A stretch of DNA of 64,000 bases from an uncultured bacterium (GTDB lineage: Bacteria; Pseudomonadota; Alphaproteobacteria; Rhodospirillales; Rhodospirillaceae). The notes under the pieces are model-generated. The model was not told where the DNA came from and ran no database searches. It saw only the letters and a program-made list of their open reading frames with translations. The position numbers and the translations under genes were made by a program. Below, one piece after another: positions 1 through 64,000 of the stretch (positions are counted from its first letter, which is position 1; each line of letters opens with the position of its first letter). The stretch is taken from contig CAISTS010000045.1 of NCBI GenBank assembly GCA_903888485.1, positions 1-64,000 of the forward strand, given 5' to 3'.

Positions 1-417
1 GCCAGGACTATCCTTTTCAGGAGGCGGGAACCTCGCTGGGAGCGCAAGTCTTTCAAGTGTTAAGACGACCTGCTCGATTGTAGATGGGTCGACATCATGG
101 TCGAAATGGACCCGCCTGCCGCCGAAAAGCTCAATCTCAATTCTGGGGATCCTTGGCACCTGACCGCTGACCTGGGAGCCAGCCCCATCGACGATGGCGT
201 CTCGACTAGCCCTAAGAGGTGGATAAACACCCCACCGGGCCCTAGACCCGGCCATTGCCTCTCGTTTGAGTTGGCCGCCCCAGTTAACAAAGTTTTTCAA
301 TGCGAGGCCGTGGCGGTTGCAATACTCCGCCTGCGTCAGATTGCTCTCTTCCCAACCCGTAGAGTGTCGGCGCCAGAAACTACGGGCAGCCTGTCGCTCG
401 TTAGGTCTCAATCCCAA
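1..417 (-). mobile_element. IS66-family accessory protein TnpA-like remnant, partial at left edge
   Basis: A minus-strand reading frame is open from an in-frame TAG near 505 to the window edge. It reads FWRRHSTGWEESNLTQAEYC, then NRHGL, then about 60 variable residues, then IEIELFGGRRVHFDHDVDPS followed by LERL. That is the pattern of IS66-type TnpA/helix-turn-helix accessory proteins: a W..W..S.LTQ.EYC..HGL block at the N terminus and a basic GGRRVH..DVD block at the C terminus. No ATG precedes the domain; the first plausible starts are TTG at 417 or 411, and no ribosome binding site is visible. The end lies outside the window. No terminal inverted repeat or TnpB/TnpC is present here. Probably a remnant or the edge of an element. 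Confidence 0.6.
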
Positions 418-713
418 TTCTTTACCCAGGCATTCCCTGTTGATGACTGAACCGCCGCTGTTAAGGCGTTCCGAATTCCCTGATATCCAGTATAGGGAAT
501 TTGGCTACGAAAGCCCATAAACAAAGGGTTTCTTGCACGTTGCTGCGCAACAATTGAGGCCAAATGAGAGGGTTTCCCTGTATTTTCCCTGTTAAACAGG
601 GAAATCTGCAGAGCGCGGTTGGGGCCTGACTACGCACACCACCAATCGCCGGCGCCCAGCATCATCGCCAGGAATTCTTGCGTCGGCAGAAAGGTTACCT
701 GGCCGGATCGCGG
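418..713. other. gap next to the IS remnant, no gene seen
   Basis: No convincing coding frame. The stretch around 555-605 is unlike the rest of the window: it is less GC-rich and contains GGGTTTCCCTGTATTTTCCC followed by a short inverted repeat around TTTCCCTG and CAGGGAAA. Repeated GGGAA/TTCCC words occur from about 470 to 605. This looks like element-flanking DNA, but I cannot define an end. Confidence 0.3.
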
Positions 714-872
714 CTATTTCTTCTTAGGCATGGCCTTGGGAAGTTGGCGCACGATATGGGCCAGATCCAGCCGGATCGTTTGTATCGCACCTGCAAGATC
801 AAGCACCTCGCGATGTAGCTCCTCAATTTTCGCGGTGTCGGTCAACGTTTCCCACTTCTTTCTTTTTGGCAT
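714..872 (-). CDS. small basic/helical hypothetical protein
   Basis: A 52-residue protein starting MPKRKKWETLTDTAKIEELH and ending KAMPKKK. I chose the ATG at 872 because it follows an AGGAG-type ribosome binding site with about 6 nt spacing. The same frame extends upstream, but that longer form has no such signal and reads like shadow sequence. Both ends are lysine-rich and the middle (EELHREVLDLAGAIQTIRLD) has a heptad-like amphipathic pattern suggesting a short coiled coil. No family is recognised. It lies in the accessory left end beside another small ORFan on the same strand. Confidence 0.45.
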   Translation of the reverse strand: MPKRKKWETLTDTAKIEELHREVLDLAGAIQTIRLDLAHIVRQLPKAMPKKK

Positions 873-1129
873 GGCGGCTCCTGGTCCTTCAGTTAAAGCA
901 GGGTGAGGGGCACAAACCCGAATACGGAACTCAGCTTTCCAAGAGACGGAATTGTGAGCGTGGCCACGCCGACGATGGCCGTCGAATACAATAGCTGCCG
1001 GCTTTAACTGGCGGAGAAGAAGACGAGCCGCGCTCAGCCGAGGCGCATCTTCAATCGTGTGAGCGCCGACCGACGCCAGATGATCGGCGGCATCCTGGCT
1101 CCAATAAGGCGGTTCCTCCGCCACGGCGT

Positions 1130-1300
1130 TTACCGCGTATCTTTGGTCTGAAGATATTCAGCCTCCGTACGAAGCAGCTTGGCTTTGGCCGCAGTGAGAA
1201 GTCTTTGCACATCCGTATGCGTGTAGGCTGGATTGTCGACTTTCAACAGCGCTTCGTAATGCCGAATGTTGCTTCGAATCGTTTCGGCGGGTTCTTTCAT
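1130..1300 (-). CDS. small hypothetical protein
   Basis: A 56-residue protein, MKEPAETIRSNIRHYEALLK through LQTKDTR. It is charged and predicted mostly helical, with two helices separated by an NPAYTHTD turn. The frame extends upstream to 1426, but the first part (rich in P, G, S, T) does not look like this protein, and the internal ATG at 1300 begins the regular helical sequence. The ribosome binding site is weak. Short two-helix proteins of this kind are common unannotated ORFs in alphaproteobacteria. The function is unknown. Confidence 0.45.
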   Translation of the reverse strand: MKEPAETIRSNIRHYEALLKVDNPAYTHTDVQRLLTAAKAKLLRTEAEYLQTKDTR

Positions 1301-1632
1301 TGGAATTCCGATCTCATGCCCTGGTGCGAGAGGAATTTGTTCGCTTATCGCGGAAGGTCCCGCTGTTGGCGATGTCCACGATAGCTGACCGCCAATGGTA
1401 CGATGGTATGCCTCTGATCGACACATAGCGAACCAAATCGCAAAAACGCAGTGTGTGTGTTGGTGCGTTGAGCCGGCTTTGTAAAGAAGAACGCTTTTAA
1501 CAAAGAGATATTTTCACTATTCCAGCGTCGCGGGATGCCGCTCGCTTCTTCCTGCGCTGATATCGCTTGCCAATTTCCGGTGGCAGGGTTCTTGCACTTA
1601 ACTGAGAAGAACTCCTCGTGGGGACCGCCCTT

Positions 1633-2208
1633 ATGCGCGCCGTCATCCTAGCTGCGCTTTTTCTCTTCAGCAGTCCAGTACACGCAGGAGTGATCTATGA
1701 GTGGATCGGTCTAGGGGATGCGCCGTGTTGTCACGGCACACTCGAAATGTCCGATGCAGCATTCGCCAATGGACACGCGTCGTACTCAAATCCCACTTTC
1801 ATTTATCCCGCGGCACCCTACGCGCCAGGGGATGTAATCCGCTTTCAGTTCGATATCGCGCAGTTCGGACCGAATTTTATAACCGGTCAGTACGCGGTTG
1901 ACCTCGTCCCCAGCGGGTCGGGCCTCGTGGGTTCGATCGACGCCTTTGGACCTGAAAGCTCGATCCGCATGCAAGGCACCGCGGACCTTTGGACGATCGG
2001 TTTCTATCGCACCGACGTTCCCGGTCGTTGCCACTTCCCGCAAGAGGACTGCGCGGGTCAAACGGGTCGCTGGGCGATGGTGGCTCCCCCTCAAGCCGTG
2101 GGCGAACCACCAAGCGCCATCATTCTAATGATCGGTCTTGGGTTGGTCGCACTTACTCTTGGCGCCCAGCGGCGCATCAACAATGAGTTCACTCGGCGTG
2201 CGTCATGA
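1633..2208 (+). CDS. exported PEP-CTERM-type protein 1
   Basis: A 191-residue protein. The start at 1633 gives a normal Sec signal peptide (MRAVILAALFLFSSPVHAG, cleavage near HA-G). The GTG at 1618 in frame would add five residues without improving it. The C terminus is a degenerate sorting signal: VGEPPSAIILMIGLGLVALT followed by QRR. In the canonical form the motif is VPEPS; here it is GEPPSA. Proteins with this tail are processed by an exosortase in the periplasm/inner membrane and sent to the surface or exopolysaccharide. Four cysteines lie in the mature part. The last four bases overlap the next gene, so the two are translated together. No exosortase gene is in this window. Confidence 0.7.
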   Translation: MRAVILAALFLFSSPVHAGVIYEWIGLGDAPCCHGTLEMSDAAFANGHASYSNPTFIYPAAPYAPGDVIRFQFDIAQFGPNFITGQYAVDLVPSGSGLVGSIDAFGPESSIRMQGTADLWTIGFYRTDVPGRCHFPQEDCAGQTGRWAMVAPPQAVGEPPSAIILMIGLGLVALTLGAQRRINNEFTRRAS

Positions 2209-2930
2209 AAATGTTGCCGTGGATCTTTGCGCCGCTTGCGGCGGTGTTTCTCTTTTCCCTCCCCACCTCGGCTTCTGCGGCGCTGGTGACCATCGATACC
2301 ACCTTGAACGAGTTCAGGCGGGGTCTGGAGAATCAGGGATGGTGGCCCCCGACCATCGGCTATTCGAACAACACCGACAGTGACAGCCATTTCGTTGGTT
2401 GGAGCACACCTGGGTATTCGGATACGGAAGTGCGCAGCTTCTTTACCTTCTACCTCGATCCGGCCTTGCTGAATAACTCAACCATCACCGGGGCGAGTTT
2501 CATCATCCGCAAGGGAGACAGCGGCGGGGATGCGGCCCAGGAAACGCTGGGTTTCTTCGATGTCACCTCCCCGCTCGCGACTGTGATGCACAATGTCTCT
2601 TCGAATTTCTCGATATGGACCGACTTGGGCACCGGCACATCCTACGGGAATTATGTGTATACAACCGGCGGCAACGCCGATGAGAACCTGGTTATCGCCT
2701 TGGACGGCGCCGCTCTTGCGGCCATGAACGCAGGGATCGGGAGCTATTTCACGATGGGGGCCGCGGTCACGTCGGGCGACGGATTCATTTTCAGGCAAAA
2801 CCCCGGGTCCCTTGGCGTCCAGTCTCTGGCGCTTGAAACGACCCCCGTGCCAGAGCCCTCGGCGATCGTCCTCCTGGTGCTCTCTCTTGGCCTTCTGGCC
2901 TTTTGGCACGCGCAGGTGCGCCGGACTTAG
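2205..2930 (+). CDS. exported PEP-CTERM protein 2
   Basis: A 241-residue protein overlapping the previous gene by an ATGA junction. It has a signal peptide (MKMLPWIFAPLAAVFLFSLP, cleavage near SAS-A), a beta-rich central part without recognisable catalytic residues, and a textbook PEP-CTERM tail: VPEPS at about residue 216, a hydrophobic stretch AIVLLVLSLGLLAFW and a basic end (QVRRT). The middle contains repeated G/T/S/N-rich strands typical of secreted adhesin-like or matrix proteins. With the preceding gene it forms a two-gene surface-protein operon. Its sorting exosortase must lie elsewhere if the pathway works. The PEP-CTERM assignment is strong; the function of the mature domain is unknown. 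Confidence 0.8.
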   Translation: MKMLPWIFAPLAAVFLFSLPTSASAALVTIDTTLNEFRRGLENQGWWPPTIGYSNNTDSDSHFVGWSTPGYSDTEVRSFFTFYLDPALLNNSTITGASFIIRKGDSGGDAAQETLGFFDVTSPLATVMHNVSSNFSIWTDLGTGTSYGNYVYTTGGNADENLVIALDGAALAAMNAGIGSYFTMGAAVTSGDGFIFRQNPGSLGVQSLALETTPVPEPSAIVLLVLSLGLLAFWHAQVRRT

Positions 2931-3101
2931 CGGCCTTTCGTTAATAAGCGAAACGAATTTACGAAAGCGGGCGCGCCGCCGGTGCCCGCCGGGCGGAGGT
3001 GGCTAAGCCTCAACAATGCTGCTCCACAGCGGAAAAATTGGCACGAGGCACGCCACCGGCGCTATGCTGTCCCTTGGGGACGCACAGCAAAAGGACGACG
3101 C

Positions 3102-3314
3102 ATGACGCCTTATCGTGTCCAACATATCTCCGGCAAACCCACGGTTTTGGACGAACTCGGCCACGAAGTGCCGGGCGCCCTGGTTCTCAAAATCACCTAC
3201 GGCCACGAGCCGCTCACGGACCTTGAAGGAACCACTGTGGTCCTGAACGGTCACAACGAGGCGACCATCGTCGTCAACCGCCAGAAGATTTACGACGTGC
3301 CGGTGGTGTCGTAA
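3102..3314 (+). CDS. small hypothetical protein
   Basis: A 70-residue protein beginning MTPYRVQHISGKPTVLDELG. The ATG at 3102 follows AAAGGACG, a good ribosome binding site. Upstream frame extension is P/R-rich and not credible. The protein looks like a short beta-rich domain (alternating V/L/T strands, ending VNRQKIYDVPVVS). I do not recognise the family. The stop codon touches the 3'-tRNA fragment that starts at about 3313, so this gene would be the last one before a possible integration boundary. Confidence 0.55.
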   Translation: MTPYRVQHISGKPTVLDELGHEVPGALVLKITYGHEPLTDLEGTTVVLNGHNEATIVVNRQKIYDVPVVS

Positions 3315-3349
3315 TCTGGTTGCAGGTTCAAGTCCTGCCGAGCCCACCA
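3313..3349 (+). other. 3' end of a tRNA gene without its 5' half (putative att scar)
   Basis: The bases form a complete T-arm: stem GCAGG (3322-3326), 7-nt loop TTCAAGT, stem CCTGC (3334-3338). They continue into an acceptor 3' strand CGAGCCC (3339-3345), a discriminator A and CCA (3347-3349). The matching acceptor 5' strand, GGGCTCG, is absent upstream, where the stop codon of a small gene lies instead. Site-specific integrases commonly use tRNA 3' ends and leave such a copy at the far end of the insert. The intact tRNA should be elsewhere in the genome. Confidence 0.65.
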
Positions 3350-3358
3350 ACAACCAGC

Positions 3359-3847
3359 TCACTGTGGCTTGGCGCGACCCATGTTGCCGAGCAACTGATT
3401 TGATATAGGCGCTTCGATCTCGCGTGTACCGGCATTTTCGAAACGCAACGTAAGCCTGACCGAAAATCCCGGAATCAGATCCTCGCCAGGATCGCGCAGT
3501 ATCACGAAATGATCGCCGGGCTTCAGGCGGACCGAACCAAAGGCCGGAACATTGATGTACTGAACCCGCTCGATATAAGGTCTTAGGCCGGGGTGCAGGT
3601 GCGAGAGTAAACCTTGCCCACCGCGCGAGACCACGCTGACAAGTCGCTCGTCGCGATCTGTATTGTTGATGATGGTGAAGAAGGCATAGGGCTCTGGCGT
3701 CAGCTTCGTCGGCGGGCGAATCCAGGCATCCTGAATCTCGATATTAGGACGCGTGGATTGGGCGTCCGCCCGCAACCCGATGCAGAGCGATATCGCCAGC
3801 ATCATTGCTGCAATGCCAAGTTTGCGGCTGATCACGCGCACATTCAC
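3359..3847 (-). CDS. PCu(A)C-like periplasmic copper chaperone family protein, divergent
   Basis: A 162-residue protein with a signal peptide (cleavage near ADAQ). It then follows the family pattern of DUF461/PCu(A)C proteins: IQDAWIRPPTKLTPEPYAFF, a conserved N (IINNTDRDERL), a histidine pair in LLSHLHPGL and a KPGDHFVIL block near the C terminus. Family members carry Cu(I) to cytochrome oxidase using an H-M-M-H-M motif. Here only histidines line up; the usual methionines are replaced (for example HLHPG for HEM.., and DHFVIL for HLMLM). Metal binding is therefore uncertain. The start at 3847 is GTG; the ribosome binding site is weak. It stands alone, just past the tRNA scar. Confidence 0.65.
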   Translation of the reverse strand: MNVRVISRKLGIAAMMLAISLCIGLRADAQSTRPNIEIQDAWIRPPTKLTPEPYAFFTIINNTDRDERLVSVVSRGGQGLLSHLHPGLRPYIERVQYINVPAFGSVRLKPGDHFVILRDPGEDLIPGFSVRLTLRFENAGTREIEAPISNQLLGNMGRAKPQ

Positions 3848-4004
3848 GACGCACGTCCTGCTGCCGATTCATTCCCAACCGTATGATGGCAGAATGAGAC
3901 GGTCGCGACCTCGTTACGTTGATCGCGGTCAATGCGGTTCCATTCGATCGCCGCCACCGGACAGTCAACCGCGAAGGTCATGCAATTCGACGAAGCGTCT
4001 CGCG

Positions 4005-4253
4005 CTGCGGCTTACGACCCTTTGGCGATATGGCAGGCAGTGGGGATTGCCTACCGAGATCGCAGCCACTGTTGTCGCGATCAGCCGCGTGGAGGCCAGG
4101 AAAAACCACTGGCATGATGTCGTTGCCGCAGCGGCGCTTGCCCACGCGTCGGCATGCTTTCTTGTCGATCGTCGCGACGCCGGCGTATCGGTGTTGCCAC
4201 TGGTCGGTGGTCGCAAGCCATTGTTCGGCATTCTGGTCGCGATGGCGTGTTAG
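4005..4253 (+). pseudogene. 3' remnant of a PAP2-family membrane phosphatase
   Basis: One frame reads LRLTTLWRYGRQWGLPTEIA, then ATVVAISRVEARKNHWHDVV, then a hydrophobic stretch ending at a TAG. PAP2 phosphatases end with the catalytic motif SR-x5-H-x3-D; membrane forms typically read SRVEANKHHWRDV. Here the first, catalytic His is Asn (SRVEARK-N-HWHD). Only this C-terminal third is recognisable. Sequence upstream in the same frame is not PAP2-like, and no start or ribosome binding site is visible. A lone fragment with a lost catalytic His is best read as a decayed gene. It fills most of the gap between 3848 and 4300. Confidence 0.5.
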
Positions 4254-4300
4254 GTGACGCTGAGCGGGCACCAAGGCGGTTGGCGTGCCGTAAGCCCTGA

Positions 4301-5059
4301 CTACTCCGCCGTCCACCCACCATCAATGACGATGCTGGTCCCGGTGATCAGCGCGGCGGCGTCCGACGCGAGGAAGACGATGGCGCCCATGATGTCTTCG
4401 AGCTGACCCAAACGCCCGAGCTTGATCTTGCTCATGACGTCGTCGCGGAAGGCTTTGTTCTCGAAGAACGGCTTGGTCATGGCGGTCTCGACAAAGGTCG
4501 GCGCGATGGTGTTGGAGCGGATCTTGTAGGGCGCGAGGTCGAGCGCCATGGCCTTGTTCAGTCCCTCGATGCCCCATTTCGATGCGCAGTAAAGCGTGCG
4601 CGTCGGGCCGCCGACGTGGCCCATCTGCGAGGACGTATGGATGATCGAGCCGCCGCGCCCGGCGGCAATCATGCTTTGCGCCACGGTCTGAGCGACGAAG
4701 TAGGCGGACTTCAGGTTGAGGTCGAGCACCTTGTCGTAGTCGGCCTCGGTGATCTCGGTGAAGGGCTTTGGGACATTGTTGCCAGCGTTGTTGAGCAGGA
4801 TGTCGAAGGGCTTGTCCTTCAACGCGGCCTTCAGCGCGTCGGTGTCGCGCAGGTTACACTGCAAGGTCTTGGCCTTGCCGCCGCGCGCGACAATCTCCGC
4901 GGCGACCGCTTCAAGCTCGGGCAGGGTGCGCGCGCACAGCGTCACTTCGGCGCCGGCTTCGGCCAGCGCGGCCGCGCCGGCAATGCCCAGGCCGCGGCCC
5001 GCGCCGGTCACAAGGGCGGTCCGCCCGTCGAGGCGGAAACTCGGTGTTCTAGGCAACAT
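4301..5059 (-). CDS. short-chain dehydrogenase/reductase (SDR)
   Basis: A 252-residue classical SDR. It has the N-terminal cofactor motif TGAGRGLG (about residues 18-25), NNAG (about 90-93), a catalytic Ser in SSQMG and Y-x3-K in YCASK, and the PTFVET segment after the active site. The C terminus GTSIVIDGGWTAE is typical. These enzymes use NAD(P)H to interconvert alcohols and carbonyls in the cytoplasm. It starts three bases after the stop of the HpsN-like dehydrogenase, so the two form an operon and probably act on the same carbon source. The substrate is not evident. SDRs beside this type of dehydrogenase are frequent in alphaproteobacteria (family knowledge). Confidence 0.85.
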   Translation of the reverse strand: MLPRTPSFRLDGRTALVTGAGRGLGIAGAAALAEAGAEVTLCARTLPELEAVAAEIVARGGKAKTLQCNLRDTDALKAALKDKPFDILLNNAGNNVPKPFTEITEADYDKVLDLNLKSAYFVAQTVAQSMIAAGRGGSIIHTSSQMGHVGGPTRTLYCASKWGIEGLNKAMALDLAPYKIRSNTIAPTFVETAMTKPFFENKAFRDDVMSKIKLGRLGQLEDIMGAIVFLASDAAALITGTSIVIDGGWTAE

Positions 5060-5062
5060 GGG

Positions 5063-6385
5063 TCAGGTCCGCGACAGCACGGGTTCGACGGCGCTGGCGT
5101 AGGGCACATTGCGCCCGCCGAAGCGCCGCACGCGGATGTTGGCCTGTTCGCCGTGGCCCGAGAAGCCTTCGAGCGCACACAGGCGCGAGCAGTATTCGCC
5201 CATGAGCACCGAGGCTTCGTCCGTCAGCACCCGCTGATAGGTGCAGGTCTTCAGGAACTTGCCGACCCAGAGGCCGCCGGTGTAGCGCGCGGCTTTCTTG
5301 GTGGGCAGCGTGTGGTTGGTGCCGATGACCTTGTCGCCGTAGGACACATTGGTGCGCTCGCCTAGGAACAAGGCGCCGTAGTTGGTCATGTTTTTCAGGA
5401 AATAATCCGGGTCCTTGGTCATGACCTGGACGTGTTCGAAGGCCAATTTGTCGGCGATCTCGACCATCTCATCGTCGTTCTCGCACAGGATGATCTCGCC
5501 GAAGGACGCCCAGGCCTTCGAGGCGATGGGCGCGGTAGGCAGAATGGTGAGCAGACGCGCGACTTCCTCGCGCGTCTGTTCGGCGAGCTTGCGCGAGGTG
5601 GTCAAGAGCACGGCGGGGCTGTCGGGGCCATGCTCGGCCTGGCCGAGCAAATCCGTCGCGCACATCTCGGCGTCGGTGGTGTCGTCGGCGATGACGAGGA
5701 TTTCCGTGGGGCCGGCAAATAGGTCGATGCCCACGCGCCCGAACAGCTGGCGCTTGGCTTCAGCGACATAGGCGTTGCCCGGGCCGATCAGCATGTCGAC
5801 CGGCTTGATGGACGCGGTGCCGATGGCCATGGCGGCCACGGCCTGCACGCCGCCCAAGCAATAAATCTCGTCGGCGCCTGCCAAAGCTTGCGCCGCGACG
5901 ATGGCGGGGGCGAACTTGCCTTCGAAGGGCGGTGCGCAGGTGGCGACGCGCTTCACGCCCGCGACTTTCGCCGTGATCACCGACATATGCGCCGAAGCGA
6001 GTAGCGGATACTTGCCGCCCGGCACATAGCAGCCGGCCGAGTTCACAGGGATGTTCTTGTGGCCGAGGACGACGCCGGGGTAGGTCTCGACCTCGACGTC
6101 CTTCAGCGCGTCGCGCTGGACTTGGGCGAAATTGCGCACCTGCTTCTGGGCGAACTCGATGTCCTTGAGCGCCTGGCCCGACAGCTGGTCGATGCAGCCC
6201 TGGATTTCCTTAGCCGAGAGCCGGAAATCGGCGCGGTCCCACTTGTCGAACTTGATCGAGTAGTCGCGGACGGCGGCGTCGCCGCGCGCCTCGATGTCGG
6301 CGATCACGCCTTCGACCGTTTGACGCACACTCTGATCGGTCGCGACCGCCGGTGCAGCGGCGCGTTCTTTAAGCCAAGTCGCCAT
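5063..6385 (-). CDS. HisD-superfamily dehydrogenase, HpsN-like (sulfopropanediol 3-dehydrogenase type)
   Basis: A 440-residue NAD-dependent dehydrogenase of the histidinol dehydrogenase superfamily. Visible blocks are [72 protein letters not shown] and [14 protein letters not shown]. The blocks [20 protein letters not shown] and [15 protein letters not shown] match the HpsN-type branch (oxidation of 2,3-dihydroxypropane-1-sulfonate) better than true HisD. No other his gene is nearby. It is followed three bases later by an SDR. A good ribosome binding site (AGGGAGA) precedes the ATG at 6385. The exact substrate is inferred from family resemblance only. Confidence 0.8.
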
Positions 6386-6449
6386 TGGATATCTCCCTAA
6401 CGTTCCGCGGCCACTATCCTACGGCACACATTGGCAATGCAAGTGTGGG

Positions 6450-6662
6450 CTAAGCCTTTGGCAAGCCAAGTTCATAGAACTCGGCGATCTTGGGCTCGTC
6501 GAAGGCTTTTCTAAAATCTGCGATCAGCGTGATGTTGCTTTTCTCGGCGTCGCTCGCGGGATAGTCGGCGGCGGATGCGCTGCGGGCATAGCCCGCCAGC
6601 ACGGCCAATCCTCAAGCGCCGGCAAACAGATCGCGGCGTGCAAGGGTGCTGCCGCCACTCAT
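6450..6662 (-). pseudogene. Tat-leader NTF2/SnoaL-like protein, interrupted and truncated
   Basis: A start codon at 6662 follows a strong GGGAGG ribosome binding site and opens MSGGSTLARRDLFAGA, a Tat-type twin-arginine leader. An in-frame TGA follows. The same frame then resumes with GLAVLAGYARSASAADYPAS, the rest of an export signal, and DAEKSNITLIADFRKAFDEP, before stopping at KA. This resembles the start of the intact NTF2-like protein at 17094 (SAAEKANIKVVDDFLAIWAK) but lacks the remaining 90 or so residues. A nonsense codon inside the leader plus the missing C terminus indicate a dead gene. Confidence 0.6.
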
Positions 6663-6775
6663 GATCCCGTCCTCCCGTAAGGTTAACCCGATGACATCTC
6701 AGGCCTCGGCCAGCGTGGAGTCAAACGGGCGGTTGGGCTAGTCTTGCCGGTGGGGAAGCAAGGGGAGGTTCTGTC

Positions 6776-8039
6776 ATGAGCAACGGGTCGGTCTCGCGGC
6801 GCGGGATGTTCGGCGCCATCACCAAAGGCACGCTGACGGCCGGGCTGTTTGCGCCCTTCCGGGGGGCTGGGCGGCGTCGCCTGGGCGGCCGAAACGCCGC
6901 GCATGACCAAGAAATGGGTGCTGACCAAGACGGTGACCGACCGCAAGATCGCGCCCGAACATTTCCGCTTTGTCGAAGAAGCGCTGCCGGCGCTGCAGCC
7001 CAATGAGATGCTGCTGCAGATCAATGTCATCAACGTCCACTCGGGCACGCGCGAGCGCATGGGCTCGGGCGTCATCAAGCCGGGCGAGACCGACTACACC
7101 AATTTTGCCTGCGGGACCGTGCTCGCCTCACGCAATACGAACTTCAAAGAGGGCGATGTCATCGCCTGCCAGGGCGGCTGGATGACGCATCAGATCGTCA
7201 ACCCGACGCTGGGCCTGGCTGGCACCTACCTCGAACCGCCAGAGCTGGTCTATGCGCAGCAGGGCAGCCGCTCGCCCTGGATCTATCCGTGCCGCAAAGC
7301 GCTGGTGGACTCGCATACCACCGATGTTCTGATGGATGTGTTCGGCACCTCGGGCACGACCGCTTACTTCGGCTGCCGCGAGTGCGGGCCGCTGACGCCG
7401 CGTGATACCGTTGCGGTCGCGGGCACAACGGGTTCGGTTGGCGCCATGGTCGCGCAGATCGCCAAGGCCAAGGGTTGCCGCGTCGTCGGTTTCGGCGGCG
7501 GCCCGGACCGCGCCCAGTGGGTACGCGATGCCTTCGGCATCGAGGCCATTGACTACCGCGCGAAAGACCTCGACGCGCAGCTCGCCAAGGCATTTCCGAA
7601 TGGCGTCGACTTCTTCTCCGACGGCACGCAAGGCGATCTCTCGGAAGCGATCACCAAGATCATGAACCAGCACGGCCGCTATTTCTCCTACGGCTCAGCC
7701 GCCGCGCGCTACACCGAAGGGCCGCAGGCGCCGCCGCGTCCCAAAGTGAACCCCGAGTTCTCCACCACGCATCCTTATTATGCGCAGGCCGCGGGCATGG
7801 GCATGACCGACAGCATTTACCGCATCATCCTTCAGCGGAACATCAAGCTCGAGGCCTGGCAGGCGCAATGGCACTACACCGACCGCGAGGAGGCCGAGAA
7901 CTATCTCGACCAGCTGGTGTTCAGCAAACGCTTGAAGCCCGTCAACACCGTGATCGAAGGCATCGAGAACGTGCCCAAGGCGATCATGGCCCAGTACACG
8001 ACCAACCCCTACGGCAAGCTGCAAGTGAAGTTCGCCTAA
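6776..8039 (+). CDS. MDR-family NADP-dependent oxidoreductase with Tat leader, frameshifted near its 5' end
   Basis: The real start is the ATG at 6776, behind GGGGAGG: it opens a Tat leader (VSRRGMFGAITKGTLTAGLF). At a run of six G (about 6858-6863) the frame shifts by one base. The rest of the protein, from LGGVAWAAETPRMTKKWVLT to the stop at 8039, continues in another frame. With five G the two parts join seamlessly. The body (about 390 residues) is a medium-chain reductase of the 2-alkenal/prostaglandin-reductase type: RKIAPEHFRFVEEALP at the N terminus, a Rossmann motif AVAGTTGSVGAMVAQIAKAK, and YFSYGSAA. Either a sequencing error or an inactivating indel. Next is an epoxide hydrolase 13 bases away. 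Confidence 0.75.
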
Positions 8040-8052
8040 AGCGGAGGACGAC

Positions 8053-9273
8053 ATGACCGAACCTTCTGAGCTCACGCGTCGCGGTGTTCTGGCGCGCGGC
8101 GGGCAACTGGCCGCGGCGGCGGGCGTGATCGCCGCGGCGTCCGCGAATGCCGCGTCGTCGGGCCTGATCACACCGTTCAAGATCGCGGTGCCGCAAGCCG
8201 ATATCGACGATCTCAAGCGCCGCCTGGCCGCGACGCGCTGGCCCGAGCGCGAGCCGGTGGATGATTGGTCGCAAGGTGTGCCGCTCGCGCGTATCCAGGC
8301 GCTGATCGCCTACTGGCGCGACAAATATGATTGGCGCCGCATCGAAGCCAAACTCAATTCCTTCCCGCAGTTCCGCACGGAGATCGACGGACTGGGCATC
8401 CACTACATCCACGCACGCTCGAAGCACGCGAACGCCCTGCCCATGATCATGACCCACGGCTGGCCCGGATCGATCATCGAGTTCGCCGAGGTCATCCAGC
8501 CGCTCGTCGATCCCGAAGCCTTCGGCGGCAAGGCCGAGGATGCCTTCCACGTCGTCGTGCCCTCGCTGCCGGGCTACGGCTTCTCGGACAGGCCGTCCCA
8601 CACCGGCTGGGGCATGGAGCGCATCGCCACGGCCTGGCACACGCTGATGACACGTCTCGGCTACACCCGCTACGTCGCGCAAGGCGGCGACTGGGGTGCG
8701 CGCCTCTGCCTGTTCATGGGGGCGCAGCGCCCGCAAGGTCTGGCCGCGCTGCACCTCAATCGGCCGCTTTACTGGGCCCCGCCCGGCGAAAAGAGCCCGC
8801 CCGGCCCGCCGCGCGCGCGGTGGGAGAGCGAACTCGGTTATCGCATCCAGCAATCGACGCGGCCTCAAACATTAGGATATGGCCTCGCGGACTCGCCCGT
8901 CGGCCAGGCCGCTTGGATCTATGAGAAATACGCCGCCTGGAGCGCCGGAAAATGGAACCCCGAAGCGGCGTTCAGCATGGATGCCATGCTCGACAACATC
9001 TCGCTCTACTGGTTCACGAACACCGGCGTCAGCTCGGGACGCCTCTATTGGGAAAGCATTGACGCCCTGCCGCCGGGCGATAAATTCGACATCCCCATCG
9101 CCTACAGCATCTTTCCCGCCGAGAAGGGTGGTCCGAAGAGATGGGCCGAGCGCCTATTCCCCAATCTGTTCTATTGGAACGAGGTCGAGGCGGGCGGGCA
9201 CTTCGCGGCCTTCGAGCAGCCCAAGATATTTGTGCGCGAGCTGCGCAGCGCTTTCAAAACCATGCGCGCCTAG
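8053..9273 (+). CDS. Tat-exported epoxide hydrolase (alpha/beta hydrolase, microsomal-type with EHN domain)
   Basis: A 406-residue protein. It begins with a twin-arginine leader (LTRRGVLARGGQLAAAAGVI) and then the EHN domain found in microsomal-type epoxide hydrolases (PFKIAVPQADIDDLKRRLAA...RWPEREPVDDW). The hydrolase fold shows the oxyanion HGWPGS motif, the nucleophile Asp in GGDWGA, and the active-site tyrosine region SLYWFTNT. The catalytic His lies in GGHFAAFEQP near the C terminus. It would open epoxides to diols outside the cytoplasm. A strong GGAGG site precedes the ATG. It sits in one run with the MDR reductase before it and the lipoprotein esterase after it, suggesting a shared role in breaking down an exogenous compound. 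Confidence 0.88.
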   Translation: MTEPSELTRRGVLARGGQLAAAAGVIAAASANAASSGLITPFKIAVPQADIDDLKRRLAATRWPEREPVDDWSQGVPLARIQALIAYWRDKYDWRRIEAKLNSFPQFRTEIDGLGIHYIHARSKHANALPMIMTHGWPGSIIEFAEVIQPLVDPEAFGGKAEDAFHVVVPSLPGYGFSDRPSHTGWGMERIATAWHTLMTRLGYTRYVAQGGDWGARLCLFMGAQRPQGLAALHLNRPLYWAPPGEKSPPGPPRARWESELGYRIQQSTRPQTLGYGLADSPVGQAAWIYEKYAAWSAGKWNPEAAFSMDAMLDNISLYWFTNTGVSSGRLYWESIDALPPGDKFDIPIAYSIFPAEKGGPKRWAERLFPNLFYWNEVEAGGHFAAFEQPKIFVRELRSAFKTMRA

Positions 9274-9283
9274 GAGAAGTAGT

Positions 9284-11044
9284 ATGACGTCGATGTGTGG
9301 AATGTTTACGCGAGGTGTGGCCATCGCCGTCCTCGCGGCGTGTCTTGTCTCCTGCGGCGAGTCTTCCGCGCCTGTCAGCACTGCCGAGGTTGCTACGAGC
9401 AGCGGCACTTTCAAGGGCGTGCCGGCGGGCAGCCCCGACGTCACGGTGTTCAAGGGCCTGCGCTACGCCGCGGCGCCCGTGGGCCCCTTGCGTTGGAAAC
9501 CGCCGCGCGCCGCGACGCGCGCTGAAGGCGTCATCACCGCCGATACGTTTGGCGCCGCCTGTCCGCAGCAGGGCAACGTAACCCCGCAGGCCGAGGATTG
9601 CCTGTTCCTCAATGTGTTTGTCCCGTCGGCGGCAAAACAAGGGTCGAACCTGCCGGTGCTGGTGTTCATCCATGGCGGCGCGTTCCTCAGCGGCACCGGC
9701 GCGGCCTATGACGCGACGAAGATGGTCGCCGAGAACAACGTCGTGGTCGTGACGCTCAATTACCGCTTGGGCGCGCTCGGGCTGATCGTCATGCCCGGCT
9801 TGCTCGCGACAGAGAACAGCTTTTTCGAAAACGTCGGCGACGGCGGCAACTACGGCTTCATCGACCAGCAATTCGCCTTCCAATGGCTGCGCGACAACAT
9901 TGCCGGATTTGGCGGCGATCCGGCCAAGGTGACGATCACGGGCGAATCAGCCGGCGGCCAAAGCGTCTTTTTCCACCTCGCATCGCCCGAGACGGGCAAA
10001 AATCTTTTCCGCGGGGTCATCAGCCAGAGCAGCGGCTCGACCTATAACACGCTGCCGTCCAAGACCGAGTTCCAGGACAAGTTCGCCGAGGCTTTTGCGA
10101 AGGATATCGGGTGTTCCGCGACCAACGCCGATTGCCTGCGCGCCAAGCCGGTCGCGGAGATCCTTGAGTCACAGAACCGCGCGCTCGGGCGGTACAACTG
10201 GTCGCCGGTCCATGGCACCAAAGCATTACCGCTATCGTTCAAAGCGGCGTTCCAGAGCGGCAAGATCGTCAAGGTGCCGGTGATCAACGGCACCACCGCT
10301 GCCGAAGGCCGCTTCTTCCTGCCCAACCAACTGCCGCGCATTCCGGTGGAGGATTCAGTTCCAGCCGGCGGGCCGGCCAGCTACACCCTCGCGCAACCCA
10401 ATGCCTTCTGCGGATCTGCGGAAGCGCCTGCCACCTGCACCTATCCATCGTTGATCAACCGCTATCTTAGCGCCGGGTTGGCCGGCACGCGCTTTGCCGT
10501 CGTGCCGCCCGATATGAACACGCCGGAGTTTGGCCAGAAGCTGGCCGGGATCTATCCCATGGAGAAATTCCCGAACCCCTATCTGAACAATGCGCCCAAT
10601 GCCGACATGGCGCTCGGGCGGCTGTTCACCGACATGGTCATGGCCTGCAACGCCATGGCCGCGAACCGCGATCTCGCGGCGTCAGGCATTCCGGTGTTCG
10701 GCTACGAGTTCGATGATCCCAATGCCCCGGCGCGGGGCAACCCCGTGCAGCCGCCTAACAACGTGCTTGGATATCCGAGTGGGCCAGAGCATACATCCGA
10801 GCTGAACTACCTATATGAGGCCGGCCAATCCTTCACGCCGGAGCAAGCGGCGCTGGCGCGTGAGATGCGCGCCTATTGGGCCAACTTCGCCAAGACGCTC
10901 AATCCGAGCGGTGCGAACTTGCCCGCGTTCAAGGCGTTCCCGGCGGTGCAGTTGCTGGTGCCCGGCGGCTCGCGTTCCTCGGAGACGTTCGATGAAGACC
11001 ACGCTTGCACCTCGCTTTGGCAGCCCATTCTGACCGGCGGGTGA
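9284..11044 (+). CDS. type-B carboxylesterase family lipoprotein
   Basis: A 586-residue protein. The chosen ATG at 9284 follows AGGAG. The same frame is open far upstream, but that part overlaps the epoxide hydrolase and is spurious. Residues 9-25 form a lipoprotein signal with lipobox LVSC, so the enzyme is anchored in the envelope. The mature part is a classic carboxylesterase B/cholinesterase fold: FKGLRYAAAPVGPLRWKPP, ACPQ.., EDCLFLNVFVP, the oxyanion hole IHGGAFLSGTG, nucleophile elbow GESAGGQ, and His in SGPEHTSELNYLY. It hydrolyses carboxylic esters; the natural substrate is not evident. Third gene of the exported-enzyme run 6776-11044. Confidence 0.88.
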   Translation: MTSMCGMFTRGVAIAVLAACLVSCGESSAPVSTAEVATSSGTFKGVPAGSPDVTVFKGLRYAAAPVGPLRWKPPRAATRAEGVITADTFGAACPQQGNVTPQAEDCLFLNVFVPSAAKQGSNLPVLVFIHGGAFLSGTGAAYDATKMVAENNVVVVTLNYRLGALGLIVMPGLLATENSFFENVGDGGNYGFIDQQFAFQWLRDNIAGFGGDPAKVTITGESAGGQSVFFHLASPETGKNLFRGVISQSSGSTYNTLPSKTEFQDKFAEAFAKDIGCSATNADCLRAKPVAEILESQNRALGRYNWSPVHGTKALPLSFKAAFQSGKIVKVPVINGTTAAEGRFFLPNQLPRIPVEDSVPAGGPASYTLAQPNAFCGSAEAPATCTYPSLINRYLSAGLAGTRFAVVPPDMNTPEFGQKLAGIYPMEKFPNPYLNNAPNADMALGRLFTDMVMACNAMAANRDLAASGIPVFGYEFDDPNAPARGNPVQPPNNVLGYPSGPEHTSELNYLYEAGQSFTPEQAALAREMRAYWANFAKTLNPSGANLPAFKAFPAVQLLVPGGSRSSETFDEDHACTSLWQPILTGG

Positions 11045-11234
11045 GTGCCCGAAGGTCCGACGCGCTCAAACCACGTCCCATTGCAAGCGCTGCGCGCGGC
11101 CAGATCGCGCAGGAGTAAGTGTTTGGGGTTATATCGCTTGATAGACGCACATCTGTGCGCCGCAATTCAGGGACAGAATTTCCCCCATCAGCGTTGTGTC
11201 AGTACCGCGACACGAAGCCCATGGGAGAATATTC

Positions 11235-12893
11235 ATGTCCCTTCACAAACCGTCTCTTCGCATTGGTCTTTTGGCCAGCGCGCTTGTCATGGGCGCTTTC
11301 ACAGCAGCCCTTCCGCTGACGCCGCGCTTGAATGTACCGGCCGCGCAGGCGCAGAGCCGGTTCACCCTTAACGTCGGCTTCGACAGTTTTCACGACGAAC
11401 TCTCGCGCTACGGCGATTGGGTTTATAGCGACCGTTGGGGCATGGTCTGGGTCCCGGCCGATGTCGCCTCCGATTTCCATCCGTACTACACCGACGGCCG
11501 CTGGGAGCCGACGCGCGAGTATGGCTGGATGTGGGTGTCCGACTACGAATGGGGCGATATCCCGTTCCACTACGGCCGCTGGGTCAACGATCCCTACGAC
11601 GGCTGGATGTGGATCCCCGGCTATGTCTGGAGCCCCGGTTGGGTGGTTTGGCGCGGCAACGATCAATACATGGGCTGGATGCCGCTGCCGCCGGATGACG
11701 ACTTCATCCGCGGCTATGAAAGTGTTTCGATCCGCTATTCCAACTACGACAGGTATGACGACTTCTATGGCTATGGCCGCTGGTATGGGCGCGATTACAA
11801 CGAAGACCGTTTCGCCCGCGCATGGGTGTTCATCGGCATCGGCAACATGGGTGAGCGCGACTATCGCCGCCATGCCATGCGTGAGCCGCGCCAGGTCATC
11901 GACGTGATCAACCAGACGCGCAACGTCACCAACTACACCGTCGTGAACAACTACATCGTCAACCGCAGCGTCGGGCCGCAGCTCGAATGGGCCGGGCGTC
12001 GCGGGGGCGACCGTCCGCCGCGCGCCGCCGCCGAGCTGGTGCGCCGCCCGAACATGATCCGCACGGTCGATGAGGGCCGCCAATTTGAGCGCCGGGCCGA
12101 GCAGGATGCGCCGCGCGGGCGCGGTGCGGCCAACAGCGCGCCGCGACCGTCGCAGGAGGTTGTGAATAACCTTTCCACCGAACGCCGCGCACGCGGTGGG
12201 CTTGGCGGGACGGGCCGTCTGTTCACGCGCGAGACCATCAACACCGCGCCGATGGCCCCGACGTCGGCGGCGGCGGGTGGCGATCGTGGCCGCCCGGAAC
12301 GCGCCGACCGGGCGCGCGAAGACGGCCAACGCCGCGCCAATGAGGAGCGCGCGCAGCGCGATCAGCAGCAGCGCGCGGACCAAGAGCGTCGGGCCAGTGA
12401 GCAACGCGCACAGCAGGACGAGCAACGCCGCGCCGGGCAGGAACGTCGCGCCAATGACGAACGCAACCAGCGCGACCAGCAGCAGCGCGTCCAGCAAGAG
12501 CGCCAAGCGAACGAGCAGCGGGCTCAGCAGGACCAGCAACGCCGCACCGACCAGGAACGTCAGGCCAATGAGGAACGGGCTCAACGCGATCAACAGCAAC
12601 GCGCCGCACAGCAACGCCAGGGTGAGCAGCAGCGCCAGGCGGAGCAACAACGCCGTGCGGCCGAGCAACAGCAACATCAGGCGGAGCAGGAGCAGCGGCG
12701 CGCCGCTGATCAGCAACAGCGCCAACAGCAGCAGGCGGAGCAGCAACGTCGCCAGAACGAAGAGCGTGCGCGCGCGAACCGCGCGGAGCAGCCGCCGAAA
12801 GCGCAAGAGCCGCAGGCCCAAGACAAAGGCAATGAGCGGCGCGGCCGCGGCGATGACGACGATAAGGCTAAGCGCGGAAGAGGGCGGGACTAG
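11235..12893 (+). CDS. DUF6600-like exported protein with Q/R/E-rich C-terminal repeats
   Basis: A 552-residue protein. The ATG at 11235 follows GGGAGA and gives a Sec signal (IGLLASALVMGAFTAALP; mature end near QAQS). Residues about 55-230 carry repeated W/Y-rich units (YGDWVYSDRWGMVWVPADVA, YGWMWVSDYEWGDIPFHYGR, YDGWMWIPGYVWSPGWVVWR), the pattern of DUF6600 (YXWXP-type) proteins of unknown function. From about residue 366 the protein is a highly charged, low-complexity helix of Q, R, E and A, including five near-perfect 19-residue repeats, then an acidic/basic tail. It probably forms a long periplasmic coiled coil. It stands alone; the 190-base gap before it holds a short palindrome (CGCACA-TC-TGTGCG near 11146). 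Confidence 0.75.
   Translation: MSLHKPSLRIGLLASALVMGAFTAALPLTPRLNVPAAQAQSRFTLNVGFDSFHDELSRYGDWVYSDRWGMVWVPADVASDFHPYYTDGRWEPTREYGWMWVSDYEWGDIPFHYGRWVNDPYDGWMWIPGYVWSPGWVVWRGNDQYMGWMPLPPDDDFIRGYESVSIRYSNYDRYDDFYGYGRWYGRDYNEDRFARAWVFIGIGNMGERDYRRHAMREPRQVIDVINQTRNVTNYTVVNNYIVNRSVGPQLEWAGRRGGDRPPRAAAELVRRPNMIRTVDEGRQFERRAEQDAPRGRGAANSAPRPSQEVVNNLSTERRARGGLGGTGRLFTRETINTAPMAPTSAAAGGDRGRPERADRAREDGQRRANEERAQRDQQQRADQERRASEQRAQQDEQRRAGQERRANDERNQRDQQQRVQQERQANEQRAQQDQQRRTDQERQANEERAQRDQQQRAAQQRQGEQQRQAEQQRRAAEQQQHQAEQEQRRAADQQQRQQQQAEQQRRQNEERARANRAEQPPKAQEPQAQDKGNERRGRGDDDDKAKRGRGRD
12330..12614 (+). repeat. five tandem 57-bp (19-codon) repeats inside the DUF6600-like gene
   Basis: The encoded units are RRANEERAQRDQQQRADQE, RRASEQRAQQDEQRRAGQE, RRANDERNQRDQQQRVQQE, RQANEQRAQQDQQRRTDQE and RQANEERAQRDQQQRAAQQ. 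Odd units contain QRDQQQR and even units contain QQDEQRR or QQDQQRR, so the array looks like amplification of a 114-bp dimer. More degenerate Q/R/A repeats follow to about 12790. Confidence 0.85.
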
Positions 12894-12908
12894 CGCCCGC
12901 CCGTAAGG

Positions 12909-13370
12909 CTAGTGCTTGGCCAGCGCTGTATTGGTGTTACGCAGGCGGTGGCTGAACACCGTGCACATTTGATACAGGGTCGCCGGATGCTCTTTCAGGA
13001 AGTCGCGGAAGGAATCGCGGTCGAAGCGGTAGACCAGCACGTCGGTCACGGCGCGCACGTAGGCTGAGCGTGGATAATCGTCGAACACAGACATTTCACC
13101 GAAGTAGGCGGTAGGGCCCAGCGTGGTGATCGGCACTTTCTGGCCGGCGCGCGAAACGTAAACCTCAACCGTGCCCGAGCCGATGACCAAGAGGTCATTG
13201 GTCGCTTCACCTTCGAGCAGGATCAAAGCGTCGGCTTCGAAGGTTTCGATCGTCGCGAGCGAGGCGAGTTTCAGCAGTTCGTTCTGCGGCACATCGCGAA
13301 AGAGCGCGACGCTGCCGAGAAACGCCAGAGTCTCCGTGCGCTGCGGCGCATCGATGTTCGAGCTGTGCAT
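12909..13370 (-). CDS. cyclic nucleotide-binding (CNBD) domain protein
   Basis: A 153-residue single-domain protein. Residues about 18-135 form a Crp-type cNMP-binding beta-roll: FRDVPQNELLKLASLATIET, GEATNDLLVIGSGTVEVYVS, the phosphate-binding-cassette region GPTAYFGEMSVFDDYPRSAY and FDRDSFRDFLKEHP. The FGEMS...PRSA segment resembles real ligand-binding cassettes (FGE..L....R.A). No helix-turn-helix domain follows, so it is not a Crp/Fnr regulator; it could be a stand-alone sensor or regulate a partner. A GGGGCG ribosome binding site precedes the ATG at 13370. It faces the DUF6600 gene tail to tail. Confidence 0.85.
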   Translation of the reverse strand: MHSSNIDAPQRTETLAFLGSVALFRDVPQNELLKLASLATIETFEADALILLEGEATNDLLVIGSGTVEVYVSRAGQKVPITTLGPTAYFGEMSVFDDYPRSAYVRAVTDVLVYRFDRDSFRDFLKEHPATLYQMCTVFSHRLRNTNTALAKH

Positions 13371-13562
13371 TTTGTCGCCCCTACGAACCGTTCTGGCTGG
13401 TTTGTGGGCCCTGCATACCTAAAAAAGGGTATAGCGAACACTTAATATGCGATCAGAAAGCGCCTTTCTGCACGGATTCGGACCAAAATGAACCGCTGAC
13501 GCGCGTTGCCGCGCGCCCCGTTTACCCTCAGGTTTTGTCGAGGTTTTATCGTGCGGTGCGGC

Positions 13563-14045
13563 TTACTTGGCCTCGCCCATGGCCTTGATGTTGTCGAGCG
13601 CTTCGCCGAAACGCTTAGCGCGGCCTTCGCGGCTCTGTGCTTTGGCCTCGGGAGTCTTCAGCGGCTCTTGATCCCAAAACAGCGTGTAGATCGCCTTGGA
13701 GGCGTTCGCGCCGCGCGGCACGATCTCGATCGTACCGTGATACATGTCTTTGCCGTCGACGAAGCTGTATGTGTATGACAGCGCCGTCTTGCCCACCATG
13801 ACCTCGGTGACGGTGTCGCGCACGCTGCGCACGGTGCCGATGCCGCCGTCGCCGCTGAGGATCTTGCAGCTGACCTTCAGCCAATCGCGCAGCGCGCAGA
13901 AGTCGCCGACCTTCTTCCACACCGCTTCGGCGGGCGCGGCGATGTCTTTCTCGAGAACAATGTGCGTGAATTCTGCGGCGCTGGCGGCGCCGGCGGTCAG
14001 TGCCAAGATGCCGGCGGCGGCCAGAGCGGTACGGATGCGTTGCAT
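13563..14045 (-). CDS. exported SRPBCC-family (START-like) protein
   Basis: A 160-residue protein with a clear signal peptide (MQRIRTALAAAGILALTAGA, cleavage near ASA-A). The mature part reads as an SRPBCC/polyketide-cyclase fold: DIAAPAEAVWKKVGDFCALR, DWLK, CKILSGDGGIGTVRSV, LSYTYSF and a C-terminal long helix. These domains bind hydrophobic ligands in a deep pocket; some periplasmic members (MxaD-like) assist methanol dehydrogenase, but nothing here supports that. AGGGGAG precedes the ATG at a good distance. It lies downstream of and on the same strand as the ABC exporter, with about 75 bases between them. Confidence 0.8.
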   Translation of the reverse strand: MQRIRTALAAAGILALTAGAASAAEFTHIVLEKDIAAPAEAVWKKVGDFCALRDWLKVSCKILSGDGGIGTVRSVRDTVTEVMVGKTALSYTYSFVDGKDMYHGTIEIVPRGANASKAIYTLFWDQEPLKTPEAKAQSREGRAKRFGEALDNIKAMGEAK

Positions 14046-14119
14046 GGTTTTTCTCCCCTAATCCTGGGGAAGAAGTTAAACGCAAAGCATTCGCCGCGCC
14101 AGCTTCACGCGCTACGGCC

Positions 14120-15916
14120 TCACTCGCCTGCGAGTAATACCTCACCTGTCAGCGCACCGGCTTGGCGGTCGAACAGCCGACGATAGATGCCGCCGGGCTG
14201 CGCCAAGAGGCTCGCGTGCCGGCCTTCCTCGACTACGGCGCCCTTGTCGAACACCAGGATGCGGTCGAGCCGCTGCACGGTCGAGAGGCGGTGGGCGATG
14301 ATAATCGCCGTGCGCCCCTTCATCAGCCGTTCGATGGCCTCCTGGATCAATGCCTCGGATTCCGAATCCAGGCTCGACGTGGCTTCGTCGAGGATCAGGA
14401 TCGGCGCGTTGGCCAGGAACGCACGCGCCAGCGCCACGCGTTGGCGCTCCCCGCCCGAAAGCTTCACGCCGCGCTCGCCAACCAGAGTGTCATAGCCGCG
14501 CGGCAGCGCAGCGATAAACGCATGGGCGTTGGCGAGCCGCGCCGCTTCCTCGATCTCCGCCCGACTGGCGTTCGGCCGGGCATAGGCGATGTTCTCGGCC
14601 AGGCTCCGGTGAAACAGGATCGGCTCCTGCTGCACGATGGCGATCTGCGAACGCAGCGACTCTTGTGTGAAGCTGCGCACGTCGTGGCCGTCCACCAGCA
14701 CCCCGCCGGCGGTGACGTCGTAAAGGCGCTGGATCAGTTTCACGAAGGTGGTCTTGCCCGAGCCGGAGTGCCCGACCAGGCCTACACGCTGCCCGCCCGG
14801 GATGGTCACCGACAGGTCCTTGTACAAAGGCGTGCGGTGGCCACCGTACTGGAAGGTGACATTGTCGAAACGCACCTCGCCACGGTGGATCGGGATCGCC
14901 TGTGCATCCTCGGTATCCGCAATGCCGAGCGGCTGGGCGTGGATCTCGACCAACTCTTCCATTTCGTTGACCGAGCGCTGGAGGTGGTTCACGTGCTGGC
15001 CGATATCGCGCAAGTAGCCGTGCACGATGAAGTAGCTGGTCAGCACGTAAGCCACGTCGCCCGGCGACGCCTTACCCTGGAACCACAGCCAGATCGCAGT
15101 TCCGACCAGGGCCGTGCGCACGACCCACAGCAGGGCGATCTGGATCGTGCCGGCGTAGGTGCCGCGCGTCCACGTGCGGCGCGTGCGGCCTTTCCACTTC
15201 AGCATGACGCGGGCAAGGCGGGCCTCCTCGCGCGCTTCGCCGCCAAAGCCTTTGACCACGGCGTTGGAGCCGATGGCATCGGAGAGCGCGCCGGAGATGC
15301 GCGTATCCCAGGCGTTGGACAGCGACGCCGCGGGCGCGAGCCACTGCGTCGCCATCACCACCGTCAACGAGGCGTAAGCCGCCGCGCCGACGCCCATGAC
15401 GAGGCCGAGCAAAGGTGCGTTCAGCGCGAGCAAGACGATGGTGCCGCCCAGCACGACCACCGACGGCGCCAAGGCGAGGATCAGCGTGTCGTTGAGCAGG
15501 TCCAGCGCCCACATGCCGCGCGTGATCTTACGCACGGTCGAGCCGGCGAAGGTATTGGCGTGCCAATCGGTCGAGAGGCGCTGCACGCGCTGGAACGCGT
15601 CCTGGGCGATGTCGGCCATGAGCCGCAGGGTGAAGCGGATCATGTTCATCCACGAGGCATGGCGCATCACCGTCATCACGACCCCCAGCAGCGCCATGGT
15701 GGTGAACGCCGGCAGGATGGCGGCGCGGTCGTTCTGGGCGAGGGCATCGACGATGCGCCCGGCATAGGTCGGGATGAAGACTTCGGTCAGGGTCGCCACC
15801 GACATGGTGAGCAGCATTGCCCAGACGCGCACGTGCTGTTTTTTCCAGTGCGCGAAGGTGAAACGTAGGACCGCTGGCATCGCGCTTCCGCGACGCTTCT
15901 TGGGATGATGGGTCAT
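14120..15916 (-). CDS. ABC exporter, fused permease and ATPase
   Basis: A 598-residue half-transporter. Residues about 20-330 are a type-1 exporter membrane domain with six hydrophobic segments. Residues about 345-585 form the nucleotide-binding domain: Walker A GHSGSGKTTF, Q-loop region IVQQEPILFHRSL, signature LSGGERQRVALARA, Walker B ILILDEATSSLDSES and H-loop IIIAHRLSTV. It should work as a homodimer (or heterodimer) in the inner membrane and export an unidentified substrate such as a lipid, peptide or drug. The start at 15916 has only a weak ribosome binding site; the ATG at 15880 is an alternative. The divergent promoter region is shared with the glutaredoxin-MauE gene. Confidence 0.9.
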   Translation of the reverse strand: MTHHPKKRRGSAMPAVLRFTFAHWKKQHVRVWAMLLTMSVATLTEVFIPTYAGRIVDALAQNDRAAILPAFTTMALLGVVMTVMRHASWMNMIRFTLRLMADIAQDAFQRVQRLSTDWHANTFAGSTVRKITRGMWALDLLNDTLILALAPSVVVLGGTIVLLALNAPLLGLVMGVGAAAYASLTVVMATQWLAPAASLSNAWDTRISGALSDAIGSNAVVKGFGGEAREEARLARVMLKWKGRTRRTWTRGTYAGTIQIALLWVVRTALVGTAIWLWFQGKASPGDVAYVLTSYFIVHGYLRDIGQHVNHLQRSVNEMEELVEIHAQPLGIADTEDAQAIPIHRGEVRFDNVTFQYGGHRTPLYKDLSVTIPGGQRVGLVGHSGSGKTTFVKLIQRLYDVTAGGVLVDGHDVRSFTQESLRSQIAIVQQEPILFHRSLAENIAYARPNASRAEIEEAARLANAHAFIAALPRGYDTLVGERGVKLSGGERQRVALARAFLANAPILILDEATSSLDSESEALIQEAIERLMKGRTAIIIAHRLSTVQRLDRILVFDKGAVVEEGRHASLLAQPGGIYRRLFDRQAGALTGEVLLAGE

Positions 15917-16261
15917 AGCAGCATACCGGCGCGGTGCGCCGGCTCCGTTCTATATTCAGGTGAATTGATCCGGGATGCCGGATCGGGTTCAGCGATAGCG
16001 CTCCGGCGCTGGTGTGCGTCGGAGGTGGGCCTCGGGCCCTAACCGCGCTCTAATGTCGCGATCGACCCATGTGTTGATAGATGTAAACGTACATTACGTT
16101 CACCACAGGCTGCTGAAAACGCGCGGAGAATACGCGCGAGCCCCCATTTGGGCAAGCGCCCGGATGGTACGTCGCGCGAATTTGAAATGTCCGTGCGATT
16201 CAAAGGGCAGGCGCAAACAAATCGGCATGCTTATATGATGCCGATTGAAGGAAACGTGCTC
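15917..16261. other. 345-bp divergent intergenic region
   Basis: No gene seen. It separates the minus-strand ABC exporter from the plus-strand glutaredoxin-MauE gene and must hold both promoters. Its only striking element is the palindrome at 16083-16103. Confidence 0.4.
16083..16103. promoter_or_regulatory. 21-bp near-perfect palindrome, putative operator
   Basis: GTAAACGTA (16083-16091), spacer CAT, TACGTTCAC (16095-16103); eight of nine bases per arm are complementary. The two-fold symmetry, 3-base centre and position in a divergent promoter region fit binding of a dimeric regulator. No regulator gene is adjacent, so I cannot name the protein. Confidence 0.5.
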
Positions 16262-17014
16262 ATGACCACCAGCAAGCCCGCCCCGAACCAGGCCACGCTC
16301 CATCGTATGGTGATGGAGAAGCACGTCTGTCCTTTCGGTGTGAAATCCAAACATCTCCTGGAAAGCAAAGGGTTTACGGTCGACGACAACTGGCTGACGA
16401 CGCGCGAGCAGACCGAAGCCTTCAAGATCAAGTACAACGTCAAGACCACGCCGCAGACATTCATTAACGGCGCGCGTATCGGCGGATACGACGACCTGCG
16501 CCGCCACTTCGGCAAGAAAGTGCGCGATCCCAAGGCGCTGACGTACAAGCCGGTCATCGCCGTGTTCGCGACCACAGCGCTGATGGCGCTCGCCGCCAGC
16601 ATGGCGGCCTTCGGCTCGCCCCTTACCATACGCGCCGGCGAGTGGTTCATCGCCTTCAGCATGTGCGTGCTCGCCATCCTCAAGCTGCGCGACATCGAGA
16701 GCTTTTCGAACATGTTCATCGGCTATGACTTGCTGGCGCGCCGCTGGATTCCGTACAGCTACATTTACCCTTTCGCCGAACTGCTGGCAGGCGTGTTGAT
16801 GACGGCCGACGTGCTGACAGTTGTGGCTAACCCCACGGCGCTGTTCATCGGCGTCATCGGTGCGGTCTCGGTGTTCAAAGCGGTCTACGTCGATAAGCGC
16901 GAGCTCAAATGCGCCTGCGTCGGCGGCGACAGCAACGTGCCGCTGGGTTTCATCTCGCTGACGGAAAACTTAATGATGATCGCCATGGCGGTCTGGATGA
17001 TCGCGTCTCACTGA
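16262..17014 (+). CDS. glutaredoxin domain fused to MauE/DoxX-like membrane domain
   Basis: A 250-residue protein. I chose the ATG at 16262 (MTTSKPAPNQATLHRMVMEK); a GAAGGA site lies upstream, and the longer frame from 16148 has no signal. Residues about 15-85 form a glutaredoxin: HVCPFGVKSKHLLESKGFTV and the TTPQTFINGARIGGYDDLRR block. The active site is CPFG, so only the first catalytic Cys remains. Residues about 95-250 are a MauE-type membrane domain with about five hydrophobic segments and a cysteine pair in ELKCACVGG. MauE proteins help disulfide formation in the periplasm (methylamine dehydrogenase maturation). The fusion suggests thiol-redox transfer at the inner membrane; the substrate is unknown. 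Confidence 0.8.
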   Translation: MTTSKPAPNQATLHRMVMEKHVCPFGVKSKHLLESKGFTVDDNWLTTREQTEAFKIKYNVKTTPQTFINGARIGGYDDLRRHFGKKVRDPKALTYKPVIAVFATTALMALAASMAAFGSPLTIRAGEWFIAFSMCVLAILKLRDIESFSNMFIGYDLLARRWIPYSYIYPFAELLAGVLMTADVLTVVANPTALFIGVIGAVSVFKAVYVDKRELKCACVGGDSNVPLGFISLTENLMMIAMAVWMIASH

Positions 17015-17093
17015 TTGGACCTAGGCTCCCTGGACTCCTGCTTCGGCACGGGCGTAGCCTGATCGCCGAGGAAAGCAAACCAGGGAGGATGTC

Positions 17094-17561
17094 ATGAGTG
17101 AGGAAAACACGATCAGCCGCCGCTCCGCTTTTGCCGCGGGCGCCGCCGCGCTGTTGCTCGCCGGGTTCGCGGGCGAAGCCAAGGCCGAGATGAGCGCGGC
17201 CGAGAAGGCCAATATCAAAGTCGTCGACGATTTCCTCGCCATCTGGGCCAAGCCCGACACCGACGTCGCCAAGGCGCTGACGTTCTTCACCGACGACTGC
17301 GTTGTGCGCATGTCGGAGAACAAGCCGGCGCTCACCGGAAAGACCGCGCTCGGCCAGGGCTTTGCCGATCTGCTCAAGACCGGCCGCTACGGCATCAAGA
17401 GTCTGTCCACCTTCGCGCGCGGTCCGGTCGTCGCCAACGACCGCGTCGATTGGAAGATCGAGGACGGCGGCAAGCGCGGCGCCGAATTCCCCATTGCAGG
17501 CGTATTCGTCGTGCGGAACGGCAAAATCGCGGAATGGTCGGACTACCTCGCCAAAGCCTAA
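17094..17561 (+). CDS. Tat-exported NTF2-like (SnoaL/limonene-epoxide-hydrolase-fold) protein
   Basis: A 155-residue protein behind an excellent GGGAGGA site. The leader has twin arginines (ISRRSAFAAGAAALLLAGFA, cleavage near AKAE). The mature 120 residues have the cone-shaped NTF2 fold pattern: EKANIKVVDDFLAIW, FFTDDCVVRMSE, a hydrophobic middle and VFVVRNGKIAEWSDYL at the end, which is very characteristic of SnoaL and limonene-1,2-epoxide hydrolase-like proteins. Such proteins are small-molecule isomerases, hydrolases or binding proteins. The specific activity cannot be read. The broken gene at 6450-6662 is a probable paralogue. Confidence 0.8.
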   Translation: MSEENTISRRSAFAAGAAALLLAGFAGEAKAEMSAAEKANIKVVDDFLAIWAKPDTDVAKALTFFTDDCVVRMSENKPALTGKTALGQGFADLLKTGRYGIKSLSTFARGPVVANDRVDWKIEDGGKRGAEFPIAGVFVVRNGKIAEWSDYLAKA

Positions 17562-17740
17562 GTCGGGGGTTTGTAAATTTTGTAAAGCTCCTGCCGCGCG
17601 ATGCAATCGGCCTGTGGGGCTGCTGGAAGGCTTACGTCGCGTGTCCGCGCTCTGTCGCCGCCCGTGAATTTGCGGGCGACATTCGGCGCGTTTGACGTAA
17701 AATGCCGGCCCTTCCGACGATTTCCAGCGAGCCCACACAC

Positions 17741-19909
17741 ATGTCCAACGCCGTTTCCGTCCACGGTCTTTCGGTTGACCAACAACTCCATAGCTTCATC
17801 GACAAAGACGTTCTGCCGCTCGTCGGATTGAAGTCCGCCGACTTCTGGAAAGGCTTCGCCGCGCTCCTAGGTGAGCTAGCGCCGCGCAACCGTGCCCTGC
17901 TCGCCGAGCGCGATCGACTGCAGGGTTTGATCGATGAATGGCACCGCGCGCGGCGCGGCAAGGATATCGACGCGGCCGCCTACGAATCTTTTCTGCACGA
18001 GATCGGTTATCTGCAGTACGAAGGCGCCGACTTCAAGGTCAGCACCAAAAACGTCGATCCCGAGGTCGCCGAGATCGCCGGTCCCCAGCTTGTCGTGCCG
18101 CTGATCAACACGCGCTTTGCCTTGAACGCCGCCAATGCGCGCTGGGGCAGTTTGTATGACGCCTTCTACGGCACCGACGTGCTCGGCCCGCCGCCGACGG
18201 CCAAAGGCTACGACGCGGCGCGCGGCGCGGCCGTGATCGCCAAGGCGCGTGCGTGGCTTGACCAGACGGTACCGCTGGCCAGCGGCTCACATGCCGATGT
18301 CACGGGATACAGTGTTTCAGGCGGCGTGCTCCACGCGGTGCTGAAGGATAACAGCACGACGGGGCTCAAAGACCCCACTCTCTTGCGTGGATATAGCGGC
18401 GCGGCCGATGCGCCCACGGGCATCCTTATTCGCCACAACGGCCTGCATTTCGAGATCGTCATCGACCGCAAGCATCCGATTGGCAAGGACGATGCTGCCG
18501 GCGTGTCTGACGTCTTGGTGGAGTCCGCGCTCACCACCATCATGGACTGCGAGGACAGTGTCGCCGCCGTCGATGCCGCCGACAAGGTGGCGGTCTACCG
18601 CAACTGGCTCGGCCTCATGAAGGGCGACCTCACCGCCAAATTCGACAAAGGCGGCAAGCAGGTCGACCGTTCGCTCTCGCCCGACCGCAGCTACACCGGC
18701 GCGGACGGCAAGCCGGTCGTACTGCCGGGACGCAGTCTTATGCTCGTGCGCAATGTCGGTCACCTGATGACCAATGATGCGGTGCTGCTGGCCGACGGCA
18801 AGGAAATCCCCGAGGGCATCCTCGACGGTGTCGTGACTTCGCTCATTGCTCTGATCGATCTCAAAGGGCTGGGCAAATACAAGAACAGCCGCACCGGCTC
18901 GGTCTATATCGTCAAACCGAAGATGCATGGACCGGCTGAAGCCGCCTTCACCAACCTCATCTGCGAGAAGGTCGAAGACCTGATCGGCATGACGCGCCAC
19001 ACGATCAAGGTCGGCATCATGGACGAGGAGCGCCGCACGACGCTCAACCTCAAGGAATGCATCCGTGCCCTGAAAGACCGCGTGTTTTTCATCAACACCG
19101 GCTTCCTGGACCGCACGGGCGATGAGATCCACACCTCCATGCAGGCCGGCGCGGTCATCCGCAAAGCCGACATGAAGTCGTCCAAGTGGCTGTTGGCTTA
19201 CGAGAACTCCAACGTCGATACGGGGCTGGCCTGCGGCTTCCCCGGCCACGCCCAGATCGGCAAAGGCATGTGGGCCATGCCCGACCGCATGGCCGAGATG
19301 CTAGCCACCAAGGCCGGGCATCCCAAGGCCGGCGCGAACACGGCCTGGGTGCCGTCGCCGACGGCGGCGACACTGCATGCGCTGCACTATCACGAGGTCG
19401 ATGTGCGTGCGCGGCAGAAAGAACTGGCGTCACGTCCGCGCGCGGCCCGGCGCGACATCATGACCATCCCGCTGGCCGGTCAGGTCAATTGGTCGCCCGA
19501 ACAAGTGCGCGCCGAGATCGAGAACAACGTGCAGGGCCTCTTGGGCTACACCGTGCATTGGATCAACCAGGGCGTCGGCTGCTCGAAGGTCGCCGACGTC
19601 AACAACGTCGGGCTGATGGAGGACCGTGCCACGGTGCGCATCTCCAGCCAGCATGTGGCCAACTGGCTGCTGCACGGTATCTGCACGGAAGCCGAAGTCC
19701 TGGACGCCATGAAGCGCATGGCCAAAGTGGTCGACGAGCAGAACAGACACGTCGCCGGCTACCGTCCGCTCGCACCCGACTACGAGAACGGGCTGGCCTT
19801 CCAGGCGGCACGGGACTTAATCTTCCAGGGTGTGCAGCAACCCAACGGCTACACCGAGCCGGTGCTGCACGCGTATCGCCGGAAGTATAAGAGCCAGAAC
19901 GGAGCCTGA
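17741..19909 (+). CDS. glcB: malate synthase G
   Basis: A 722-residue protein, the usual length for the monomeric G isoform. It condenses glyoxylate with acetyl-CoA to malate in the glyoxylate bypass and glycolate use. Visible landmarks are the N-terminal [11 protein letters not shown].., the catalytic-domain segments [91 protein letters not shown] and [12 protein letters not shown]. The chosen ATG at 17741 gives the standard N terminus; upstream in-frame sequence to 17702 is unlikely. The stop overlaps the start of the phosphofructokinase gene by one base, so the two are one translational unit. Confidence 0.95.
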
Positions 19910-20970
19910 TGGCCATCAAGAAGATCGGCATCCTCACCAGCGGCGGCGACTGCGCCGGCCTCAACGCCGTCATCCGCGCTGCCGCCCATGCGGCCATCGG
20001 GCGCGGTTGGGACGTGCTGGGCTTGCGCAACGGTCATCTCGGTCTCTTGCAATCACCGCCGGATGTGGTGCAACTCACCGCTGACGCCGTGCGCGGCGGT
20101 GACCTCTTGCGCGCCGGCGGCACGTTCCTCGGCACCACCAATATCGGCGATCCTTTCGCTTATCCGGGACCCGACGGCACGAAGACCGACAGCTCGCGCG
20201 AAGAGATCGCGGCGATGAAGGCGCTCGGCCTCGATGCCCTTGTCGTCATCGGCGGCGACGGCAGCATGCGGCTCTTCGACCGGCTGCTGGCGCCGGCGGG
20301 CATTCCCTGGGTCGGCGTGCCCAAGACCATCGACAACGACGTGCCCGGCACCGATTTCGCCGTAGGTTTCTTCTCGGCGGTGGAAGTTGTGAGCGAGGCG
20401 CTCGACCGCTTGTCGTCTACCGCGGCGAGCCATCGCCGCATCATGGTGCTCGAGGTCATGGGCCGCGATTCCGGGTACATCGCGCTTTATGGCGGCGTTG
20501 CCGGTGGCGCCGACGCCATCCTGATGCCTGAATTTCCCTACGATCTTGACGACGTCGCCGCGCACATCAAGCACATCACGCACAATCGCCCGGGCCCCGT
20601 GCTGATCGTCGCCGCCGAGGGCATCAATCGCCCGCCCGATGATCGTCGCCATGGCAGCAGCATCGGCGCGGCCATCGCGACGGGCCTGCAGCAGCGCACC
20701 GGCTTCGAAGCGCGCTGCACGGTGCTCGGCTACACACAGCGGGGCGGATCGCCCGCGCCCTTCGACCGGCTGCTGGCCTCCTCCTTCGGCGTGCGTGCCG
20801 TGGACCTTTTGGCCGACGGCGCGAACCGCTGCCTGACCGCATGGCGCGGGGGAATGGTGACCCATGTCCCCATGGAAGGGGTGGTCACGGGCCCGCGTTT
20901 CGTCTCGCCCAAGGACGATTTGGTCCGCGCCGCCCGAAGTATCGGAACTTATGTCGGCGCAATCCCTTAA
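19909..20970 (+). CDS. 6-phosphofructokinase family protein (ATP or PPi donor uncertain)
   Basis: A 353-residue phosphofructokinase. The N terminus KKIGILTSGGDCAGLNAVIR, the donor-site motif GGDGSMRLF, the catalytic PKTIDNDVPGTDFAVGF and MGRDSGYIAL are all present. Donor specificity is set by two positions: Gly in GGDGS favours ATP, while Lys in PKTIDND (instead of PGTIDND) is typical of PPi-dependent or intermediate-group enzymes, so the donor is unclear. PPi-dependent forms act reversibly in glycolysis and gluconeogenesis. The ATG overlaps the TGA of malate synthase (TGATG). Coupling with malate synthase suggests a role during growth on C2 compounds, where gluconeogenic flux is needed; this is inference. 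Confidence 0.88.
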   Translation: MAIKKIGILTSGGDCAGLNAVIRAAAHAAIGRGWDVLGLRNGHLGLLQSPPDVVQLTADAVRGGDLLRAGGTFLGTTNIGDPFAYPGPDGTKTDSSREEIAAMKALGLDALVVIGGDGSMRLFDRLLAPAGIPWVGVPKTIDNDVPGTDFAVGFFSAVEVVSEALDRLSSTAASHRRIMVLEVMGRDSGYIALYGGVAGGADAILMPEFPYDLDDVAAHIKHITHNRPGPVLIVAAEGINRPPDDRRHGSSIGAAIATGLQQRTGFEARCTVLGYTQRGGSPAPFDRLLASSFGVRAVDLLADGANRCLTAWRGGMVTHVPMEGVVTGPRFVSPKDDLVRAARSIGTYVGAIP

Positions 20971-20978
20971 GAAGGGTC

Positions 20979-22238
20979 ATGGACACACCTCGGGCCAAGT
21001 TATCTTTCCTGAAGAGCCTCGGCCCCGGACTCGTTACCGGTGCCGCCGACGATGACCCGAGCGGTATCGCAACCTACAGCCAGATCGGCGCGCAGTTCGG
21101 CTACGGCCTTGCCTGGACTCTTCCCTTCAGTTTCCCATTCATGGCGGTGATCCAGGAAATCGCGGCGCGCATCGGCTGCGTCAGCGGTTGCGGCATTGCG
21201 CAGAATCTGCGGCGGCACTACTCGCCTTGGTTGTTGCGCTGTGTAGTCGGGTTGCTGCTCCTCGCCAATGTCATCAATCTCGGCGCTGATCTTGGCGCTA
21301 TGGCGGCGGCGGTCGGTTTGCTCATCGGGGGGCCCGAACTGGTTTATGCGCTGGCGTTCGGCCTCGTCTGCATACTGCTCGAGGTGTTCCTCACCTACGA
21401 GACCTATGCGCGCGTGCTCAAGTGGATCACGCTTTCACTCTTCGCCTATGTTGCGGTCGTCATTGCCGTCGATGTGCCATGGGGCGCGGCGCTCCGCACA
21501 ACCGTGCTACCGCACTTTGTGTTCGATCAGGCCCACGCCACGGCGCTCGTCGCCGTGCTCGGCACCACGATCAGCCCGTATCTCTTTTTCTGGCAGGCGG
21601 GCCAGGAAGTCGAGGAACGGTTGCGTCGCCATGCCAAGTCACTGTGCGTCAGCCCGCGCGACGCCGGCGCCGACTTCACGCGCATACGCACGGACACCTT
21701 GGTCGGCATGGGTGTTTCCAATCTCGTGGCGCTGTTCATTGTTTATGCAGCAGCGGCGACGCTCAATGCTCAAGGCGTCACGAACATCCAGACTTCGGCG
21801 CAGGCGGCCGAGGCGCTACGTCCCATCGCCGGCGACCTGACGTTCGCGCTATTTGCCGCCGGGATCATCGGCACCGGAATGCTGGCCGTGCCGGTACTCG
21901 CGGGCGCCTCTGCCTATGCGGTGGCCGAGTTATTCCAGTGGCCCGAAGGCCTCGGCCGCCTTCCGCGCGAAGCCAAGGCATTCTACGGCACGATTGCCGG
22001 CGCAACGCTCGCGGGGGTTGCGCTCAATGTCGTTGCACTCGATCCGATCAAGGCGCTGTACTGGAGCGCGGTCATCAACGGCATCCTTGCCGCTCCTTTG
22101 ATGGCGGTGATGATGTTGATTGCACGCAATCCGCGCGTGATGGGCAGGCTCACGCTGTCCTGGCCGATGGTCATCGGCGGCTGGGCGGCAACCCTGGTGA
22201 TGGCGGGCGCCGCGCTGGTGTTTTTCTTCGCGTTCTGA
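20979..22238 (+). CDS. Nramp-related divalent metal transporter with non-canonical DPSG motif
   Basis: A 419-residue membrane protein with about eleven hydrophobic segments. The ATG at 20979 sits nine bases after the phosphofructokinase stop behind GAAGGG. TM1 reads GPGLVTGAADDDPSGIATYS: the metal-binding DPGN of true Nramp manganese/iron carriers is replaced by DPSG. The TM6 region reads TTISPYLFFWQAGQEVEE in place of the conserved A/MPH motif with its metal-ligand Met. Such replacements mark the Nramp-related branches, some of which carry Mg2+ rather than Mn2+/Fe2+. Metal and direction are therefore uncertain. The same-strand spacing suggests co-transcription with glcB and the kinase. Confidence 0.85.
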   Translation: MDTPRAKLSFLKSLGPGLVTGAADDDPSGIATYSQIGAQFGYGLAWTLPFSFPFMAVIQEIAARIGCVSGCGIAQNLRRHYSPWLLRCVVGLLLLANVINLGADLGAMAAAVGLLIGGPELVYALAFGLVCILLEVFLTYETYARVLKWITLSLFAYVAVVIAVDVPWGAALRTTVLPHFVFDQAHATALVAVLGTTISPYLFFWQAGQEVEERLRRHAKSLCVSPRDAGADFTRIRTDTLVGMGVSNLVALFIVYAAAATLNAQGVTNIQTSAQAAEALRPIAGDLTFALFAAGIIGTGMLAVPVLAGASAYAVAELFQWPEGLGRLPREAKAFYGTIAGATLAGVALNVVALDPIKALYWSAVINGILAAPLMAVMMLIARNPRVMGRLTLSWPMVIGGWAATLVMAGAALVFFFAF

Positions 22239-22289
22239 TCGGGCGCCGCGCTCACCCGGCGCGTAAATCGGGCGTCCTCAAACCAAGTC

Positions 22290-22315
22290 GGAACAAGGCC
22301 ACTTAGCCTGGCGTT
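22290..22315 (+). promoter_or_regulatory. EcfG-type (GSR sigma) promoter, exact match
   Basis: GGAAC (22290-22294), 17-base spacer, CGTT (22312-22315). This matches the alphaproteobacterial EcfG consensus GGAAC-N16/17-CGTT exactly. It lies 52 bases before the SH3b-protein start at 22368 and marks the left border of the stress island. Confidence 0.75.
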
Positions 22316-22367
22316 TCCTTATCAACGCTGCTGATGCAGAAAATCCTTTCCTGATTGAGGCACAATA

Positions 22368-22805
22368 ATGCGCCGCGCACCTTTCATCGTCATTGGAATG
22401 CTTTCCCTGCCATTGTTCTTCACCGCAGTAGCCCAGGCCGCCAGCCCGATCCCCCAGTCCGCCGATGGCAAGCTCGCCAGCGCCGTTCAGATGCGCTCCG
22501 GACCCGGAGATGAATTCCCCGCGGTGACGCGTCTGGCCAAAAACCTCAACGTTGATATCCACGGTTGTCTCAAGAGCTGGGACTGGTGCGACGTCTCCTG
22601 GCGCGGCAACCGCGGCTGGGTGCCTGCCGAAGCCATCGACTATCGCCGCGGCGCCGAGCGCGTGTCGGTGAGGGAACATGGCAGCGAGTTGGGCGTCCCA
22701 GAGGTGACCTTCCAGATCAATTCCTATTGGGACGACCACTACAACAACCAGCTCTTCTACGGCGATCGCGAGCGCCTGCGTCAAAACGCAAGCTTCGCCC
22801 GGTAG
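22368..22805 (+). CDS. exported SH3b-domain protein
   Basis: A 145-residue protein with a Sec signal (MRRAPFIVIGMLSLPLFFTA, cleavage near AQA-A). Residues about 35-95 form a bacterial SH3 domain: VQMRSGPGDEFPAVTRL, then a DIHGCLKSWDWCDVSWRGNRGWV block with two cysteines. These domains bind cell-wall peptides. The C-terminal 45 residues are aromatic and charged without a known family. An exact EcfG promoter 52 bases upstream places it in the general stress regulon, in keeping with a role in envelope maintenance (inference). Confidence 0.82.
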   Translation: MRRAPFIVIGMLSLPLFFTAVAQAASPIPQSADGKLASAVQMRSGPGDEFPAVTRLAKNLNVDIHGCLKSWDWCDVSWRGNRGWVPAEAIDYRRGAERVSVREHGSELGVPEVTFQINSYWDDHYNNQLFYGDRERLRQNASFAR

Positions 22806-22810
22806 TTGCA

Positions 22811-22836
22811 GAAACTTCCGACGGCCCTGGAGCGTT
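22811..22836 (+). promoter_or_regulatory. weak EcfG-type promoter candidate
   Basis: GAAAC (22811-22815), 17-base spacer, CGTT (22833-22836). One mismatch in the -35 element (GAAAC for GGAAC). It lies 31 bases before the start of the 71-residue membrane protein at 22868. Confidence 0.35.
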
Positions 22837-22867
22837 TCATCGCCACAGATCGTTTCAGGAGGCCATC

Positions 22868-23083
22868 ATGCGCGTAGGTAGGTACATGGACATTACACCC
22901 GAACGTGGTTCGTCGGCGTCATCCGATCACCCGGATGCGACCAACATCACCAGGAACCCAGAAGATCTTTCGACGGACGAAATCCGCCAGGGCGTCACCG
23001 GTAACGGCGTGCGTTACGTGCTCGCCATCTCGCTGGGCGCGGCCCTCGTTGGCCTCGGCCTCGCATGGGTTCTCGTAGTCTAA
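22868..23083 (+). CDS. small single-TM membrane protein
   Basis: A 71-residue protein. The ATG at 22868 follows CAGGAGG, a near-perfect ribosome binding site. The first 45 residues are polar (RYMDITPERGSSASSDHPDA). The C-terminal 24 form one transmembrane helix (GVRYVLAISLGAALVGLGLA). No family recognised. It sits between two genes with exact EcfG promoters, has its own weak candidate, and is followed by a strong terminator, so it is probably a stress-induced inner-membrane protein. Confidence 0.65.
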   Translation: MRVGRYMDITPERGSSASSDHPDATNITRNPEDLSTDEIRQGVTGNGVRYVLAISLGAALVGLGLAWVLVV

Positions 23084-23097
23084 GCTTTACGGCAGAG

Positions 23098-23142
23098 CGC
23101 CTCCCGCACTGCGGAACAAAGCAGTGCGGGAGGCGTTTCTTT
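23098..23142 (+). terminator. strong intrinsic terminator
   Basis: Perfect 15-bp stem: CGCCTCCCGCACTGC (23098-23112) pairs with GCAGTGCGGGAGGCG (23121-23135) around the 8-base loop GGAACAAA, followed by TTTCTTT. It ends the transcript of the 71-residue protein gene. The loop and the 3' foot also form the next promoter. Confidence 0.9.
23113..23137 (+). promoter_or_regulatory. exact EcfG-type promoter embedded in the terminator hairpin
   Basis: GGAAC (23113-23117, the terminator loop), 16-base spacer, CGTT (23134-23137, the end of the 3' arm and the start of the T-run). It lies 37 bases before the csbD-like start at 23175. Confidence 0.7.
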
Positions 23143-23174
23143 GCATGTCCGCACCCAGACAAAGGAATGGTTCA

Positions 23175-23375
23175 ATGAATTGGGATCAAGTCGCCGGCAA
23201 TTGGAAGCAGATGAAGGGCAAGGTTCGCGAACAGTGGGGCGATCTCACCGACGACGACATCGACCGCATCGCAGGCAAACGCGATCAGCTCATCGGCCTC
23301 GTCCAGGAACGCTACGGCATCCAGAAGGACATCGCCGAGACGCAAGTGAAGGAATGGGAAAAGCTGCTGCATTAG
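23175..23375 (+). CDS. CsbD-family stress protein
   Basis: A 66-residue protein, the standard CsbD length. It reads MNWDQVAGNWKQMKGKVREQ, then WGDLTDDDIDRIAGKRDQLI and ERYGIQKDIAETQVKEWEK, the family pattern. CsbD proteins are small acidic/basic cytoplasmic proteins abundant under general stress in many bacteria; their mechanism is unknown. The ATG at 23175 follows AAAGGA. An exact EcfG promoter lies 37 bases upstream and a terminator 22 bases downstream, so it is a single-gene stress transcript. Confidence 0.92.
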   Translation: MNWDQVAGNWKQMKGKVREQWGDLTDDDIDRIAGKRDQLIGLVQERYGIQKDIAETQVKEWEKLLH

Positions 23376-23397
23376 GCGGCTTACCCCACCAATCCGA

Positions 23398-23434
23398 CGG
23401 GAGCGGCGAGGCCCAGCCAGCCGCTCCCGTTTTG
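23398..23434 (+). terminator. intrinsic terminator after the csbD-like gene
   Basis: CGGGAGCGGC (23398-23407) pairs with GCCGCTCCCG (23420-23429), 12-base loop, then TTTTG. It separates the csbD-like transcript from the AI-2E family gene. Confidence 0.8.
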
Positions 23435-23460
23435 CTATCTGCCTTTAGGCATCTTCTCAG

Positions 23461-24597
23461 ATGTTGCGCTCCGTAAGCACCCTCGCACTCGCGCTGCTGA
23501 TCCTGGCCAGCATTCTGGTGGCCGGCCTGATCTATGCCGCCGGCGACATCCTGGCGATGTTCTTCATCGCCTTCCTGCTGGCCTATCTGTTCGATCCTTT
23601 GGCGGGGTGGATGGAGCGCCGCGGCATTCCGCGCCCCGTCGCCGCGCTGCTCATCACCGGCGGCTTGATCGTGCTCGTTGGCGGGGCCATCGCCGTGCTG
23701 GGACCGATCGTGTACCAGGAGATGCAGGGGCTTCTGCGCAGCCTGCAATCGGCCTTCAGCGAGGGCCTTGTGCATGTGCGACGGGAACTTGTCCCCTACC
23801 TTTCGATCCTGCGCCCCCTCGGCCTCGACGGGCTTGTGCGCCAAGCGCCAGCCGCCGCCGCCAACGGCGATATCAGCAAGCCCCTGGCCTCGGTGGTCAG
23901 CGGCGGCATCGCCTTCGCCGGCACCATGGGCCTCGCGCTGCTCGCGCCCGTGGTCACCTTCTACCTCCTGAAAGATTGGCCGCGCATGCTGATCCGCGTA
24001 CTCAAGGAAGTCCCGCCGGCCAAGCGGCCGATGGTGCGCAGCCTTGCGTGCCAGATCGACGATGTGCTGTCGGCATTCATCCACGGCCAGGCCTGGGTAT
24101 GCTTGTGCGTCGGCGTAATGTACGCCGTTGGACTAGGCGTCCTCGACTTCAAGTACGGCATCGTGCTTGGCCTGATGTCCGGCGCGCTCAAGTTCCTGCC
24201 CTACGTCGGCACCGCCATTGGGCTCACGGCGACGCTTGCCACCGCCGTCAGCCAGGCAGGCTGGGACGGCTGGATTCTGGCCGGGATCGGGGCCACGTTC
24301 TTCATCGTTGAGGTGATTGAGTCCAGCATCCTGTCGCCGCGCATCATCGGCGGCCGCGTGCATATGGCGCCGGCGCTGGTGATCTTTGCGGTACTCCTGG
24401 GCGGAAAATTGCTCGGCGTTATCGGCGTGTTCATCGCCATCCCGGTCTTCGCCGTAGCGCGCGTGCTGGTCACGTTCTGGTTCCACCGCGAGCGCGAGTA
24501 CCAGCGCAGTACGCGCCAGCGCCGGATCCGCGGGCTGGGCCGCGACATCTCACCGGATCCCGGCAACAAGATCTTGATCGTGCATGGCAAGCGCTAA
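23461..24597 (+). CDS. AI-2E/PerM-family membrane transporter
   Basis: A 378-residue membrane protein with about eight hydrophobic segments. Family features are an N-terminal pair of helices (TLALALLILASILVAGLIYA, FFIAFLLAYLFDPLAGWMER), a central soluble region, and the conserved C-terminal GLMSGALKFLPYVGTAIGLT, IIGGRVHMAPALVIFAVLLG and IGVFIAIPVFAVARV. The family contains exporters of autoinducer-2 and Na+/H+-type antiporters; the substrate cannot be told. The ribosome binding site is weak. The basic tail (RERE..., RRIRGLGRDIS) is cytoplasmic. It lies inside the stress island but has no EcfG promoter of its own that I can see. Confidence 0.85.
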   Translation: MLRSVSTLALALLILASILVAGLIYAAGDILAMFFIAFLLAYLFDPLAGWMERRGIPRPVAALLITGGLIVLVGGAIAVLGPIVYQEMQGLLRSLQSAFSEGLVHVRRELVPYLSILRPLGLDGLVRQAPAAAANGDISKPLASVVSGGIAFAGTMGLALLAPVVTFYLLKDWPRMLIRVLKEVPPAKRPMVRSLACQIDDVLSAFIHGQAWVCLCVGVMYAVGLGVLDFKYGIVLGLMSGALKFLPYVGTAIGLTATLATAVSQAGWDGWILAGIGATFFIVEVIESSILSPRIIGGRVHMAPALVIFAVLLGGKLLGVIGVFIAIPVFAVARVLVTFWFHREREYQRSTRQRRIRGLGRDISPDPGNKILIVHGKR

Positions 24598-24658
24598 GGA
24601 ATTAATGCGAACCCAAGCAGTTGTGCCAAGGCCCTGCCTGCACATAGGAGAGTCTCAC

Positions 24659-24913
24659 ATGCCCACCCCACAGAAGTACGAAGGCCAAAGAAACGAAGGC
24701 GAAGGCAGCCGCTCGGCCGCCCGCGCCTACAACAAGGCCACCACGGCCTTTGCCAAGTCCGGCAAAGTCGCGCCGGCCGCCAAGGAAGCCAAGCGCGCCA
24801 TGTCCTCGAAGACCGAAGCGCGCGAGATGAAGAAGGCCGAGGAGGTCGGCAAGCGCCCGGCCAAACCGCGCTCTGGGACGAAGTCCCGCGCCAGCGCCCG
24901 CAAATCCCGCTAG
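24659..24913 (+). CDS. small lysine/alanine-rich basic protein
   Basis: An 84-residue protein starting MPTPQKYEGQRNEGEGSRSA behind a good AGGAG site. It is strongly basic, rich in K, A, R and S (AKEAKRAMSSKTEAREMKKA ... KPRSGTKSRASARKSR), and has no hydrophobic core. The C terminus looks like a histone H1-type DNA-binding tail. Such proteins are common near stress genes in alphaproteobacteria and may bind DNA or RNA; this one's role is unknown. It ends just before a bidirectional terminator shared with the PRC-barrel gene on the other strand. Confidence 0.7.
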   Translation: MPTPQKYEGQRNEGEGSRSAARAYNKATTAFAKSGKVAPAAKEAKRAMSSKTEAREMKKAEEVGKRPAKPRSGTKSRASARKSR

Positions 24914-24936
24914 CTTCGCGCGACGCAGCCAACAAA

Positions 24937-24963
24937 AAGGGCCAAGGCATTGCCTTGGCCCTT
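24937..24963. terminator. bidirectional terminator
   Basis: AAGGGCCAAGGC (24937-24948), loop ATT, GCCTTGGCCCTT (24952-24963), with A-rich sequence on the left and T-containing sequence on the right. It lies between the convergent basic-protein gene and the PRC-barrel gene. Confidence 0.8.
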
Positions 24964-24980
24964 CGCTGTTTAGGGGCCTA

Positions 24981-25370
24981 TTACTTCTGGTACGCGAACT
25001 TCGGCATGTTCTTGAGAACATCCTTTGTGGCACCTGGCATCACGGCCTTCTCCTGCGTCAGTTCGACGCCTTCGAACGGCACGGCCACGAGCTTATCGCC
25101 CATGCCGAGGAAGCCGCCCACCGAAACGATGGCGTAAACCACCTTGTCGTTGCGGTTGACGATCAGGTCGTCGATCACGCCGACCTTCTCGTCCGTTTCG
25201 TTGTAGACCGGCGCACCCATCAGCTTGCTGCCGCGAAAGCCCGTCGAGACGCTGGTGACGTCGACTTTGTAACGCGCAATCGTCTGCGGCACGCCCTGGG
25301 CGCCGACGGCAATGGGGATTAGCGGAATGGCTGCGATAAGGCCAAAGGCCAGGAACAATTCCTTCGTCAT
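24981..25370 (-). CDS. exported PRC-barrel domain protein
   Basis: A 129-residue protein starting at the ATG at 25370 (MTKELFLAFGLIAAIPLIPI), which gives a clean signal peptide (cleavage near VGA-Q). A longer frame to 25484 exists but loses the signal. Residues about 45-115 form a PRC-barrel: LMGAPVYNETDEKVGVIDDL, VYAIVSVGGFLGMGDKLVAV and PFEGVEL. In alphaproteobacteria exported PRC-barrel proteins are typical members of the GSR regulon. An exact EcfG promoter lies 42 bases upstream. The function of the family in stress is unknown. Confidence 0.85.
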   Translation of the reverse strand: MTKELFLAFGLIAAIPLIPIAVGAQGVPQTIARYKVDVTSVSTGFRGSKLMGAPVYNETDEKVGVIDDLIVNRNDKVVYAIVSVGGFLGMGDKLVAVPFEGVELTQEKAVMPGATKDVLKNMPKFAYQK

Positions 25371-25411
25371 GTCATCACCTAAAAGACGTAAGAGGATGAG
25401 TTCGAAGGAAT

Positions 25412-25437
25412 AACGCGCGTACGAAACCGGGTGTTCC
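25412..25437 (-). promoter_or_regulatory. exact EcfG-type promoter for the PRC-barrel gene
   Basis: On the minus strand: GGAAC (25437-25433), 17-base spacer, CGTT (25415-25412), 42 bases before the ATG at 25370. It directly abuts the 3' end of nepR. Confidence 0.75.
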
Positions 25438-25440
25438 GGT

Positions 25441-25773
25441 TTAGGTCTTGCCGTCCTTTTTATCGTCGCGCGTCTTTTCGTCAAGGCGCTCGAGCAGCTT
25501 CACGAGGTCCGGGGGCAGGGGTTCTGCAGCCACGGCATCGAACATGGTGTGGAGCTTGCTCTCGAGCCAAACGTCAAAGGCGGGATTACTCTTCACGGCA
25601 TCCTTTTCCGCGCGCGCCTTTTCAGGCTTCGGCGCGCGCGGCGCGGTTTTTGTGGGCGGTTTCTCATTCATGGTGGAACGAAGCTGCTCGACAACGGTGC
25701 CCTTGCGGGCGACCGGGCCTTGGATTTCATCGTCAATTGCCGCGAGGGCGGCATTTACGACACTGATGCACAT
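25441..25773 (-). CDS. nepR: NepR-family anti-sigma factor
   Basis: A 110-residue form from the ATG at 25773; an internal ATG at 25671 would give 76 residues, closer to the usual NepR size. The C-terminal half carries the NepR core: FDVWLESKLHTMFDAVAAEP followed by LPPDLVKLLERLDE, matching the W/L..KL..(Y/F)D.V..EP.P pattern. NepR holds EcfG inactive until phosphorylated PhyR pulls it away. The N-terminal part is rich in K, P, E and A, as in the family. It begins 37 bases downstream of ecfG on the same strand, so ecfG comes first here, whereas the common arrangement is nepR-ecfG. The start choice is uncertain: a GGGGGA site precedes the upstream ATG. Confidence 0.82.
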   Translation of the reverse strand: MCISVVNAALAAIDDEIQGPVARKGTVVEQLRSTMNEKPPTKTAPRAPKPEKARAEKDAVKSNPAFDVWLESKLHTMFDAVAAEPLPPDLVKLLERLDEKTRDDKKDGKT

Positions 25774-25810
25774 CCTAGTCCCCCACCGCGGGGTAAGCCA
25801 ATCGTCTTGG

Positions 25811-26383
25811 CTAGGTCCACGCAACGTGATCGGTGGTATCGGCCGATCTGGTCGAACGAGGAGTCTCGTCCTCGATCTCCCTTGAGCTTTCCTTGGGAGC
25901 GTCTTCGCCCATGACCAGGGCCGACATGCGGGCGCGGGCGCGCCACAGGCGGCTCTTGATGGTACCAATAGAGCATCCCAGAGATTCCGCCGCTTCCTCG
26001 TAGCTAAGGCCGCTGGCGCAGATCAGGATCAATACTTCGCGCTGCTCGGGCTGAAGCTTGCCCATGGCATGGACGACTTCGCGCGACAGAATGTCGTTTT
26101 CCTGCGCGCCGGTGCGCGACAGGAACTCTTCCGGCACCTCGTCGAGGCGCGCCGGCTTGCGCTTATTACGGCGCAGGCTGCTGATGTATTCGTTGCGAAG
26201 GATCTTATAGATCCAGGCTGTAAAGTTCGTGCCGATCGCGAATTGCGACTGCGCGCGCCATGCCTTTAATGCGGTCTCTTGCAGAAGATCTTCGGCTGCG
26301 GCGCGATCGCGCGTGAGCATTACGGCATAGGCCTGCAGACGCGGCATGTGCGTAAGCAACATTTCTTGGAATTGATCAGCCAT
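25811..26383 (-). CDS. ecfG: EcfG-type RNA polymerase sigma factor (general stress response)
   Basis: A 190-residue ECF sigma factor. The ATG at 26383 follows AGGAG. Region 2 reads MPRLQAYAVMLTRDRAAAED, LLQETALKAWRA and FTAWIYKILRNEYISSLRRN; region 4 reads LICASGLSYEEAAESLGCSI, GTIKSRLWRARARM. The sequence and its pairing with nepR and phyR identify it as the alphaproteobacterial general stress sigma factor, which directs polymerase to GGAAC-N16/17-CGTT promoters. It has such a promoter itself (26421-26445), so it is autoregulated. The C-terminal 25 residues (KESSREIEDETPRSTRSADT) are an unstructured extension. Confidence 0.93.
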   Translation of the reverse strand: MADQFQEMLLTHMPRLQAYAVMLTRDRAAAEDLLQETALKAWRAQSQFAIGTNFTAWIYKILRNEYISSLRRNKRKPARLDEVPEEFLSRTGAQENDILSREVVHAMGKLQPEQREVLILICASGLSYEEAAESLGCSIGTIKSRLWRARARMSALVMGEDAPKESSREIEDETPRSTRSADTTDHVAWT

Positions 26384-26420
26384 AACGAACTCCTGACAAT
26401 TTACGACCCGGCGGATAATC

Positions 26421-26445
26421 AACGCGGCACGGGGGGTGAAGTTCC
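26421..26445 (-). promoter_or_regulatory. exact EcfG-type promoter of ecfG (autoregulation)
   Basis: On the minus strand: GGAAC (26445-26441), 16-base spacer, CGTT (26424-26421), 37 bases before the ecfG ATG. Autoregulation of ecfG is the norm in GSR loci. Confidence 0.8.
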
Positions 26446-26576
26446 ATCGCGGTTACGGATCCGACCGCTAAGTCCCGAAAATTCCTGGAAATTATTACCT
26501 AGGGGTATGATTTTAAACCGAGTTATCAACCTTAGATGGACAATGGCTTAAGGCTCGTGACCGCACATTGCCAATC

Positions 26577-26602
26577 GGAACATCGCAAGCGGCCCTGGCG
26601 TT
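26577..26602 (+). promoter_or_regulatory. exact EcfG-type promoter of the 95-aa protein gene
   Basis: GGAAC (26577-26581), 17-base spacer, CGTT (26599-26602), 36 bases before the ATG at 26639. It is divergent to the ecfG promoter, about 130 bases away. Confidence 0.78.
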
Positions 26603-26638
26603 CCCTTGGCGAACATAACAAACCCGAGAGTGCTCTTC

Positions 26639-26926
26639 ATGACACATCAACTGGCCGTCAAAGCGGCCAAGACCAACCCCAGCAAGTACTTCCACACCCC
26701 CCAAGAAGTGCTGGTACATCCGACACTTAGCCGCGAAAACAAAATCGAAATCCTGCGCCAGTGGGAGGCCGATGCGCGCCTGATGTCGGTCGCCGAAGAA
26801 GAGAACATGACCGGTGGCGAGCATGGTCATCTGGGTGCCGTTGTCAGCGCCCTGATCGCTTTGGACGATGAAAAGAAGCGCCCGGACACCGACACCGGCA
26901 CCGGGCCCGCCAAGACCGGTGGTTAG
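26639..26926 (+). CDS. conserved GSR-locus hypothetical protein
   Basis: A 95-residue soluble protein, MTHQLAVKAAKTNPSKYFHT and on. The central part, LSRENKIEILRQWEADARLM then SVAEEENM, is a pattern I know from small uncharacterised alphaproteobacterial proteins (a K/Q-I-xIL-R-Q-W-E core followed by an acidic AEEENM). The ATG at 26639 is preferred over one at 26606 because the exact EcfG promoter lies 36 bases before it. The C terminus is polar and disordered. Function unknown; the promoter and the location between ecfG and phyR make it a direct GSR target. Confidence 0.75.
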   Translation: MTHQLAVKAAKTNPSKYFHTPQEVLVHPTLSRENKIEILRQWEADARLMSVAEEENMTGGEHGHLGAVVSALIALDDEKKRPDTDTGTGPAKTGG

Positions 26927-26964
26927 TACGCCTCTGCCGGGTGAAAATTTTTTAGTGCCTGGCC

Positions 26965-26989
26965 GGAACAATGGCCCGGGGGCGGCGTT
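26965..26989 (+). promoter_or_regulatory. exact EcfG-type promoter reading into a gene-free region
   Basis: GGAAC (26965-26969), 16-base spacer, CGTT (26986-26989). No credible coding start follows; transcription would run through 27000-27280 to the strong terminator. Confidence 0.72.
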
Positions 26990-26994
26990 ATGCG

Positions 26995-27284
26995 CCTGTC
27001 GGTCTGATCCAAACCAGGGATCGGTTTGGGGCGGAAAACCATCGCCGGAAAACCATCGCAACGTAAATCCACGAGGAGACGAAGTCGATCCAGCCGCTCT
27101 GGAATGATGACGATCTTCCAAGAGGTCTGAGACGACGCGAGATCAAGGAATCCCCTTTCGACGTATGCAATCCCGACCGTCCCCCCAGCCAGCGTACGTC
27201 GTTACCTCCGCAATTGCCCCCAGTTGCGGAAACAATGTCCCTCCCGCGAAGCGAAAATCGCTTCGCGGGAGGAGACGTTTTTTA
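26995..27284 (+). ncRNA. candidate EcfG-dependent small RNA
   Basis: Bounded by an exact EcfG promoter and a strong intrinsic terminator, with no convincing ORF between. Local structure includes a 5' hairpin CCAAACC-AGGGATC-GGTTTGG (27009-27029), two perfect tandem copies of a 14-mer (27032-27059), a hairpin closed by CCGCAA/TTGCGG (27208-27229) whose loop carries CCCCC, and the terminator stem. C-rich single-stranded patches (27176-27186, 27216-27221) could pair with G-rich ribosome binding sites, as in known alphaproteobacterial stress sRNAs such as GsrN. The length (about 290 nt) and 5' end are estimates. One frame (27067-27285) is open but has no start codon. Confidence 0.55.
27240..27284 (+). 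terminator. strong intrinsic terminator of the candidate sRNA
   Basis: CCTCCCGCGAAGCG (27240-27253), loop AAAAT, CGCTTCGCGGGAGG (27259-27272), a perfect 14-bp stem, followed by AGACG and TTTTTT (27278-27283). Confidence 0.88.
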
Positions 27285-27526
27285 GAGACGCCTAGATATC
27301 GCGGATACTGTGGAACGAATTCATGTGAGTAGTGGCTCCACCAAAATGTTCCCGGACTGCACATAAAAAAATGCCCATCACGTCTGCCGCCGTGTGATGT
27401 TCTCAAACGTTGCTTCTGTTAGGATCACCGCTCAATACGTGTTCATCCGGTGAGCCTGTTTTTCAATCACACATGGGACTCTGCCGCGCGCGCCGGTCTT
27501 TTGTGCTTAGGGAAGGGGATACCCTG

Positions 27527-27910
27527 ATGTCGCTATCTCAAGAAATTGCCCAGCACCTTCCGCTTCTGCGCCGCTATGCGCGCGCGCTCGCCGGTACGCA
27601 AAGTGGCGGTGACGCTTATGTGCGCGCGGCGCTCGAAGCCATTATTCAGGCCCCCGATCAATTTCCGCGCGGCGTGCCGCCGCGGGTGGGGCTATACCGC
27701 ACGTTCCACGTGATCTGGTCGGCCACGCATACGCTCCCGACGGGTCCGAACGGCGAGCTCGAAGCCTGCCGATTCCGCGACCGGCTCGATGCGCTTTCCA
27801 TGACGCGCCGCCAGGCGCTGCTGCTGACGGCCATGGAAGATTTCTCCAACAACGAAGGGGCGATCATTCTCGGCCTGTCGCCGGAAGACGTCACGCGCAT
27901 GGTCAAATAA
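27527..27910 (+). CDS. phyR: PhyR, sigma-like N-terminal domain (ORF ended by premature TAA)
   Basis: 127 residues from the ATG at 27527 (GGAAGGGG upstream). The sequence MSLSQEIAQHLPLLRRYARA, LAGTQSGGDAYVRAALEAII, GLYRTFHVIW.. and the region-4-like block MTRRQALLLTAMEDFSNNEG, AIILGLSPEDVTRMV are the sigma-factor mimic that binds NepR. The ORF stops at TAA (27908-27910), yet the same frame continues directly into the receiver domain (next entry). A single C-to-T change (CAA to TAA) or a base-call error explains it. If real, the product is an isolated NepR-binding domain without its inhibitory receiver. The divergent arrangement to ecfG is typical of GSR loci. I see no exact EcfG promoter before it. 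Confidence 0.85.
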   Translation: MSLSQEIAQHLPLLRRYARALAGTQSGGDAYVRAALEAIIQAPDQFPRGVPPRVGLYRTFHVIWSATHTLPTGPNGELEACRFRDRLDALSMTRRQALLLTAMEDFSNNEGAIILGLSPEDVTRMVK

Positions 27911-28363
27911 GCGCTTTACGACCTGGTCGCCCAGGTGCCGATCTCGGTATTGATCATCGAAGATGAACCCGTGATCTCCATGGACCTCTCCAACATCGTC
28001 GAGGAGATGGGCCACGAAGTGGTCGCCACCGCGACGACCCGCAAGGAAGCCGTCGCCGCCGCGAAACAGCATCGCCCCGGCCTTGTGCTGGCCGATATCC
28101 AGCTCGCCGACAACAGCTCGGGCATTGATGCGGTCAACGAGATCCTCGCTGCCATGACGGCACCGGTGATCTTCATCACCGCTTATCCGGAACGCCTGCT
28201 TACCGGCGAGCGCCCGGAGCCGACCTTCCTCGTCACCAAGCCGTTCATGACCGACACCGTCAAAGCGACCATCGCTCAGGCGCTGCTGCTCGCCGAAGAC
28301 GCAGACGCGGGGCTGGGACTGCGTGCGGGCAAGTCCGTCGGCGCCAGCCGCCTCGTCAGCTAA
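27911..28363 (+). CDS. phyR: PhyR, receiver domain (separated from the N-terminal part by a stop codon)
   Basis: In frame with the preceding ORF: after the TAA the frame reads ALYDLVAQVPISVLIIEDEP and on through a complete response-regulator receiver: acidic pocket IEDEP, phospho-acceptor Asp in LVLADIQLAD, switch region PVIFITAYPERLLTG, and TFLVTKPF with the conserved Lys. TAYPERLLTGERPEPTFL is diagnostic of PhyR. The only candidate start is GTG at 27935, which has no ribosome binding site and would remove little of the receiver. The end (28363) is followed by a hairpin. Whether a separate receiver is made is unknown. A normal PhyR would be about 277 residues, exactly what the two parts add up to. 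Confidence 0.8.
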   Translation, partial: ALYDLVAQVPISVLIIEDEPVISMDLSNIVEEMGHEVVATATTRKEAVAAAKQHRPGLVLADIQLADNSSGIDAVNEILAAMTAPVIFITAYPERLLTGERPEPTFLVTKPFMTDTVKATIAQALLLAEDADAGLGLRAGKSVGASRLVS

Positions 28364-28387
28364 CTGCCGCAGATTTAGCGCACCCAC

Positions 28388-28423
28388 ATCGGCCCGGCTG
28401 GCGACAGCCGGGCCGATTGCTTT
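28388..28423 (+). terminator. putative terminator after phyR
   Basis: ATCGGCCCGGCTG (28388-28400), loop GCGA, CAGCCGGGCCGAT (28405-28417), followed by TGCTTTC. The stem is perfect at 13 bp; the T-run is short. Confidence 0.7.
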
Positions 28424-28512
28424 CGCGCGCGCTGTTTTCGGAGACTGCCATCGCTACTTGCATCGGGGCGCCAGGAATTTCAGTGCAATACGCGCAAGAG
28501 CCGGAGAACGCT

Positions 28513-28537
28513 GGAACATCCTTTCGCCGCGGGAGTT
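28513..28537 (+). promoter_or_regulatory. EcfG-type promoter with one mismatch
   Basis: GGAAC (28513-28517), 16-base spacer, AGTT (28534-28537; consensus CGTT). It lies 44 bases before the entericidin-like gene at 28582. Confidence 0.5.
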
Positions 28538-28581
28538 TTCCCTTCGCGTAACCTGGTGTTTCACTGCGAAGGAATTTTGCC

Positions 28582-28731
28582 ATGTCTGAGAAGAAAACCC
28601 CCGCCTTTGTCATGCTGATCTCCGCTCTCGTGTTGTCGGCGCTCGCCGCCTGCAACACCACCGCCGGAATTGGCCGCGACGTCGAGTCCGTCGGCGATGC
28701 GATCGAAGATTCGGCCGAAAGCGCGAAGTAA
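28582..28731 (+). CDS. entericidin-like small lipoprotein
   Basis: 49 residues: MSEKKTPAFVMLISALVLSA, then LAAC as lipobox with the lipidated Cys at residue 24, then NTTAGIGRDVESVGDAIEDS. The mature peptide NTxxGIGRDVxxxGxAIxxxA is the hallmark of the entericidin A/B family, tiny stationary-phase or stress-induced lipoproteins. An AAGGA site precedes the ATG. A near-consensus EcfG promoter lies upstream. It is followed by two further stress genes on the same strand (DUF1328, superoxide dismutase). Confidence 0.85.
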   Translation: MSEKKTPAFVMLISALVLSALAACNTTAGIGRDVESVGDAIEDSAESAK

Positions 28732-28797
28732 TCCGTCCGTTCGATAGGGAGCGTGGCCGCTCCGCGGTCACGGTCCAACCATTTCAGGAGCGATGTC

Positions 28798-28977
28798 ATG
28801 TTGGGTTGGGCTCTCACGTTCTTGGTCATTGCGTTGATCGCCGGCGTGTTTGGTTTCGGCGGCATCGCCGTGGCGTCCGTGGAAATCGCCAAGGTGCTGT
28901 TCTTCATCTTCCTGGCGGTGTTCCTGGTGACGCTGCTGATCCACGTTATGCGCAGCCGCACCCCGCCGGTTTCGTAA
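28798..28977 (+). CDS. DUF1328-family small membrane protein
   Basis: 59 residues, [20 protein letters not shown] and on. The family pattern is MLGWAxTFLxIALIAxxFGF, GIA...xxIAKxLFFxFLxxF. There are two transmembrane helices and a short cytoplasmic tail with RSRTPP. The ATG at 28798 follows AGGAG; a GTG at 28753 would add a non-family extension. The family is widespread in Proteobacteria near stress genes; function unknown. Ten bases separate it from the superoxide dismutase gene, so they are probably co-transcribed. Confidence 0.85.
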
Positions 28978-28987
28978 GGAGCGTCTC

Positions 28988-29638
28988 ATGACCAAGCCAG
29001 CCTTACGCGCCGTGCCGAGCGCGCCATCCGGTCCATTTACCTTGCCGCCGCTGCCCTATCCCGAGAGTGCGCTGGAGCCGGTGATCTCGGCCCGCACGCT
29101 TTCTTTCCACCAAGGCAAGCATCACAAGGCCTATATCGACAAGTTGAACGCGGCCGTGGCCGGCACGCCCTATGCCGAGATGGACTTGCTCGCCGTGGTT
29201 AAAAAGACCTGCGGCCGTGAGGCGAAGAAATCCATCTTCAACAACGCCGCTCAGACCTGGAACCATACGTTCTATTGGCACAGCCTTTCGCCGGCGAAGA
29301 CCGAGATGGACAAAAAGTTGTCCGCCGCGGTCACGGGCGATTTCGGCAGCCTTGAAGCGCTGCAGCAGCTGCTAACCAAGGTCGCGACCGAACACTTCGG
29401 CAGCGGCTGGGCCTGGCTAGTGGTCAAGGACGGCAAGCTGCAGGTGGTTGATACCCACGATGCCGACACCCCGGCGGCGCACGGTGCCACATGCCTGCTC
29501 ACCGTCGATGTCTGGGAACACGCTTACTATCTCGACCGGCAAAACGACCGCAACGCCTACGCTGAGGCGGTGGTGAAGAAGCTGCTTAATTGGTCTTTCG
29601 CGTCAGACAACTTCGCGAGGGCCCAAGCCAGCGCGTAA
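28988..29638 (+). CDS. sodB: superoxide dismutase, Fe/Mn family
   Basis: A 216-residue cytoplasmic enzyme that dismutes superoxide to peroxide and oxygen. Family landmarks: FTLPPLPYPESALEPVISAR, the metal-ligand His in LSFHQGKHHKAYIDKLN, NNAAQTWNHTFYWHSLSP (second His), FGSGWAWLVV and the ligand pair DVWEHAYYLDRQNDR. The residues following the second His (HTFYW) fit the iron type, but iron and manganese forms cannot be separated safely by eye. The N terminus carries about 17 extra residues (MTKPALRAVPSAPSGP) compared with typical SodB. A GGAG site precedes the ATG and a strong terminator follows. Confidence 0.92.
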   Translation: MTKPALRAVPSAPSGPFTLPPLPYPESALEPVISARTLSFHQGKHHKAYIDKLNAAVAGTPYAEMDLLAVVKKTCGREAKKSIFNNAAQTWNHTFYWHSLSPAKTEMDKKLSAAVTGDFGSLEALQQLLTKVATEHFGSGWAWLVVKDGKLQVVDTHDADTPAAHGATCLLTVDVWEHAYYLDRQNDRNAYAEAVVKKLLNWSFASDNFARAQASA

Positions 29639-29643
29639 AAGAG

Positions 29644-29670
29644 AAACGCCCGCCCGATCGGCGGGCGTTT
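29644..29670. terminator. bidirectional terminator between sodB and the DUF3309 gene
   Basis: AAACGCCCGCC (29644-29654), loop CGATC, GGCGGGCGTTT (29660-29670). A-run on one side and T-run on the other serve both convergent genes. Confidence 0.88.
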
Positions 29671-29688
29671 GTGCTTTAAGTCGATGCT

Positions 29689-29844
29689 TTAGACGCGGCC
29701 GGCCAATACCAGAATGATCACGACAATCAGTACGATGCCCAGGGTACCGCTGGGCATATAACCCCAGCTGCGGCTGTGAGGCCACGTCGGCAGGGCGCCG
29801 AGCAGCATGAAGATCAACAGGATCAACAGAATAGTGCCTAACAT
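29689..29844 (-). CDS. DUF3309-family small membrane protein
   Basis: 51 residues: MLGTILLILLILLIFMLLGA, LPTWPHSRSWGYMPSGTLGI and a second hydrophobic segment ending LAGRV. The W-P-H/Y-S-R-x-W-GY-xPSG-xLG core between two membrane helices is the DUF3309 signature. The gene is very short and easily missed. The ATG at 29844 follows AAGGAG. It converges on sodB and shares its terminator. An EcfG-like promoter (29895-29920) lies 51 bases upstream. The function of the family is unknown. Confidence 0.85.
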   Translation of the reverse strand: MLGTILLILLIFMLLGALPTWPHSRSWGYMPSGTLGIVLIVVIILVLAGRV

Positions 29845-29894
29845 AGGAAGCTCCTTGTGCTCCGTGTGCGGCCACGCGGCCGCCTCTTACCGTA

Positions 29895-29920
29895 AACAAG
29901 GCTCGGTAACGTATTGTTCC
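29895..29920 (-). promoter_or_regulatory. EcfG-type promoter with one mismatch, for the DUF3309 gene
   Basis: On the minus strand: GGAAC (29920-29916), 17-base spacer, TGTT (29898-29895; consensus CGTT). It is divergent to the exact promoter at 29971. Confidence 0.45.
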
Positions 29921-29970
29921 GATTTCGCTATGGGCCTGTAACAGCACAACTGAACCGCCACACCGGCGCG

Positions 29971-29995
29971 GGAACTTTCCAGTCGGGTTCGCGTT
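29971..29995 (+). promoter_or_regulatory. exact EcfG-type promoter of the DUF883-like gene
   Basis: GGAAC (29971-29975), 16-base spacer, CGTT (29992-29995), 86 bases before the ATG at 30082. It probably drives the three-gene run 30082-31563. Confidence 0.75.
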
Positions 29996-30081
29996 CTAAG
30001 GATAGCGCCGGGACGCGCCGTCGGCCTTTCGTGCCGCGGCGGTCGCCGCGCGCAGCTTTTTTAGTTCCCAGGAAGGCCACC

Positions 30082-30378
30082 ATGGAAAATCCCATCAAGA
30101 AATCTGACCTCGACGCCATCACCGCCGACATAGAGCGTCTGAGGAAAGACTTCACGCGCACCATGGAGCACGTGAAGTCCGGCGCGCTCAACGCCGGAGG
30201 CAATCTGGCTGACTCTGTCACCGACGAAGCCGCCGAGCTCTATGGCCTCATGGCCAAGAAGGGTGAGCGCACCGCCAAGGCCATCGGCAAGCAGATCGAA
30301 GACCAGCCCATCACAAGCCTGCTGATCGCCTTCACCGCCGGCTTCTTCATCAGCCGCCTGACGGACCGGCACCACTAG
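30082..30378 (+). CDS. DUF883/ElaB-like membrane-anchored protein
   Basis: A 98-residue protein starting MENPIKKSDLDAITADIERL behind AGGAAGG. A long amphipathic helix is followed by a C-terminal hydrophobic anchor (ITSLLIAFTAGFFISRLTDR). The overall plan (K/D/E-rich helix, Q-P preceding one TM segment with G/F residues, short basic end) matches the ElaB/YqjD/DUF883 group, inner-membrane proteins that in E. coli bind stationary-phase ribosomes. An exact EcfG promoter lies upstream, so it is very likely a GSR target. First gene of a run with the next two. Confidence 0.75.
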   Translation: MENPIKKSDLDAITADIERLRKDFTRTMEHVKSGALNAGGNLADSVTDEAAELYGLMAKKGERTAKAIGKQIEDQPITSLLIAFTAGFFISRLTDRHH

Positions 30379-30402
30379 TCTCGCGCGGCTGTGGCCGGTG
30401 CG

Positions 30403-30825
30403 ATGATGGAAAGCATCCTTAAAATTGCGCTGATGTTCTTGGCCGACCGACGGGGTGGTGAGCCCTCCGCGGGCACCCGCATCACCGCCGGGGCGGTTTG
30501 CACGGCTCTCGCCGTCATGACGCTCGTGACGGGAATCGGCTGCGGCACGGCCGCCTTATGGATTTTCCTGATCCCGCGCGTCGGCGAGGCGACGGCCGCG
30601 CTCACCGTCGCGGCTGTTTTCCTGGTCTCCAGCGGCGTGCTGATGCTGGTGGCGCGCAGCATGTTTCAGCCCGATGAGGCCGAGCAAGAAGAGGCGCCGG
30701 GCCTTGCCGATATCGGCGAGGAATTGTTCGAAAAGCTGTGCGAGGGGCTGGGCGCCAACAAAAGCGCTGTGATTATGGCGGCGCTCGTAGCCGGGTTGCT
30801 TGCCGGTCGGGCCACCAAGAAGTAG
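30403..30825 (+). CDS. holin-superfamily-like membrane protein
   Basis: A 140-residue protein with two membrane helices (ITAGAVCTALAVMTLVTGIG continuing into a G/A-rich segment, and ALTVAAVFLVSSGVLMLVAR) and a soluble C-terminal helix ending in a small hydrophobic stretch (IMAALVAGLLAGRATKK). The two-helix core resembles phage-holin-superfamily or YqjE-type proteins, which often sit beside ElaB/YqjD-like genes. The start is uncertain: ATG at 30403 or GTG at 30391, neither with a good ribosome binding site. It is 24 bases after the DUF883-like gene and 6 bases before the next. Confidence 0.6.
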   Translation: MMESILKIALMFLADRRGGEPSAGTRITAGAVCTALAVMTLVTGIGCGTAALWIFLIPRVGEATAALTVAAVFLVSSGVLMLVARSMFQPDEAEQEEAPGLADIGEELFEKLCEGLGANKSAVIMAALVAGLLAGRATKK

Positions 30826-30831
30826 GCTTCG

Positions 30832-31563
30832 GTGCTCCGTGCTCACGCCAATCGGACCGTTGATTTTCCACTGATCACCACAGCCCGCTCACCGCAGCTC
30901 AAGAATTTTGCGCACAACCACGTGCTGCATGTGCTGATCGCCGCCTTTGCGGTGCTGTGGGTGTGGAGCGCGATCAACCCCGCTGAAACGCACACCTGGC
31001 TGCTGGAGAATATCCTCGTCGTCGCCGGCATCGCGGGCGGTGTGTGGGTCGTGCGCAATCAGCCGCTGTCGGATGTCTCCTATTTGCTGTGCGCGGGATT
31101 CTTGATGCTGCACGTCGTCGGTTCGCACTACACCTATTCGCTGGTGCCTGCGGGTGAGTGGATGAAGGACGCCTTCGGCTTTGAGCGCAATCATTACGAC
31201 AGGATCATTCACTTCGGCTTCGGCTTCTTGTTGTTGTATCCCTTGCGTGAACTTCTAGTGCGGTTGAAGGCCTTTGGTGGACGCTGGCCCGGCTTTATCG
31301 CATTTCTGTTCATCAGCACGGCGAGCGGGGCATACGAACTCATGGAGTGGCTGGCCGCGGTGCTTGTCGATCCCAAAGCCGGAACGGCGTTCCTGGGTAC
31401 GCAGGGCGACGAATTCGATAGCCAGAAGGATCACGCACTGGCCTGCGGCGGCGCGCTCATTACCATGGTCGTGACGCGTCTTGCGGAAGGAACAGCGCGC
31501 GCCGCTGATTCGGCTTCCGCGCGCAGAGCCGGAAGAACTCGCGCACTGCGCGCCTTATCTTAA
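30832..31563 (+). CDS. DUF2238 (YjdF-like) membrane protein
   Basis: A 243-residue membrane protein with about six helices. Family hallmarks: LLCAGFLMLHVVGSHYTYSL, ERNHYDRIIHFGFGFLLLYP, ASGAYELMEWLAAVL and TQGDEFDSQKDHALACGGAL. The conserved His, Tyr, Asp and Glu residues in the membrane helices are all present (HVVGSHYTY, HYDRIIHF, YELMEW, GDEFDSQKD). The function is unknown. The start is the GTG at 30832, six bases after the preceding stop, so it is the third gene of the EcfG-driven run. The last 25 residues are Arg/Ala-rich and probably disordered. Confidence 0.82.
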   Translation: MLRAHANRTVDFPLITTARSPQLKNFAHNHVLHVLIAAFAVLWVWSAINPAETHTWLLENILVVAGIAGGVWVVRNQPLSDVSYLLCAGFLMLHVVGSHYTYSLVPAGEWMKDAFGFERNHYDRIIHFGFGFLLLYPLRELLVRLKAFGGRWPGFIAFLFISTASGAYELMEWLAAVLVDPKAGTAFLGTQGDEFDSQKDHALACGGALITMVVTRLAEGTARAADSASARRAGRTRALRALS

Positions 31564-31568
31564 AATTA

Positions 31569-31594
31569 GGAACGATTTCCGTAGCGGGGTCGTT
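31569..31594 (+). promoter_or_regulatory. exact EcfG-type promoter of the BON-domain gene
   Basis: GGAAC (31569-31573), 17-base spacer, CGTT (31591-31594), 51 bases before the ATG at 31646. Confidence 0.78.
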
Positions 31595-31645
31595 GAATCG
31601 CCAGAACGGTCGCCGCGTGTGCGGTGCCCCAGCTTGGAGATATCA

Positions 31646-31978
31646 ATGACCCAATTCAAATTTGCTTTCGTGGCCTTGGCGCTGCCTTTTGCGCTCGCCG
31701 CATGTGGCGGCGGCTACTACCAACGCAGCGCTGAGGCTGACTATCTGGACAGCCGCGGAGAAGCGCTCGAAGACGCGGCGCTGACTTCGAAGGTCGCGGC
31801 GCTCATCACCGAAGACACGACGCTGCGCGGCTCCGAGATCCGCGTCCGGACCTTCGGCAATCGGGTGAACCTCGACGGCTTTGTGCGCAGCCCGGGCGAC
31901 CGCCGTCACGCGGAAGGCCTGGCTTACAGCGTGCCGGGCGTAGCCGACGTCGATAATGATTTGGAAGTAAACTACTAA
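31646..31978 (+). CDS. BON-domain lipoprotein
   Basis: A 110-residue protein. The N terminus MTQFKFAFVALALPFALAAC is a lipoprotein signal with lipobox LAAC (Cys 20). Residues about 45-110 form one BON domain: DAALTSKVAALITEDTTLRG, SEIRVRTFGNRVNLDGFVRS and AEGLAYSVPGVADVDNDLEV. BON domains bind membranes; OsmY-type proteins with this fold are classic osmotic-stress responders. An exact EcfG promoter precedes it. It ends at 31978, immediately against the stop codon of cysNC on the opposite strand, with no terminator between. Confidence 0.88.
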   Translation: MTQFKFAFVALALPFALAACGGGYYQRSAEADYLDSRGEALEDAALTSKVAALITEDTTLRGSEIRVRTFGNRVNLDGFVRSPGDRRHAEGLAYSVPGVADVDNDLEVNY

Positions 31979-33913
31979 CTACGCCGTAGGCGTTGTGTCC
32001 TCGGGGACGCGGTAGCCCATGAGCATGCCGCGTTCCTCGAGCTGACGCAGAATAAACGCCGCGGCTTCTTCCGCCGACATCTGCGTCGTATCGATCGTGA
32101 CTTCAGGCTTTTCTGGCCGCTCATAAGGCGAGCTGATGCCCGAGAAATTCTTGAGTTCACCGGCGCGCGCTTTTTTGTACAACCCCTTAGGATCGCGTTT
32201 CTCGGACTCCGCCAGCGGGGTGTCGATGAACACTTCGAGGAATTCGCCGTCCTGCAACAGATCGCGGGCAAGGCGGCGTTCGGCCCGGAAGGGCGAGATG
32301 AACGACACCAGCGTGATAAGCCCGGCATCGACCATGAGCTTGGCGACTTCGGCGACGCGGCGGATATTTTCCACCCGATCAGTATCCGAGAAGCCGAGGT
32401 CGCGGTTGAGGCCATGGCGCACATTGTCGCCGTCGAGCATGTACGTGTGACGGCCTAGCGCATAGAGCTGCTTCTCGACCAAGTTAGCGATGGTTGACTT
32501 CCCCGAACCTGACAGCCCGGTGAACCACAGCACGCAGGCTTTCTGACCCTTGAGCGCGGCGCGCGAGGATTTGTCGACATCGACGGCCTGCCAATGAATG
32601 TTATCGGCCCGGCGCAGCGCGAACTGCAGCATGCCGGCGCCAACGGTGGCGTTGGTCATGCGGTCGATCAGGATGAAGCCGCCGGTGTCTTTGTTTTCCG
32701 TGTAAGCGTCGAAGGGCACCGCCTGTTCGGTGCTGATGTTGACGCTGCCGATCTCGTTGAGCTCGAGTGACTTGGCGGCGAGCTGCTCCAAGGTGTTGAC
32801 GTTGACCTTGTGCTTGATCTCGGTGATCGACGCCGGAATCACGCGCGCACCGATCTTCAGCCAGTAGGGCCGGCCGGGCAGCATTGGCGCATCGCTCATC
32901 CACACCAAAGTGGCGTTGAACTGATCGGCAACGGCGGCCGGGCCATCGGCGCCGGCGAGCAAATCGCCGCGACTGATGTCGATCTCGTCCTTGAGCGTGA
33001 TGGTCACCGACTGACCGGCGACAGCTTGTTGCAAGTCGCCGTCTTTGGTGACGATGCGCACGACCTTGCTCTCGCGCGACGACGGCAACGCACGGATGCG
33101 GTCACCGGGGCGTACGACGCCCGAGACGATCTGGCCCGAGAAGCCGCGGAAATCCAGGTCGGGGCGGTTGACCCACTGCACCCACATGCGGAACGGCGCG
33201 CTCTGAATGTTGCTCGCGATCTCCACCGTCTCGAGGTGGTGCATCAGCGTCGGGCCCTTGTACCAGGGCGTGGCGTCGCTGGGCGCGGTGATGTTGTCGC
33301 CTTTGAGGCCCGAGATCGGAATGGCGAGCACGTTCTCGAAGCCGATCTGTTTGGCGAACTTGGCGTAGTCGGCGACAATCTTGTCGAAGGTTTCCTGCGA
33401 GTAGCCAACCAGGTCCATCTTATTGATGGCCAGCACGACGTTCTTGATGCCGATGAGCGAGACCAGGAACGAATGGCGGCGGGTCTGCACCAGCACACCT
33501 TTGCGCGCATCCATGAGTATCACGGCGAGGTCGGCGGTCGAAGCGCCGGTGATCATGTTGCGGGTGTACTGTTCGTGGCCGGGCGTGTCGGCGACGATGA
33601 ACTTGCGCTTTTCGGTCGAGAAGAAACGGTAGGCGACGTCGATGGTGATGCCTTGCTCGCGCTCGGCGGCGAGGCCATCCACCAGCAGGGCGAAATCGAT
33701 CTCGCCGCCCTGCGTGCCGACCTTCTTGGAATCACTTTCCAGGGCCGCGAGTTGATCCTCGAAGATCATCTTCGAGTCATAGAGCAGGCGCCCGATCAGC
33801 GTCGATTTGCCGTCGTCGACGCTGCCGCAGGTGATGAAGCGCAGGAGGCCCTTGTTCTGGTGGACCTCCAGATACTTCAGAATGTCTTTCTCGATGAGTT
33901 CGGAGACATCCAT
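31979..33913 (-). CDS. cysNC: bifunctional sulfate adenylyltransferase subunit 1 / adenylylsulfate kinase
   Basis: A 644-residue fusion. Residues 1-435 are CysN, the GTPase subunit of ATP sulfurylase: P-loop [31 protein letters not shown] and the NKMD motif in [10 protein letters not shown]. Residues about 450-640 are CysC, APS kinase: P-loop [38 protein letters not shown], and the lid [20 protein letters not shown]. The ATG at 33913 gives the usual N terminus; the in-frame extension to 34321 overlaps cysD and is spurious. It overlaps cysD by one base (ATGA-type), forming a tight cysD-cysNC operon that activates sulfate to APS and PAPS. Confidence 0.95.
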
Positions 33914-34815
33914 CAGAAGTAGCCCTCTTGCTTCTTCTTTTCCATGGATGCGGCCTGATCGTGATCGATGACACGGCCCTGGCGCTCGGAGCTCTTGGTC
34001 AGCAGCATTTCCTGGATGATATCGGGCAGTGTCGCGGCGGTGCTCTCGACAGCGCCGGTCAGCGGATAGCAGCCGAGAGTGCGGAAGCGCACGCTCTTCA
34101 TCATCGGCTTCTCGCCGGGAAGCAGTGGCATGCGCTCGTCGTCGACCATGATCAAGGTGCCGCCGCGTTCGACCACCGGGCGCACGGCCGAATAATACAG
34201 CGGCACGATCGGAATCTTTTCCAAGTAGATGTATTGCCAGATGTCCAGCTCGGTCCAGTTGGAGATCGGGAACACGCGGATGCTTTCGCCCTTGTGCTTC
34301 TTGGCGTTGTAGAGACGCCACAGCTCGGGGCGCTGCTGCTTCGGGTCCCAGCGATGCTGCGCGGAGCGGAAGGAGAAGATGCGCTCCTTGGCGCGGCTCT
34401 TCTCTTCGTCGCGGCGGGCGCCGCCAAAGGCGGCGTCGAATTTATATTTGTCCAAAGCCTGCTTGAGGCCTTCGGTTTTCCACATATCGGTGTGCAGCGC
34501 CGAGCCGTGGTCGAAGGGGTTGATGTTCTTCGCCAGCGCCTCGGGGTTTTTGTAGACCAGGAGTTCGAAGCCCAGTTCCTTGGCCATGCGCTCGCGCATC
34601 TCGTACATGGCATTGAACTTCCATGTCGTATCGACGTGCAGAAGCGGGAAGGGCGGCTTCGACGGATAGAACGCTTTGGCGGCCAGGTGCAGCATCACGG
34701 CGCTGTCCTTGCCAATGGAATAGAGCATCACCGGGTTGTCGCACTCGGCGACAACCTCGCGCATGATGTGGATGCTCTCAGCTTCGAGGCGCTGGAGATT
34801 GGTTAGGCCCGGCAT
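33913..34815 (-). CDS. cysD: sulfate adenylyltransferase subunit 2
   Basis: A 300-residue PP-loop enzyme that adenylates sulfate with ATP, together with CysN. Motifs: [20 protein letters not shown], the PP-loop region [54 protein letters not shown] and the C-terminal [13 protein letters not shown] plus [12 protein letters not shown]. Full length, standard start at 34815. First gene of cysD-cysNC. The gap of about 170 bases before it should hold the promoter; I see no recognisable operator there. Confidence 0.95.
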
Positions 34816-34984
34816 TCTCGTTCATCCCAGACTCGCCCGCCCGCAAGAGGCAGGGGGCCAGCGGGGCCTTACCTAATGCAAATCCGGGCGTGTCGCCGGG
34901 GGTTGCGGGCGAATCCGCGGCTCCCGTCGCCCAAACGGGGGCATCGTTTTTGCTTTCCGGCGCAAAGGAGAAGAAAAATCTCCG

Positions 34985-36001
34985 TTAGCGCAGCCGGGGC
35001 GGGTACATCAGTCCGCCGTCGGTCCAGAGCCTGTTGAGCCCGCGCTCGAGCTTGATGGGGCTGCCGGCGCCCACGTTTCGGTCGAACATCTCGGCGTAGT
35101 TGCCGACGGTCTTGATGATGTTATAGGCCCAGCGCTCATCGAGGCCGAGCGCCTTGCCGTTGCCGGGGACCTTGCCGAGGAACTGCTGCACCTCGAGTTC
35201 CTCGCGCGCCAAGGCTTCATCGACGTTCTGCGACGTGATGCCGTATTCCTCGGCGATGAGCTGCGCGAACAGGCTCCAGCGCACGATCTCGAAGAATTGG
35301 TCGTCGCCTTGACGCACGAGCGGCGCGAGCGGCTCCTTCGAGATCATGTCGGGCAGGATGTCGTAGGCTTCCGCGCCGCCAGCCATGCCCGCGCGCGCGG
35401 CCCCCAGCCACGAGATGTCGGCGGAGAAAGCCGCGCATTTGCCGCTCTTGAGAGCCTGTTCGGCCTCTAAATCGGTGCTGATGCGCACGGCGCGCGGTTT
35501 CAAGCCGCTCATCCGGAAATAGGTCTCGACGGTGGTCGCGTGCATCTCCACGGCCTGCACGCAGACCGGCTTGTCGTCGAGCTGCTTGGGGCTCGTGATG
35601 CCGCTGCCTTTGGGCACCATGAAGCCCTGGCCGTCGTAGAAATTGATCGGGCCGAACATCAGTCCGTTGCCGGTCGCCCGCGTTAGAGACCAGGTGATGC
35701 GCCGCGCGACAATGTCGATCTCGCCGGCGCCTTCGCGCAGCTGGGCGACGTTGCGGGCCTCGATGTACTTCACCTTGTCGGGTGTGCCAAAGATCGCCGC
35801 CGACACGGCGCGGCAGAGGTCCACGTCCATGCCGCGCGCGCCTTCCTGGATGCTGACGCTCGCGAAGCCGCGCACCACGGGATAGATGCCGCAGGCGAGG
35901 TAGCCCTTTTCACGCACTTTGAGGACGCGCTCGGCGGCGGCGGCTGGCTGCGCCAGCGCTAAGGCCGCGGCGGCGAGCAGAAGGGGGGTAAAGAGGTTCA
36001 T
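34985..36001 (-). CDS. amino-acid ABC transporter substrate-binding protein (AapJ-like)
   Basis: A 338-residue periplasmic binding protein with a signal peptide (cleavage near AAA-E). The family signature of general L-amino-acid binding proteins (AapJ/BztA) is clear: VREKGYLACGIYPVVRGFAS, GMDVDLCRAVSAAIFG, RRITWSLTRATGNGLMFGPI, YDGQGFMVPKG and DERWAYNIIKTVGNYAEMFD, with the C-terminal GLNRLWTDGGLMYPPRLR. It delivers amino acids to an inner-membrane ABC importer, but no permease or ATPase genes are adjacent, so it is an orphan here. GVN-type residues are altered compared with AapJ, so ligand specificity is open. Confidence 0.87.
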   Translation of the reverse strand: MNLFTPLLLAAAALALAQPAAAAERVLKVREKGYLACGIYPVVRGFASVSIQEGARGMDVDLCRAVSAAIFGTPDKVKYIEARNVAQLREGAGEIDIVARRITWSLTRATGNGLMFGPINFYDGQGFMVPKGSGITSPKQLDDKPVCVQAVEMHATTVETYFRMSGLKPRAVRISTDLEAEQALKSGKCAAFSADISWLGAARAGMAGGAEAYDILPDMISKEPLAPLVRQGDDQFFEIVRWSLFAQLIAEEYGITSQNVDEALAREELEVQQFLGKVPGNGKALGLDERWAYNIIKTVGNYAEMFDRNVGAGSPIKLERGLNRLWTDGGLMYPPRLR

Positions 36002-36184
36002 CGGCTATCATAACCCACTGGCGAAAAGGGCCTAAATCCGGTTGTACCGGCGTTCTGGGGCGAAAACGGGGCGCTGGGGCGGTTTGCAGCTGACATAGAA
36101 ATTTATTTTGCAGTGCGGCCGACCGGTAGGGGAACGTTATTCAGAATGCCGGGCCGGGAGGGGGAATCGGAGAAGAATGTTTCA

Positions 36185-36238
36185 TTTCAGGCATGCTAGG
36201 CCTATGTCTCGCCCGCTCGCGCGGTAGGCCGCCTGAAA
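36185..36238 (+). promoter_or_regulatory. structured leader upstream of cobA (two-part stem-loop)
   Basis: TTTCAGGC (36185-36192) pairs perfectly with GCCTGAAA (36231-36238). Inside, GGCCTA (36199-36204) pairs with TAGGCC (36225-36230), leaving a six-base bulge on the 5' side only and a 20-base apical loop. It lies 43 bases before the GTG of cobA and has no T-run, so it is not a terminator. It may be a regulatory leader or an operator. Confidence 0.45.
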
Positions 36239-36281
36239 AAGTGACGGCCCGCCCAAGCGTATACAAGAACAAGGACAGACC

Positions 36282-37088
36282 GTGAGCAGTTTGGATCTTC
36301 TGTTTGGCGCTGCCGCTAGCAGCGTCCGCGATAATGGCACCCGCAAGGTGACGCTGGTCGGCGCTGGCCCCGGCGACCCGGGCCTATTGACGCGCAAAGG
36401 GTACGACGCGCTGCAGAGCGCCGACGTGGTGTTCTTCGACGAACTGGTCTCACCCGAGATCGTCGATCTGCTTCCCGCGCACGCACGCTGCATCTATGTC
36501 GGCAAGCCGTGCAAGTCTGTGGCGATTTCGCAGGGCGATATCGTACAGCAACTTATCACCGCCGCGCGCGCGGGCCTGAAGGTCGTGCGCCTCAAGGGCG
36601 GCGATCCCATGGTGTTCGGTCGCGGCGCCGAAGAAATCGAAGCCCTGCACGCCGCCGGCATCGAAACCGATGTTGTGCCGGGTATCACCTCGGCCAGCGG
36701 TGCGGCTGCTTCGACGCGCATCTCGCTGACCCATCGTGATTACGCGGCGCAGGTAGCGTTCGTCACGGCGGCGCGCCGTGAAGGCGAACTCGCCGAGGTG
36801 CGCGGTCTCGCCGGCGCTGGGCGCACGCTCGTGGTTTACATGGGCATCGCCCGCGCTGCGGCGCTCCGCGATGCGTTCATCGCCGACGGCGTCTTGGCCG
36901 ATCTGCCCATCGCCATTGTCGAGAACGCAACGCGCCCCGACGAGCGCGTTGTCATCACCTCTGTTCAAAACTTGCCCGAAGCGGTGGCCGTGAATGCCAT
37001 CCGCAGCCCGGCGCTGTTCATCGTCGGCGACGTGGTGCGCACTTATGTGCCCGCAGCCGGCGAAACCGCCGCCGCTGTGAAGGCATAG
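36282..37088 (+). CDS. cobA: uroporphyrinogen-III C-methyltransferase (SUMT)
   Basis: A 268-residue SAM-dependent enzyme that makes precorrin-2 from uroporphyrinogen III, the first step to siroheme. Motifs: KVTLVGAGPGDPGLLTRKGY, ADVVFFDELVSPEIVDLL, the SAM-site VRLKGGDPMVFGRGAEE, and VVPGITSASGAAASTRISLT with THRDYA. It is the methyltransferase half only; the oxidase half of CysG is a separate gene at 42067. The start is GTG at 36282. First gene of the long plus-strand sulfite-reduction/siroheme operon. Some members also serve cobalamin synthesis, but no other cob genes are present. Confidence 0.92.
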   Translation: MSSLDLLFGAAASSVRDNGTRKVTLVGAGPGDPGLLTRKGYDALQSADVVFFDELVSPEIVDLLPAHARCIYVGKPCKSVAISQGDIVQQLITAARAGLKVVRLKGGDPMVFGRGAEEIEALHAAGIETDVVPGITSASGAAASTRISLTHRDYAAQVAFVTAARREGELAEVRGLAGAGRTLVVYMGIARAAALRDAFIADGVLADLPIAIVENATRPDERVVITSVQNLPEAVAVNAIRSPALFIVGDVVRTYVPAAGETAAAVKA

Positions 37089-37093
37089 GGCCC

Positions 37094-37417
37094 ATGCATA
37101 TGTCGAACGCCAAGGTTATCAACAAAGTCCTGACTGCCAACCGTCTGCGCAATGGCGAGACCGTCTACTACACGCCCGCCGGTGAATGGGTGCTCTATGT
37201 CAGCCAGGCGCGCGTGGCGACCACGCAAGAAGAAGCTGACGAACTCGCCAAGATCGGCGCCGCCGCCTATGCCGCTAATCTTGTGATTGACGTTGCCGTG
37301 ATCGACGTCACCCCTGGCGCCGAGAAGAAGCCATCCCATATCCGTGAACTGATCCGTGCCACAGGTCCGACGGTGCGCGCCGACCTGAACAAGCCGATCA
37401 CGCCGCCCAAAAAGTAG
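37094..37417 (+). CDS. DUF2849-family protein
   Basis: A 107-residue soluble protein, MHMSNAKVINKVLTANRLRN, GETVYYTPAGEWVLYVSQAR and on. The pattern VLTANRLxxGxVVYxxxxGxW is that of DUF2849, a small family found almost only between cobA/cysG and cysI in alphaproteobacteria. It starts five bases after cobA (ATG at 37094, or a second ATG at 37100) and ends nine bases before cysI. Its role is unknown; conserved position suggests it assists sulfite reductase (inference). Confidence 0.85.
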   Translation: MHMSNAKVINKVLTANRLRNGETVYYTPAGEWVLYVSQARVATTQEEADELAKIGAAAYAANLVIDVAVIDVTPGAEKKPSHIRELIRATGPTVRADLNKPITPPKK

Positions 37418-37426
37418 AGACTGCCC

Positions 37427-39085
37427 GTGTACATCTACGACAAATTCGATCATGCCATCACCAGCGAGCGGGTTGCCGAGTTCAGCCAGCAGGTGACGCG
37501 CCGCCTTGCCGGCGAGCTGTCGGAAGACCAGTTCCGCCCCTTGCGCCTGATGAATGGCCTGTACCTGCAGCTGCACGCCTACATGCTGCGCGTCGCCATT
37601 CCTTACGGCACGCTCTCGACCAAGCAGCTGCGCAAGCTGGCCGACATCGCCAAGAAATACGACCGCGACTACGGCCATTTCACGACGCGCCAGAATCTCC
37701 AATACAATTGGATCAAGCTGGAGCAGGTGCCCGAGATCCTGGCCGAGCTTGGCAGCGTCGAGATGCACGCCAATCAGACCTCGGGCAATTGCATCCGCAA
37801 CGTCACCGCCGACCAGTTTGCCGGCGTCGCTGGCGACGAAGTTGAAGACCCGCGCATCATTTCCGAAGTCATCCGCCAGTGGTCGACGTTCCACCCGGAA
37901 TTCTCGTTCCTGCCGCGCAAGTTTAAGTTCGCGGTGACCGGTGCGGCCAAAGATCGCGCCGCCATCCAGTTCCACGATATCGGCATCCACATCGTCAAGA
38001 ACGACGCCGGGGAGATCGGCTACGCCGTCTATGTCGGCGGCGGCATGGGCCGCACGCCGGTGGTCGCGCCGTTGATCAAGCCCTTCGTTGCGCGCCACGA
38101 GCTGCTGTCGTATCTCGAGGCCTGCTTGCGCGTCTACAACATGCACGGCCGGCGCGACAACATCTACAAGGCGCGCATCAAGATTCTCGTGCGCGATCTC
38201 GGCCCTGTTGAGTACGCCCGCCAGGTCGAAGAGATGTGGCCGCTGACGCGCGCATCCGGTGTCGATGTGCCGGCCGCCGAAGTTGCGCGCATCCAGGCCT
38301 TCTTCGCCCCGCCCGTCTACGAGACGATCAAGGAACCGGTCGCGGCCTTCGAAGAGTCCAAGAAAAGGGACAAGGCCTTCGCCAATTGGGTGAAGAACAA
38401 CGTGCACCCGCACAAGGTGCCCGGTTATGGCGCGGTGACGATATCGCTGAAGCCCATCGGCGGCATTCCTGGCGATGCGTCAAGCGCACAGATGCACCAG
38501 ATCGCCGACCTCTCGGACAAGTACAGCCTGGGCGAAGTGCGCGTCACCCACGTGCAGAACCTCGTGCTGCCCAACGTCAAGCAGGCCGATCTCTTCGCAG
38601 TCTGGCAGCGCCTGGGCGAGATCGGTTTTGCCGAATCAAACATTGGCCTCATCACCGACATCATCGCCTGCCCGGGGCTCGATTATTGCTCGCTGGCCAA
38701 TGCGCGTTCGATCGCGATCGCGCAGCGCCTGTCCGAGCACTTTGCCGATGTCGACCGTCAGCACGACATCGGCAGCCTGCAGATCAAGATTTCGGGCTGC
38801 ATCAACGCTTGCGGTCATCACCATGCCGGCCACATCGGCATCCTCGGCGTCGACCGCGCGGGGCAGGAGCTCTATCAGCTCACACTGGGCGGCGCGGGCG
38901 ACGAGACGGCCAGCATCGGCACGCTCATCGGACCCGGCTTCACGTCCGACGACGTGGTTGGCGCGATCGACAAGGTTGTCGAAACCTATCGCGGCCTGCG
39001 CCAGAACGCGGGCGAGACTTTCATCGAGGCCTACCGCCGCGTCGGCCCGGCGCCGTTCAAGGAGGCCCTCTATGGCCGTCGTTGA
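37427..39085 (+). CDS. cysI: siroheme-containing nitrite/sulfite reductase (assimilatory sulfite reductase type)
   Basis: A 552-residue enzyme with two ferredoxin-reductase-like half-domains and a siroheme/4Fe-4S site. It carries the first repeat GHFTTRQNLQYNWIKLEQVP with SGNCIRNVTAD, the second VRVTHVQNLVLPNV, and the cluster-ligand motif CPGLDYCSLANARS plus GCINACGHHHAGHIG. It reduces sulfite to sulfide with six electrons. No CysJ flavoprotein gene is nearby, so ferredoxin is the probable donor. Nitrite reductase of the same family cannot be excluded by motifs, but the flanking cysH, DUF934 and siroheme genes favour sulfite. The start is GTG at 37427. It overlaps the DUF934 gene by 14 bases. 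Confidence 0.92.
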   Translation: MYIYDKFDHAITSERVAEFSQQVTRRLAGELSEDQFRPLRLMNGLYLQLHAYMLRVAIPYGTLSTKQLRKLADIAKKYDRDYGHFTTRQNLQYNWIKLEQVPEILAELGSVEMHANQTSGNCIRNVTADQFAGVAGDEVEDPRIISEVIRQWSTFHPEFSFLPRKFKFAVTGAAKDRAAIQFHDIGIHIVKNDAGEIGYAVYVGGGMGRTPVVAPLIKPFVARHELLSYLEACLRVYNMHGRRDNIYKARIKILVRDLGPVEYARQVEEMWPLTRASGVDVPAAEVARIQAFFAPPVYETIKEPVAAFEESKKRDKAFANWVKNNVHPHKVPGYGAVTISLKPIGGIPGDASSAQMHQIADLSDKYSLGEVRVTHVQNLVLPNVKQADLFAVWQRLGEIGFAESNIGLITDIIACPGLDYCSLANARSIAIAQRLSEHFADVDRQHDIGSLQIKISGCINACGHHHAGHIGILGVDRAGQELYQLTLGGAGDETASIGTLIGPGFTSDDVVGAIDKVVETYRGLRQNAGETFIEAYRRVGPAPFKEALYGRR

Positions 39086-39581
39086 TCGCGCGGGTCCCAT
39101 CGCCGATAGCTGGACGCGTTTGGCTGACGATCAGGCGCCCGCCGCCGGCGCTACGGTCATCGTTTCGTTCGCGCGGCTGAAGAACGAACACAACAGTCTG
39201 TTCTCGGCGGCCGGCAAGGTCGGCGTCGAGATTGCGGGCGACGTGAAGCTCGAGGAGCTTGAGCCCTTCCTGCCGCGTCTCGGCCTCATCGTCGTGCGCA
39301 TGAACAACATGCGCGACGGACGTTTGTTCTCTATCGGGCGGATGCTGCGCGAGAACTATAAATATGCCGCCGACATGCGCGCCGCGGGCGATCTGATCCC
39401 CGACCAAATGCTCTACCTGCTGCGCTGCGGCTTCACCTCCTTTGAGGTGAAGGACGGTTTCCCGATCGACTCGCTGCGCCGGTCGGTTGCGGCTTACACG
39501 CATTGGTATCAGCGGATCGCAAACAGCGCGACGCCGGTGACCGAGCTGCGCCATGGCGCGGCGCACGGGGGAGAGCCGTGA
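39072..39581 (+). CDS. DUF934-family protein of the sulfite reductase operon
   Basis: A 169-residue protein starting at the ATG at 39072, inside the end of cysI. Core blocks: LEELEPFLPRLGLIVVRMNN, MRDGRLFSIGRMLRENYKYA and GDLIPDQMLYLLRCGFTSFE, followed by a helix YTHWYQRI. DUF934 proteins are found next to ferredoxin-type cysI in many Proteobacteria and are thought to help electron transfer or assembly; this is unproven. Its last codon overlaps the GTG of cysH. Confidence 0.87.
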   Translation: MAVVDRAGPIADSWTRLADDQAPAAGATVIVSFARLKNEHNSLFSAAGKVGVEIAGDVKLEELEPFLPRLGLIVVRMNNMRDGRLFSIGRMLRENYKYAADMRAAGDLIPDQMLYLLRCGFTSFEVKDGFPIDSLRRSVAAYTHWYQRIANSATPVTELRHGAAHGGEP

Positions 39582-40300
39582 GCACTGCGCTCGCCCGCCG
39601 TCTCGAGCTGCTCAACGAGCGCTACGAAAGCGCCTCCCCGATCGAGGTGTTGCGCGGGACGATTGGCGAGGAGTTCCCGGGCAAGATCGCGCTGGTGTCC
39701 TCCTTTGGCACGGAGTCCGCAGCGCTGCTGCATCTCGTCGCCCAGGTCGACAAGAATCTGCCGGTGGTCTTCCTCGACACCGGCAAGCTTTTCGGCGAAA
39801 CCAAAACCTATCGCGACAAGCTTGTGAACCTGCTCGGCCTCACCGGCGTGCAGTCGATCACGCCCGATCCTGCGGCGCTGGCCGCGCGCGATCCTAAAAG
39901 TATTCTGTGGTCGCAGAACGCCGACGCCTGCTGCTTGGTGCGCAAGGTCGAGCCGCTGCAACGTGCTTTAAAGCCGTTCGATGCCTGGTTCACGGGCCGC
40001 AAGGCCTTCCAGGCCGCGACGCGTGCGGCGCTGCCGGTCTTTAAAGTCGAGAACGACAAGATCAAGATCAACCCGATCATCCGCTGGACCAAGGCCGACC
40101 TCGACGCCTACTTCGCGGCGCACGATCTGCCCCATCATCCGCTGGAGGCCGACGGTTATCTCAGCATCGGTTGCATGCCGTGCACCACGCGCGTCGAGCC
40201 TGGTGAAGATGCCCGCGCCGGCCGCTGGCGCGGCAGCGCCAAGGTCGAGTGCGGTATCCATCTTCCGGCCGGCCAAGCGCCGGCGCTCGCAGAACCCTAA
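39578..40300 (+). CDS. cysH: APS/PAPS reductase, iron-sulfur (APS-type)
   Basis: A 240-residue thioredoxin-dependent reductase that produces sulfite. The GTG at 39578 overlaps the TGA of the DUF934 gene. PP-loop-like SSFGTESAALLHLVAQ, LDTGKLFGETKTYRDKL, the Cys pair in DACCLVRKVEPLQRAL and the second pair in IGCMPCTTRVEPGEDARAGR are present. The four cysteines ligate a 4Fe-4S cluster and mark an APS reductase rather than the cluster-free PAPS type. The catalytic Cys lies in KVECGIHLP. It uses APS from CysDN directly, which makes the APS kinase half of CysNC non-essential for this step. Confidence 0.93.
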   Translation: MSTALARRLELLNERYESASPIEVLRGTIGEEFPGKIALVSSFGTESAALLHLVAQVDKNLPVVFLDTGKLFGETKTYRDKLVNLLGLTGVQSITPDPAALAARDPKSILWSQNADACCLVRKVEPLQRALKPFDAWFTGRKAFQAATRAALPVFKVENDKIKINPIIRWTKADLDAYFAAHDLPHHPLEADGYLSIGCMPCTTRVEPGEDARAGRWRGSAKVECGIHLPAGQAPALAEP

Positions 40301-40318
40301 AACAAGTCCTTTTCCAAT

Positions 40319-41041
40319 ATGGGTCTGATCCTCAACACGCGTCCCACGTTTTACCACGACCGCTTTCACGCGGCGTTCGGCGAGCTGCCGTGGGCGATTT
40401 TTGACTGTCCCGTCACCCTCGGCGAGCCGGTCGCCGCCGGGATCCCGGGGCCCGATGCCTTCGACACGGTGATTTTCACCAGCCAGCTGGGCGTGGTGTC
40501 CTTCGCGCCGGGGCCGGAGTGGCTCGGCAAGCAGGTCTTCGCCGTCGGTTCCGGGACAGCAGAGGCAGCATATGCGGTGGGCTTCAAGAATGTCGTGCAG
40601 ACCGGTCTCGACGTCGACGACATGCGCCGCTACCTCGAGGGCGCGGACTTCAAAAGCGCGCTCTATCCCTCTGGGGAGGACATCACCGCCGACCTCGGCG
40701 CCGAGTTCCCTGGCCGCGTCCGCCGCGAAGTCGTTTACAGAATGATCCCGCGCGGCGAGTTGCCGCCGCAGTTGCTCAAGCACATCCGCGACGGCATGCC
40801 CATCGTCGCGCCGCTGTTTTCCGTGCGCGGCGGTGAAATTCTTGCCTCGCTTCTCACCAAGGCCGGCGTCACGTCCGACACTGCGCGCGTTGCCGCCATT
40901 GCCATCAGCGCCAAGGTCATGGCGGCGAGCGCAGGCCCATGGCATCGTGAGGTCATCGCCGACGAGCCGTCGTTGGGCGGCCTGATGGTCGCCACCGGCG
41001 AAGCCATCGAAGTATACAGCACCAAGGGAGGTGCACCATGA
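40319..41041 (+). CDS. hemD: uroporphyrinogen-III synthase (HemD family)
   Basis: A 240-residue protein. The HemD family is poorly conserved; the visible features are the start LILNTRPTFYHDRFHAAFGE, FDTVIFTSQLGVVSFAPGPE, QVFAVGSGTAEAAYAVGFKN, ALYPSGEDITADLGAEFPGR and AIAISAKVMAASAGPWHREV, which follow the two-lobed pattern (T-S-N/Q-G... AVG..TA..A...G; ...A.S...A.....W). The enzyme closes the tetrapyrrole ring, yielding the substrate of CobA. No ribosome binding site is evident. It overlaps hemB by an ATGA junction. Finding it in a cys operon is unusual. Confidence 0.78.
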   Translation: MGLILNTRPTFYHDRFHAAFGELPWAIFDCPVTLGEPVAAGIPGPDAFDTVIFTSQLGVVSFAPGPEWLGKQVFAVGSGTAEAAYAVGFKNVVQTGLDVDDMRRYLEGADFKSALYPSGEDITADLGAEFPGRVRREVVYRMIPRGELPPQLLKHIRDGMPIVAPLFSVRGGEILASLLTKAGVTSDTARVAAIAISAKVMAASAGPWHREVIADEPSLGGLMVATGEAIEVYSTKGGAP

Positions 41042-42045
41042 CCACGGCATCGCCGGGAAGTTTTCCGACCACACGCATGCGCCGCTTGCGCGCGGCCACC
41101 TGGCGCCGCCGGCTGGTGCGTGAAACCGTCGTTACCACGGACGACTTGGTGCAGCCGCTGTTCGTCGTCGAAGGCAGCAATGTGAAGGACGCCGTCGCCA
41201 GCCTGCCTGGTATGGCGCGTCTGTCCATCGACCGCGCCGTCGAGGCCGCCCAAGAAGCTTACGATCTCGGAATTCCGGCGCTCGCGCTATTTCCGGTGGT
41301 CGACGGCGCGCTCAAGGACGAGAAGGGCAAGGAAGCCACCAATCCCAAGAACCTTTTGTGCCGCGCGGTCATGGCGGTGAAGAAAGCGGTGCCGGACATC
41401 GGCCTGATCTGCGATGTGGCGCTGGATCCCTACACCACCCACGGCCACGACGGCATCTTCGATGGCGACGATGTGCTCAACGACGTCACCGTTGATGTGC
41501 TCGTCAAACAGGCGCTGGTCCTGGCCGAGGCCGGCTGCGACGTGGTCGCGCCCTCCGACATGATGGATGGGCGCATCGGCGCGGTGCGCCAGGCGCTCGA
41601 GCAGCGCGGCTTCTTCAACACCATGATCCTGTCCTATGCCGTCAAGTACGCCTCGGCCTTTTACGGTCCGTTCCGTGACGCCGTCGGTTCACGCTCGAAC
41701 CTGGGGCCTAAAGGCAAGCACACCTATCAAATGGATGCCGCTAACGTTTCCGAAGCGCTGCGCGAAGCCGCGCTCGACGTGGCCGAAGGCGCTGACATGA
41801 TCATGGTCAAGCCCGGCATGCCCTATCTCGACGTGCTCGCGGCGGTTAAACGCGAGATCAACGTGCCGGTGCTCGCCTATCAGGTCAGCGGCGAATACAA
41901 CATGATCCTGGGTGCTGCGACCAACGGCGCCTTCGACCGGGCTGCCGCCATTCACGAGTCTTTGCTGGCGTTCAAGCGCGCCGGCGCCGCCGCCGTGTTC
42001 ACCTACGCCGCCGTCGAGTACGCGCGCGCGCTGCAGAAGCGCTGA
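41038..42045 (+). CDS. hemB: porphobilinogen synthase (delta-aminolevulinic acid dehydratase)
   Basis: A 335-residue enzyme joining two 5-aminolevulinate molecules to porphobilinogen. Motifs: RMRRLRAATWRRRLVRETVV, DLVQPLFVVEG, ICDVALDPYTTHGHDG, DVVAPSDMMDGRIGAVRQAL, the active-site Lys in LSYAVKYASAFYGPFRDAVG, and MVKPGMPYLDVLAA with the second Schiff-base Lys. The metal site of zinc forms (C-x-C-x7-C) reads DVALDPYT, so this is the Mg2+-type enzyme usual in alphaproteobacteria. An excellent GGGAGG site precedes the ATG, which overlaps the hemD stop. Confidence 0.95.
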   Translation: MTTASPGSFPTTRMRRLRAATWRRRLVRETVVTTDDLVQPLFVVEGSNVKDAVASLPGMARLSIDRAVEAAQEAYDLGIPALALFPVVDGALKDEKGKEATNPKNLLCRAVMAVKKAVPDIGLICDVALDPYTTHGHDGIFDGDDVLNDVTVDVLVKQALVLAEAGCDVVAPSDMMDGRIGAVRQALEQRGFFNTMILSYAVKYASAFYGPFRDAVGSRSNLGPKGKHTYQMDAANVSEALREAALDVAEGADMIMVKPGMPYLDVLAAVKREINVPVLAYQVSGEYNMILGAATNGAFDRAAAIHESLLAFKRAGAAAVFTYAAVEYARALQKR

Positions 42046-42066
42046 ACATTGGCAGCGGGAAACGCA

Positions 42067-42663
42067 ATGGAACCCGCGCAACCGAAGTTGATGTTTCCCC
42101 TGGTGCTGGACGTGACGTCCTTGCCTGTCCTAGCCATCGGCGGCGCGGGCGTGCTCGCGCGCCTTGCCGCGCTCGATGAGCATGGCGCCAAAGACGTACA
42201 CGTCTTCGCGCCATCGCCGAGCGACGAACTGACGGGCGCCGCAGGTGCGCGGCTGCAGCGCCGGTTGCCCGAGGCCTCCGACTTCGACGCCATACACCCC
42301 AAGCTGGTCTTCATCGCCGACATCGACGATGCCGCCGCCGCCGGCTTGCGCGCGCAGGCTCACGTTGTCGGCGCGCTGGTCCACGTGCAGGACCGCGTGC
42401 ATTTGTGTGATTTCCACATCCCCGCGCGGCTGCGTCGCGGTCATCTTCAGGTCACGGTGTCCACCGACGGAACCGCAGCCGGCCTTGCGCGCCACATCCG
42501 TGAATATCTCGAGACCCACATCTTCGGACCCGAATGGGCCGCGCGCGTGGATGAGATCGCCGCCGCCCGCCGGCAGTGGAAGCAAGAAGGCCTTTCTTTC
42601 GCCGATCTGGGCCGCGCTGTGGCCGATCTGGTCGCGCGCCGCGGCTGGCTTAAAAAGCCCTGA
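42067..42663 (+). CDS. precorrin-2 dehydrogenase / siroheme synthase N-terminal domain protein
   Basis: A 198-residue protein matching the CysG-N/Met8 domain: FPLVLDVTSLPVLAIGGAGV, LARLAALDEHGAKDVHVFAP, KLVFIADIDDAAA, VHVQDRVHLCDFHIPARLRR and GHLQVTVSTDGTAAGLARHI. The usual GGGxVAxRK nucleotide motif is relaxed to GGAGVLARL. It oxidises precorrin-2 with NAD+ and may insert iron to give siroheme. ATG 42067 is chosen (GCGGGAAA upstream); a TTG at 42049 is possible. Last gene of the operon, it completes the siroheme steps begun by hemB, hemD and cobA. Confidence 0.82.
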   Translation: MEPAQPKLMFPLVLDVTSLPVLAIGGAGVLARLAALDEHGAKDVHVFAPSPSDELTGAAGARLQRRLPEASDFDAIHPKLVFIADIDDAAAAGLRAQAHVVGALVHVQDRVHLCDFHIPARLRRGHLQVTVSTDGTAAGLARHIREYLETHIFGPEWAARVDEIAAARRQWKQEGLSFADLGRAVADLVARRGWLKKP

Positions 42664-42722
42664 GCGGCTAATATCGCTTTAGACACACTGCCTTAGCGGT
42701 TGCGGGCATGAGGGGAGTTGTC

Positions 42723-45700
42723 ATGAGCGACGCGCTCGAGGCCGCCCTTATTTCCATTGGCGTGCTGGCCGTCGTCGCCACGGTCAGCCTTGTGATTCAG
42801 CTCGTCCAGCGCCTGCGCCTCGTGCGCGACTTCCAGGTTCTCACCGCCGATATGAACCTCGCCGAGGAAGTGGCGGGCATCGGCTACTGGAGCCGGCCCA
42901 TCACCCACAAGGTCGCGACCTGGTCGCCGGGGCTTTTTGAGATATTCGGCCAGGACCCGAAACATTTCACGCCTTCACACGACGCCGTGTGCGCGCTCTT
43001 CCTTCCGCAGGATCTGCCCGCCGTCGCCGCGCTCAACGACTTTGACGCCACTGGCGGTAAAGGCGGTGAAGTCGAAGCGCACATTCGCTGTCCGAACGGC
43101 ATCATTAAGGAGGTGCTCGTCGCGACGCGCTTCCAGATGAAGAAAGGCAAAGTCGTCGGCCATTTCGGCGTGGTCGCCGACATCACCGCACGCAAGGCCG
43201 CCCAGCGCGCCGCCATCGAACGCGAAGAGCAACTGCAGCGCGCCGTCTCGGCCATGGGCGCGGCCATCTGGGATTGGGACATCGGCACGGACCGTCTTTA
43301 TGCCGGCCCGCGCTTCGCCGAAATCCTGGGGCTCGATCCGCAGAGCTTCAATCCGACCATGCGCCTGCACCATCAATTGTGCCATCCCGACGATCTCGGG
43401 ATCGTGCAGGAGGGTTTCCGCAACAGCGTGCAAACCGGTGCGCCCTACGCCATCGAATACCGTATGCGCCATAGCAGCGGCCGCTACGTTTGGGTGCACA
43501 GCCGCGGGCGCGTCGTCAACTACGACGGCAATCGGCCGGTGCGCGCCATCGGCACGGTCGTCGATGTCACCGCCCGCCACGAAGCCGACAACGAACTGCG
43601 CCGCAGCCGAGAATCGCTTTCGCTCGCCATGGAAGCCTCGCAGGCCGGACACTTCGACATTCTCAGCAGTTCCAGCGAAGCCTATTGGTCGCCGCGCGCG
43701 CTGGAGATTTTGGGCCTCAACGGCAAGGATTATCTGCCTTCGGCATCAACGCTTGCTCAGGTCATCCACCCGGAAGATCTTCCCGAATTCCTCGCCGATC
43801 GCGAGGAGCTCCGCCTGCATGGTGCGCCCCTGGATACGCAGCTGCGTGTCAAGCACGGCGACGGCCACTACATCTGGCTGCACGTTCGTGCGGTTACACT
43901 GCCACTCGCCAGCGGCCAGACGCGCACAATAGGCCTGATTCTTGACGTTTCGGCTGCCGTACAGGCCCAGCAGGCGCTGGCCGATAGTGAACGCAAATTC
44001 CGCAACCTCATCGAGGGCTCGATCCAGGGCGTGTTGATCCTGCGTCTGCGTAAGCCTGTGTTCTGCAACCAGGCTTTCGCGCGCATATTTGGGTACGACC
44101 GCGTCGAGGAGGTGCTGGCGCTGGAAAATCTCTACATGCACGTTCCGCCGGAACGCATTGAAGAGGCCAAAAGCGATTGGGACCGCGCGGTGCGGCACGA
44201 GCTCGAGGGCAGGATTCGCCGGCACAAGATTTATGACCGCGCCGGCCGTACGCGATGGATCGAAGTTGCCGAGCGCCTTATTCAATGGGAGGGCGATCAA
44301 GCCCGCCAGCTCGTTGCCCTGGACGTTACGGATCAGGAACTGTTCCAGGCCAAGCTGCGCGCCAGCGAAGAACGTTTCCGCCTGCTCGCCGACAACGTCT
44401 CGGACATCATCACGATGTACGACCAGGACCAGATGCTGCGTTACGCATCTCCCTCATTCGAGCGCGTCACAGGCTTCAAGGTCGACGATATGGTCGGCCG
44501 CGATATGTACGAGATCTTTCTTCCGGAAGATCGGCCTACACCCGAAGCCCGCGCGCAGTTGCGCAAGGAGCCGTATGTAGGCACTGCCGTCTGGCGTCTT
44601 GTGCGAAAGGATCGCCCGCCGATCTACGTCGAGTCCACCAGCTCATTGGTCCCGGCAACCGGAGACAATAGAGGCTACGGTGTGGTCTCGGCGCTGCGCG
44701 ACGTCACCGAACGCGTCGAGCGCGAGGCCGAACTCGGCGCGGCGCGCGACCGCCTCAAGAACCAGGCCGACGAGCTCACCATTCTCGCCCAGAATCTCGA
44801 GATGGAGCGCGAGCGCTCCGAGCAAGCCAACGCCGCCAAGTCGCAGTTCCTGGCCATGATGAGCCACGAGCTGCGCACGCCGATGACAGGCGTGCTCGGC
44901 ATGGCCGATCTGCTCCTGCACAGTAAAATGAACGAAGAGCAGCAGGACCTCACCAAGCTGCTCAAACGTTCGGCGCGCGCGTTGCTCGATCTGCTCAATG
45001 ACATCCTCGACTTCTCCAAGATCGAAGCCGGCCAGTTCGAGATCGAATCGACGTCGTTCAATCTGTTCGAAGTCATCGATGACGTTGTGCAGCTGTTCTC
45101 GCCGAATGCCTCCGAGAAGGGCCTCGAGATCAACACCAACCTGCCGCCCTTGTATTGGAACATCGTCAAGGGCGACCCGACACGCCTGCGTCAGGTGCTC
45201 TCCAATCTCGTCGGCAATGCTATCAAGTTCACTGAGCGCGGCTCCGTCACCATCGGTCTCGAGCAGCGCGAGGCGCCGGGTGATGCGCTGACACTCGTCC
45301 TCTCCGTCACCGATACGGGGATCGGCATCGAGGCTGAGGACTCCACCAAACTCTTCAAGCCGTTTGTTCAGGCTGACATCTCGACTTCGCGCAAGTACGG
45401 CGGTACGGGCTTGGGTCTTGCCATATCAAAGCGTCTTGTCGAGGGCATGGGCGGCAAGATCACGCTCAAAAGCGAGGTCGGCCATGGCTCGACGTTCGTT
45501 TTCACGGTGAAGGTCGTTCCTGACCGCAGCGTGGCGCAGCAAGCCGGTCCGTCGGTGCGAGCCGCCGGCGGTGAGGCGGTGGCGAGTCCGACGGCCGTTA
45601 CCCCACGCAAGATACTGGTGGCCGAAGACAACGAGACCTCGCGCTATCTCATCCAGACGATGCTGCGCCGCCTGGGACATACCGTCGATGTGGCCGTCAA

Positions 45701-46400
45701 CGGCGCCGAAGCTGTCGCCGCCGCCCGCGCCAAGACCTACGACATCGTTCTCATGGATATGCAAATGCCCGTGCTTGACGGCACGGATGCCACCCGCGCA
45801 ATCCGCGCGTTCCAGGCAGAGGCCGCGCACGTTCCCGTGATCGCGCTGACCGCCGATGTCATCGCCGGCCACCGCAGCGAGTACCTTGCTGCCGGCGTCA
45901 ATGTCATCGTCAGCAAGCCCGTCAATTGGAGCGAGCTCACCGACGAAATCGAGCGTCAGTTGGGCGGCAAGCCGGCAACAGCGCCGGTCGTCAACGCCTT
46001 ACCCGCGGGGCTCAAAGCCGAATGGGCTGCAGCGTCCGCTTTGGATGAAAATGCCCTCCGCATGCTGGTCGATGTGTTGGGCGAAGACACACTTGAACCC
46101 ATGCTGGGGACGTTCAGCGAGAACATGGCCAAGTATCTGAGTGAACTCGACACGCACGTGCGTGGGTCCGATCTCAAGCAGGCCAAACGCACGGCCCATG
46201 CTCTGAAAGGCCTATGCGCTCAGTTCGGCGCTCAGCGCGCCAGCATGCTGGCTAAACGCATCGAGATGGAGGCTAAATGCCTCAAGGACGTGGAGACCCT
46301 GCTGCCTGAGGTGGCCGCAGCTATTGCCGCGACTGAAGAGGCGCTCGTCGCACGGCGGGCGCGCGGCAAGCCGCTCCTTAAGAGTTCGCAGACACGCTGA
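42723..46400 (+). CDS. hybrid sensor histidine kinase, five PAS domains, REC and Hpt
   Basis: A 1225-residue protein. ATG 42723 (AGGGGAG upstream) is preferred over 42708. One N-terminal membrane helix (ALISIGVLAVVATVSLVIQL) is followed by about five PAS domains (roughly residues 45-150, 165-290, 295-415, 425-545, 555-680), then HisKA with phospho-His 715 in MMSHELRTPM, an ATPase domain (NLVGNAIKFT, DTGIGIE, GGTGLGLAIS), a receiver with Asp 1012 in LMDMQMP, and a C-terminal Hpt with His 1159 in TAHALKGL. A complete internal phosphorelay is therefore encoded. Only one membrane segment and no periplasmic domain imply cytoplasmic sensing. The 3' end overlaps the diguanylate cyclase gene, tail to tail. 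Confidence 0.93.
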   Translation: MSDALEAALISIGVLAVVATVSLVIQLVQRLRLVRDFQVLTADMNLAEEVAGIGYWSRPITHKVATWSPGLFEIFGQDPKHFTPSHDAVCALFLPQDLPAVAALNDFDATGGKGGEVEAHIRCPNGIIKEVLVATRFQMKKGKVVGHFGVVADITARKAAQRAAIEREEQLQRAVSAMGAAIWDWDIGTDRLYAGPRFAEILGLDPQSFNPTMRLHHQLCHPDDLGIVQEGFRNSVQTGAPYAIEYRMRHSSGRYVWVHSRGRVVNYDGNRPVRAIGTVVDVTARHEADNELRRSRESLSLAMEASQAGHFDILSSSSEAYWSPRALEILGLNGKDYLPSASTLAQVIHPEDLPEFLADREELRLHGAPLDTQLRVKHGDGHYIWLHVRAVTLPLASGQTRTIGLILDVSAAVQAQQALADSERKFRNLIEGSIQGVLILRLRKPVFCNQAFARIFGYDRVEEVLALENLYMHVPPERIEEAKSDWDRAVRHELEGRIRRHKIYDRAGRTRWIEVAERLIQWEGDQARQLVALDVTDQELFQAKLRASEERFRLLADNVSDIITMYDQDQMLRYASPSFERVTGFKVDDMVGRDMYEIFLPEDRPTPEARAQLRKEPYVGTAVWRLVRKDRPPIYVESTSSLVPATGDNRGYGVVSALRDVTERVEREAELGAARDRLKNQADELTILAQNLEMERERSEQANAAKSQFLAMMSHELRTPMTGVLGMADLLLHSKMNEEQQDLTKLLKRSARALLDLLNDILDFSKIEAGQFEIESTSFNLFEVIDDVVQLFSPNASEKGLEINTNLPPLYWNIVKGDPTRLRQVLSNLVGNAIKFTERGSVTIGLEQREAPGDALTLVLSVTDTGIGIEAEDSTKLFKPFVQADISTSRKYGGTGLGLAISKRLVEGMGGKITLKSEVGHGSTFVFTVKVVPDRSVAQQAGPSVRAAGGEAVASPTAVTPRKILVAEDNETSRYLIQTMLRRLGHTVDVAVNGAEAVAAARAKTYDIVLMDMQMPVLDGTDATRAIRAFQAEAAHVPVIALTADVIAGHRSEYLAAGVNVIVSKPVNWSELTDEIERQLGGKPATAPVVNALPAGLKAEWAAASALDENALRMLVDVLGEDTLEPMLGTFSENMAKYLSELDTHVRGSDLKQAKRTAHALKGLCAQFGAQRASMLAKRIEMEAKCLKDVETLLPEVAAAIAATEEALVARRARGKPLLKSSQTR

Positions 46401-47301
46401 CGCCCTTGACGCGATTGCGCCCCTCGCGCTTGGCGGCATAGAGCTGCGTGTCGGCCGCTTCGAGCAGCATGGACGGCTCAACGTCGGTCTCGGGCACGGT
46501 GCATGCGCCGCCCAGGCTGACCGTCACATGTGATGCGGCCTTTGAACCGGAATGCGGAATGCCTATGGTCACCACCGCCGCGCGAATTCCTTCCGCCACG
46601 GCCAGCGCGCCGTCGATGTCGGTGTCCGGCAGAAGCGCGACGAACTCCTCACCGCCGTAGCGCGCGACAATATCCGCCGGCCGCTGAAGCGCGCCTTCGG
46701 CCGCGCGGGTGACCTGTTTCAGGCACTCGTCACCCGCGCCGTGGCCGTAGGTGTCGTTGAATCGCTTGAAGTGATCGACGTCCATCATGATGACGGACAG
46801 CATTTGGCGCGTGCGCGCTTGGCGGCGCCACTCGCGCAGCAGCAGGTCGTCGAAGGTGCGCCGGTTGGCGACGCCCGTCAGGCCGTCGAGCCGCGCCATG
46901 CGCGCGAGCGCGTCGCGGCTGCGCTTGAGCTCGATGTGGTTGCGCACGCGTGCGCGCAGGATCGCGGGTGTAATGGGCTTGGTTATGTAGTCTATGCCGC
47001 CGGCTTCTAGACCATCCACCTCATCAGTAGTCGATGTGCGGCTGGTCAGGAAGACAACCGGAATGTCGGACAGCACGGCGTTTTGTTTGAGGCTACGACA
47101 CAGCGTGAAACCGTCGGTGTCCGGCAGGCCGACGTCCAGGAGGATCAGATCGGGCCGGGCTTCCAGCGCGACCTGCAGGGCTTCCGCGCCCGTGCCCGCG
47201 GCACGCATGTCGCATTCGGCGCCGAGCACGCCGCCGATCAATGCGCGGATCGCGGCATCGTCCTCAATCGTCAGCACAATAGGTCTTTTCTCGCGCGTCA
47301 C
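46378..47301 (-). CDS. response regulator with diguanylate cyclase output (REC-GGDEF, PleD-like single receiver)
   Basis: A 307-residue protein. Residues about 8-125 are a receiver: LTIEDDAAIRAL, phospho-Asp in LILLDVGLPD, VVFLTSRTS, and the Lys in YITKPITP. Residues about 140-305 are a GGDEF domain with the active signature GGEEF in ARYGGEEFVALLPD, DVDHFKRFNDTYGHGAGDEC, and VTVSLGGAC. It should synthesise cyclic di-GMP upon phosphorylation. An RxxD inhibitory site is not obvious before GGEEF. Its 3' end overlaps the hybrid kinase by 23 bases, and it is divergent from the lone receiver gene, making a compact signalling cluster. Confidence 0.92.
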   Translation of the reverse strand: MTREKRPIVLTIEDDAAIRALIGGVLGAECDMRAAGTGAEALQVALEARPDLILLDVGLPDTDGFTLCRSLKQNAVLSDIPVVFLTSRTSTTDEVDGLEAGGIDYITKPITPAILRARVRNHIELKRSRDALARMARLDGLTGVANRRTFDDLLLREWRRQARTRQMLSVIMMDVDHFKRFNDTYGHGAGDECLKQVTRAAEGALQRPADIVARYGGEEFVALLPDTDIDGALAVAEGIRAAVVTIGIPHSGSKAASHVTVSLGGACTVPETDVEPSMLLEAADTQLYAAKREGRNRVKGVSVSANS

Positions 47302-47464
47302 GTGGCTCGGCTCTCCCTAGACCACTTCGGCATTTTGTGCACAATAACGTACGGGAATCACAAGCGAAGTTCGCGCAACGTTGTAGTACTATCTGATCAT
47401 ATTGATTGGGCGGCTGAAGACAAGCGGCGTCGGGCCAGTGAGACACGTGTCAGGGAGCGCATGG

Positions 47465-47944
47465 GTGAACGACGAACCTCTAGTCATGGTGCCCTTCGAC
47501 AAGCTCCGGTTCCTCGTCATTGACGACGACCGCACACTGCTCGAGCTCATCGACGCCATGCTGCGTGTGGCTGGTGTCGGCAGCGTCATCAAGGCGGCCA
47601 GCGCCCTGGCGGCGCTGAATGTCATGGCGGACCAGCGCAAGAAGTTCGATTGCATCATCTGCGATCAAGGCATGCCGAACATGACCGGTGTGGAGCTGCT
47701 GCGCGCGATACGCGCAGGGCAGTACAGCCATGTGCCGGCCGATATTCGCTTCATCATGGTTACGGCGTCCAGCCAGGAATCCGTGGTCAAAGCCGCCGTT
47801 AGCCTCGACGTGACCGGCTACATCATGAAGCCGGTGAGCAAGGATTCGCTGGTCAAGGCCATCCACCGCGCCTTCAACCGCAACATCTCCCTTAAGAAGC
47901 CGGAGGACTATACCGCCGTGCACCTGCCGCTGGAGCCCGTGTGA
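47465..47944 (+). CDS. single-domain response regulator (CheY-like)
   Basis: A 159-residue protein; the GTG at 47465 follows AGGGAG with about 7-base spacing and is preferred to the longer frame. It is a single receiver: LRFLVIDDDRTLLELIDAML, phospho-Asp in FDCIICDQGMPNMTG, IRFIMVTASSQESVV and the Lys in TGYIMKPVSKDSLVKAI. No output domain, only a 25-residue tail, so it acts by binding a partner or shuttling phosphate, perhaps in the neighbouring hybrid-kinase relay (inference). Its stop overlaps the GTG of the MFS gene. Confidence 0.87.
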   Translation: MNDEPLVMVPFDKLRFLVIDDDRTLLELIDAMLRVAGVGSVIKAASALAALNVMADQRKKFDCIICDQGMPNMTGVELLRAIRAGQYSHVPADIRFIMVTASSQESVVKAAVSLDVTGYIMKPVSKDSLVKAIHRAFNRNISLKKPEDYTAVHLPLEPV

Positions 47945-49206
47945 CGCCGCTCGCGCGCCTCAAGTCGATCTTCGGCGGCTCCGTCGGCAACCTGGTCGAA
48001 TGGTACGACTGGTACATCTATTCCTCCCTCTCGCTTTACTTCGCGCCGGTCTTTTTCCCGAACGCGAGCTTCACCGCCCAGCTTCTCAACACGGCCGCAA
48101 TCTTCGCCGTCGGTTTTCTCGCGCGCCCGATCGGCAGTTGGCTGATGGGCATTTACGCCGACACCCACGGCCGCAAGGCGGCCCTGACGGTCTCGGTCAT
48201 TTTCATGTGCTTGGGCTCGCTGATCATCGCCGTGACGCCGGGCTACGCCGAGATCGGCATCGCCGCGCCTGTGATCCTTCTGCTCGCGCGTCTTTTGCAG
48301 GGCTTGTCGGTCGGCGGGGAATACGGCACCAGCGCGACGTATCTCAGTGAAATGGCGCTCGAAAAGAACCGCGGATTCTATTCGAGCTTCCAATACGTCA
48401 CGCTGATCATGGGCCAACTGCTCGCGCTTGGCCTCTTGATCCTCATGCAGCAGTTCTTCCTGACGCCGGAACAGATTCAAGCCTGGGGCTGGCGCATTCC
48501 GTTCTTCGTCGGCGCTGCTTGCGCCGTGGTGGCCTTTTACCTGCGCCGCGGGATCGAAGAGACGCCGGCCTTCACGCAAACCACGCATCCGGAGCGGGGC
48601 ACGCTCACCGAACTCCTGCGTCATCCCCGCGCGGTGATCACGGTCGTTGGACTGACTCTGGGCGGAACGGTCGCCTTCTACACCTACACCACCTACATGC
48701 AGAAGTTCATGGTCAACACCTCGGGGTTCAGTAAAGACGACGCCACGCTGATCTCCACCGCCGCGCTATTCGTCTTTATGCTGTTCCAACCGGTGGCGGG
48801 GTTCATCTCCGACCGCATCGGCCGCCGCCCGCTGCTGCTGGGATTCGGTGTGCTCGGCGCGCTGGGCACCGTGCCGCTGCTCTCGACGCTGGCCGGCACG
48901 CGCGACTTTACCACCGCGTTCCTGCTCATCATGCTGGGCCTGTTCGCCGTCAGCGGTTACACCTCGATCAACGCCGTGGTGAAGGCCGAGCTGTTTCCGG
49001 CGCACGTTCGCGCGCTGGGCGTCGGCCTGCCGTATGCGCTGACCGTCGCGATCTTCGGCGGCACCGCCGAATACGTCGCGCTGTACCTGAAGGACATCGG
49101 CCACGAGCCGCTGTTCTACTGGTACGTCAGCGGCTGCATCGCGGCCTCTTTCGTGGTGTACGTCTTGATGCCCGACACGAAAAAGCACTCGCGGATAGAG
49201 ACTTAG
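47941..49206 (+). CDS. MFS transporter, metabolite:H+ symporter type (alpha-ketoglutarate permease-like)
   Basis: A 421-residue carrier with 12 predicted helices. The N terminus SIFGGSVGNLVEWYDWYIYS is the hallmark of the metabolite:H+ symporter family (KgtP, ProP, ShiA). Other marks: GFLARPIGSWLMGIYADTHG, RKAAL, the motif LLQGLSVGGEYGTSATYLSE, and SDRIGRRP in the second half. The sequence resembles alpha-ketoglutarate permease most, but the substrate is inferred. It starts at GTG 47941, overlapping the end of the lone receiver, so the receiver and the carrier are translated together. Confidence 0.87.
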   Translation: MTPLARLKSIFGGSVGNLVEWYDWYIYSSLSLYFAPVFFPNASFTAQLLNTAAIFAVGFLARPIGSWLMGIYADTHGRKAALTVSVIFMCLGSLIIAVTPGYAEIGIAAPVILLLARLLQGLSVGGEYGTSATYLSEMALEKNRGFYSSFQYVTLIMGQLLALGLLILMQQFFLTPEQIQAWGWRIPFFVGAACAVVAFYLRRGIEETPAFTQTTHPERGTLTELLRHPRAVITVVGLTLGGTVAFYTYTTYMQKFMVNTSGFSKDDATLISTAALFVFMLFQPVAGFISDRIGRRPLLLGFGVLGALGTVPLLSTLAGTRDFTTAFLLIMLGLFAVSGYTSINAVVKAELFPAHVRALGVGLPYALTVAIFGGTAEYVALYLKDIGHEPLFYWYVSGCIAASFVVYVLMPDTKKHSRIET

Positions 49207-49239
49207 GTATATGATCGCGGCTTGTCAGGGAGACTGGCT

Positions 49240-49476
49240 ATGGACAACAGACCGTCCGTCGAAGACGCCGCGCGCGAGATCGTGCGCATCGCCGTTCGTG
49301 AACTCCATATCAAACCGAACGAACCCATCCAGGCGCCAGCGGTGATCACGCGGTTCAACAATCTGCCCTGGAGGCAGTCCGATCTGCGTCCGGGCCTGCT
49401 CCTCGCGCAGCAGAAGGGTTGGATCACGGTCGAAGGCCGCCTAACCGCCGCGGGCCACGCTGCCGCGCCGCTCTAA
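49240..49476 (+). CDS. small hypothetical protein
   Basis: A 78-residue protein starting MDNRPSVEDAAREIVRIAVR behind GGGAG. It is predicted to be helix-helix-strand: an N-terminal helix, the segment APAVITRFNNLPWRQSDLRP, then GLLLAQQKGWITVEGRLTAA. The last part (LxxAxxKGWIxxxxxxLxLTxxG) resembles the wing of a winged-helix domain, so a DNA-binding or scaffold role is possible, but I do not recognise the family. It lies 33 bases after the MFS gene and before hrpB. Confidence 0.6.
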   Translation: MDNRPSVEDAAREIVRIAVRELHIKPNEPIQAPAVITRFNNLPWRQSDLRPGLLLAQQKGWITVEGRLTAAGHAAAPL

Positions 49477-49521
49477 GCCATTGCTTGACCGCCGCGCGCG
49501 GCCCGTCTTTCATCCGCTCCC

Positions 49522-52002
49522 GTGAAAACCACCCAACCGCTGCCCATTGATCCTGTGTTGCCCGACGTCGTGGCCGCGCTTACGCGCGCCCCGTCGGCCG
49601 TGGTGCTGGCCGCGCCCGGCGCCGGCAAGACCACCCGCATCCCGCTCGCACTCCTGGAGGCGCCTTGGTTGGGCAGCCAGCGCATCGTGATGCTGGAGCC
49701 GCGCCGGCTCGCCGCGCGCATGGCGGCCACCCGCATGGCGACGACGCTGGGCGAGAAAGCCGGCGACACGGTCGGCTATCGCGTACGGCTTGAATCCAAG
49801 GTCTCGGGGCGCACGCGCATCGAGGTTGTCACCGAAGGCATCCTGACGCGCCGCCTCCATAGCGACGGCGCGCTGGACGGCGTCGGCGTGCTGATCTTCG
49901 ACGAGTTCCACGAGCGCAGTCTCGATGCCGACCTCGGCCTCGCGCTGGCGCTCGACGTGCAGCGCGCGCTCCGACCCGACCTCAAGATCCTGGTCATGTC
50001 GGCGACGCTGGACGAGCAGTGCGTCTCATCACTGCTCGGCAGCGCGCCGGTGATTGCCTGTGCGCACCGGCCGTTTCCCGTGGAGACGCGCTATCTCGAT
50101 AAACCATCCGGAGACGATATCCCGCGCGACATGGCTTCGCTCATCCGCCGCGCTCTCGACGAAGAATCCGGCAGCATCCTTGCGTTCCTTCCGGGCGAAG
50201 GCGAGATCCGCCGCACGGCAAGCCTGCTGGAAGAAGGTCATCTGCCGCAGGGCGTCATCATCGCGCCGCTGTTTGGCGCGCTCTCGGTGGAGGAGCAACA
50301 GCGCGCGGTCGATCCCGCGCCGGCTGGCGTGCGCAAGGTGGTGCTGGCCACTACCATCGCCGAGACCAGCCTGACCATCGAAGGCGTACGCGTCGTCGTC
50401 GACTGCGGCTACAAGCGCGCGCCGCGCTTTGACGTCTCGCGCGGCATGACCCAGCTTGCCACCGTGCGCGTCAGCAAGGCGGCCGCCGAGCAGCGCCGCG
50501 GCCGCGCCGGGCGCTTGGAGCCGGGCGTGTGCTACCGCCTCTGGACGTCGCCCGAGGATCGCGGCCTCGCGGCCTACGACACCCCCGAAATGCTGCAAGC
50601 GGACTTGGCGCCGCTGGCGCTCGACCTTGCGGCCTGGGGCGTGCGCGATCCGCTCGCGCTGTCCTGGATGACTCCGCCACCCGCAGGCGCCTATGGACAG
50701 GCCCAGGACCTTCTCAAGCGCTTGGATGCGCTCGATGCGACCGGGGCCATCACCGCCGAGGGCAAAGCCATGGCGGCATTGCCGCTTCATCCGCGCCTTG
50801 CGCACCTCGTGCACCGGGAACAGACCCAACTCGCTTGCGATACCGCCGCACTGCTCGCCGAGCGCGACATTCTTGTGGGTACGCGCGATCCCGATATCCG
50901 GCTGCGCGTCGATGCGCTGCGCGGGCGCCGCGAAGGGCGCGTCAACCACGCCGCGCTCCAGCGCGCCAAGGCGGCGTCGAAGCAGATCCAAGGATTGGTG
51001 CGCAACGTCGATACCAAGCCGCAAAACAGCGACCACGCCGGCGTTCTGGTCGCGCTGGCCTACCCCGACCGCATCGGCCAGCGTCGGGGCGGAGGGAAGT
51101 ATCGTCTCGCCGGCGGCGGTGGCGCGTTCCTTGATCCCGCCGATCCGCTCGCGGCGCAGGACTTCCTCGCCATTGCCGATCTCGACGGTGCGGTACGTGA
51201 TGCGCGCATCTACATGGCCGCGCCGATCACGGCGGGCGAGATCGAGGATGCCTTTGCAAGCGATATTTCCGAGGCGGACGACATCTCCTGGGACAGCCGC
51301 GCCGAGGTCGTGCAGATGCGCCGCCAACGCCGTTTGGGCGCGCTGGTGCTGGCCGACCGTGTGCTCGGCAAGGCCGATCCGGCTGCTGTGCAGGCGGCCA
51401 TGCTGACCGGCGTGCGCGGCATGGGCCTCGCCGCGTTGCCTTGGAGTGACGGCACGCGCGCCCTGCGCGAGCGTGTCGCCGTCCTGCGGGCCGCCTTTCC
51501 TGAGGACACCTGGCCCGACATGTCCGATGCGGGGTTGCTCGCCACGCTCGATGAGTGGCTCGCGCCCTATCTCGACGGCGTGACGCGGCGCAGCCACTTG
51601 GAGAAAGTCGATCTCAATGCCGCGCTACGCAACCTCCTGGTATGGCCGCAACCGCAGAAGCTGGACGAACTCGCGCCCACGCACATCGGCGTGCCGTCCG
51701 GCTCGTCCATTGCCATCGACTACAGCGCCTCCGGTGGCCCAGCGCTGCAAGTAAAGCTGCAGGAGGTGTTCGGTTTGCAGGGGACGCCCGCGGTTGCCGG
51801 TGGGCGCTTGCCGCTGACGCTGCACTTGCTCTCGCCCGCACGTCGGCCGCTTGCGGTCACGCGCGATCTCAAGAGCTTCTGGGCCAACGTCTATCCGCAG
51901 GTGCGCGGCGAGATGCGCGGCCAGTACCCGCGCCACATCTGGCCCGAGAATCCACTGGAAGCGACGCCGACGAAGCGGACGATCAAGCCGCGGGGCACCT
52001 AA
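49522..52002 (+). CDS. hrpB: ATP-dependent helicase HrpB
   Basis: An 826-residue DEAH-type helicase of the HrpB family. Motif I APGAGKTTRIPLALL, Ia MLEPRRLAARMAA, II DEFHERSL (DEFH for DEAH, as in HrpB), III MSATL, V TTIAETSLTIEGVRVVVDCG, VI QRRGRAGRLEPGVCYRLW. The C-terminal HrpB domain reads PFEAT-like sequences toward FWANVYPQVRGEMRGQYPRH and IWPENPLEATPT, the family signature. It is a presumed RNA helicase of unclear role. The start is GTG at 49522 with a weak ribosome binding site. It converges on rlmJ with eight bases between. Confidence 0.93.
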   Translation: MKTTQPLPIDPVLPDVVAALTRAPSAVVLAAPGAGKTTRIPLALLEAPWLGSQRIVMLEPRRLAARMAATRMATTLGEKAGDTVGYRVRLESKVSGRTRIEVVTEGILTRRLHSDGALDGVGVLIFDEFHERSLDADLGLALALDVQRALRPDLKILVMSATLDEQCVSSLLGSAPVIACAHRPFPVETRYLDKPSGDDIPRDMASLIRRALDEESGSILAFLPGEGEIRRTASLLEEGHLPQGVIIAPLFGALSVEEQQRAVDPAPAGVRKVVLATTIAETSLTIEGVRVVVDCGYKRAPRFDVSRGMTQLATVRVSKAAAEQRRGRAGRLEPGVCYRLWTSPEDRGLAAYDTPEMLQADLAPLALDLAAWGVRDPLALSWMTPPPAGAYGQAQDLLKRLDALDATGAITAEGKAMAALPLHPRLAHLVHREQTQLACDTAALLAERDILVGTRDPDIRLRVDALRGRREGRVNHAALQRAKAASKQIQGLVRNVDTKPQNSDHAGVLVALAYPDRIGQRRGGGKYRLAGGGGAFLDPADPLAAQDFLAIADLDGAVRDARIYMAAPITAGEIEDAFASDISEADDISWDSRAEVVQMRRQRRLGALVLADRVLGKADPAAVQAAMLTGVRGMGLAALPWSDGTRALRERVAVLRAAFPEDTWPDMSDAGLLATLDEWLAPYLDGVTRRSHLEKVDLNAALRNLLVWPQPQKLDELAPTHIGVPSGSSIAIDYSASGGPALQVKLQEVFGLQGTPAVAGGRLPLTLHLLSPARRPLAVTRDLKSFWANVYPQVRGEMRGQYPRHIWPENPLEATPTKRTIKPRGT

Positions 52003-52010
52003 GAGGGGAC

Positions 52011-52838
52011 TTAGCCCTCGGCCCGCCTGAGCCACGTCGACCTATGCTTACAGCGCGGCAGGACTCGCGCCAGCCACGCGCCCGCTTCATCCATGGCTTC
52101 GTCGAACTGCCACGGCGGGTTTACCGCGACAATGCCGGTGCCGAGCAAACCCTTGCCGCCGGGGAACGCCAGCTCGTCGCAAAAGATATCGCCGTCGATT
52201 TCCCTGATGCGCTCCAGCATCGCGCGGTGGCGCGCTTCCTTCAGCACCGGATACCAGATGACGAAGGTGCCCTCGCGCCACTTGCGCACCGCCTCGCTAA
52301 GTTTAGCCGGAACGTCGTCGTATTCGCTTTTTACCTCGTAACTGGGATCGATCAGCACGAGCCCGCGCCGCGGCGTCGGCGGCACCAGGGCGACCAGCGC
52401 CTCGAGGCCATCGCGTTTGTGCACACCGATACGCTCGTCTTTGCGCGCCCAGCGGCCGAGGTTGGGGAAGGCGGTCTTGTGCAACTCGTTGAGGATCAAG
52501 CGGTCGTCGCCGCGCAGCGCCGCGCGCGCCAGCGCCGGCGATCCGGGATAGCGCTTCAGCGCGCCGTCAGGATTTTGCCGCCGCACCGCCGAAAGGTAAG
52601 GCTGCATCGCTGCGGGCGCGCCCTTGGCGTTCCACACGGGCGCGATGCCGCTCAAGAACTCGCCGGTCTTCTGCGCGGCGTAGTGGGTGAGATCGTAGTC
52701 GCCTTCGCCGGCGTAGAGGTCGATGACGGTGAAGGGCTTATCCTTCTTACCGAGATGGGCGAGCAGCAATGCGAGCGCGACGTGCTTATGCACATCCGCC
52801 GGTCCCCCCGCGTGGTACGCGTGCTGGTAGCTCAGCAT
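52011..52838 (-). CDS. rlmJ: 23S rRNA (adenine(2030)-N(6))-methyltransferase RlmJ
   Basis: A 275-residue SAM-dependent methyltransferase. Family features: the N terminus MLSYQHAYHAGGPADVHKHV, FTVIDLYAGEGDYDLT (SAM site), YPGSPALARAALRGDDRLIL, NELH, RGLVLIDPSYEVKSEYDDVP (the catalytic DPSY/DPPY motif, here DPSYE) and GTFVIWYPVLKEARHRAMLE. It methylates A2030 of 23S rRNA. The motif DPSY instead of the common DPPY/NPPF is usual for RlmJ-type sequences. Full length and normal start at 52838. Confidence 0.92.
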   Translation of the reverse strand: MLSYQHAYHAGGPADVHKHVALALLLAHLGKKDKPFTVIDLYAGEGDYDLTHYAAQKTGEFLSGIAPVWNAKGAPAAMQPYLSAVRRQNPDGALKRYPGSPALARAALRGDDRLILNELHKTAFPNLGRWARKDERIGVHKRDGLEALVALVPPTPRRGLVLIDPSYEVKSEYDDVPAKLSEAVRKWREGTFVIWYPVLKEARHRAMLERIREIDGDIFCDELAFPGGKGLLGTGIVAVNPPWQFDEAMDEAGAWLARVLPRCKHRSTWLRRAEG

Positions 52839-53349
52839 GGGCTGCCCGCGCCGATTCGGTGCGTCCCCAGGGTCTTTCCAACGACCTCTGGAACCCCTAC
52901 TCCCTTGCTCCGTTTTCCAAAGTTAGTTCCTGTCGCAAAGCGGAATCGGCGGATTAGAGCCGTTTTCACGTCCCGCTGGGGAAAACTCAGGTCATTGATT
53001 CTATAATTAAATTTCAAAACACTCTACTAAACCAATAGGTTTATAACTTTTGGGTGCAGTGCAGCATGGGGCCTTTGAAGTCCCCCTCCGCTCTGGTATA
53101 TACACGGCCCAGGAAAGACGGCCTCGCAACCGTGCTTTTCGAACCGTTCTGGGGGTCATCAAGGCGTCATATGGCACAGTTTTTCTTCCGTGCCGCGATG
53201 CGTTCATTATCCCGCCATCTTTCTCGTTCACAAGCTGGGTCCGTAAAGGTCTAAGGCCGCTTCTGCCAAAGGCAGGCGTGGGGTAGCGGCCGAGGTCACA
53301 CAAGAAGTCTGCAAGAACAAGAACAAAGAACACGGAAAGAAATAAGAAA
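52839..53349. other. 511-bp intergenic region with AT-rich patch and leader hairpin before the glucan synthase
   Basis: No credible gene. 52995-53050 is markedly AT-rich (ATTCTATAATTAAATTTC and following), likely promoter DNA. Nearer the glucan synthase start, GGCCGCT (53255-53261) pairs with AGCGGCC (53285-53291), enclosing CTGCC-AAA-GGCAG (53263-53275), a compact structured leader about 60-95 bases before the ATG. The 3' end of the leader is purine-rich (GAACAAGAACAAAGAACACG). Confidence 0.5.
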
Positions 53350-55974
53350 ATGCGGATCCTGTTTGCGCTGCTGGCGGTGTGCTTAGGCTCAGCCGTTCTG
53401 TGGGCGTCTCTCGATCGTCCCCTCGATGCGCCGGATTGGCGCGGCGAGATGCGGGGCCTCTCTTACAGCCCCTCAGGCCTGTACAGCGAAGAGCAGCTGA
53501 AGGAAGGCATTCCTGAAGACGTTATGCGCCAGGACATGAAGCGCCTGTCGTCCGTAACCCAGCGCATCCGCACCTACAACACCGACAGCAACCTCGACCG
53601 CATTCCCTACATCGCAAAGGAATATGGCTTGAAGGTTTCGCTCGGCATCTGGCTGAGCGACGATCTGCCCCTCAATGACAAGCTGATCGCCAAGGGCATC
53701 AAGGCCATCAATGACAACCCCGGTGTCGTCGACCGCGTGTTCGTCGGCAACGAAGTGCTGCTCGTCGGCAACCTGACGCCCGAGCAGATCAGCGCCTACA
53801 TCCTGCGCGTCAAGAAAGCCGTCACCAACAAGAAGGTGCAAGTCGGCTATGCCGACGTTCCGGCCCTGTGGATCAACAATCCCGAAGTCGCCAAGAACAG
53901 CGATTTCGTCGGCATCAACCTCTTGCCCTACTGGGAAGGCATGAAGGCCGAAGATTCCATGGACTGGGTCGAGAGCTATATGGCCCAGATGCAGAAGCTG
54001 TTCCCGAAAAAGAAGATCGTCATCACCGAAGCCGGCTGGCCGTCCGAAGGCCGCGTGAAGAAGGGCGCCGTGCCGTCACCGGCCATGGCCGCCTACTTCT
54101 ATCGTCACTTCCTCAGCCTCGCGACCGCCGAAAACTACGACTATTACGTCATCGAAGCCTTCGACCAGCCCTTCAAGGCGGTCAACGAAGGCGCTGTCGG
54201 TGCGTTCTGGGGCATCTTCGACGCCGAAGGTAACCCGAAGTTCGACATGTCCGGCACGCTCAGCTCGTTCGAAGATTGGGCGACCTACGCCGGCATCGCC
54301 GCGGCCGGCAGCCTGATCATCGGGATGGTCGTGCTGTTCCTCATCCCCGCCGTCGGTTTCCAGGGCTATCTCCTGGTCAGCGGCATTGTCGGGCTCATCG
54401 TCTCGGGCGCTCTGTTCATCGTCGAGGCTTCGTCGCTGCGCTATGTCGACTGGGGCACTTTAGGCGGCGCGTTGTTCATCGTGCCGGCCGGCCTTTTCAC
54501 CGGCCTCCTGCTGATCACCGAAACCTCCGAGTGGGCGCTCAGCCTGTGGCGCAAGGGCCGCAAGCACATGCCCCAGGGGCCGCTCGCGCATTACCCGAAG
54601 GTCTCGATCCACGTCCCGACCTACAACGAGCCGCCGCACATGGTCATGCAGACCCTGAACGCGCTGGCCCGTCTCGACTATCCGGACTACGAGGTCATCG
54701 TCCTCGACAACAACACCAAGGACCCGGCCGATTGGAAGCCGGTGGAAGCCCACTGCGCCACGCTCGGCGACAAGTTCCGCTTCTTCCACTTCGACAACAT
54801 GAAGGGCTTCAAGGCAGGCGCGCTCAACAAGGCGCTCGAGCTGACGCACCCTGGGGCCGAATACATCGGCGTCATCGACAGCGACTACGAAGTGATGCCG
54901 CACTGGCTGAAGACCGCCATGCCGGTGTTCACCGACCCGAAGTGCGCCATCTTCCAGGGTCCGCAGGATTACCGCGACGCCCACGAAAGCCTGTTCAAGA
55001 AGCTGTGCTACGAGGAATACACCGGCTTCTTCCGCATCGGCATGGTAGAGCGTAACGAGCACAACGCCATCATCCAGCACGGCACCATGTGCGTCGTGCG
55101 CCGCTCCGCCATGGAAGCGGTCGGCGGCTGGGCTGAATGGTGCATAACCGAAGACACCGAACTCGGTCTTCGCCTGTTCGAAGCCGGCTACACCGCGCAC
55201 TACACCTCGGAGACAATGGGCCGCGGCCTGATGCCCGATACCTACGCCGCCTACAAGGTCCAGCGTTACCGTTGGGTCTACGGCGCTATGCAGATCATGA
55301 AGCGCCACGCGGGGGAGATTTTCCTCGGCAAGTCCAAGCTGACCTTGGCGCAGCGCTATCACTTCGTCGCCGGCTGGCTGCCGTGGTTCGCCGACGGCTT
55401 CGCGCTGATCTTCGGCGTGCTGGCGCTCACTTGGTCGCTTCTGATGTCGATCGCGCCCAAGTACTTCGACGTGCCGCTCACGGCGCTGTCGTCGGTTGCT
55501 TTGGCCATCTTCACGGTGAAGACCTTGAAGACGGTTCTTCTGCACCGCGCCAAGGTCGGCACCGGCTTCTTGGGGGCGCTCGCTTCCGCGGTCACCGGTC
55601 TGTCGCTGGCCTACACCGTCGGCCGCGGCGTGCTCGCCGGCTTGTTCACCAAGAGCAAGCCCTTCATGCGCACGCCGAAGTGCGAAGGCACCGCGCCTTG
55701 GACGCACGCGCTGCGTCTGGCCGCCACCGAAACCATCATGCTGATCGGCACCATCGTCGCCATCGTCGCCACGGTTCACATCCGTCGCTTCGAAGACCCG
55801 GCCGAGCAAATCTGGGTCACCGCGCTGGTGATCATGGCCATCCCCTACGCCGCCTCGCTCCTAGTGGCCTTGGGCTCGACCATGAATTTCGGATTCAACC
55901 GTGCGCCGGCCATCCAGCCCGATCCCCTGCTGACCCCGACTTATGGCGCCCCCAAGCTGGACTTGGCGGCTTAA
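53350..55974 (+). CDS. GH17-GT2 fusion, probable beta-1,3/1,6-glucan synthase (NdvB/NdvC-like)
   Basis: An 874-residue membrane protein. After an N-terminal helix, residues about 35-310 form a glycoside hydrolase family 17 domain: RGLSYSPSGL, acid/base Glu135 in VGNEVLL and nucleophile Glu227 in ITEAGWPS. Three membrane helices follow (about 315-400), then a GT2 glycosyltransferase (about 420-660): VSIHVPTYNEPP, Asp510 and Asp512 in DSDYE, TED (Asp602) and the processive QRYRW motif at 638-642. More membrane helices end the protein. In Bradyrhizobium, proteins of this plan make and remodel periplasmic beta-1,3/1,6-glucans; the linkage made here is inferred. Upstream structured leader; strong terminator after it. 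Confidence 0.88.
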   Translation: MRILFALLAVCLGSAVLWASLDRPLDAPDWRGEMRGLSYSPSGLYSEEQLKEGIPEDVMRQDMKRLSSVTQRIRTYNTDSNLDRIPYIAKEYGLKVSLGIWLSDDLPLNDKLIAKGIKAINDNPGVVDRVFVGNEVLLVGNLTPEQISAYILRVKKAVTNKKVQVGYADVPALWINNPEVAKNSDFVGINLLPYWEGMKAEDSMDWVESYMAQMQKLFPKKKIVITEAGWPSEGRVKKGAVPSPAMAAYFYRHFLSLATAENYDYYVIEAFDQPFKAVNEGAVGAFWGIFDAEGNPKFDMSGTLSSFEDWATYAGIAAAGSLIIGMVVLFLIPAVGFQGYLLVSGIVGLIVSGALFIVEASSLRYVDWGTLGGALFIVPAGLFTGLLLITETSEWALSLWRKGRKHMPQGPLAHYPKVSIHVPTYNEPPHMVMQTLNALARLDYPDYEVIVLDNNTKDPADWKPVEAHCATLGDKFRFFHFDNMKGFKAGALNKALELTHPGAEYIGVIDSDYEVMPHWLKTAMPVFTDPKCAIFQGPQDYRDAHESLFKKLCYEEYTGFFRIGMVERNEHNAIIQHGTMCVVRRSAMEAVGGWAEWCITEDTELGLRLFEAGYTAHYTSETMGRGLMPDTYAAYKVQRYRWVYGAMQIMKRHAGEIFLGKSKLTLAQRYHFVAGWLPWFADGFALIFGVLALTWSLLMSIAPKYFDVPLTALSSVALAIFTVKTLKTVLLHRAKVGTGFLGALASAVTGLSLAYTVGRGVLAGLFTKSKPFMRTPKCEGTAPWTHALRLAATETIMLIGTIVAIVATVHIRRFEDPAEQIWVTALVIMAIPYAASLLVALGSTMNFGFNRAPAIQPDPLLTPTYGAPKLDLAA

Positions 55975-55994
55975 ACCCCTCACCACGCACTTTA

Positions 55995-56024
55995 ACGGGC
56001 CCCGAAAGGGGCCCGTTTCGTTTT
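55995..56024 (+). terminator. strong intrinsic terminator of the glucan synthase gene
   Basis: ACGGGCCCC (55995-56003), tetraloop GAAA, GGGGCCCGT (56008-56016), then TTCGTTTT. Confidence 0.92.
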
Positions 56025-56116
56025 GGCCTATATTTTGGGTTAGAAGGCCGCTGGCGCACTAAATGTGGGAGCCGGCCCCAAGCCCTCCCGCAAGCCACAT
56101 TATATATGCGCGGGGC

Positions 56117-56845
56117 CTAATGGCCGGGCTTGAGGGATTTATAGTGCAGCCATGCTGGCGACAGGTCGCCGACCACGGCCAGGATGTCGCCCTGGAGGTC
56201 CGCCGGCGCGTCGGCCCAGGGAATGACGGTCGTGCGGATGCTGAAAATCACCGCCCCGGTTTCGGGCAACTTCAGGAAACTCTGGTCCTCACGGCGCAGG
56301 AAGAAATCGCGGTCGCGGCGCGGGTTCACCGGCGGGGTGGAGTCCGGCAAGAACAGCGCGTTCGAAGTCGATAGTCCCCAGTTGCGCCGCATGTAAGCGC
56401 GCAGGGGTTTCAAGCGGTCCAGGTAACGATCGACGCCGTCGGCCAAGTGGGCGGCATAGTCCGGCACGGGATCGTGCACCCCCATCACCGTGCCGCCCAT
56501 CTTCTCGCGCAGCTTCCAGCGGTTGGGAAAACAGAGAATGCCGGCGGTGAGCAGATAGTCGCTGCCGTCGCGCGTGAGGATGCACAGGTCCTCGGCGACG
56601 GCGCGTGCGATGGCCGGTAGCCTGTCGCCGGCGCCGAGGTTGAAACCGCGCGCGCCCAACATGCGCGCCAGTTCCTCGACTGCCGCCGCGCCGGCGGGCA
56701 GTTCGGCGATCACGTCGCGCTCATGAGCCGCCACCAGCATGGTGCGCTGGGTCAAGAGCGCAGCATCGCCCGGTTGCGGCTTCAGCCAGTCTTCGAGGGG
56801 CAGGGGCTCGAGCCCCATGCGCGAAGGATGCAGCGCCGCGCTCAC
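56117..56845 (-). CDS. DUF3445 protein (heme-dependent oxidative N-demethylase family)
   Basis: A 242-residue protein with the DUF3445 pattern: MGLEPLPLEDWLKPQPGDAA, LLTQRTMLVAAHERDVIAEL, DLCILTRDGSDYLLTAGILC, FPNRWKLREKMGGTVMGVHD, PVPDYAAHL, and NWGLSTSNALFLP. The family includes the heme-binding subunit of dimethylamine-type oxidative N-demethylases. No partner subunits are visible here, so the reaction is unassigned. The GTG start at 56845 overlaps the stop of the oligopeptide-binding protein gene (GTGA), so they are co-translated. Confidence 0.82.
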   Translation of the reverse strand: MSAALHPSRMGLEPLPLEDWLKPQPGDAALLTQRTMLVAAHERDVIAELPAGAAAVEELARMLGARGFNLGAGDRLPAIARAVAEDLCILTRDGSDYLLTAGILCFPNRWKLREKMGGTVMGVHDPVPDYAAHLADGVDRYLDRLKPLRAYMRRNWGLSTSNALFLPDSTPPVNPRRDRDFFLRREDQSFLKLPETGAVIFSIRTTVIPWADAPADLQGDILAVVGDLSPAWLHYKSLKPGH

Positions 56846-58452
56846 TTCTCGATCCGCATCCAGCGGGTGCGGTTCACGTCGGCGGCGTTGTCAGCAAAAC
56901 CCTTGATGTAAGGCGCGACCAGGTTCTTTGAGCTGAAGAAGCTGAGCGGCACGACGGCGCTGTCGTCGAGCGCGGTCTGTTCGGCGCGCGAGAGAATATC
57001 GGCGCGCTTGATGAGATCGAGCGTAAAGCGGCCTTCGTCCACCAACTTGTCGTAGGTGGCGCTGCTGTATCCGCCGTAGTTATAGGACCCGGCTCGGGTT
57101 TCCAGCAGGAACAGGAAAGTCTGCGGATCGTTGAAGTCAGCGCCCCAACGCGCCTGGGCGGCGAAGAAGTCGGCGGCGCGCACCTGGTCATAGTGCACCT
57201 TCGGTTCGTTGCCGATCAGACGCACGACCATGTTGCATTCCTTCAGCATCGCCGCCTGCGCCACCACCGAACGGCGGGAGTCGATACTGATCATGTAGAG
57301 GTATTCGAACGCCAACGGCTTGCCGGGGCCAAAGCCCGCCTCGGTCAGCAGCCGTTTCGCCTCCGTGCGGCGCTCCTCCATGGTGCGGCCCGCGAAATCG
57401 AGTTTCGCCGCGTTGGCATAGTTATCAATGCCCGGCGGCACGAAGGAGTAGGCCGGGACCTGGCCATCGCGCGAGACCTTGTCGGTCAGCACGCCCCGGT
57501 CGAGACAGAGCGAGACCGCGCGGCGCAGGCGGGCGTCCGAGAACGGCGCGCGGCGGATATTCAGCACGATGTACTCGCTGCCCAGCATGGGCGTGATGCG
57601 CGCCTGGCCGGGCATGTTTTCCTTCAGCCAGGGGATTTGGCTGCTGGGAAAGCCGCGTGTGCCCAGGTTCACATCCAGCTCGCCCGCGCGGAAACGGTTG
57701 AGCGCGGCATTGGTGTCGTCGGTCGGATAGTAGATCACCTCGTCGATGGCGACATTGGCGGCGTCATAGAAGAAGGGGTTCTTCACGGCCTTGATGTGCT
57801 CATGGGCTTTCCATTCGACCAGCTTGAAGGGACCGTTGGACACCATGTTGCCGGCTTTCACCCAATCGGCGCCGAACTTCTCAACAACGTGCCGGGGTAT
57901 GGGATAGGAGGTCTGGTGGGTAAGAAGTCCGAGCAGGTAAGGCGTCGGTGTCTCGAGGGTGATCTCCAAGGTACGCGCGTCTAGCGCGCGTACGCCGATC
58001 TGGTCCAGCGGCACCTTGCCGCCGTTGGCGGCTTCGGCATTCTTGATGACATAGAGGACCGAAGCGTAGATCGCAGCGGTCTTGGGATCCAGCAGGCGGT
58101 TGATACCGGCCACAAAATCAGCCGCTGTGAGGGGCGTACCGTCGGACCACACCAGGTCCGGGCGCAGCGTGAAGGTCCACACCAAGCCGTCGGGACTGGT
58201 TGTCCAGCGCTCGGCGGCGCCGGCGACCGGTTTGCCGGCGACATCCTCGGTGGCCAGGCCCAGAAACAAGTCGCCGATGACGGCGTTTTCCCAGGCAAGG
58301 CTGGAAAGTTGCGGGTCGAGAGTGCCGGGTTCGGCTTGGTTGCCCCGGCGCAGAACCATGGCCGCATCGGCCGGAGCCGCCGTCAGCAGCACAAGGCCGG
58401 TCAGGAGAAGTGCGGCGGCGTGCCGCAGGGGTCTTTTGGAGCCCGTCGTCAT
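56842..58452 (-). CDS. periplasmic oligopeptide-binding protein (SBP family 5, OppA-like)
   Basis: A 536-residue solute-binding protein with a signal peptide (cleavage near ADA-A). Family 5 features: GNQAEPGTLDPQLSSLAWEN, LVWTFTLRPDLVWSDGTPLT, AADFVAGINRLLDPKTAA, the VSNGPFKLVEWKAHEHIKAV block, and IYYPTDDTNAALNRFRAGEL. It binds peptides in the periplasm for an ABC importer, but the permease and ATPase genes are not adjacent. It precedes and overlaps the DUF3445 gene. The motif set matches OppA of peptide transport rather than nickel or dipeptide forms. Confidence 0.88.
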   Translation of the reverse strand: MTTGSKRPLRHAAALLLTGLVLLTAAPADAAMVLRRGNQAEPGTLDPQLSSLAWENAVIGDLFLGLATEDVAGKPVAGAAERWTTSPDGLVWTFTLRPDLVWSDGTPLTAADFVAGINRLLDPKTAAIYASVLYVIKNAEAANGGKVPLDQIGVRALDARTLEITLETPTPYLLGLLTHQTSYPIPRHVVEKFGADWVKAGNMVSNGPFKLVEWKAHEHIKAVKNPFFYDAANVAIDEVIYYPTDDTNAALNRFRAGELDVNLGTRGFPSSQIPWLKENMPGQARITPMLGSEYIVLNIRRAPFSDARLRRAVSLCLDRGVLTDKVSRDGQVPAYSFVPPGIDNYANAAKLDFAGRTMEERRTEAKRLLTEAGFGPGKPLAFEYLYMISIDSRRSVVAQAAMLKECNMVVRLIGNEPKVHYDQVRAADFFAAQARWGADFNDPQTFLFLLETRAGSYNYGGYSSATYDKLVDEGRFTLDLIKRADILSRAEQTALDDSAVVPLSFFSSKNLVAPYIKGFADNAADVNRTRWMRIEK

Positions 58453-58539
58453 GGTTAAAGCCTACCTCAAAACCATGTGTGCAAACCACACGGCGTGGCG
58501 TCTCCCGGCGCGCAAAATGATGTATGGTGAGGCCACGTT

Positions 58540-60396
58540 TTGAGGCCAGCCTTGTTACATCCACTCCCTCGCCGCCGTTTGCTTGCCGCTGCCACCGCCT
58601 TCGGTGGCCTGGCGGGGATGCGCCCATTCTTTTTTCGTCCGGCGCGCGCGGCCGATGACGACACCGCGGCGACGCAGCGGTTCAATGGCTGGCTGGAGGC
58701 GCGCTACGACTTCTGGCTCGGCCGCAGCCCCATGGCGCAGGGTTACCTGGGTCTCAAGACCGACGCCGACAAATGGGACGACATCAGCGAGGCGCACCAG
58801 CTCGAGGATCACGCGCGCGTGCGGCAGGAACTCGCCGACCTACGCGATGCCTTCCATCCGAACACGCTTTCGTCTGCCGGAAAGCTCAGCTTCGATCTCT
58901 ATGTGCGCCGCTGCGAGACGCTGATGGAGGCGCACGCCTGGCGCCGCCACCGCTTTCCAGTCAACCAGTTGAGCGGCTGGCAGCAGGAGATCCCCGGCTT
59001 CCTGATGAACATCCACCGCGTCGAAAGCCGCGAAGATGCCGAGGCCTATATCGCGCGGCTGTCGAGCGTTGACGTTCTCGTGACGCAAGTCATCGACCAG
59101 ATGCGCCGCGGCGAGACCGCCGGCGTGCTTGCGCCGCGTTTTGCCTATACCGCCGTACTGCGCGATTGCCGCAATGTGCTGGCCGGCGCGCCCTTCGACG
59201 GCAGCCTGCGCGGCGATAGTCCGATCTGGGCCGACATCAAGGGTAAGATCGACGCGCTAGACGCCGATGCGATCGTGAAGGAAGCCCTGCGCGCGGCGGC
59301 GTTGCGTGCGCTGGTGACGGTGCTGCGTCCGGCGTTCTACGCGCTAATTGCCGTTTGCCAGGAGCAGGAGACGCGCGCCGGCACCGATGATGGCGTCTGG
59401 CGTCTGCCCGCCGGTGAGGCCTACTACACCCACGCTGTGCGCACGCATACCACCATCGACATGTCCCCCGCCGATATTCACGCCTTTGGCTTATCCGAAG
59501 TCGCGCGCCTGCATGGCGAGATGCGCGCCATCATGCGGGGACTTGGTTTTACCGGCGACCTCGCGGCGTTTTTTACGTTCCTGCGCACGGACCCTCGGTT
59601 CCACTATCCGCAGTCGCCTGAAGGCAAGGCCGCCTACATCGCGCGAGCCCAGGAGATCGTCGCTGGCATGACGGCGCGGCTTGACGAAGTGTTCCTGCGC
59701 AAGCCGCGCGCGGGCCTCGTGGTCAAACCGGTCGAAGCCTTCCGCGAGCAGTCGGCGACAGCCGCATTCTATCAAGGTCCCGGCGCCTTCGACGACCGGC
59801 CCGGCACCTACTACGTCAACACTTTCGACATGACGGTCATGTCGACTTTCGAGATGGAGAGCTTGGCCTATCACGAGGCCATTCCCGGCCATCATATGCA
59901 GATCGCCATCGCCCAGGAGACCGACGCGCTTCCGCGCTTCCGCCGCTTCGCCAGCAACACCGCTTACGACGAAGGCTGGGGCCTTTACTGCGAGCGCCTG
60001 GGCAAGGAGATGGGCTTCTTCCAGGATCCCTATTCGGATTTCGGACGGCTGGCGTCCGAACTCTGGCGCGCCTGCCGCCTGGTGGTCGATACCGGCATCC
60101 ACATGGCCGACAAGCGCTGGACGCGCGGGCAGGCGATCGCCTATCTCACCGAGAACACGCCCAACGTCGCCGGCGATATCGCCAATTCGGTCGAGCGCTA
60201 CATCGTCGATCCCGGCCAGGCGACGGCCTACACCATCGGCATGGCGAAGATTCTCGAATTGCGCGCCGGCGCACAGGAGCGCTTGGGCGCCAAGTTCGAC
60301 CTGCGCGGTTTCCACGAAACCGTGCTTGCGGGTGGCTCGATGCCGTTGCCTGTGCTTCAGAACGTGATAGAGACCTGGGTCAGCGAGAATGTCTGA
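58540..60396 (+). CDS. DUF885-family metallopeptidase-like exported protein
   Basis: A 618-residue protein. The N terminus has a twin-arginine/Sec-like leader (PLPRRRLLAAATAFGGLAGM, then ARA-A). Residues about 410-500 hold the metal-site motif HEAIPGHHMQIA, with SLAYHEAIPGHH, FRRFASNTAYDEGWGLYCER and GRLASELWRACRLVVDTGIH, all typical of DUF885. The HExxxGH arrangement suggests a zinc peptidase, but activity in the family is barely known. The start is uncertain: TTG at 58540 (GGTGAGG upstream) or TTG at 58552, no ATG. Its 3' end overlaps the GNAT gene, convergent. Confidence 0.87.
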   Translation: MRPALLHPLPRRRLLAAATAFGGLAGMRPFFFRPARAADDDTAATQRFNGWLEARYDFWLGRSPMAQGYLGLKTDADKWDDISEAHQLEDHARVRQELADLRDAFHPNTLSSAGKLSFDLYVRRCETLMEAHAWRRHRFPVNQLSGWQQEIPGFLMNIHRVESREDAEAYIARLSSVDVLVTQVIDQMRRGETAGVLAPRFAYTAVLRDCRNVLAGAPFDGSLRGDSPIWADIKGKIDALDADAIVKEALRAAALRALVTVLRPAFYALIAVCQEQETRAGTDDGVWRLPAGEAYYTHAVRTHTTIDMSPADIHAFGLSEVARLHGEMRAIMRGLGFTGDLAAFFTFLRTDPRFHYPQSPEGKAAYIARAQEIVAGMTARLDEVFLRKPRAGLVVKPVEAFREQSATAAFYQGPGAFDDRPGTYYVNTFDMTVMSTFEMESLAYHEAIPGHHMQIAIAQETDALPRFRRFASNTAYDEGWGLYCERLGKEMGFFQDPYSDFGRLASELWRACRLVVDTGIHMADKRWTRGQAIAYLTENTPNVAGDIANSVERYIVDPGQATAYTIGMAKILELRAGAQERLGAKFDLRGFHETVLAGGSMPLPVLQNVIETWVSENV

Positions 60397-60811
60397 CCAT
60401 CTTGATGTGGTCGATGCCCGCTTCCTGGAACACCGCGCCCTCGGAGGCGAAACCCAGCCGGGTGTAGAAGCCTTCCACCGCCGTCTGCGCGTATAGCACC
60501 AAGGTCTTGGAACCGAGCCGCGCCATAAGCGCCTCCATGATCTCGGCCCCAAGCCCGCGGCCGCGATGCTCTTTCAGCACCGCGACCCGTTCGATCTTGA
60601 AGCATCCCGGCTCGTAAGGGCGCACGCGGGCGCAGGCGAGGGCGGTCTCGCCATCGGTGAGCAGGAAATGCTCGCAGGCGTCATCCTTGCCGTCCCATTC
60701 GAGATCGGCGGAAACACCCTGCTCCTGGCAGAAGACGATTTCGCGGATATGGCGCGCCGCGGCCATGCGCGCGGCGTCGCCGGTACGGAAGGCGATTACT
60801 TGTCGAGCCAC
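60380..60811 (-). CDS. GNAT-family N-acetyltransferase
   Basis: A 143-residue acetyltransferase. Acetyl-CoA motif A is in KIERVAVLKEHRGRGLGAEI (the R/Q-x-x-G-x-G/A element is RGRGLG). Motif B follows with LVLYAQTAVEGFYTRLGFAS. The N-terminal IREIVFCQEQGVSADLEWDG is typical of the ElaA/AtaT-like and general GNAT groups: an acidic D/E-W-D-G-K-D-D region contacts the acceptor. The acceptor is unknown. The start is GTG at 60811, overlapping the end of cysK by 16 bases, so they are co-translated. The 3' end overlaps the DUF885 gene by 17 bases. Confidence 0.85.
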   Translation of the reverse strand: MARQVIAFRTGDAARMAAARHIREIVFCQEQGVSADLEWDGKDDACEHFLLTDGETALACARVRPYEPGCFKIERVAVLKEHRGRGLGAEIMEALMARLGSKTLVLYAQTAVEGFYTRLGFASEGAVFQEAGIDHIKMVRHSR

Positions 60812-61821
60812 GCCGGGACCGGCAGATCCTTCGAGCGCAGGAAGGCCGGGTTGAACAGTTTGCTCTGATACCGTGAGCCGGAGTCCGTGAGGAAGGTGAC
60901 GATGGTCTTGCCGGGGCCGAGCTTGTAGGCGAGGCGGATGGCGCCGGCGATGTTGATGCCGGTGGAGCCGCCGACGCAGATGCCTTCGTCCTTCACTAGG
61001 TCGAACACGATCGGCAGGGCTTCCTTGTCATGGATCTGGAACTGGTCGTCGATGGGCGCGGCTTCCAGGTTGGCGGTGACGCGGCCCTGACCGATGCCTT
61101 CGGTGATCGAGTTGCCTTCGGCCTTGAGGGTGCCGTGGGCAAAATAATTGAACAGAGCGGCGCCCATGGGGTCGGCCAATGCCACGACGATGTCTTTCTT
61201 CTTGGCCTTGAGGCCCATGCCCACCCCGGCAAGCGTACCACCGGTGCCGACCGCCGAGACGAAGCCGTCGATCTTGCCGTTCACGTCATTCCAGATCTCG
61301 GCCGCGGTTTCGCGGGCGTGGCCGTCGCGGTTGGCCACGTTGTCGAACTGGTTGGCCCAGATGGCGCCGTTGGGTTCGCTGCGGGCCAGCTCTTCGGCCA
61401 GGCGCTGCGAGAATTTCACATAGTGGTTGGGGTCGGCCGCGGCCACGGCTTTGACTTCACGCAGGTCGGCGCCGAGCAGGCGGAGGTAGTCCTTCTTTTC
61501 TTGGCTCTGGGTCTCGGGCACGACAATGACGGTGCGATAGCCCTTGGCGTTGCCGACGACGGTCAGGCCAATACCTGTATTGCCCGCCGTGCCTTCAACG
61601 ATCACGCCGCCCGGTTTGAGCAGGCCCTTACCCTCGGCGTCCTCGATGATGAACTTCGCGGTGCGGTCTTTGATGGACCCACCCGGATTGGCGTATTCGG
61701 CTTTCGCCAAGATGGTGCAGCCGGTCATTTCCGAAGCCTTCCTCAGCTTGATCATCGGCGTATGACCGATGGAGGCGACGACGTCCGGGAACAAACCGGC
61801 GGAGCTGGGGTTGGCTGACAT
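60796..61821 (-). CDS. cysK: cysteine synthase A
   Basis: A 341-residue PLP enzyme that makes cysteine from O-acetylserine and sulfide, the last step of the sulfate pathway encoded at 31979-40300. Motifs: SIGHTPMIKLRKASEMTGCT, the PLP Lys in NPGGSIKDRTAKF, the substrate loop VEGTAGNTGIGLTVVG (T-S-G-N-T in CysK, here TAGNT), and the PLP-phosphate loop GTGGTLAGVG. The substitution of Ala in TAGNT is shared with some cysteine synthase-like proteins, so a related beta-substitution enzyme is not excluded. ATG at 61821 chosen; a GTG nine bases earlier is also possible. Confidence 0.9.
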   Translation of the reverse strand: MSANPSSAGLFPDVVASIGHTPMIKLRKASEMTGCTILAKAEYANPGGSIKDRTAKFIIEDAEGKGLLKPGGVIVEGTAGNTGIGLTVVGNAKGYRTVIVVPETQSQEKKDYLRLLGADLREVKAVAAADPNHYVKFSQRLAEELARSEPNGAIWANQFDNVANRDGHARETAAEIWNDVNGKIDGFVSAVGTGGTLAGVGMGLKAKKKDIVVALADPMGAALFNYFAHGTLKAEGNSITEGIGQGRVTANLEAAPIDDQFQIHDKEALPIVFDLVKDEGICVGGSTGINIAGAIRLAYKLGPGKTIVTFLTDSGSRYQSKLFNPAFLRSKDLPVPAWLDK

Positions 61822-62066
61822 GATTGGCACTTACGGCTGGAGGCTTACGGATGTTGGACCATTCAAACCGACCCCTTCGCGGCCAGAAAGATGGCATCGA
61901 CCGGCTTCCGGGCGCTAAGGGGCCGGAAGAGAAAATGTTCCCTCAGTATAGGTTAAGCGTAGCAGTCTCGTCTCCTGTCCGGAAGGCTGGCACAACGCCC
62001 ATCGCGAGGCTTGATCGCGCCGGGGAAGATAACCACAATCTTGTCCGCCCACCCCAAGGACAGTCC

Positions 62067-63026
62067 ATGACCAATACCGCCGATCAGGGCGCGCCGTTCA
62101 CCTCGCGCTTTTATACGTCGCCGGATGGCCTCAAGCTGCACTACCGCGACTATGCCGGCCCGCCCGGCGCACCCTTCACGGTTCTGTGCATCCCGGGTTT
62201 GACCCGCAACGCCCGCGACTTCGAGGAGTTGGCGCCGCACCTGGCGCAGAAGTACCGCGTGCTCTGCGCCGAGCTGAGGGGGCGGGGGCTTTCCGAATAC
62301 GCCAAGGATCCGGCGACCTATGTGCCCCCGGTCTACGTGCGCGACATGCAGGCGCTGCTGGACTCCGCGGGCCTCGCCCAAGTGGCGCTCATCGGCACTT
62401 CCTTGGGCGGCATCATTTCCATGGTCATGGCAGGGGTCATGCCCCAGCGGCTGTTGGGTGTTGCGCTCAACGACATCGGCCCCGAGCTCGACCCGGCGGG
62501 TCTTGCGCGCATTGCCAGCTACGTCGGCAAGAGCCGGCCCATCACCAGCTGGGAGGACGCGGCCGCCGCCGTCGAAACGCTCGATGGCGTCATCTTTCCG
62601 GGCTACAGCAAGGAAGACTGGCTGCGCATGGCGCGCCGGCGCTTTATCCAGGACGAGACCGGCGCCTTCCGGCCGGACTACGATCTCAATATCTCCAAGC
62701 CCTTCGCCGGCAACGCGGCCCAGGTCAACCTCTGGCCATTCTTCACGCGCCTTAATCAGATGCCGGCATTGGCCATCCGCGGCGAAACCTCGGATCTCTT
62801 GAGCCCGCAGGTTTTTGCGCGCATGAAAGCCGAAGTGCCGCTCCTCCAGCAGGTCCTCGTGCCGCGCCACGGCCATGCCCCCCACCTCGATGAACCCGAG
62901 GCCATGGCGGCGATTGACGCTTTCCTCACTGGACTGCCCCGCCGTATCGGGGTTTTGACCAAGCTGCGCCGCGGTATCGGCGCGGCGGTCTTTCTGGGCA
63001 AGCTCAAGGCCGCCGGCGTCATTTAG
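62067..63026 (+). CDS. alpha/beta hydrolase
   Basis: A 319-residue hydrolase starting at the ATG at 62067 behind AAGGA; the in-frame extension to 61824 is not credible. The fold is clear: YRDYAGPPGAPFTVLCIPGL, TRNARDFEELAPHLAQKYRV, LCAELRGRGLSEY, the nucleophile elbow GTSLGG, the acid in GETSDLLS and the His in PRHGHAPHLDEPEA. The GLTRN-D motif near the oxyanion hole and the LRGRGLSE segment are seen in lactonase/esterase members such as 3-oxoadipate-enol-lactonase-like hydrolases. The substrate is unknown. It is monocistronic, divergent from cysK, and followed by a hairpin. Confidence 0.85.
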   Translation: MTNTADQGAPFTSRFYTSPDGLKLHYRDYAGPPGAPFTVLCIPGLTRNARDFEELAPHLAQKYRVLCAELRGRGLSEYAKDPATYVPPVYVRDMQALLDSAGLAQVALIGTSLGGIISMVMAGVMPQRLLGVALNDIGPELDPAGLARIASYVGKSRPITSWEDAAAAVETLDGVIFPGYSKEDWLRMARRRFIQDETGAFRPDYDLNISKPFAGNAAQVNLWPFFTRLNQMPALAIRGETSDLLSPQVFARMKAEVPLLQQVLVPRHGHAPHLDEPEAMAAIDAFLTGLPRRIGVLTKLRRGIGAAVFLGKLKAAGVI

Positions 63027-63060
63027 CGCCGGCTTCAAATACCATCAGCCGCAAATGGTA

Positions 63061-63092
63061 AAGCCCGCCGCGCTGTTGAGCGTGGCGGGCTT
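63061..63092 (+). terminator. hairpin after the alpha/beta hydrolase gene, probable terminator
   Basis: AAGCCCGCC (63061-63069) pairs with GGCGGGCTT (63084-63092); inside, CGCT pairs with AGCG around GTTG. The tail (CCCATC) lacks a T-run, so termination in this direction is uncertain; in the other direction an A-run also does not follow. Confidence 0.5.
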
Positions 63093-63226
63093 CCCATCAC
63101 AATCGGATATCGATCCGGTACAAACTGTTCAGGGCGGAGCCCTTAAAGGCGGTAGCCTTCCGTTCGCGCCGACTCTCGTAACCGTTCTTGTGTGCTGTCC
63201 CTCAAGAAAGAAAAGTAGTGGTTAGA

Positions 63227-63298
63227 CTACTTCTTCTTGGCCTTCTTCTTGCCTTTCTTCTTAGCAACTTTCTTCTTCGCCTTTTTCTTAGCAGCCAT
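63227..63298 (-). CDS. 23-residue lysine-rich (histone H1-tail-like) peptide
   Basis: A complete tiny gene: ATG at 63298 behind GGGGAA, 23 codons, TAG. The product is MAAKKKAKKKVAKKKGKKKA followed by KKK, that is, 15 lysines, built from (A/V/G)KKK units. All codons are clean lysine triplets (mostly AAG), and the sequence around it is not repetitive, so it is unlikely to be chance. Short K/A-rich peptides of this kind resemble the C-terminal tails of histone H1-like nucleoid proteins (HctB/AlgP type). It could bind DNA or RNA. No neighbour gives further context. Confidence 0.7.
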   Translation of the reverse strand: MAAKKKAKKKVAKKKGKKKAKKK

Positions 63299-64000
63299 GG
63301 TCAATTCCCCTGTTCAGGTGAGTTGGGTTACGTCTGAGCGTTTCGTACCAAACTAAATCGAACACCACGTTCGATGTGAAACGTCCAAACGTTGACGAGA
63401 TAAACGCACTCAGTAAAATTTCACAAGAGATTTTGAAGCGGCGTTCAATTTTTTTCTTGATTTCCTTTTGGACACGACTTCGCGCCATCGCATTCGCATC
63501 GCCGCGCGCATGGTTTTCGACTCAAAAACGCGCGCGACGGCGCGCGCAGGGCGCATCGCGCGCGCATCGTTGTGCGCACCCGCGCCGCACATCCGACGAT
63601 GCCGTCACCTGCGCCATTTTTTACGCCGTCACGGATCGTTTCCGAATGCGATTTGAATCAAAAAGCGGGACGCACGCTGCTTTCAAACCGCGCAATACCG
63701 ACCGCGAGGAAATTCAATAATTTCGCGCACTGATGCGCATTTTTGTCGGCCATGACCGCACGCGCTCCGCGATGGAATTTGTAAACGTCATAGTGCTTGG
63801 CGTTGAGTGCCGTGCGCGCCGTTTTGTGCGGAGCAAAAATGCCCCATGCGCTGCCCTGCGCCGTGCTCTTTTTGATCGGAACGGAGCGCTTGAACGTCGC
63901 GTGAGAGATCGTCGTTGATGCGCGCGCGCGTGATCATCGGAGCGGCGCGCGTCATTGCCGTCGTTAAGCGGATGGTGAGGTCGCTTAACGGTGCGTAAAC
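63299..64000. other. about 700 bases without a recognisable gene at the right edge
   Basis: This must contain the promoter of the lysine-rich peptide gene, but the rest holds no convincing ORF; open frames are arginine/alanine-rich shadows. The composition is odd: runs of alternating CG/GC (for example around 63525-63570 and 63905-63920), interspersed with A/T-rich words and many GCGCAT/TGCGCA hexamers. I see no tRNA, no repeat array and no clear hairpin. Confidence 0.35.

Follow-up and report, generated by a model that had tools for sequence, protein, structure and literature searches.

The phyR reading frame and the position of its stop codon

The locus raises the question of whether a stop codon inside phyR leaves the general stress response of its bearer switched off, permanently on, divided between two proteins, or unaffected because the codon is an error or is read through. 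In the window, by which is meant the whole stretch of 64,000 nucleotides analysed, translation of 27527-28363 on the plus strand gives 127 residues, a TAA at 27908-27910, 150 residues in the same frame and a terminal TAA at 28361-28363. The first TAA is codon 128 of phyR; the frame is open on both sides of it, and beyond it carries no further lesion. The features of this frame are as follows.

27527..27910, plus strand: 5′ part of phyR, sigma-like domain, 127 residues, ended by TAA (Pfam PhyR_sigma2 E 1.9e-25; PhyR_sigma-like E 1.3e-11)
27881..27928, plus strand: codons for residues 119-134, the final sigma4-like helix, interrupted by the stop (from an AlphaFold2 model of the closest homologue that is intact)
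27908..27910, plus strand: in-frame TAA, codon 128 (translation; relatives' codons)
27911..28363, plus strand: 3′ part of phyR, comprising the end of the sigma-like helix, the linker and the receiver domain (Response_reg E 3.7e-15)
27935..28363, plus strand: candidate ORF for a separate receiver, starting at GTG and having no signal of a ribosome site (ORF list; duplex energy)

The initial annotation had reported the in-frame TAA at 27908-27910 and had regarded the two halves as together making up one PhyR; the first statement is borne out by translation and the second by the Pfam matches of both parts. The N-terminal sigma-like domain is present with sigma2 and sigma4 parts, the sigma4-like part being incomplete (positions 2-40 of the 50 in the PhyR_sigma-like profile). 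The C-terminal receiver is present with candidates for the acceptor Asp and Lys, D190 and K238, in invariant columns, as is T218. From receiver domains in general, D190 is presumed to be the phospho-acceptor Asp, and the role of K238 is assumed likewise. Domain order and families are those of solved PhyR structures (3n0r, 4g97, 5uxw, 9by5), and a profile built from the read-through translation of the window and nine relatives matches 3n0r at E 1.1e-96. The window differs from them in its one TAA codon, so that standard translation gives no single polypeptide holding both domains, a sequence error being possible.

The stop had been placed between the two domains, and here the annotation did not hold. 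AlphaFold2 was used to model the nearest intact homologue (alignment of 45 rows; mean pLDDT 78.7, pTM 0.76), and Foldseek gives Brucella PhyR 4g97 as the best match of the model. Residue 128 lies in it within helix 119-134, the last helix ahead of the receiver; an earlier model, in which X stood for the stop codon, had a mean pLDDT of 59.3 and was set aside. Sigma4 is given as helices 5-7 of the sigma-like domain in the available part of PMC12148442. By the model, the final sigma4-like helix lacks its second half, residues 128-134, in the predicted 127-residue piece. In the structures 2lfw and 3t0y, isolated sigma-like domains of PhyR were solved together with NepR; like the piece of the window, these constructs are N-terminal sigma-like domains without a receiver. 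They extend, however, to profile positions 137 and 132, which are window residues 138 and 133 since profile numbering is window numbering minus one, whereas the window piece stops at 127.

Origin and rarity of the stop

Among the seven relatives of the same genus with phyR, the codon equivalent to 128 is GAA in six and GGC in one. A CAA-to-TAA change, proposed earlier as the origin of the stop, is thereby ruled out, no relative having CAA or Gln there. As GAA prevails, the stop is most simply explained by a change of G to T in the first base, 27908, and not of C to T.

A search of the class (E 1e-40 or better, at most six candidates scored per genome, the window's own genome included, a few matches partial) gave 73 PhyR matches in 64 of 385 genomes, and the only one with a stop was phyR of the window. 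In the order, searched at E 1e-20 or better with at most eight candidates scored per genome, two of 34 matches in 30 of 317 genomes contained a stop, the other being a receiver-only partial match in G203, interrupted by TAG. An interruption private to one genome, next to intact orthologues, is the pattern of a pseudogene or a recent nonsense allele. A protein search of the window's own genome, a draft about 91% complete, gave no second phyR as a stand-in. The sigma-like half of PhyR has one match there, and NepR likewise one; nothing else scored above 54 bits with PhyR_sigma2, against 90.3 for phyR itself.

A separate receiver or readthrough

A whole receiver ORF does begin at GTG 27935, 24 bases past the stop, and the receiver is still constrained (see below), as would be needed if reinitiation gave a sigma-like piece and a receiver acting together as two proteins. 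Past the stop, no other ATG, GTG or TTG comes ahead of the receiver's first strand; an internal TTG lies within that strand. Its ribosome-site score of -2.7 kcal/mol, however, equals the background median of -2.7, compared with -7.9 for the start of phyR, so that a start codon is present and a signal for it is absent; moreover, two relatives whose phyR is intact, G015 and G006, have this GTG too, and there it encodes Val. The stop falls inside a helix and not at a domain border, and 0 of the 72 other matches of the class search are interrupted by a stop. A lone receiver beside the PhyR pathway has likenesses in SdrG and MrrA, described in the accessible parts of PMC5898713 and PMC5964349, respectively, as single-domain response regulators of the general stress response. 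The receiver of the window differs from these in being the 3′ part of phyR, without a start signal of its own. A split phosphorelay switch with a separately made receiver, as had been suggested for this locus, is thus unsupported and is judged very improbable.

Equally little probability is given to the TAA being read through or suppressed often enough for a working full-length PhyR. Such readthrough would fit a frame that is open and constrained past the stop, but phyR itself ends in TAA (28361-28363), which argues that TAA is not simply recoded, and there is no tRNA gene in the 64-kb window.

The neighbouring genes and promoter motifs

Next to phyR are nepR and ecfG, which run divergent to it, as expected of a PhyR locus. 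The sequence GGAAC-N16/17-CGTT is taken here to be the EcfG-type promoter consensus.

25441..25671, minus strand: nepR, anti-sigma factor, intact, single match in the genome (NepR E 4.8e-6)
25811..26383, minus strand: ecfG, general stress sigma factor, intact (Sigma70_r2 and r4_2)
26421..26445, minus strand: EcfG-type promoter motif GGAAC-N16-CGTT upstream of ecfG (motif scan)
26577..26602, plus strand: EcfG-type promoter motif GGAAC-N17-CGTT ahead of the small gene (motif scan)
26639..26926, plus strand: small gene between ecfG and phyR, conserved in relatives (ORF; comparison with relatives), with no Pfam match

The window contains 10 copies of the motif, where 20 mononucleotide shuffles had 0.75 on average. 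Eight of the 10 strict motifs lie within 22290-31594, around ecfG, phyR and superoxide dismutase, a clustering in the sequence that suggests a local stress regulon. Across the whole genome 95 motifs were counted, and as this is not above the 117 of a control pattern, the genome-wide count does not tell whether the response is alive or dead.

The PhyR-NepR-EcfG module across the genus

The module is described in abstracts as conserved in Alphaproteobacteria. Its state was surveyed in 19 genomes of the genus, the window's own included, the relatives being drafts. Uninterrupted phyR together with ecfG and nepR matches was found in 5 of the 19 (G001, G002, G003, G007 and G012). What is new here is the genus context: as read from the assemblies, the module is damaged in 6 of the 19 genomes (the window's own, G016, G011, G008, G015 and G006) by six different lesions, which are a stop in phyR, three deletions that differ in their breakpoints and two ecfG frameshifts.

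In G016, window place 26805 is joined straight to 31333 by a 4.5-kb in-contig deletion that takes phyR (L198 1331-1614); its nepR and ecfG are intact, the TGA in nepR being the terminal codon (ORF 144-464). The small gene (place 26922) lies no more than about 520 bases from the cysN match (place 32110) in G011, with no phyR between them (L244 822-1622), and nepR and ecfG are kept at the end of another contig. In G008, 25822 is joined to 31680, ecfG and phyR being gone and nepR kept (L201 8722-9024). Genome searches gave no PhyR match elsewhere in these three. An intact phyR is found in both G015 (L150) and G006 (L202). A 4-base deletion in ecfG of G015 shifts the frame after residue 151 of 190, so late in the protein that it might be tolerated, and ecfG of G006 has a 4-base deletion near codon 28 and a further deletion of 33 bases. 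G010 and G014 keep nepR and ecfG, and were not counted as phyR losses because their contigs end beside the phyR place (for G010 the gap is 26808 to 29108 in window terms). No nepR or phyR match was obtained in G004, G005, G009, G013, G017 and G018, three of which are less than 90% complete. Some of the lesions in the draft relatives may be assembly faults.

Motifs similar to that upstream of ecfG in the window were present upstream of ecfG in G016, which is without phyR, and in G006, where ecfG is broken; the ecfG stretch fetched for G011 had no motif of the strict form. As they are kept in G016 and G006 despite the lesions, the motifs do not track module function here, and either these two losses happened recently or a different sigma factor uses the motifs.

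As controls, the adjacent genes cysN and cysD were read in 16 of the 19 genomes (G009, G017 and G018 left out; only part of cysD for G014), and neither a premature stop nor a break of the frame turned up in them. Stops in the cysN alignments of G011 and G001 fall within the last 14 aligned residues and were taken as protein ends. Being housekeeping genes, cysN and cysD bear on assembly quality more than on selection; they are probably under stronger selection than the stress switch and hence a lenient control. On a cysND tree of 15 genomes, the presence of phyR requires five changes, three of them forced by well-supported branches, a count inflated by absences in drafts and by the scoring of G010 as lacking phyR, which there may simply be missing from the assembly. 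Branching inside the group of seven to which the window belongs is poorly resolved on this tree.

At least two genomes of the genus keep ecfG and nepR without phyR. If the lesions are confirmed by reads, the genus would form a natural series in which to ask at what point and for what reason a bacterium abandons its stress switch, and whether EcfG works without PhyR. In the literature searched, which covered few subscription papers, no account of natural phyR nonsense alleles or of loss of the module was found; PMC5023240, in the part available, names phyR solely in a reference.

Consequence for the stress response

With relatives damaged in other ways, the stop of the window looks like one more loss and not like a new kind of switch. 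The explanation preferred, with modest confidence, is a recent nonsense change in phyR which would leave EcfG bound by NepR and would add one more loss to those of a repeatedly damaged PhyR-NepR-EcfG module. A single recent change would have turned the GAA of relatives into TAA. The receiver and the sigma-like domain would thereby be physically unlinked and the last sigma4-like helix shortened. Without full PhyR, phosphorylation would no longer free EcfG from NepR; NepR would hold EcfG, and the general stress response would be off or weak.

The opposite outcome is that the free sigma-like piece folds and binds NepR without control by the receiver, EcfG being permanently free. Initial models, summarised in PMC12148442, in which phosphorylation of the receiver opens PhyR so that NepR binds the sigma-like domain, would favour this; the same paper also reports newer work that has NepR binding before phosphorylation. 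Constitutive activity is described in PMC5898713 for a PhyR mutant altered where the two domains meet, and ecfG, nepR and the EcfG-type motifs of the window are intact, all of which would agree with an always-on response. The piece is, however, cut inside a helix whose end, residues 128-134, is included in the constructs solved with NepR, and an off response is what the lesions in the five damaged relatives are expected to give. For these two reasons a response that is off is preferred over one that is on, and the always-on outcome is considered unlikely. The direction is thus probably off, as far as the sequences tell. A broader form of the always-on reading takes the stop as a natural wild allele, whose receiver-free piece would always hold NepR and keep the response permanently active, in a genus where the module has been dismantled in various ways; it is regarded as decidedly unlikely.

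Selection and sequence quality

Compared with the nearest relative, G015, the sigma-like half has a dN/dS of 0.077 and the receiver one of 0.080. The corresponding values (sigma-like/receiver) are 0.153/0.125 against G006, 0.200/0.051 against G002 and 0.380/0.151 against G012, while pairs without the window range from 0.050 to 0.253 in the sigma-like half and from 0.011 to 0.234 in the receiver (one receiver value incalculable), all these values being rough since synonymous distances are near saturation. As 0.380 is the highest value obtained, a slight relaxation of the sigma-like half is possible. Private changes of the window at otherwise invariant columns number two in the sigma-like half and none in the receiver, inside the range of the other seven sequences. 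Both halves therefore still look constrained, which means that the stop is recent or an error, or that the parts still work. Taken with intact ecfG, nepR and EcfG-type promoter motifs, this constraint leaves nothing to show a long-standing loss.

That the TAA arose by base-calling, assembly or mixing of strains, and that the organism has a normal PhyR, is somewhat unlikely. The genome is a draft of 89 contigs with a completeness of 90.84 and a contamination of 3.49, the difference is one base, the sequence on either side of it is under constraint and not clearly decaying, and TAA interrupts no other PhyR match; each of these speaks for an error. On the other side, the window was compared with the fetched stretch of G015 over 33 non-overlapping gene matches, one of them outside the syntenic block, with stops read from the best alignments so that some frameshifts would escape. 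Stops were present in two alignments, one of which is phyR. The other, at 58114-60393, has its stops ahead of the conserved part, in an over-extended 5′ stretch antisense to the neighbouring gene, and with this ORF set aside phyR is the sole interrupted gene of the 33. Relatives also have different lesions of the same module and none in the control genes read, which again argues against error and for the recent nonsense change preferred above.

Related genes in the same genome and in other taxa

Two further clusters with ECF sigma factors were observed in the window's own genome. One (L250 3311-7392, contig C55) encodes a PAS-containing HisKA_2 kinase, a single-domain receiver and a sigma factor of the ECF family that shares 44% identity with EcfG. 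In the other (L251 2748-4845, contig C61), a single-domain receiver is paired with an ECF sigma factor that has 40% identity to EcfG across the part that matches.

Two metagenome assemblies titled Candidatus Marinimicrobia (L038 and L040) contain phyR genes 84% and 72% identical to that of the window's genome, and with such identities these titles look wrong. In records titled Peristeroidobacter soli and Steroidobacter sp. (L089 and L092), phyR stands beside an ecfG match (42% identity) and a nepR match (36-38%). Peristeroidobacter and Steroidobacter belong to the Gammaproteobacteria. The matches in these records stand against the exclusivity of EcfG to the Alphaproteobacteria, as it is put in the available part of PMC3892343.
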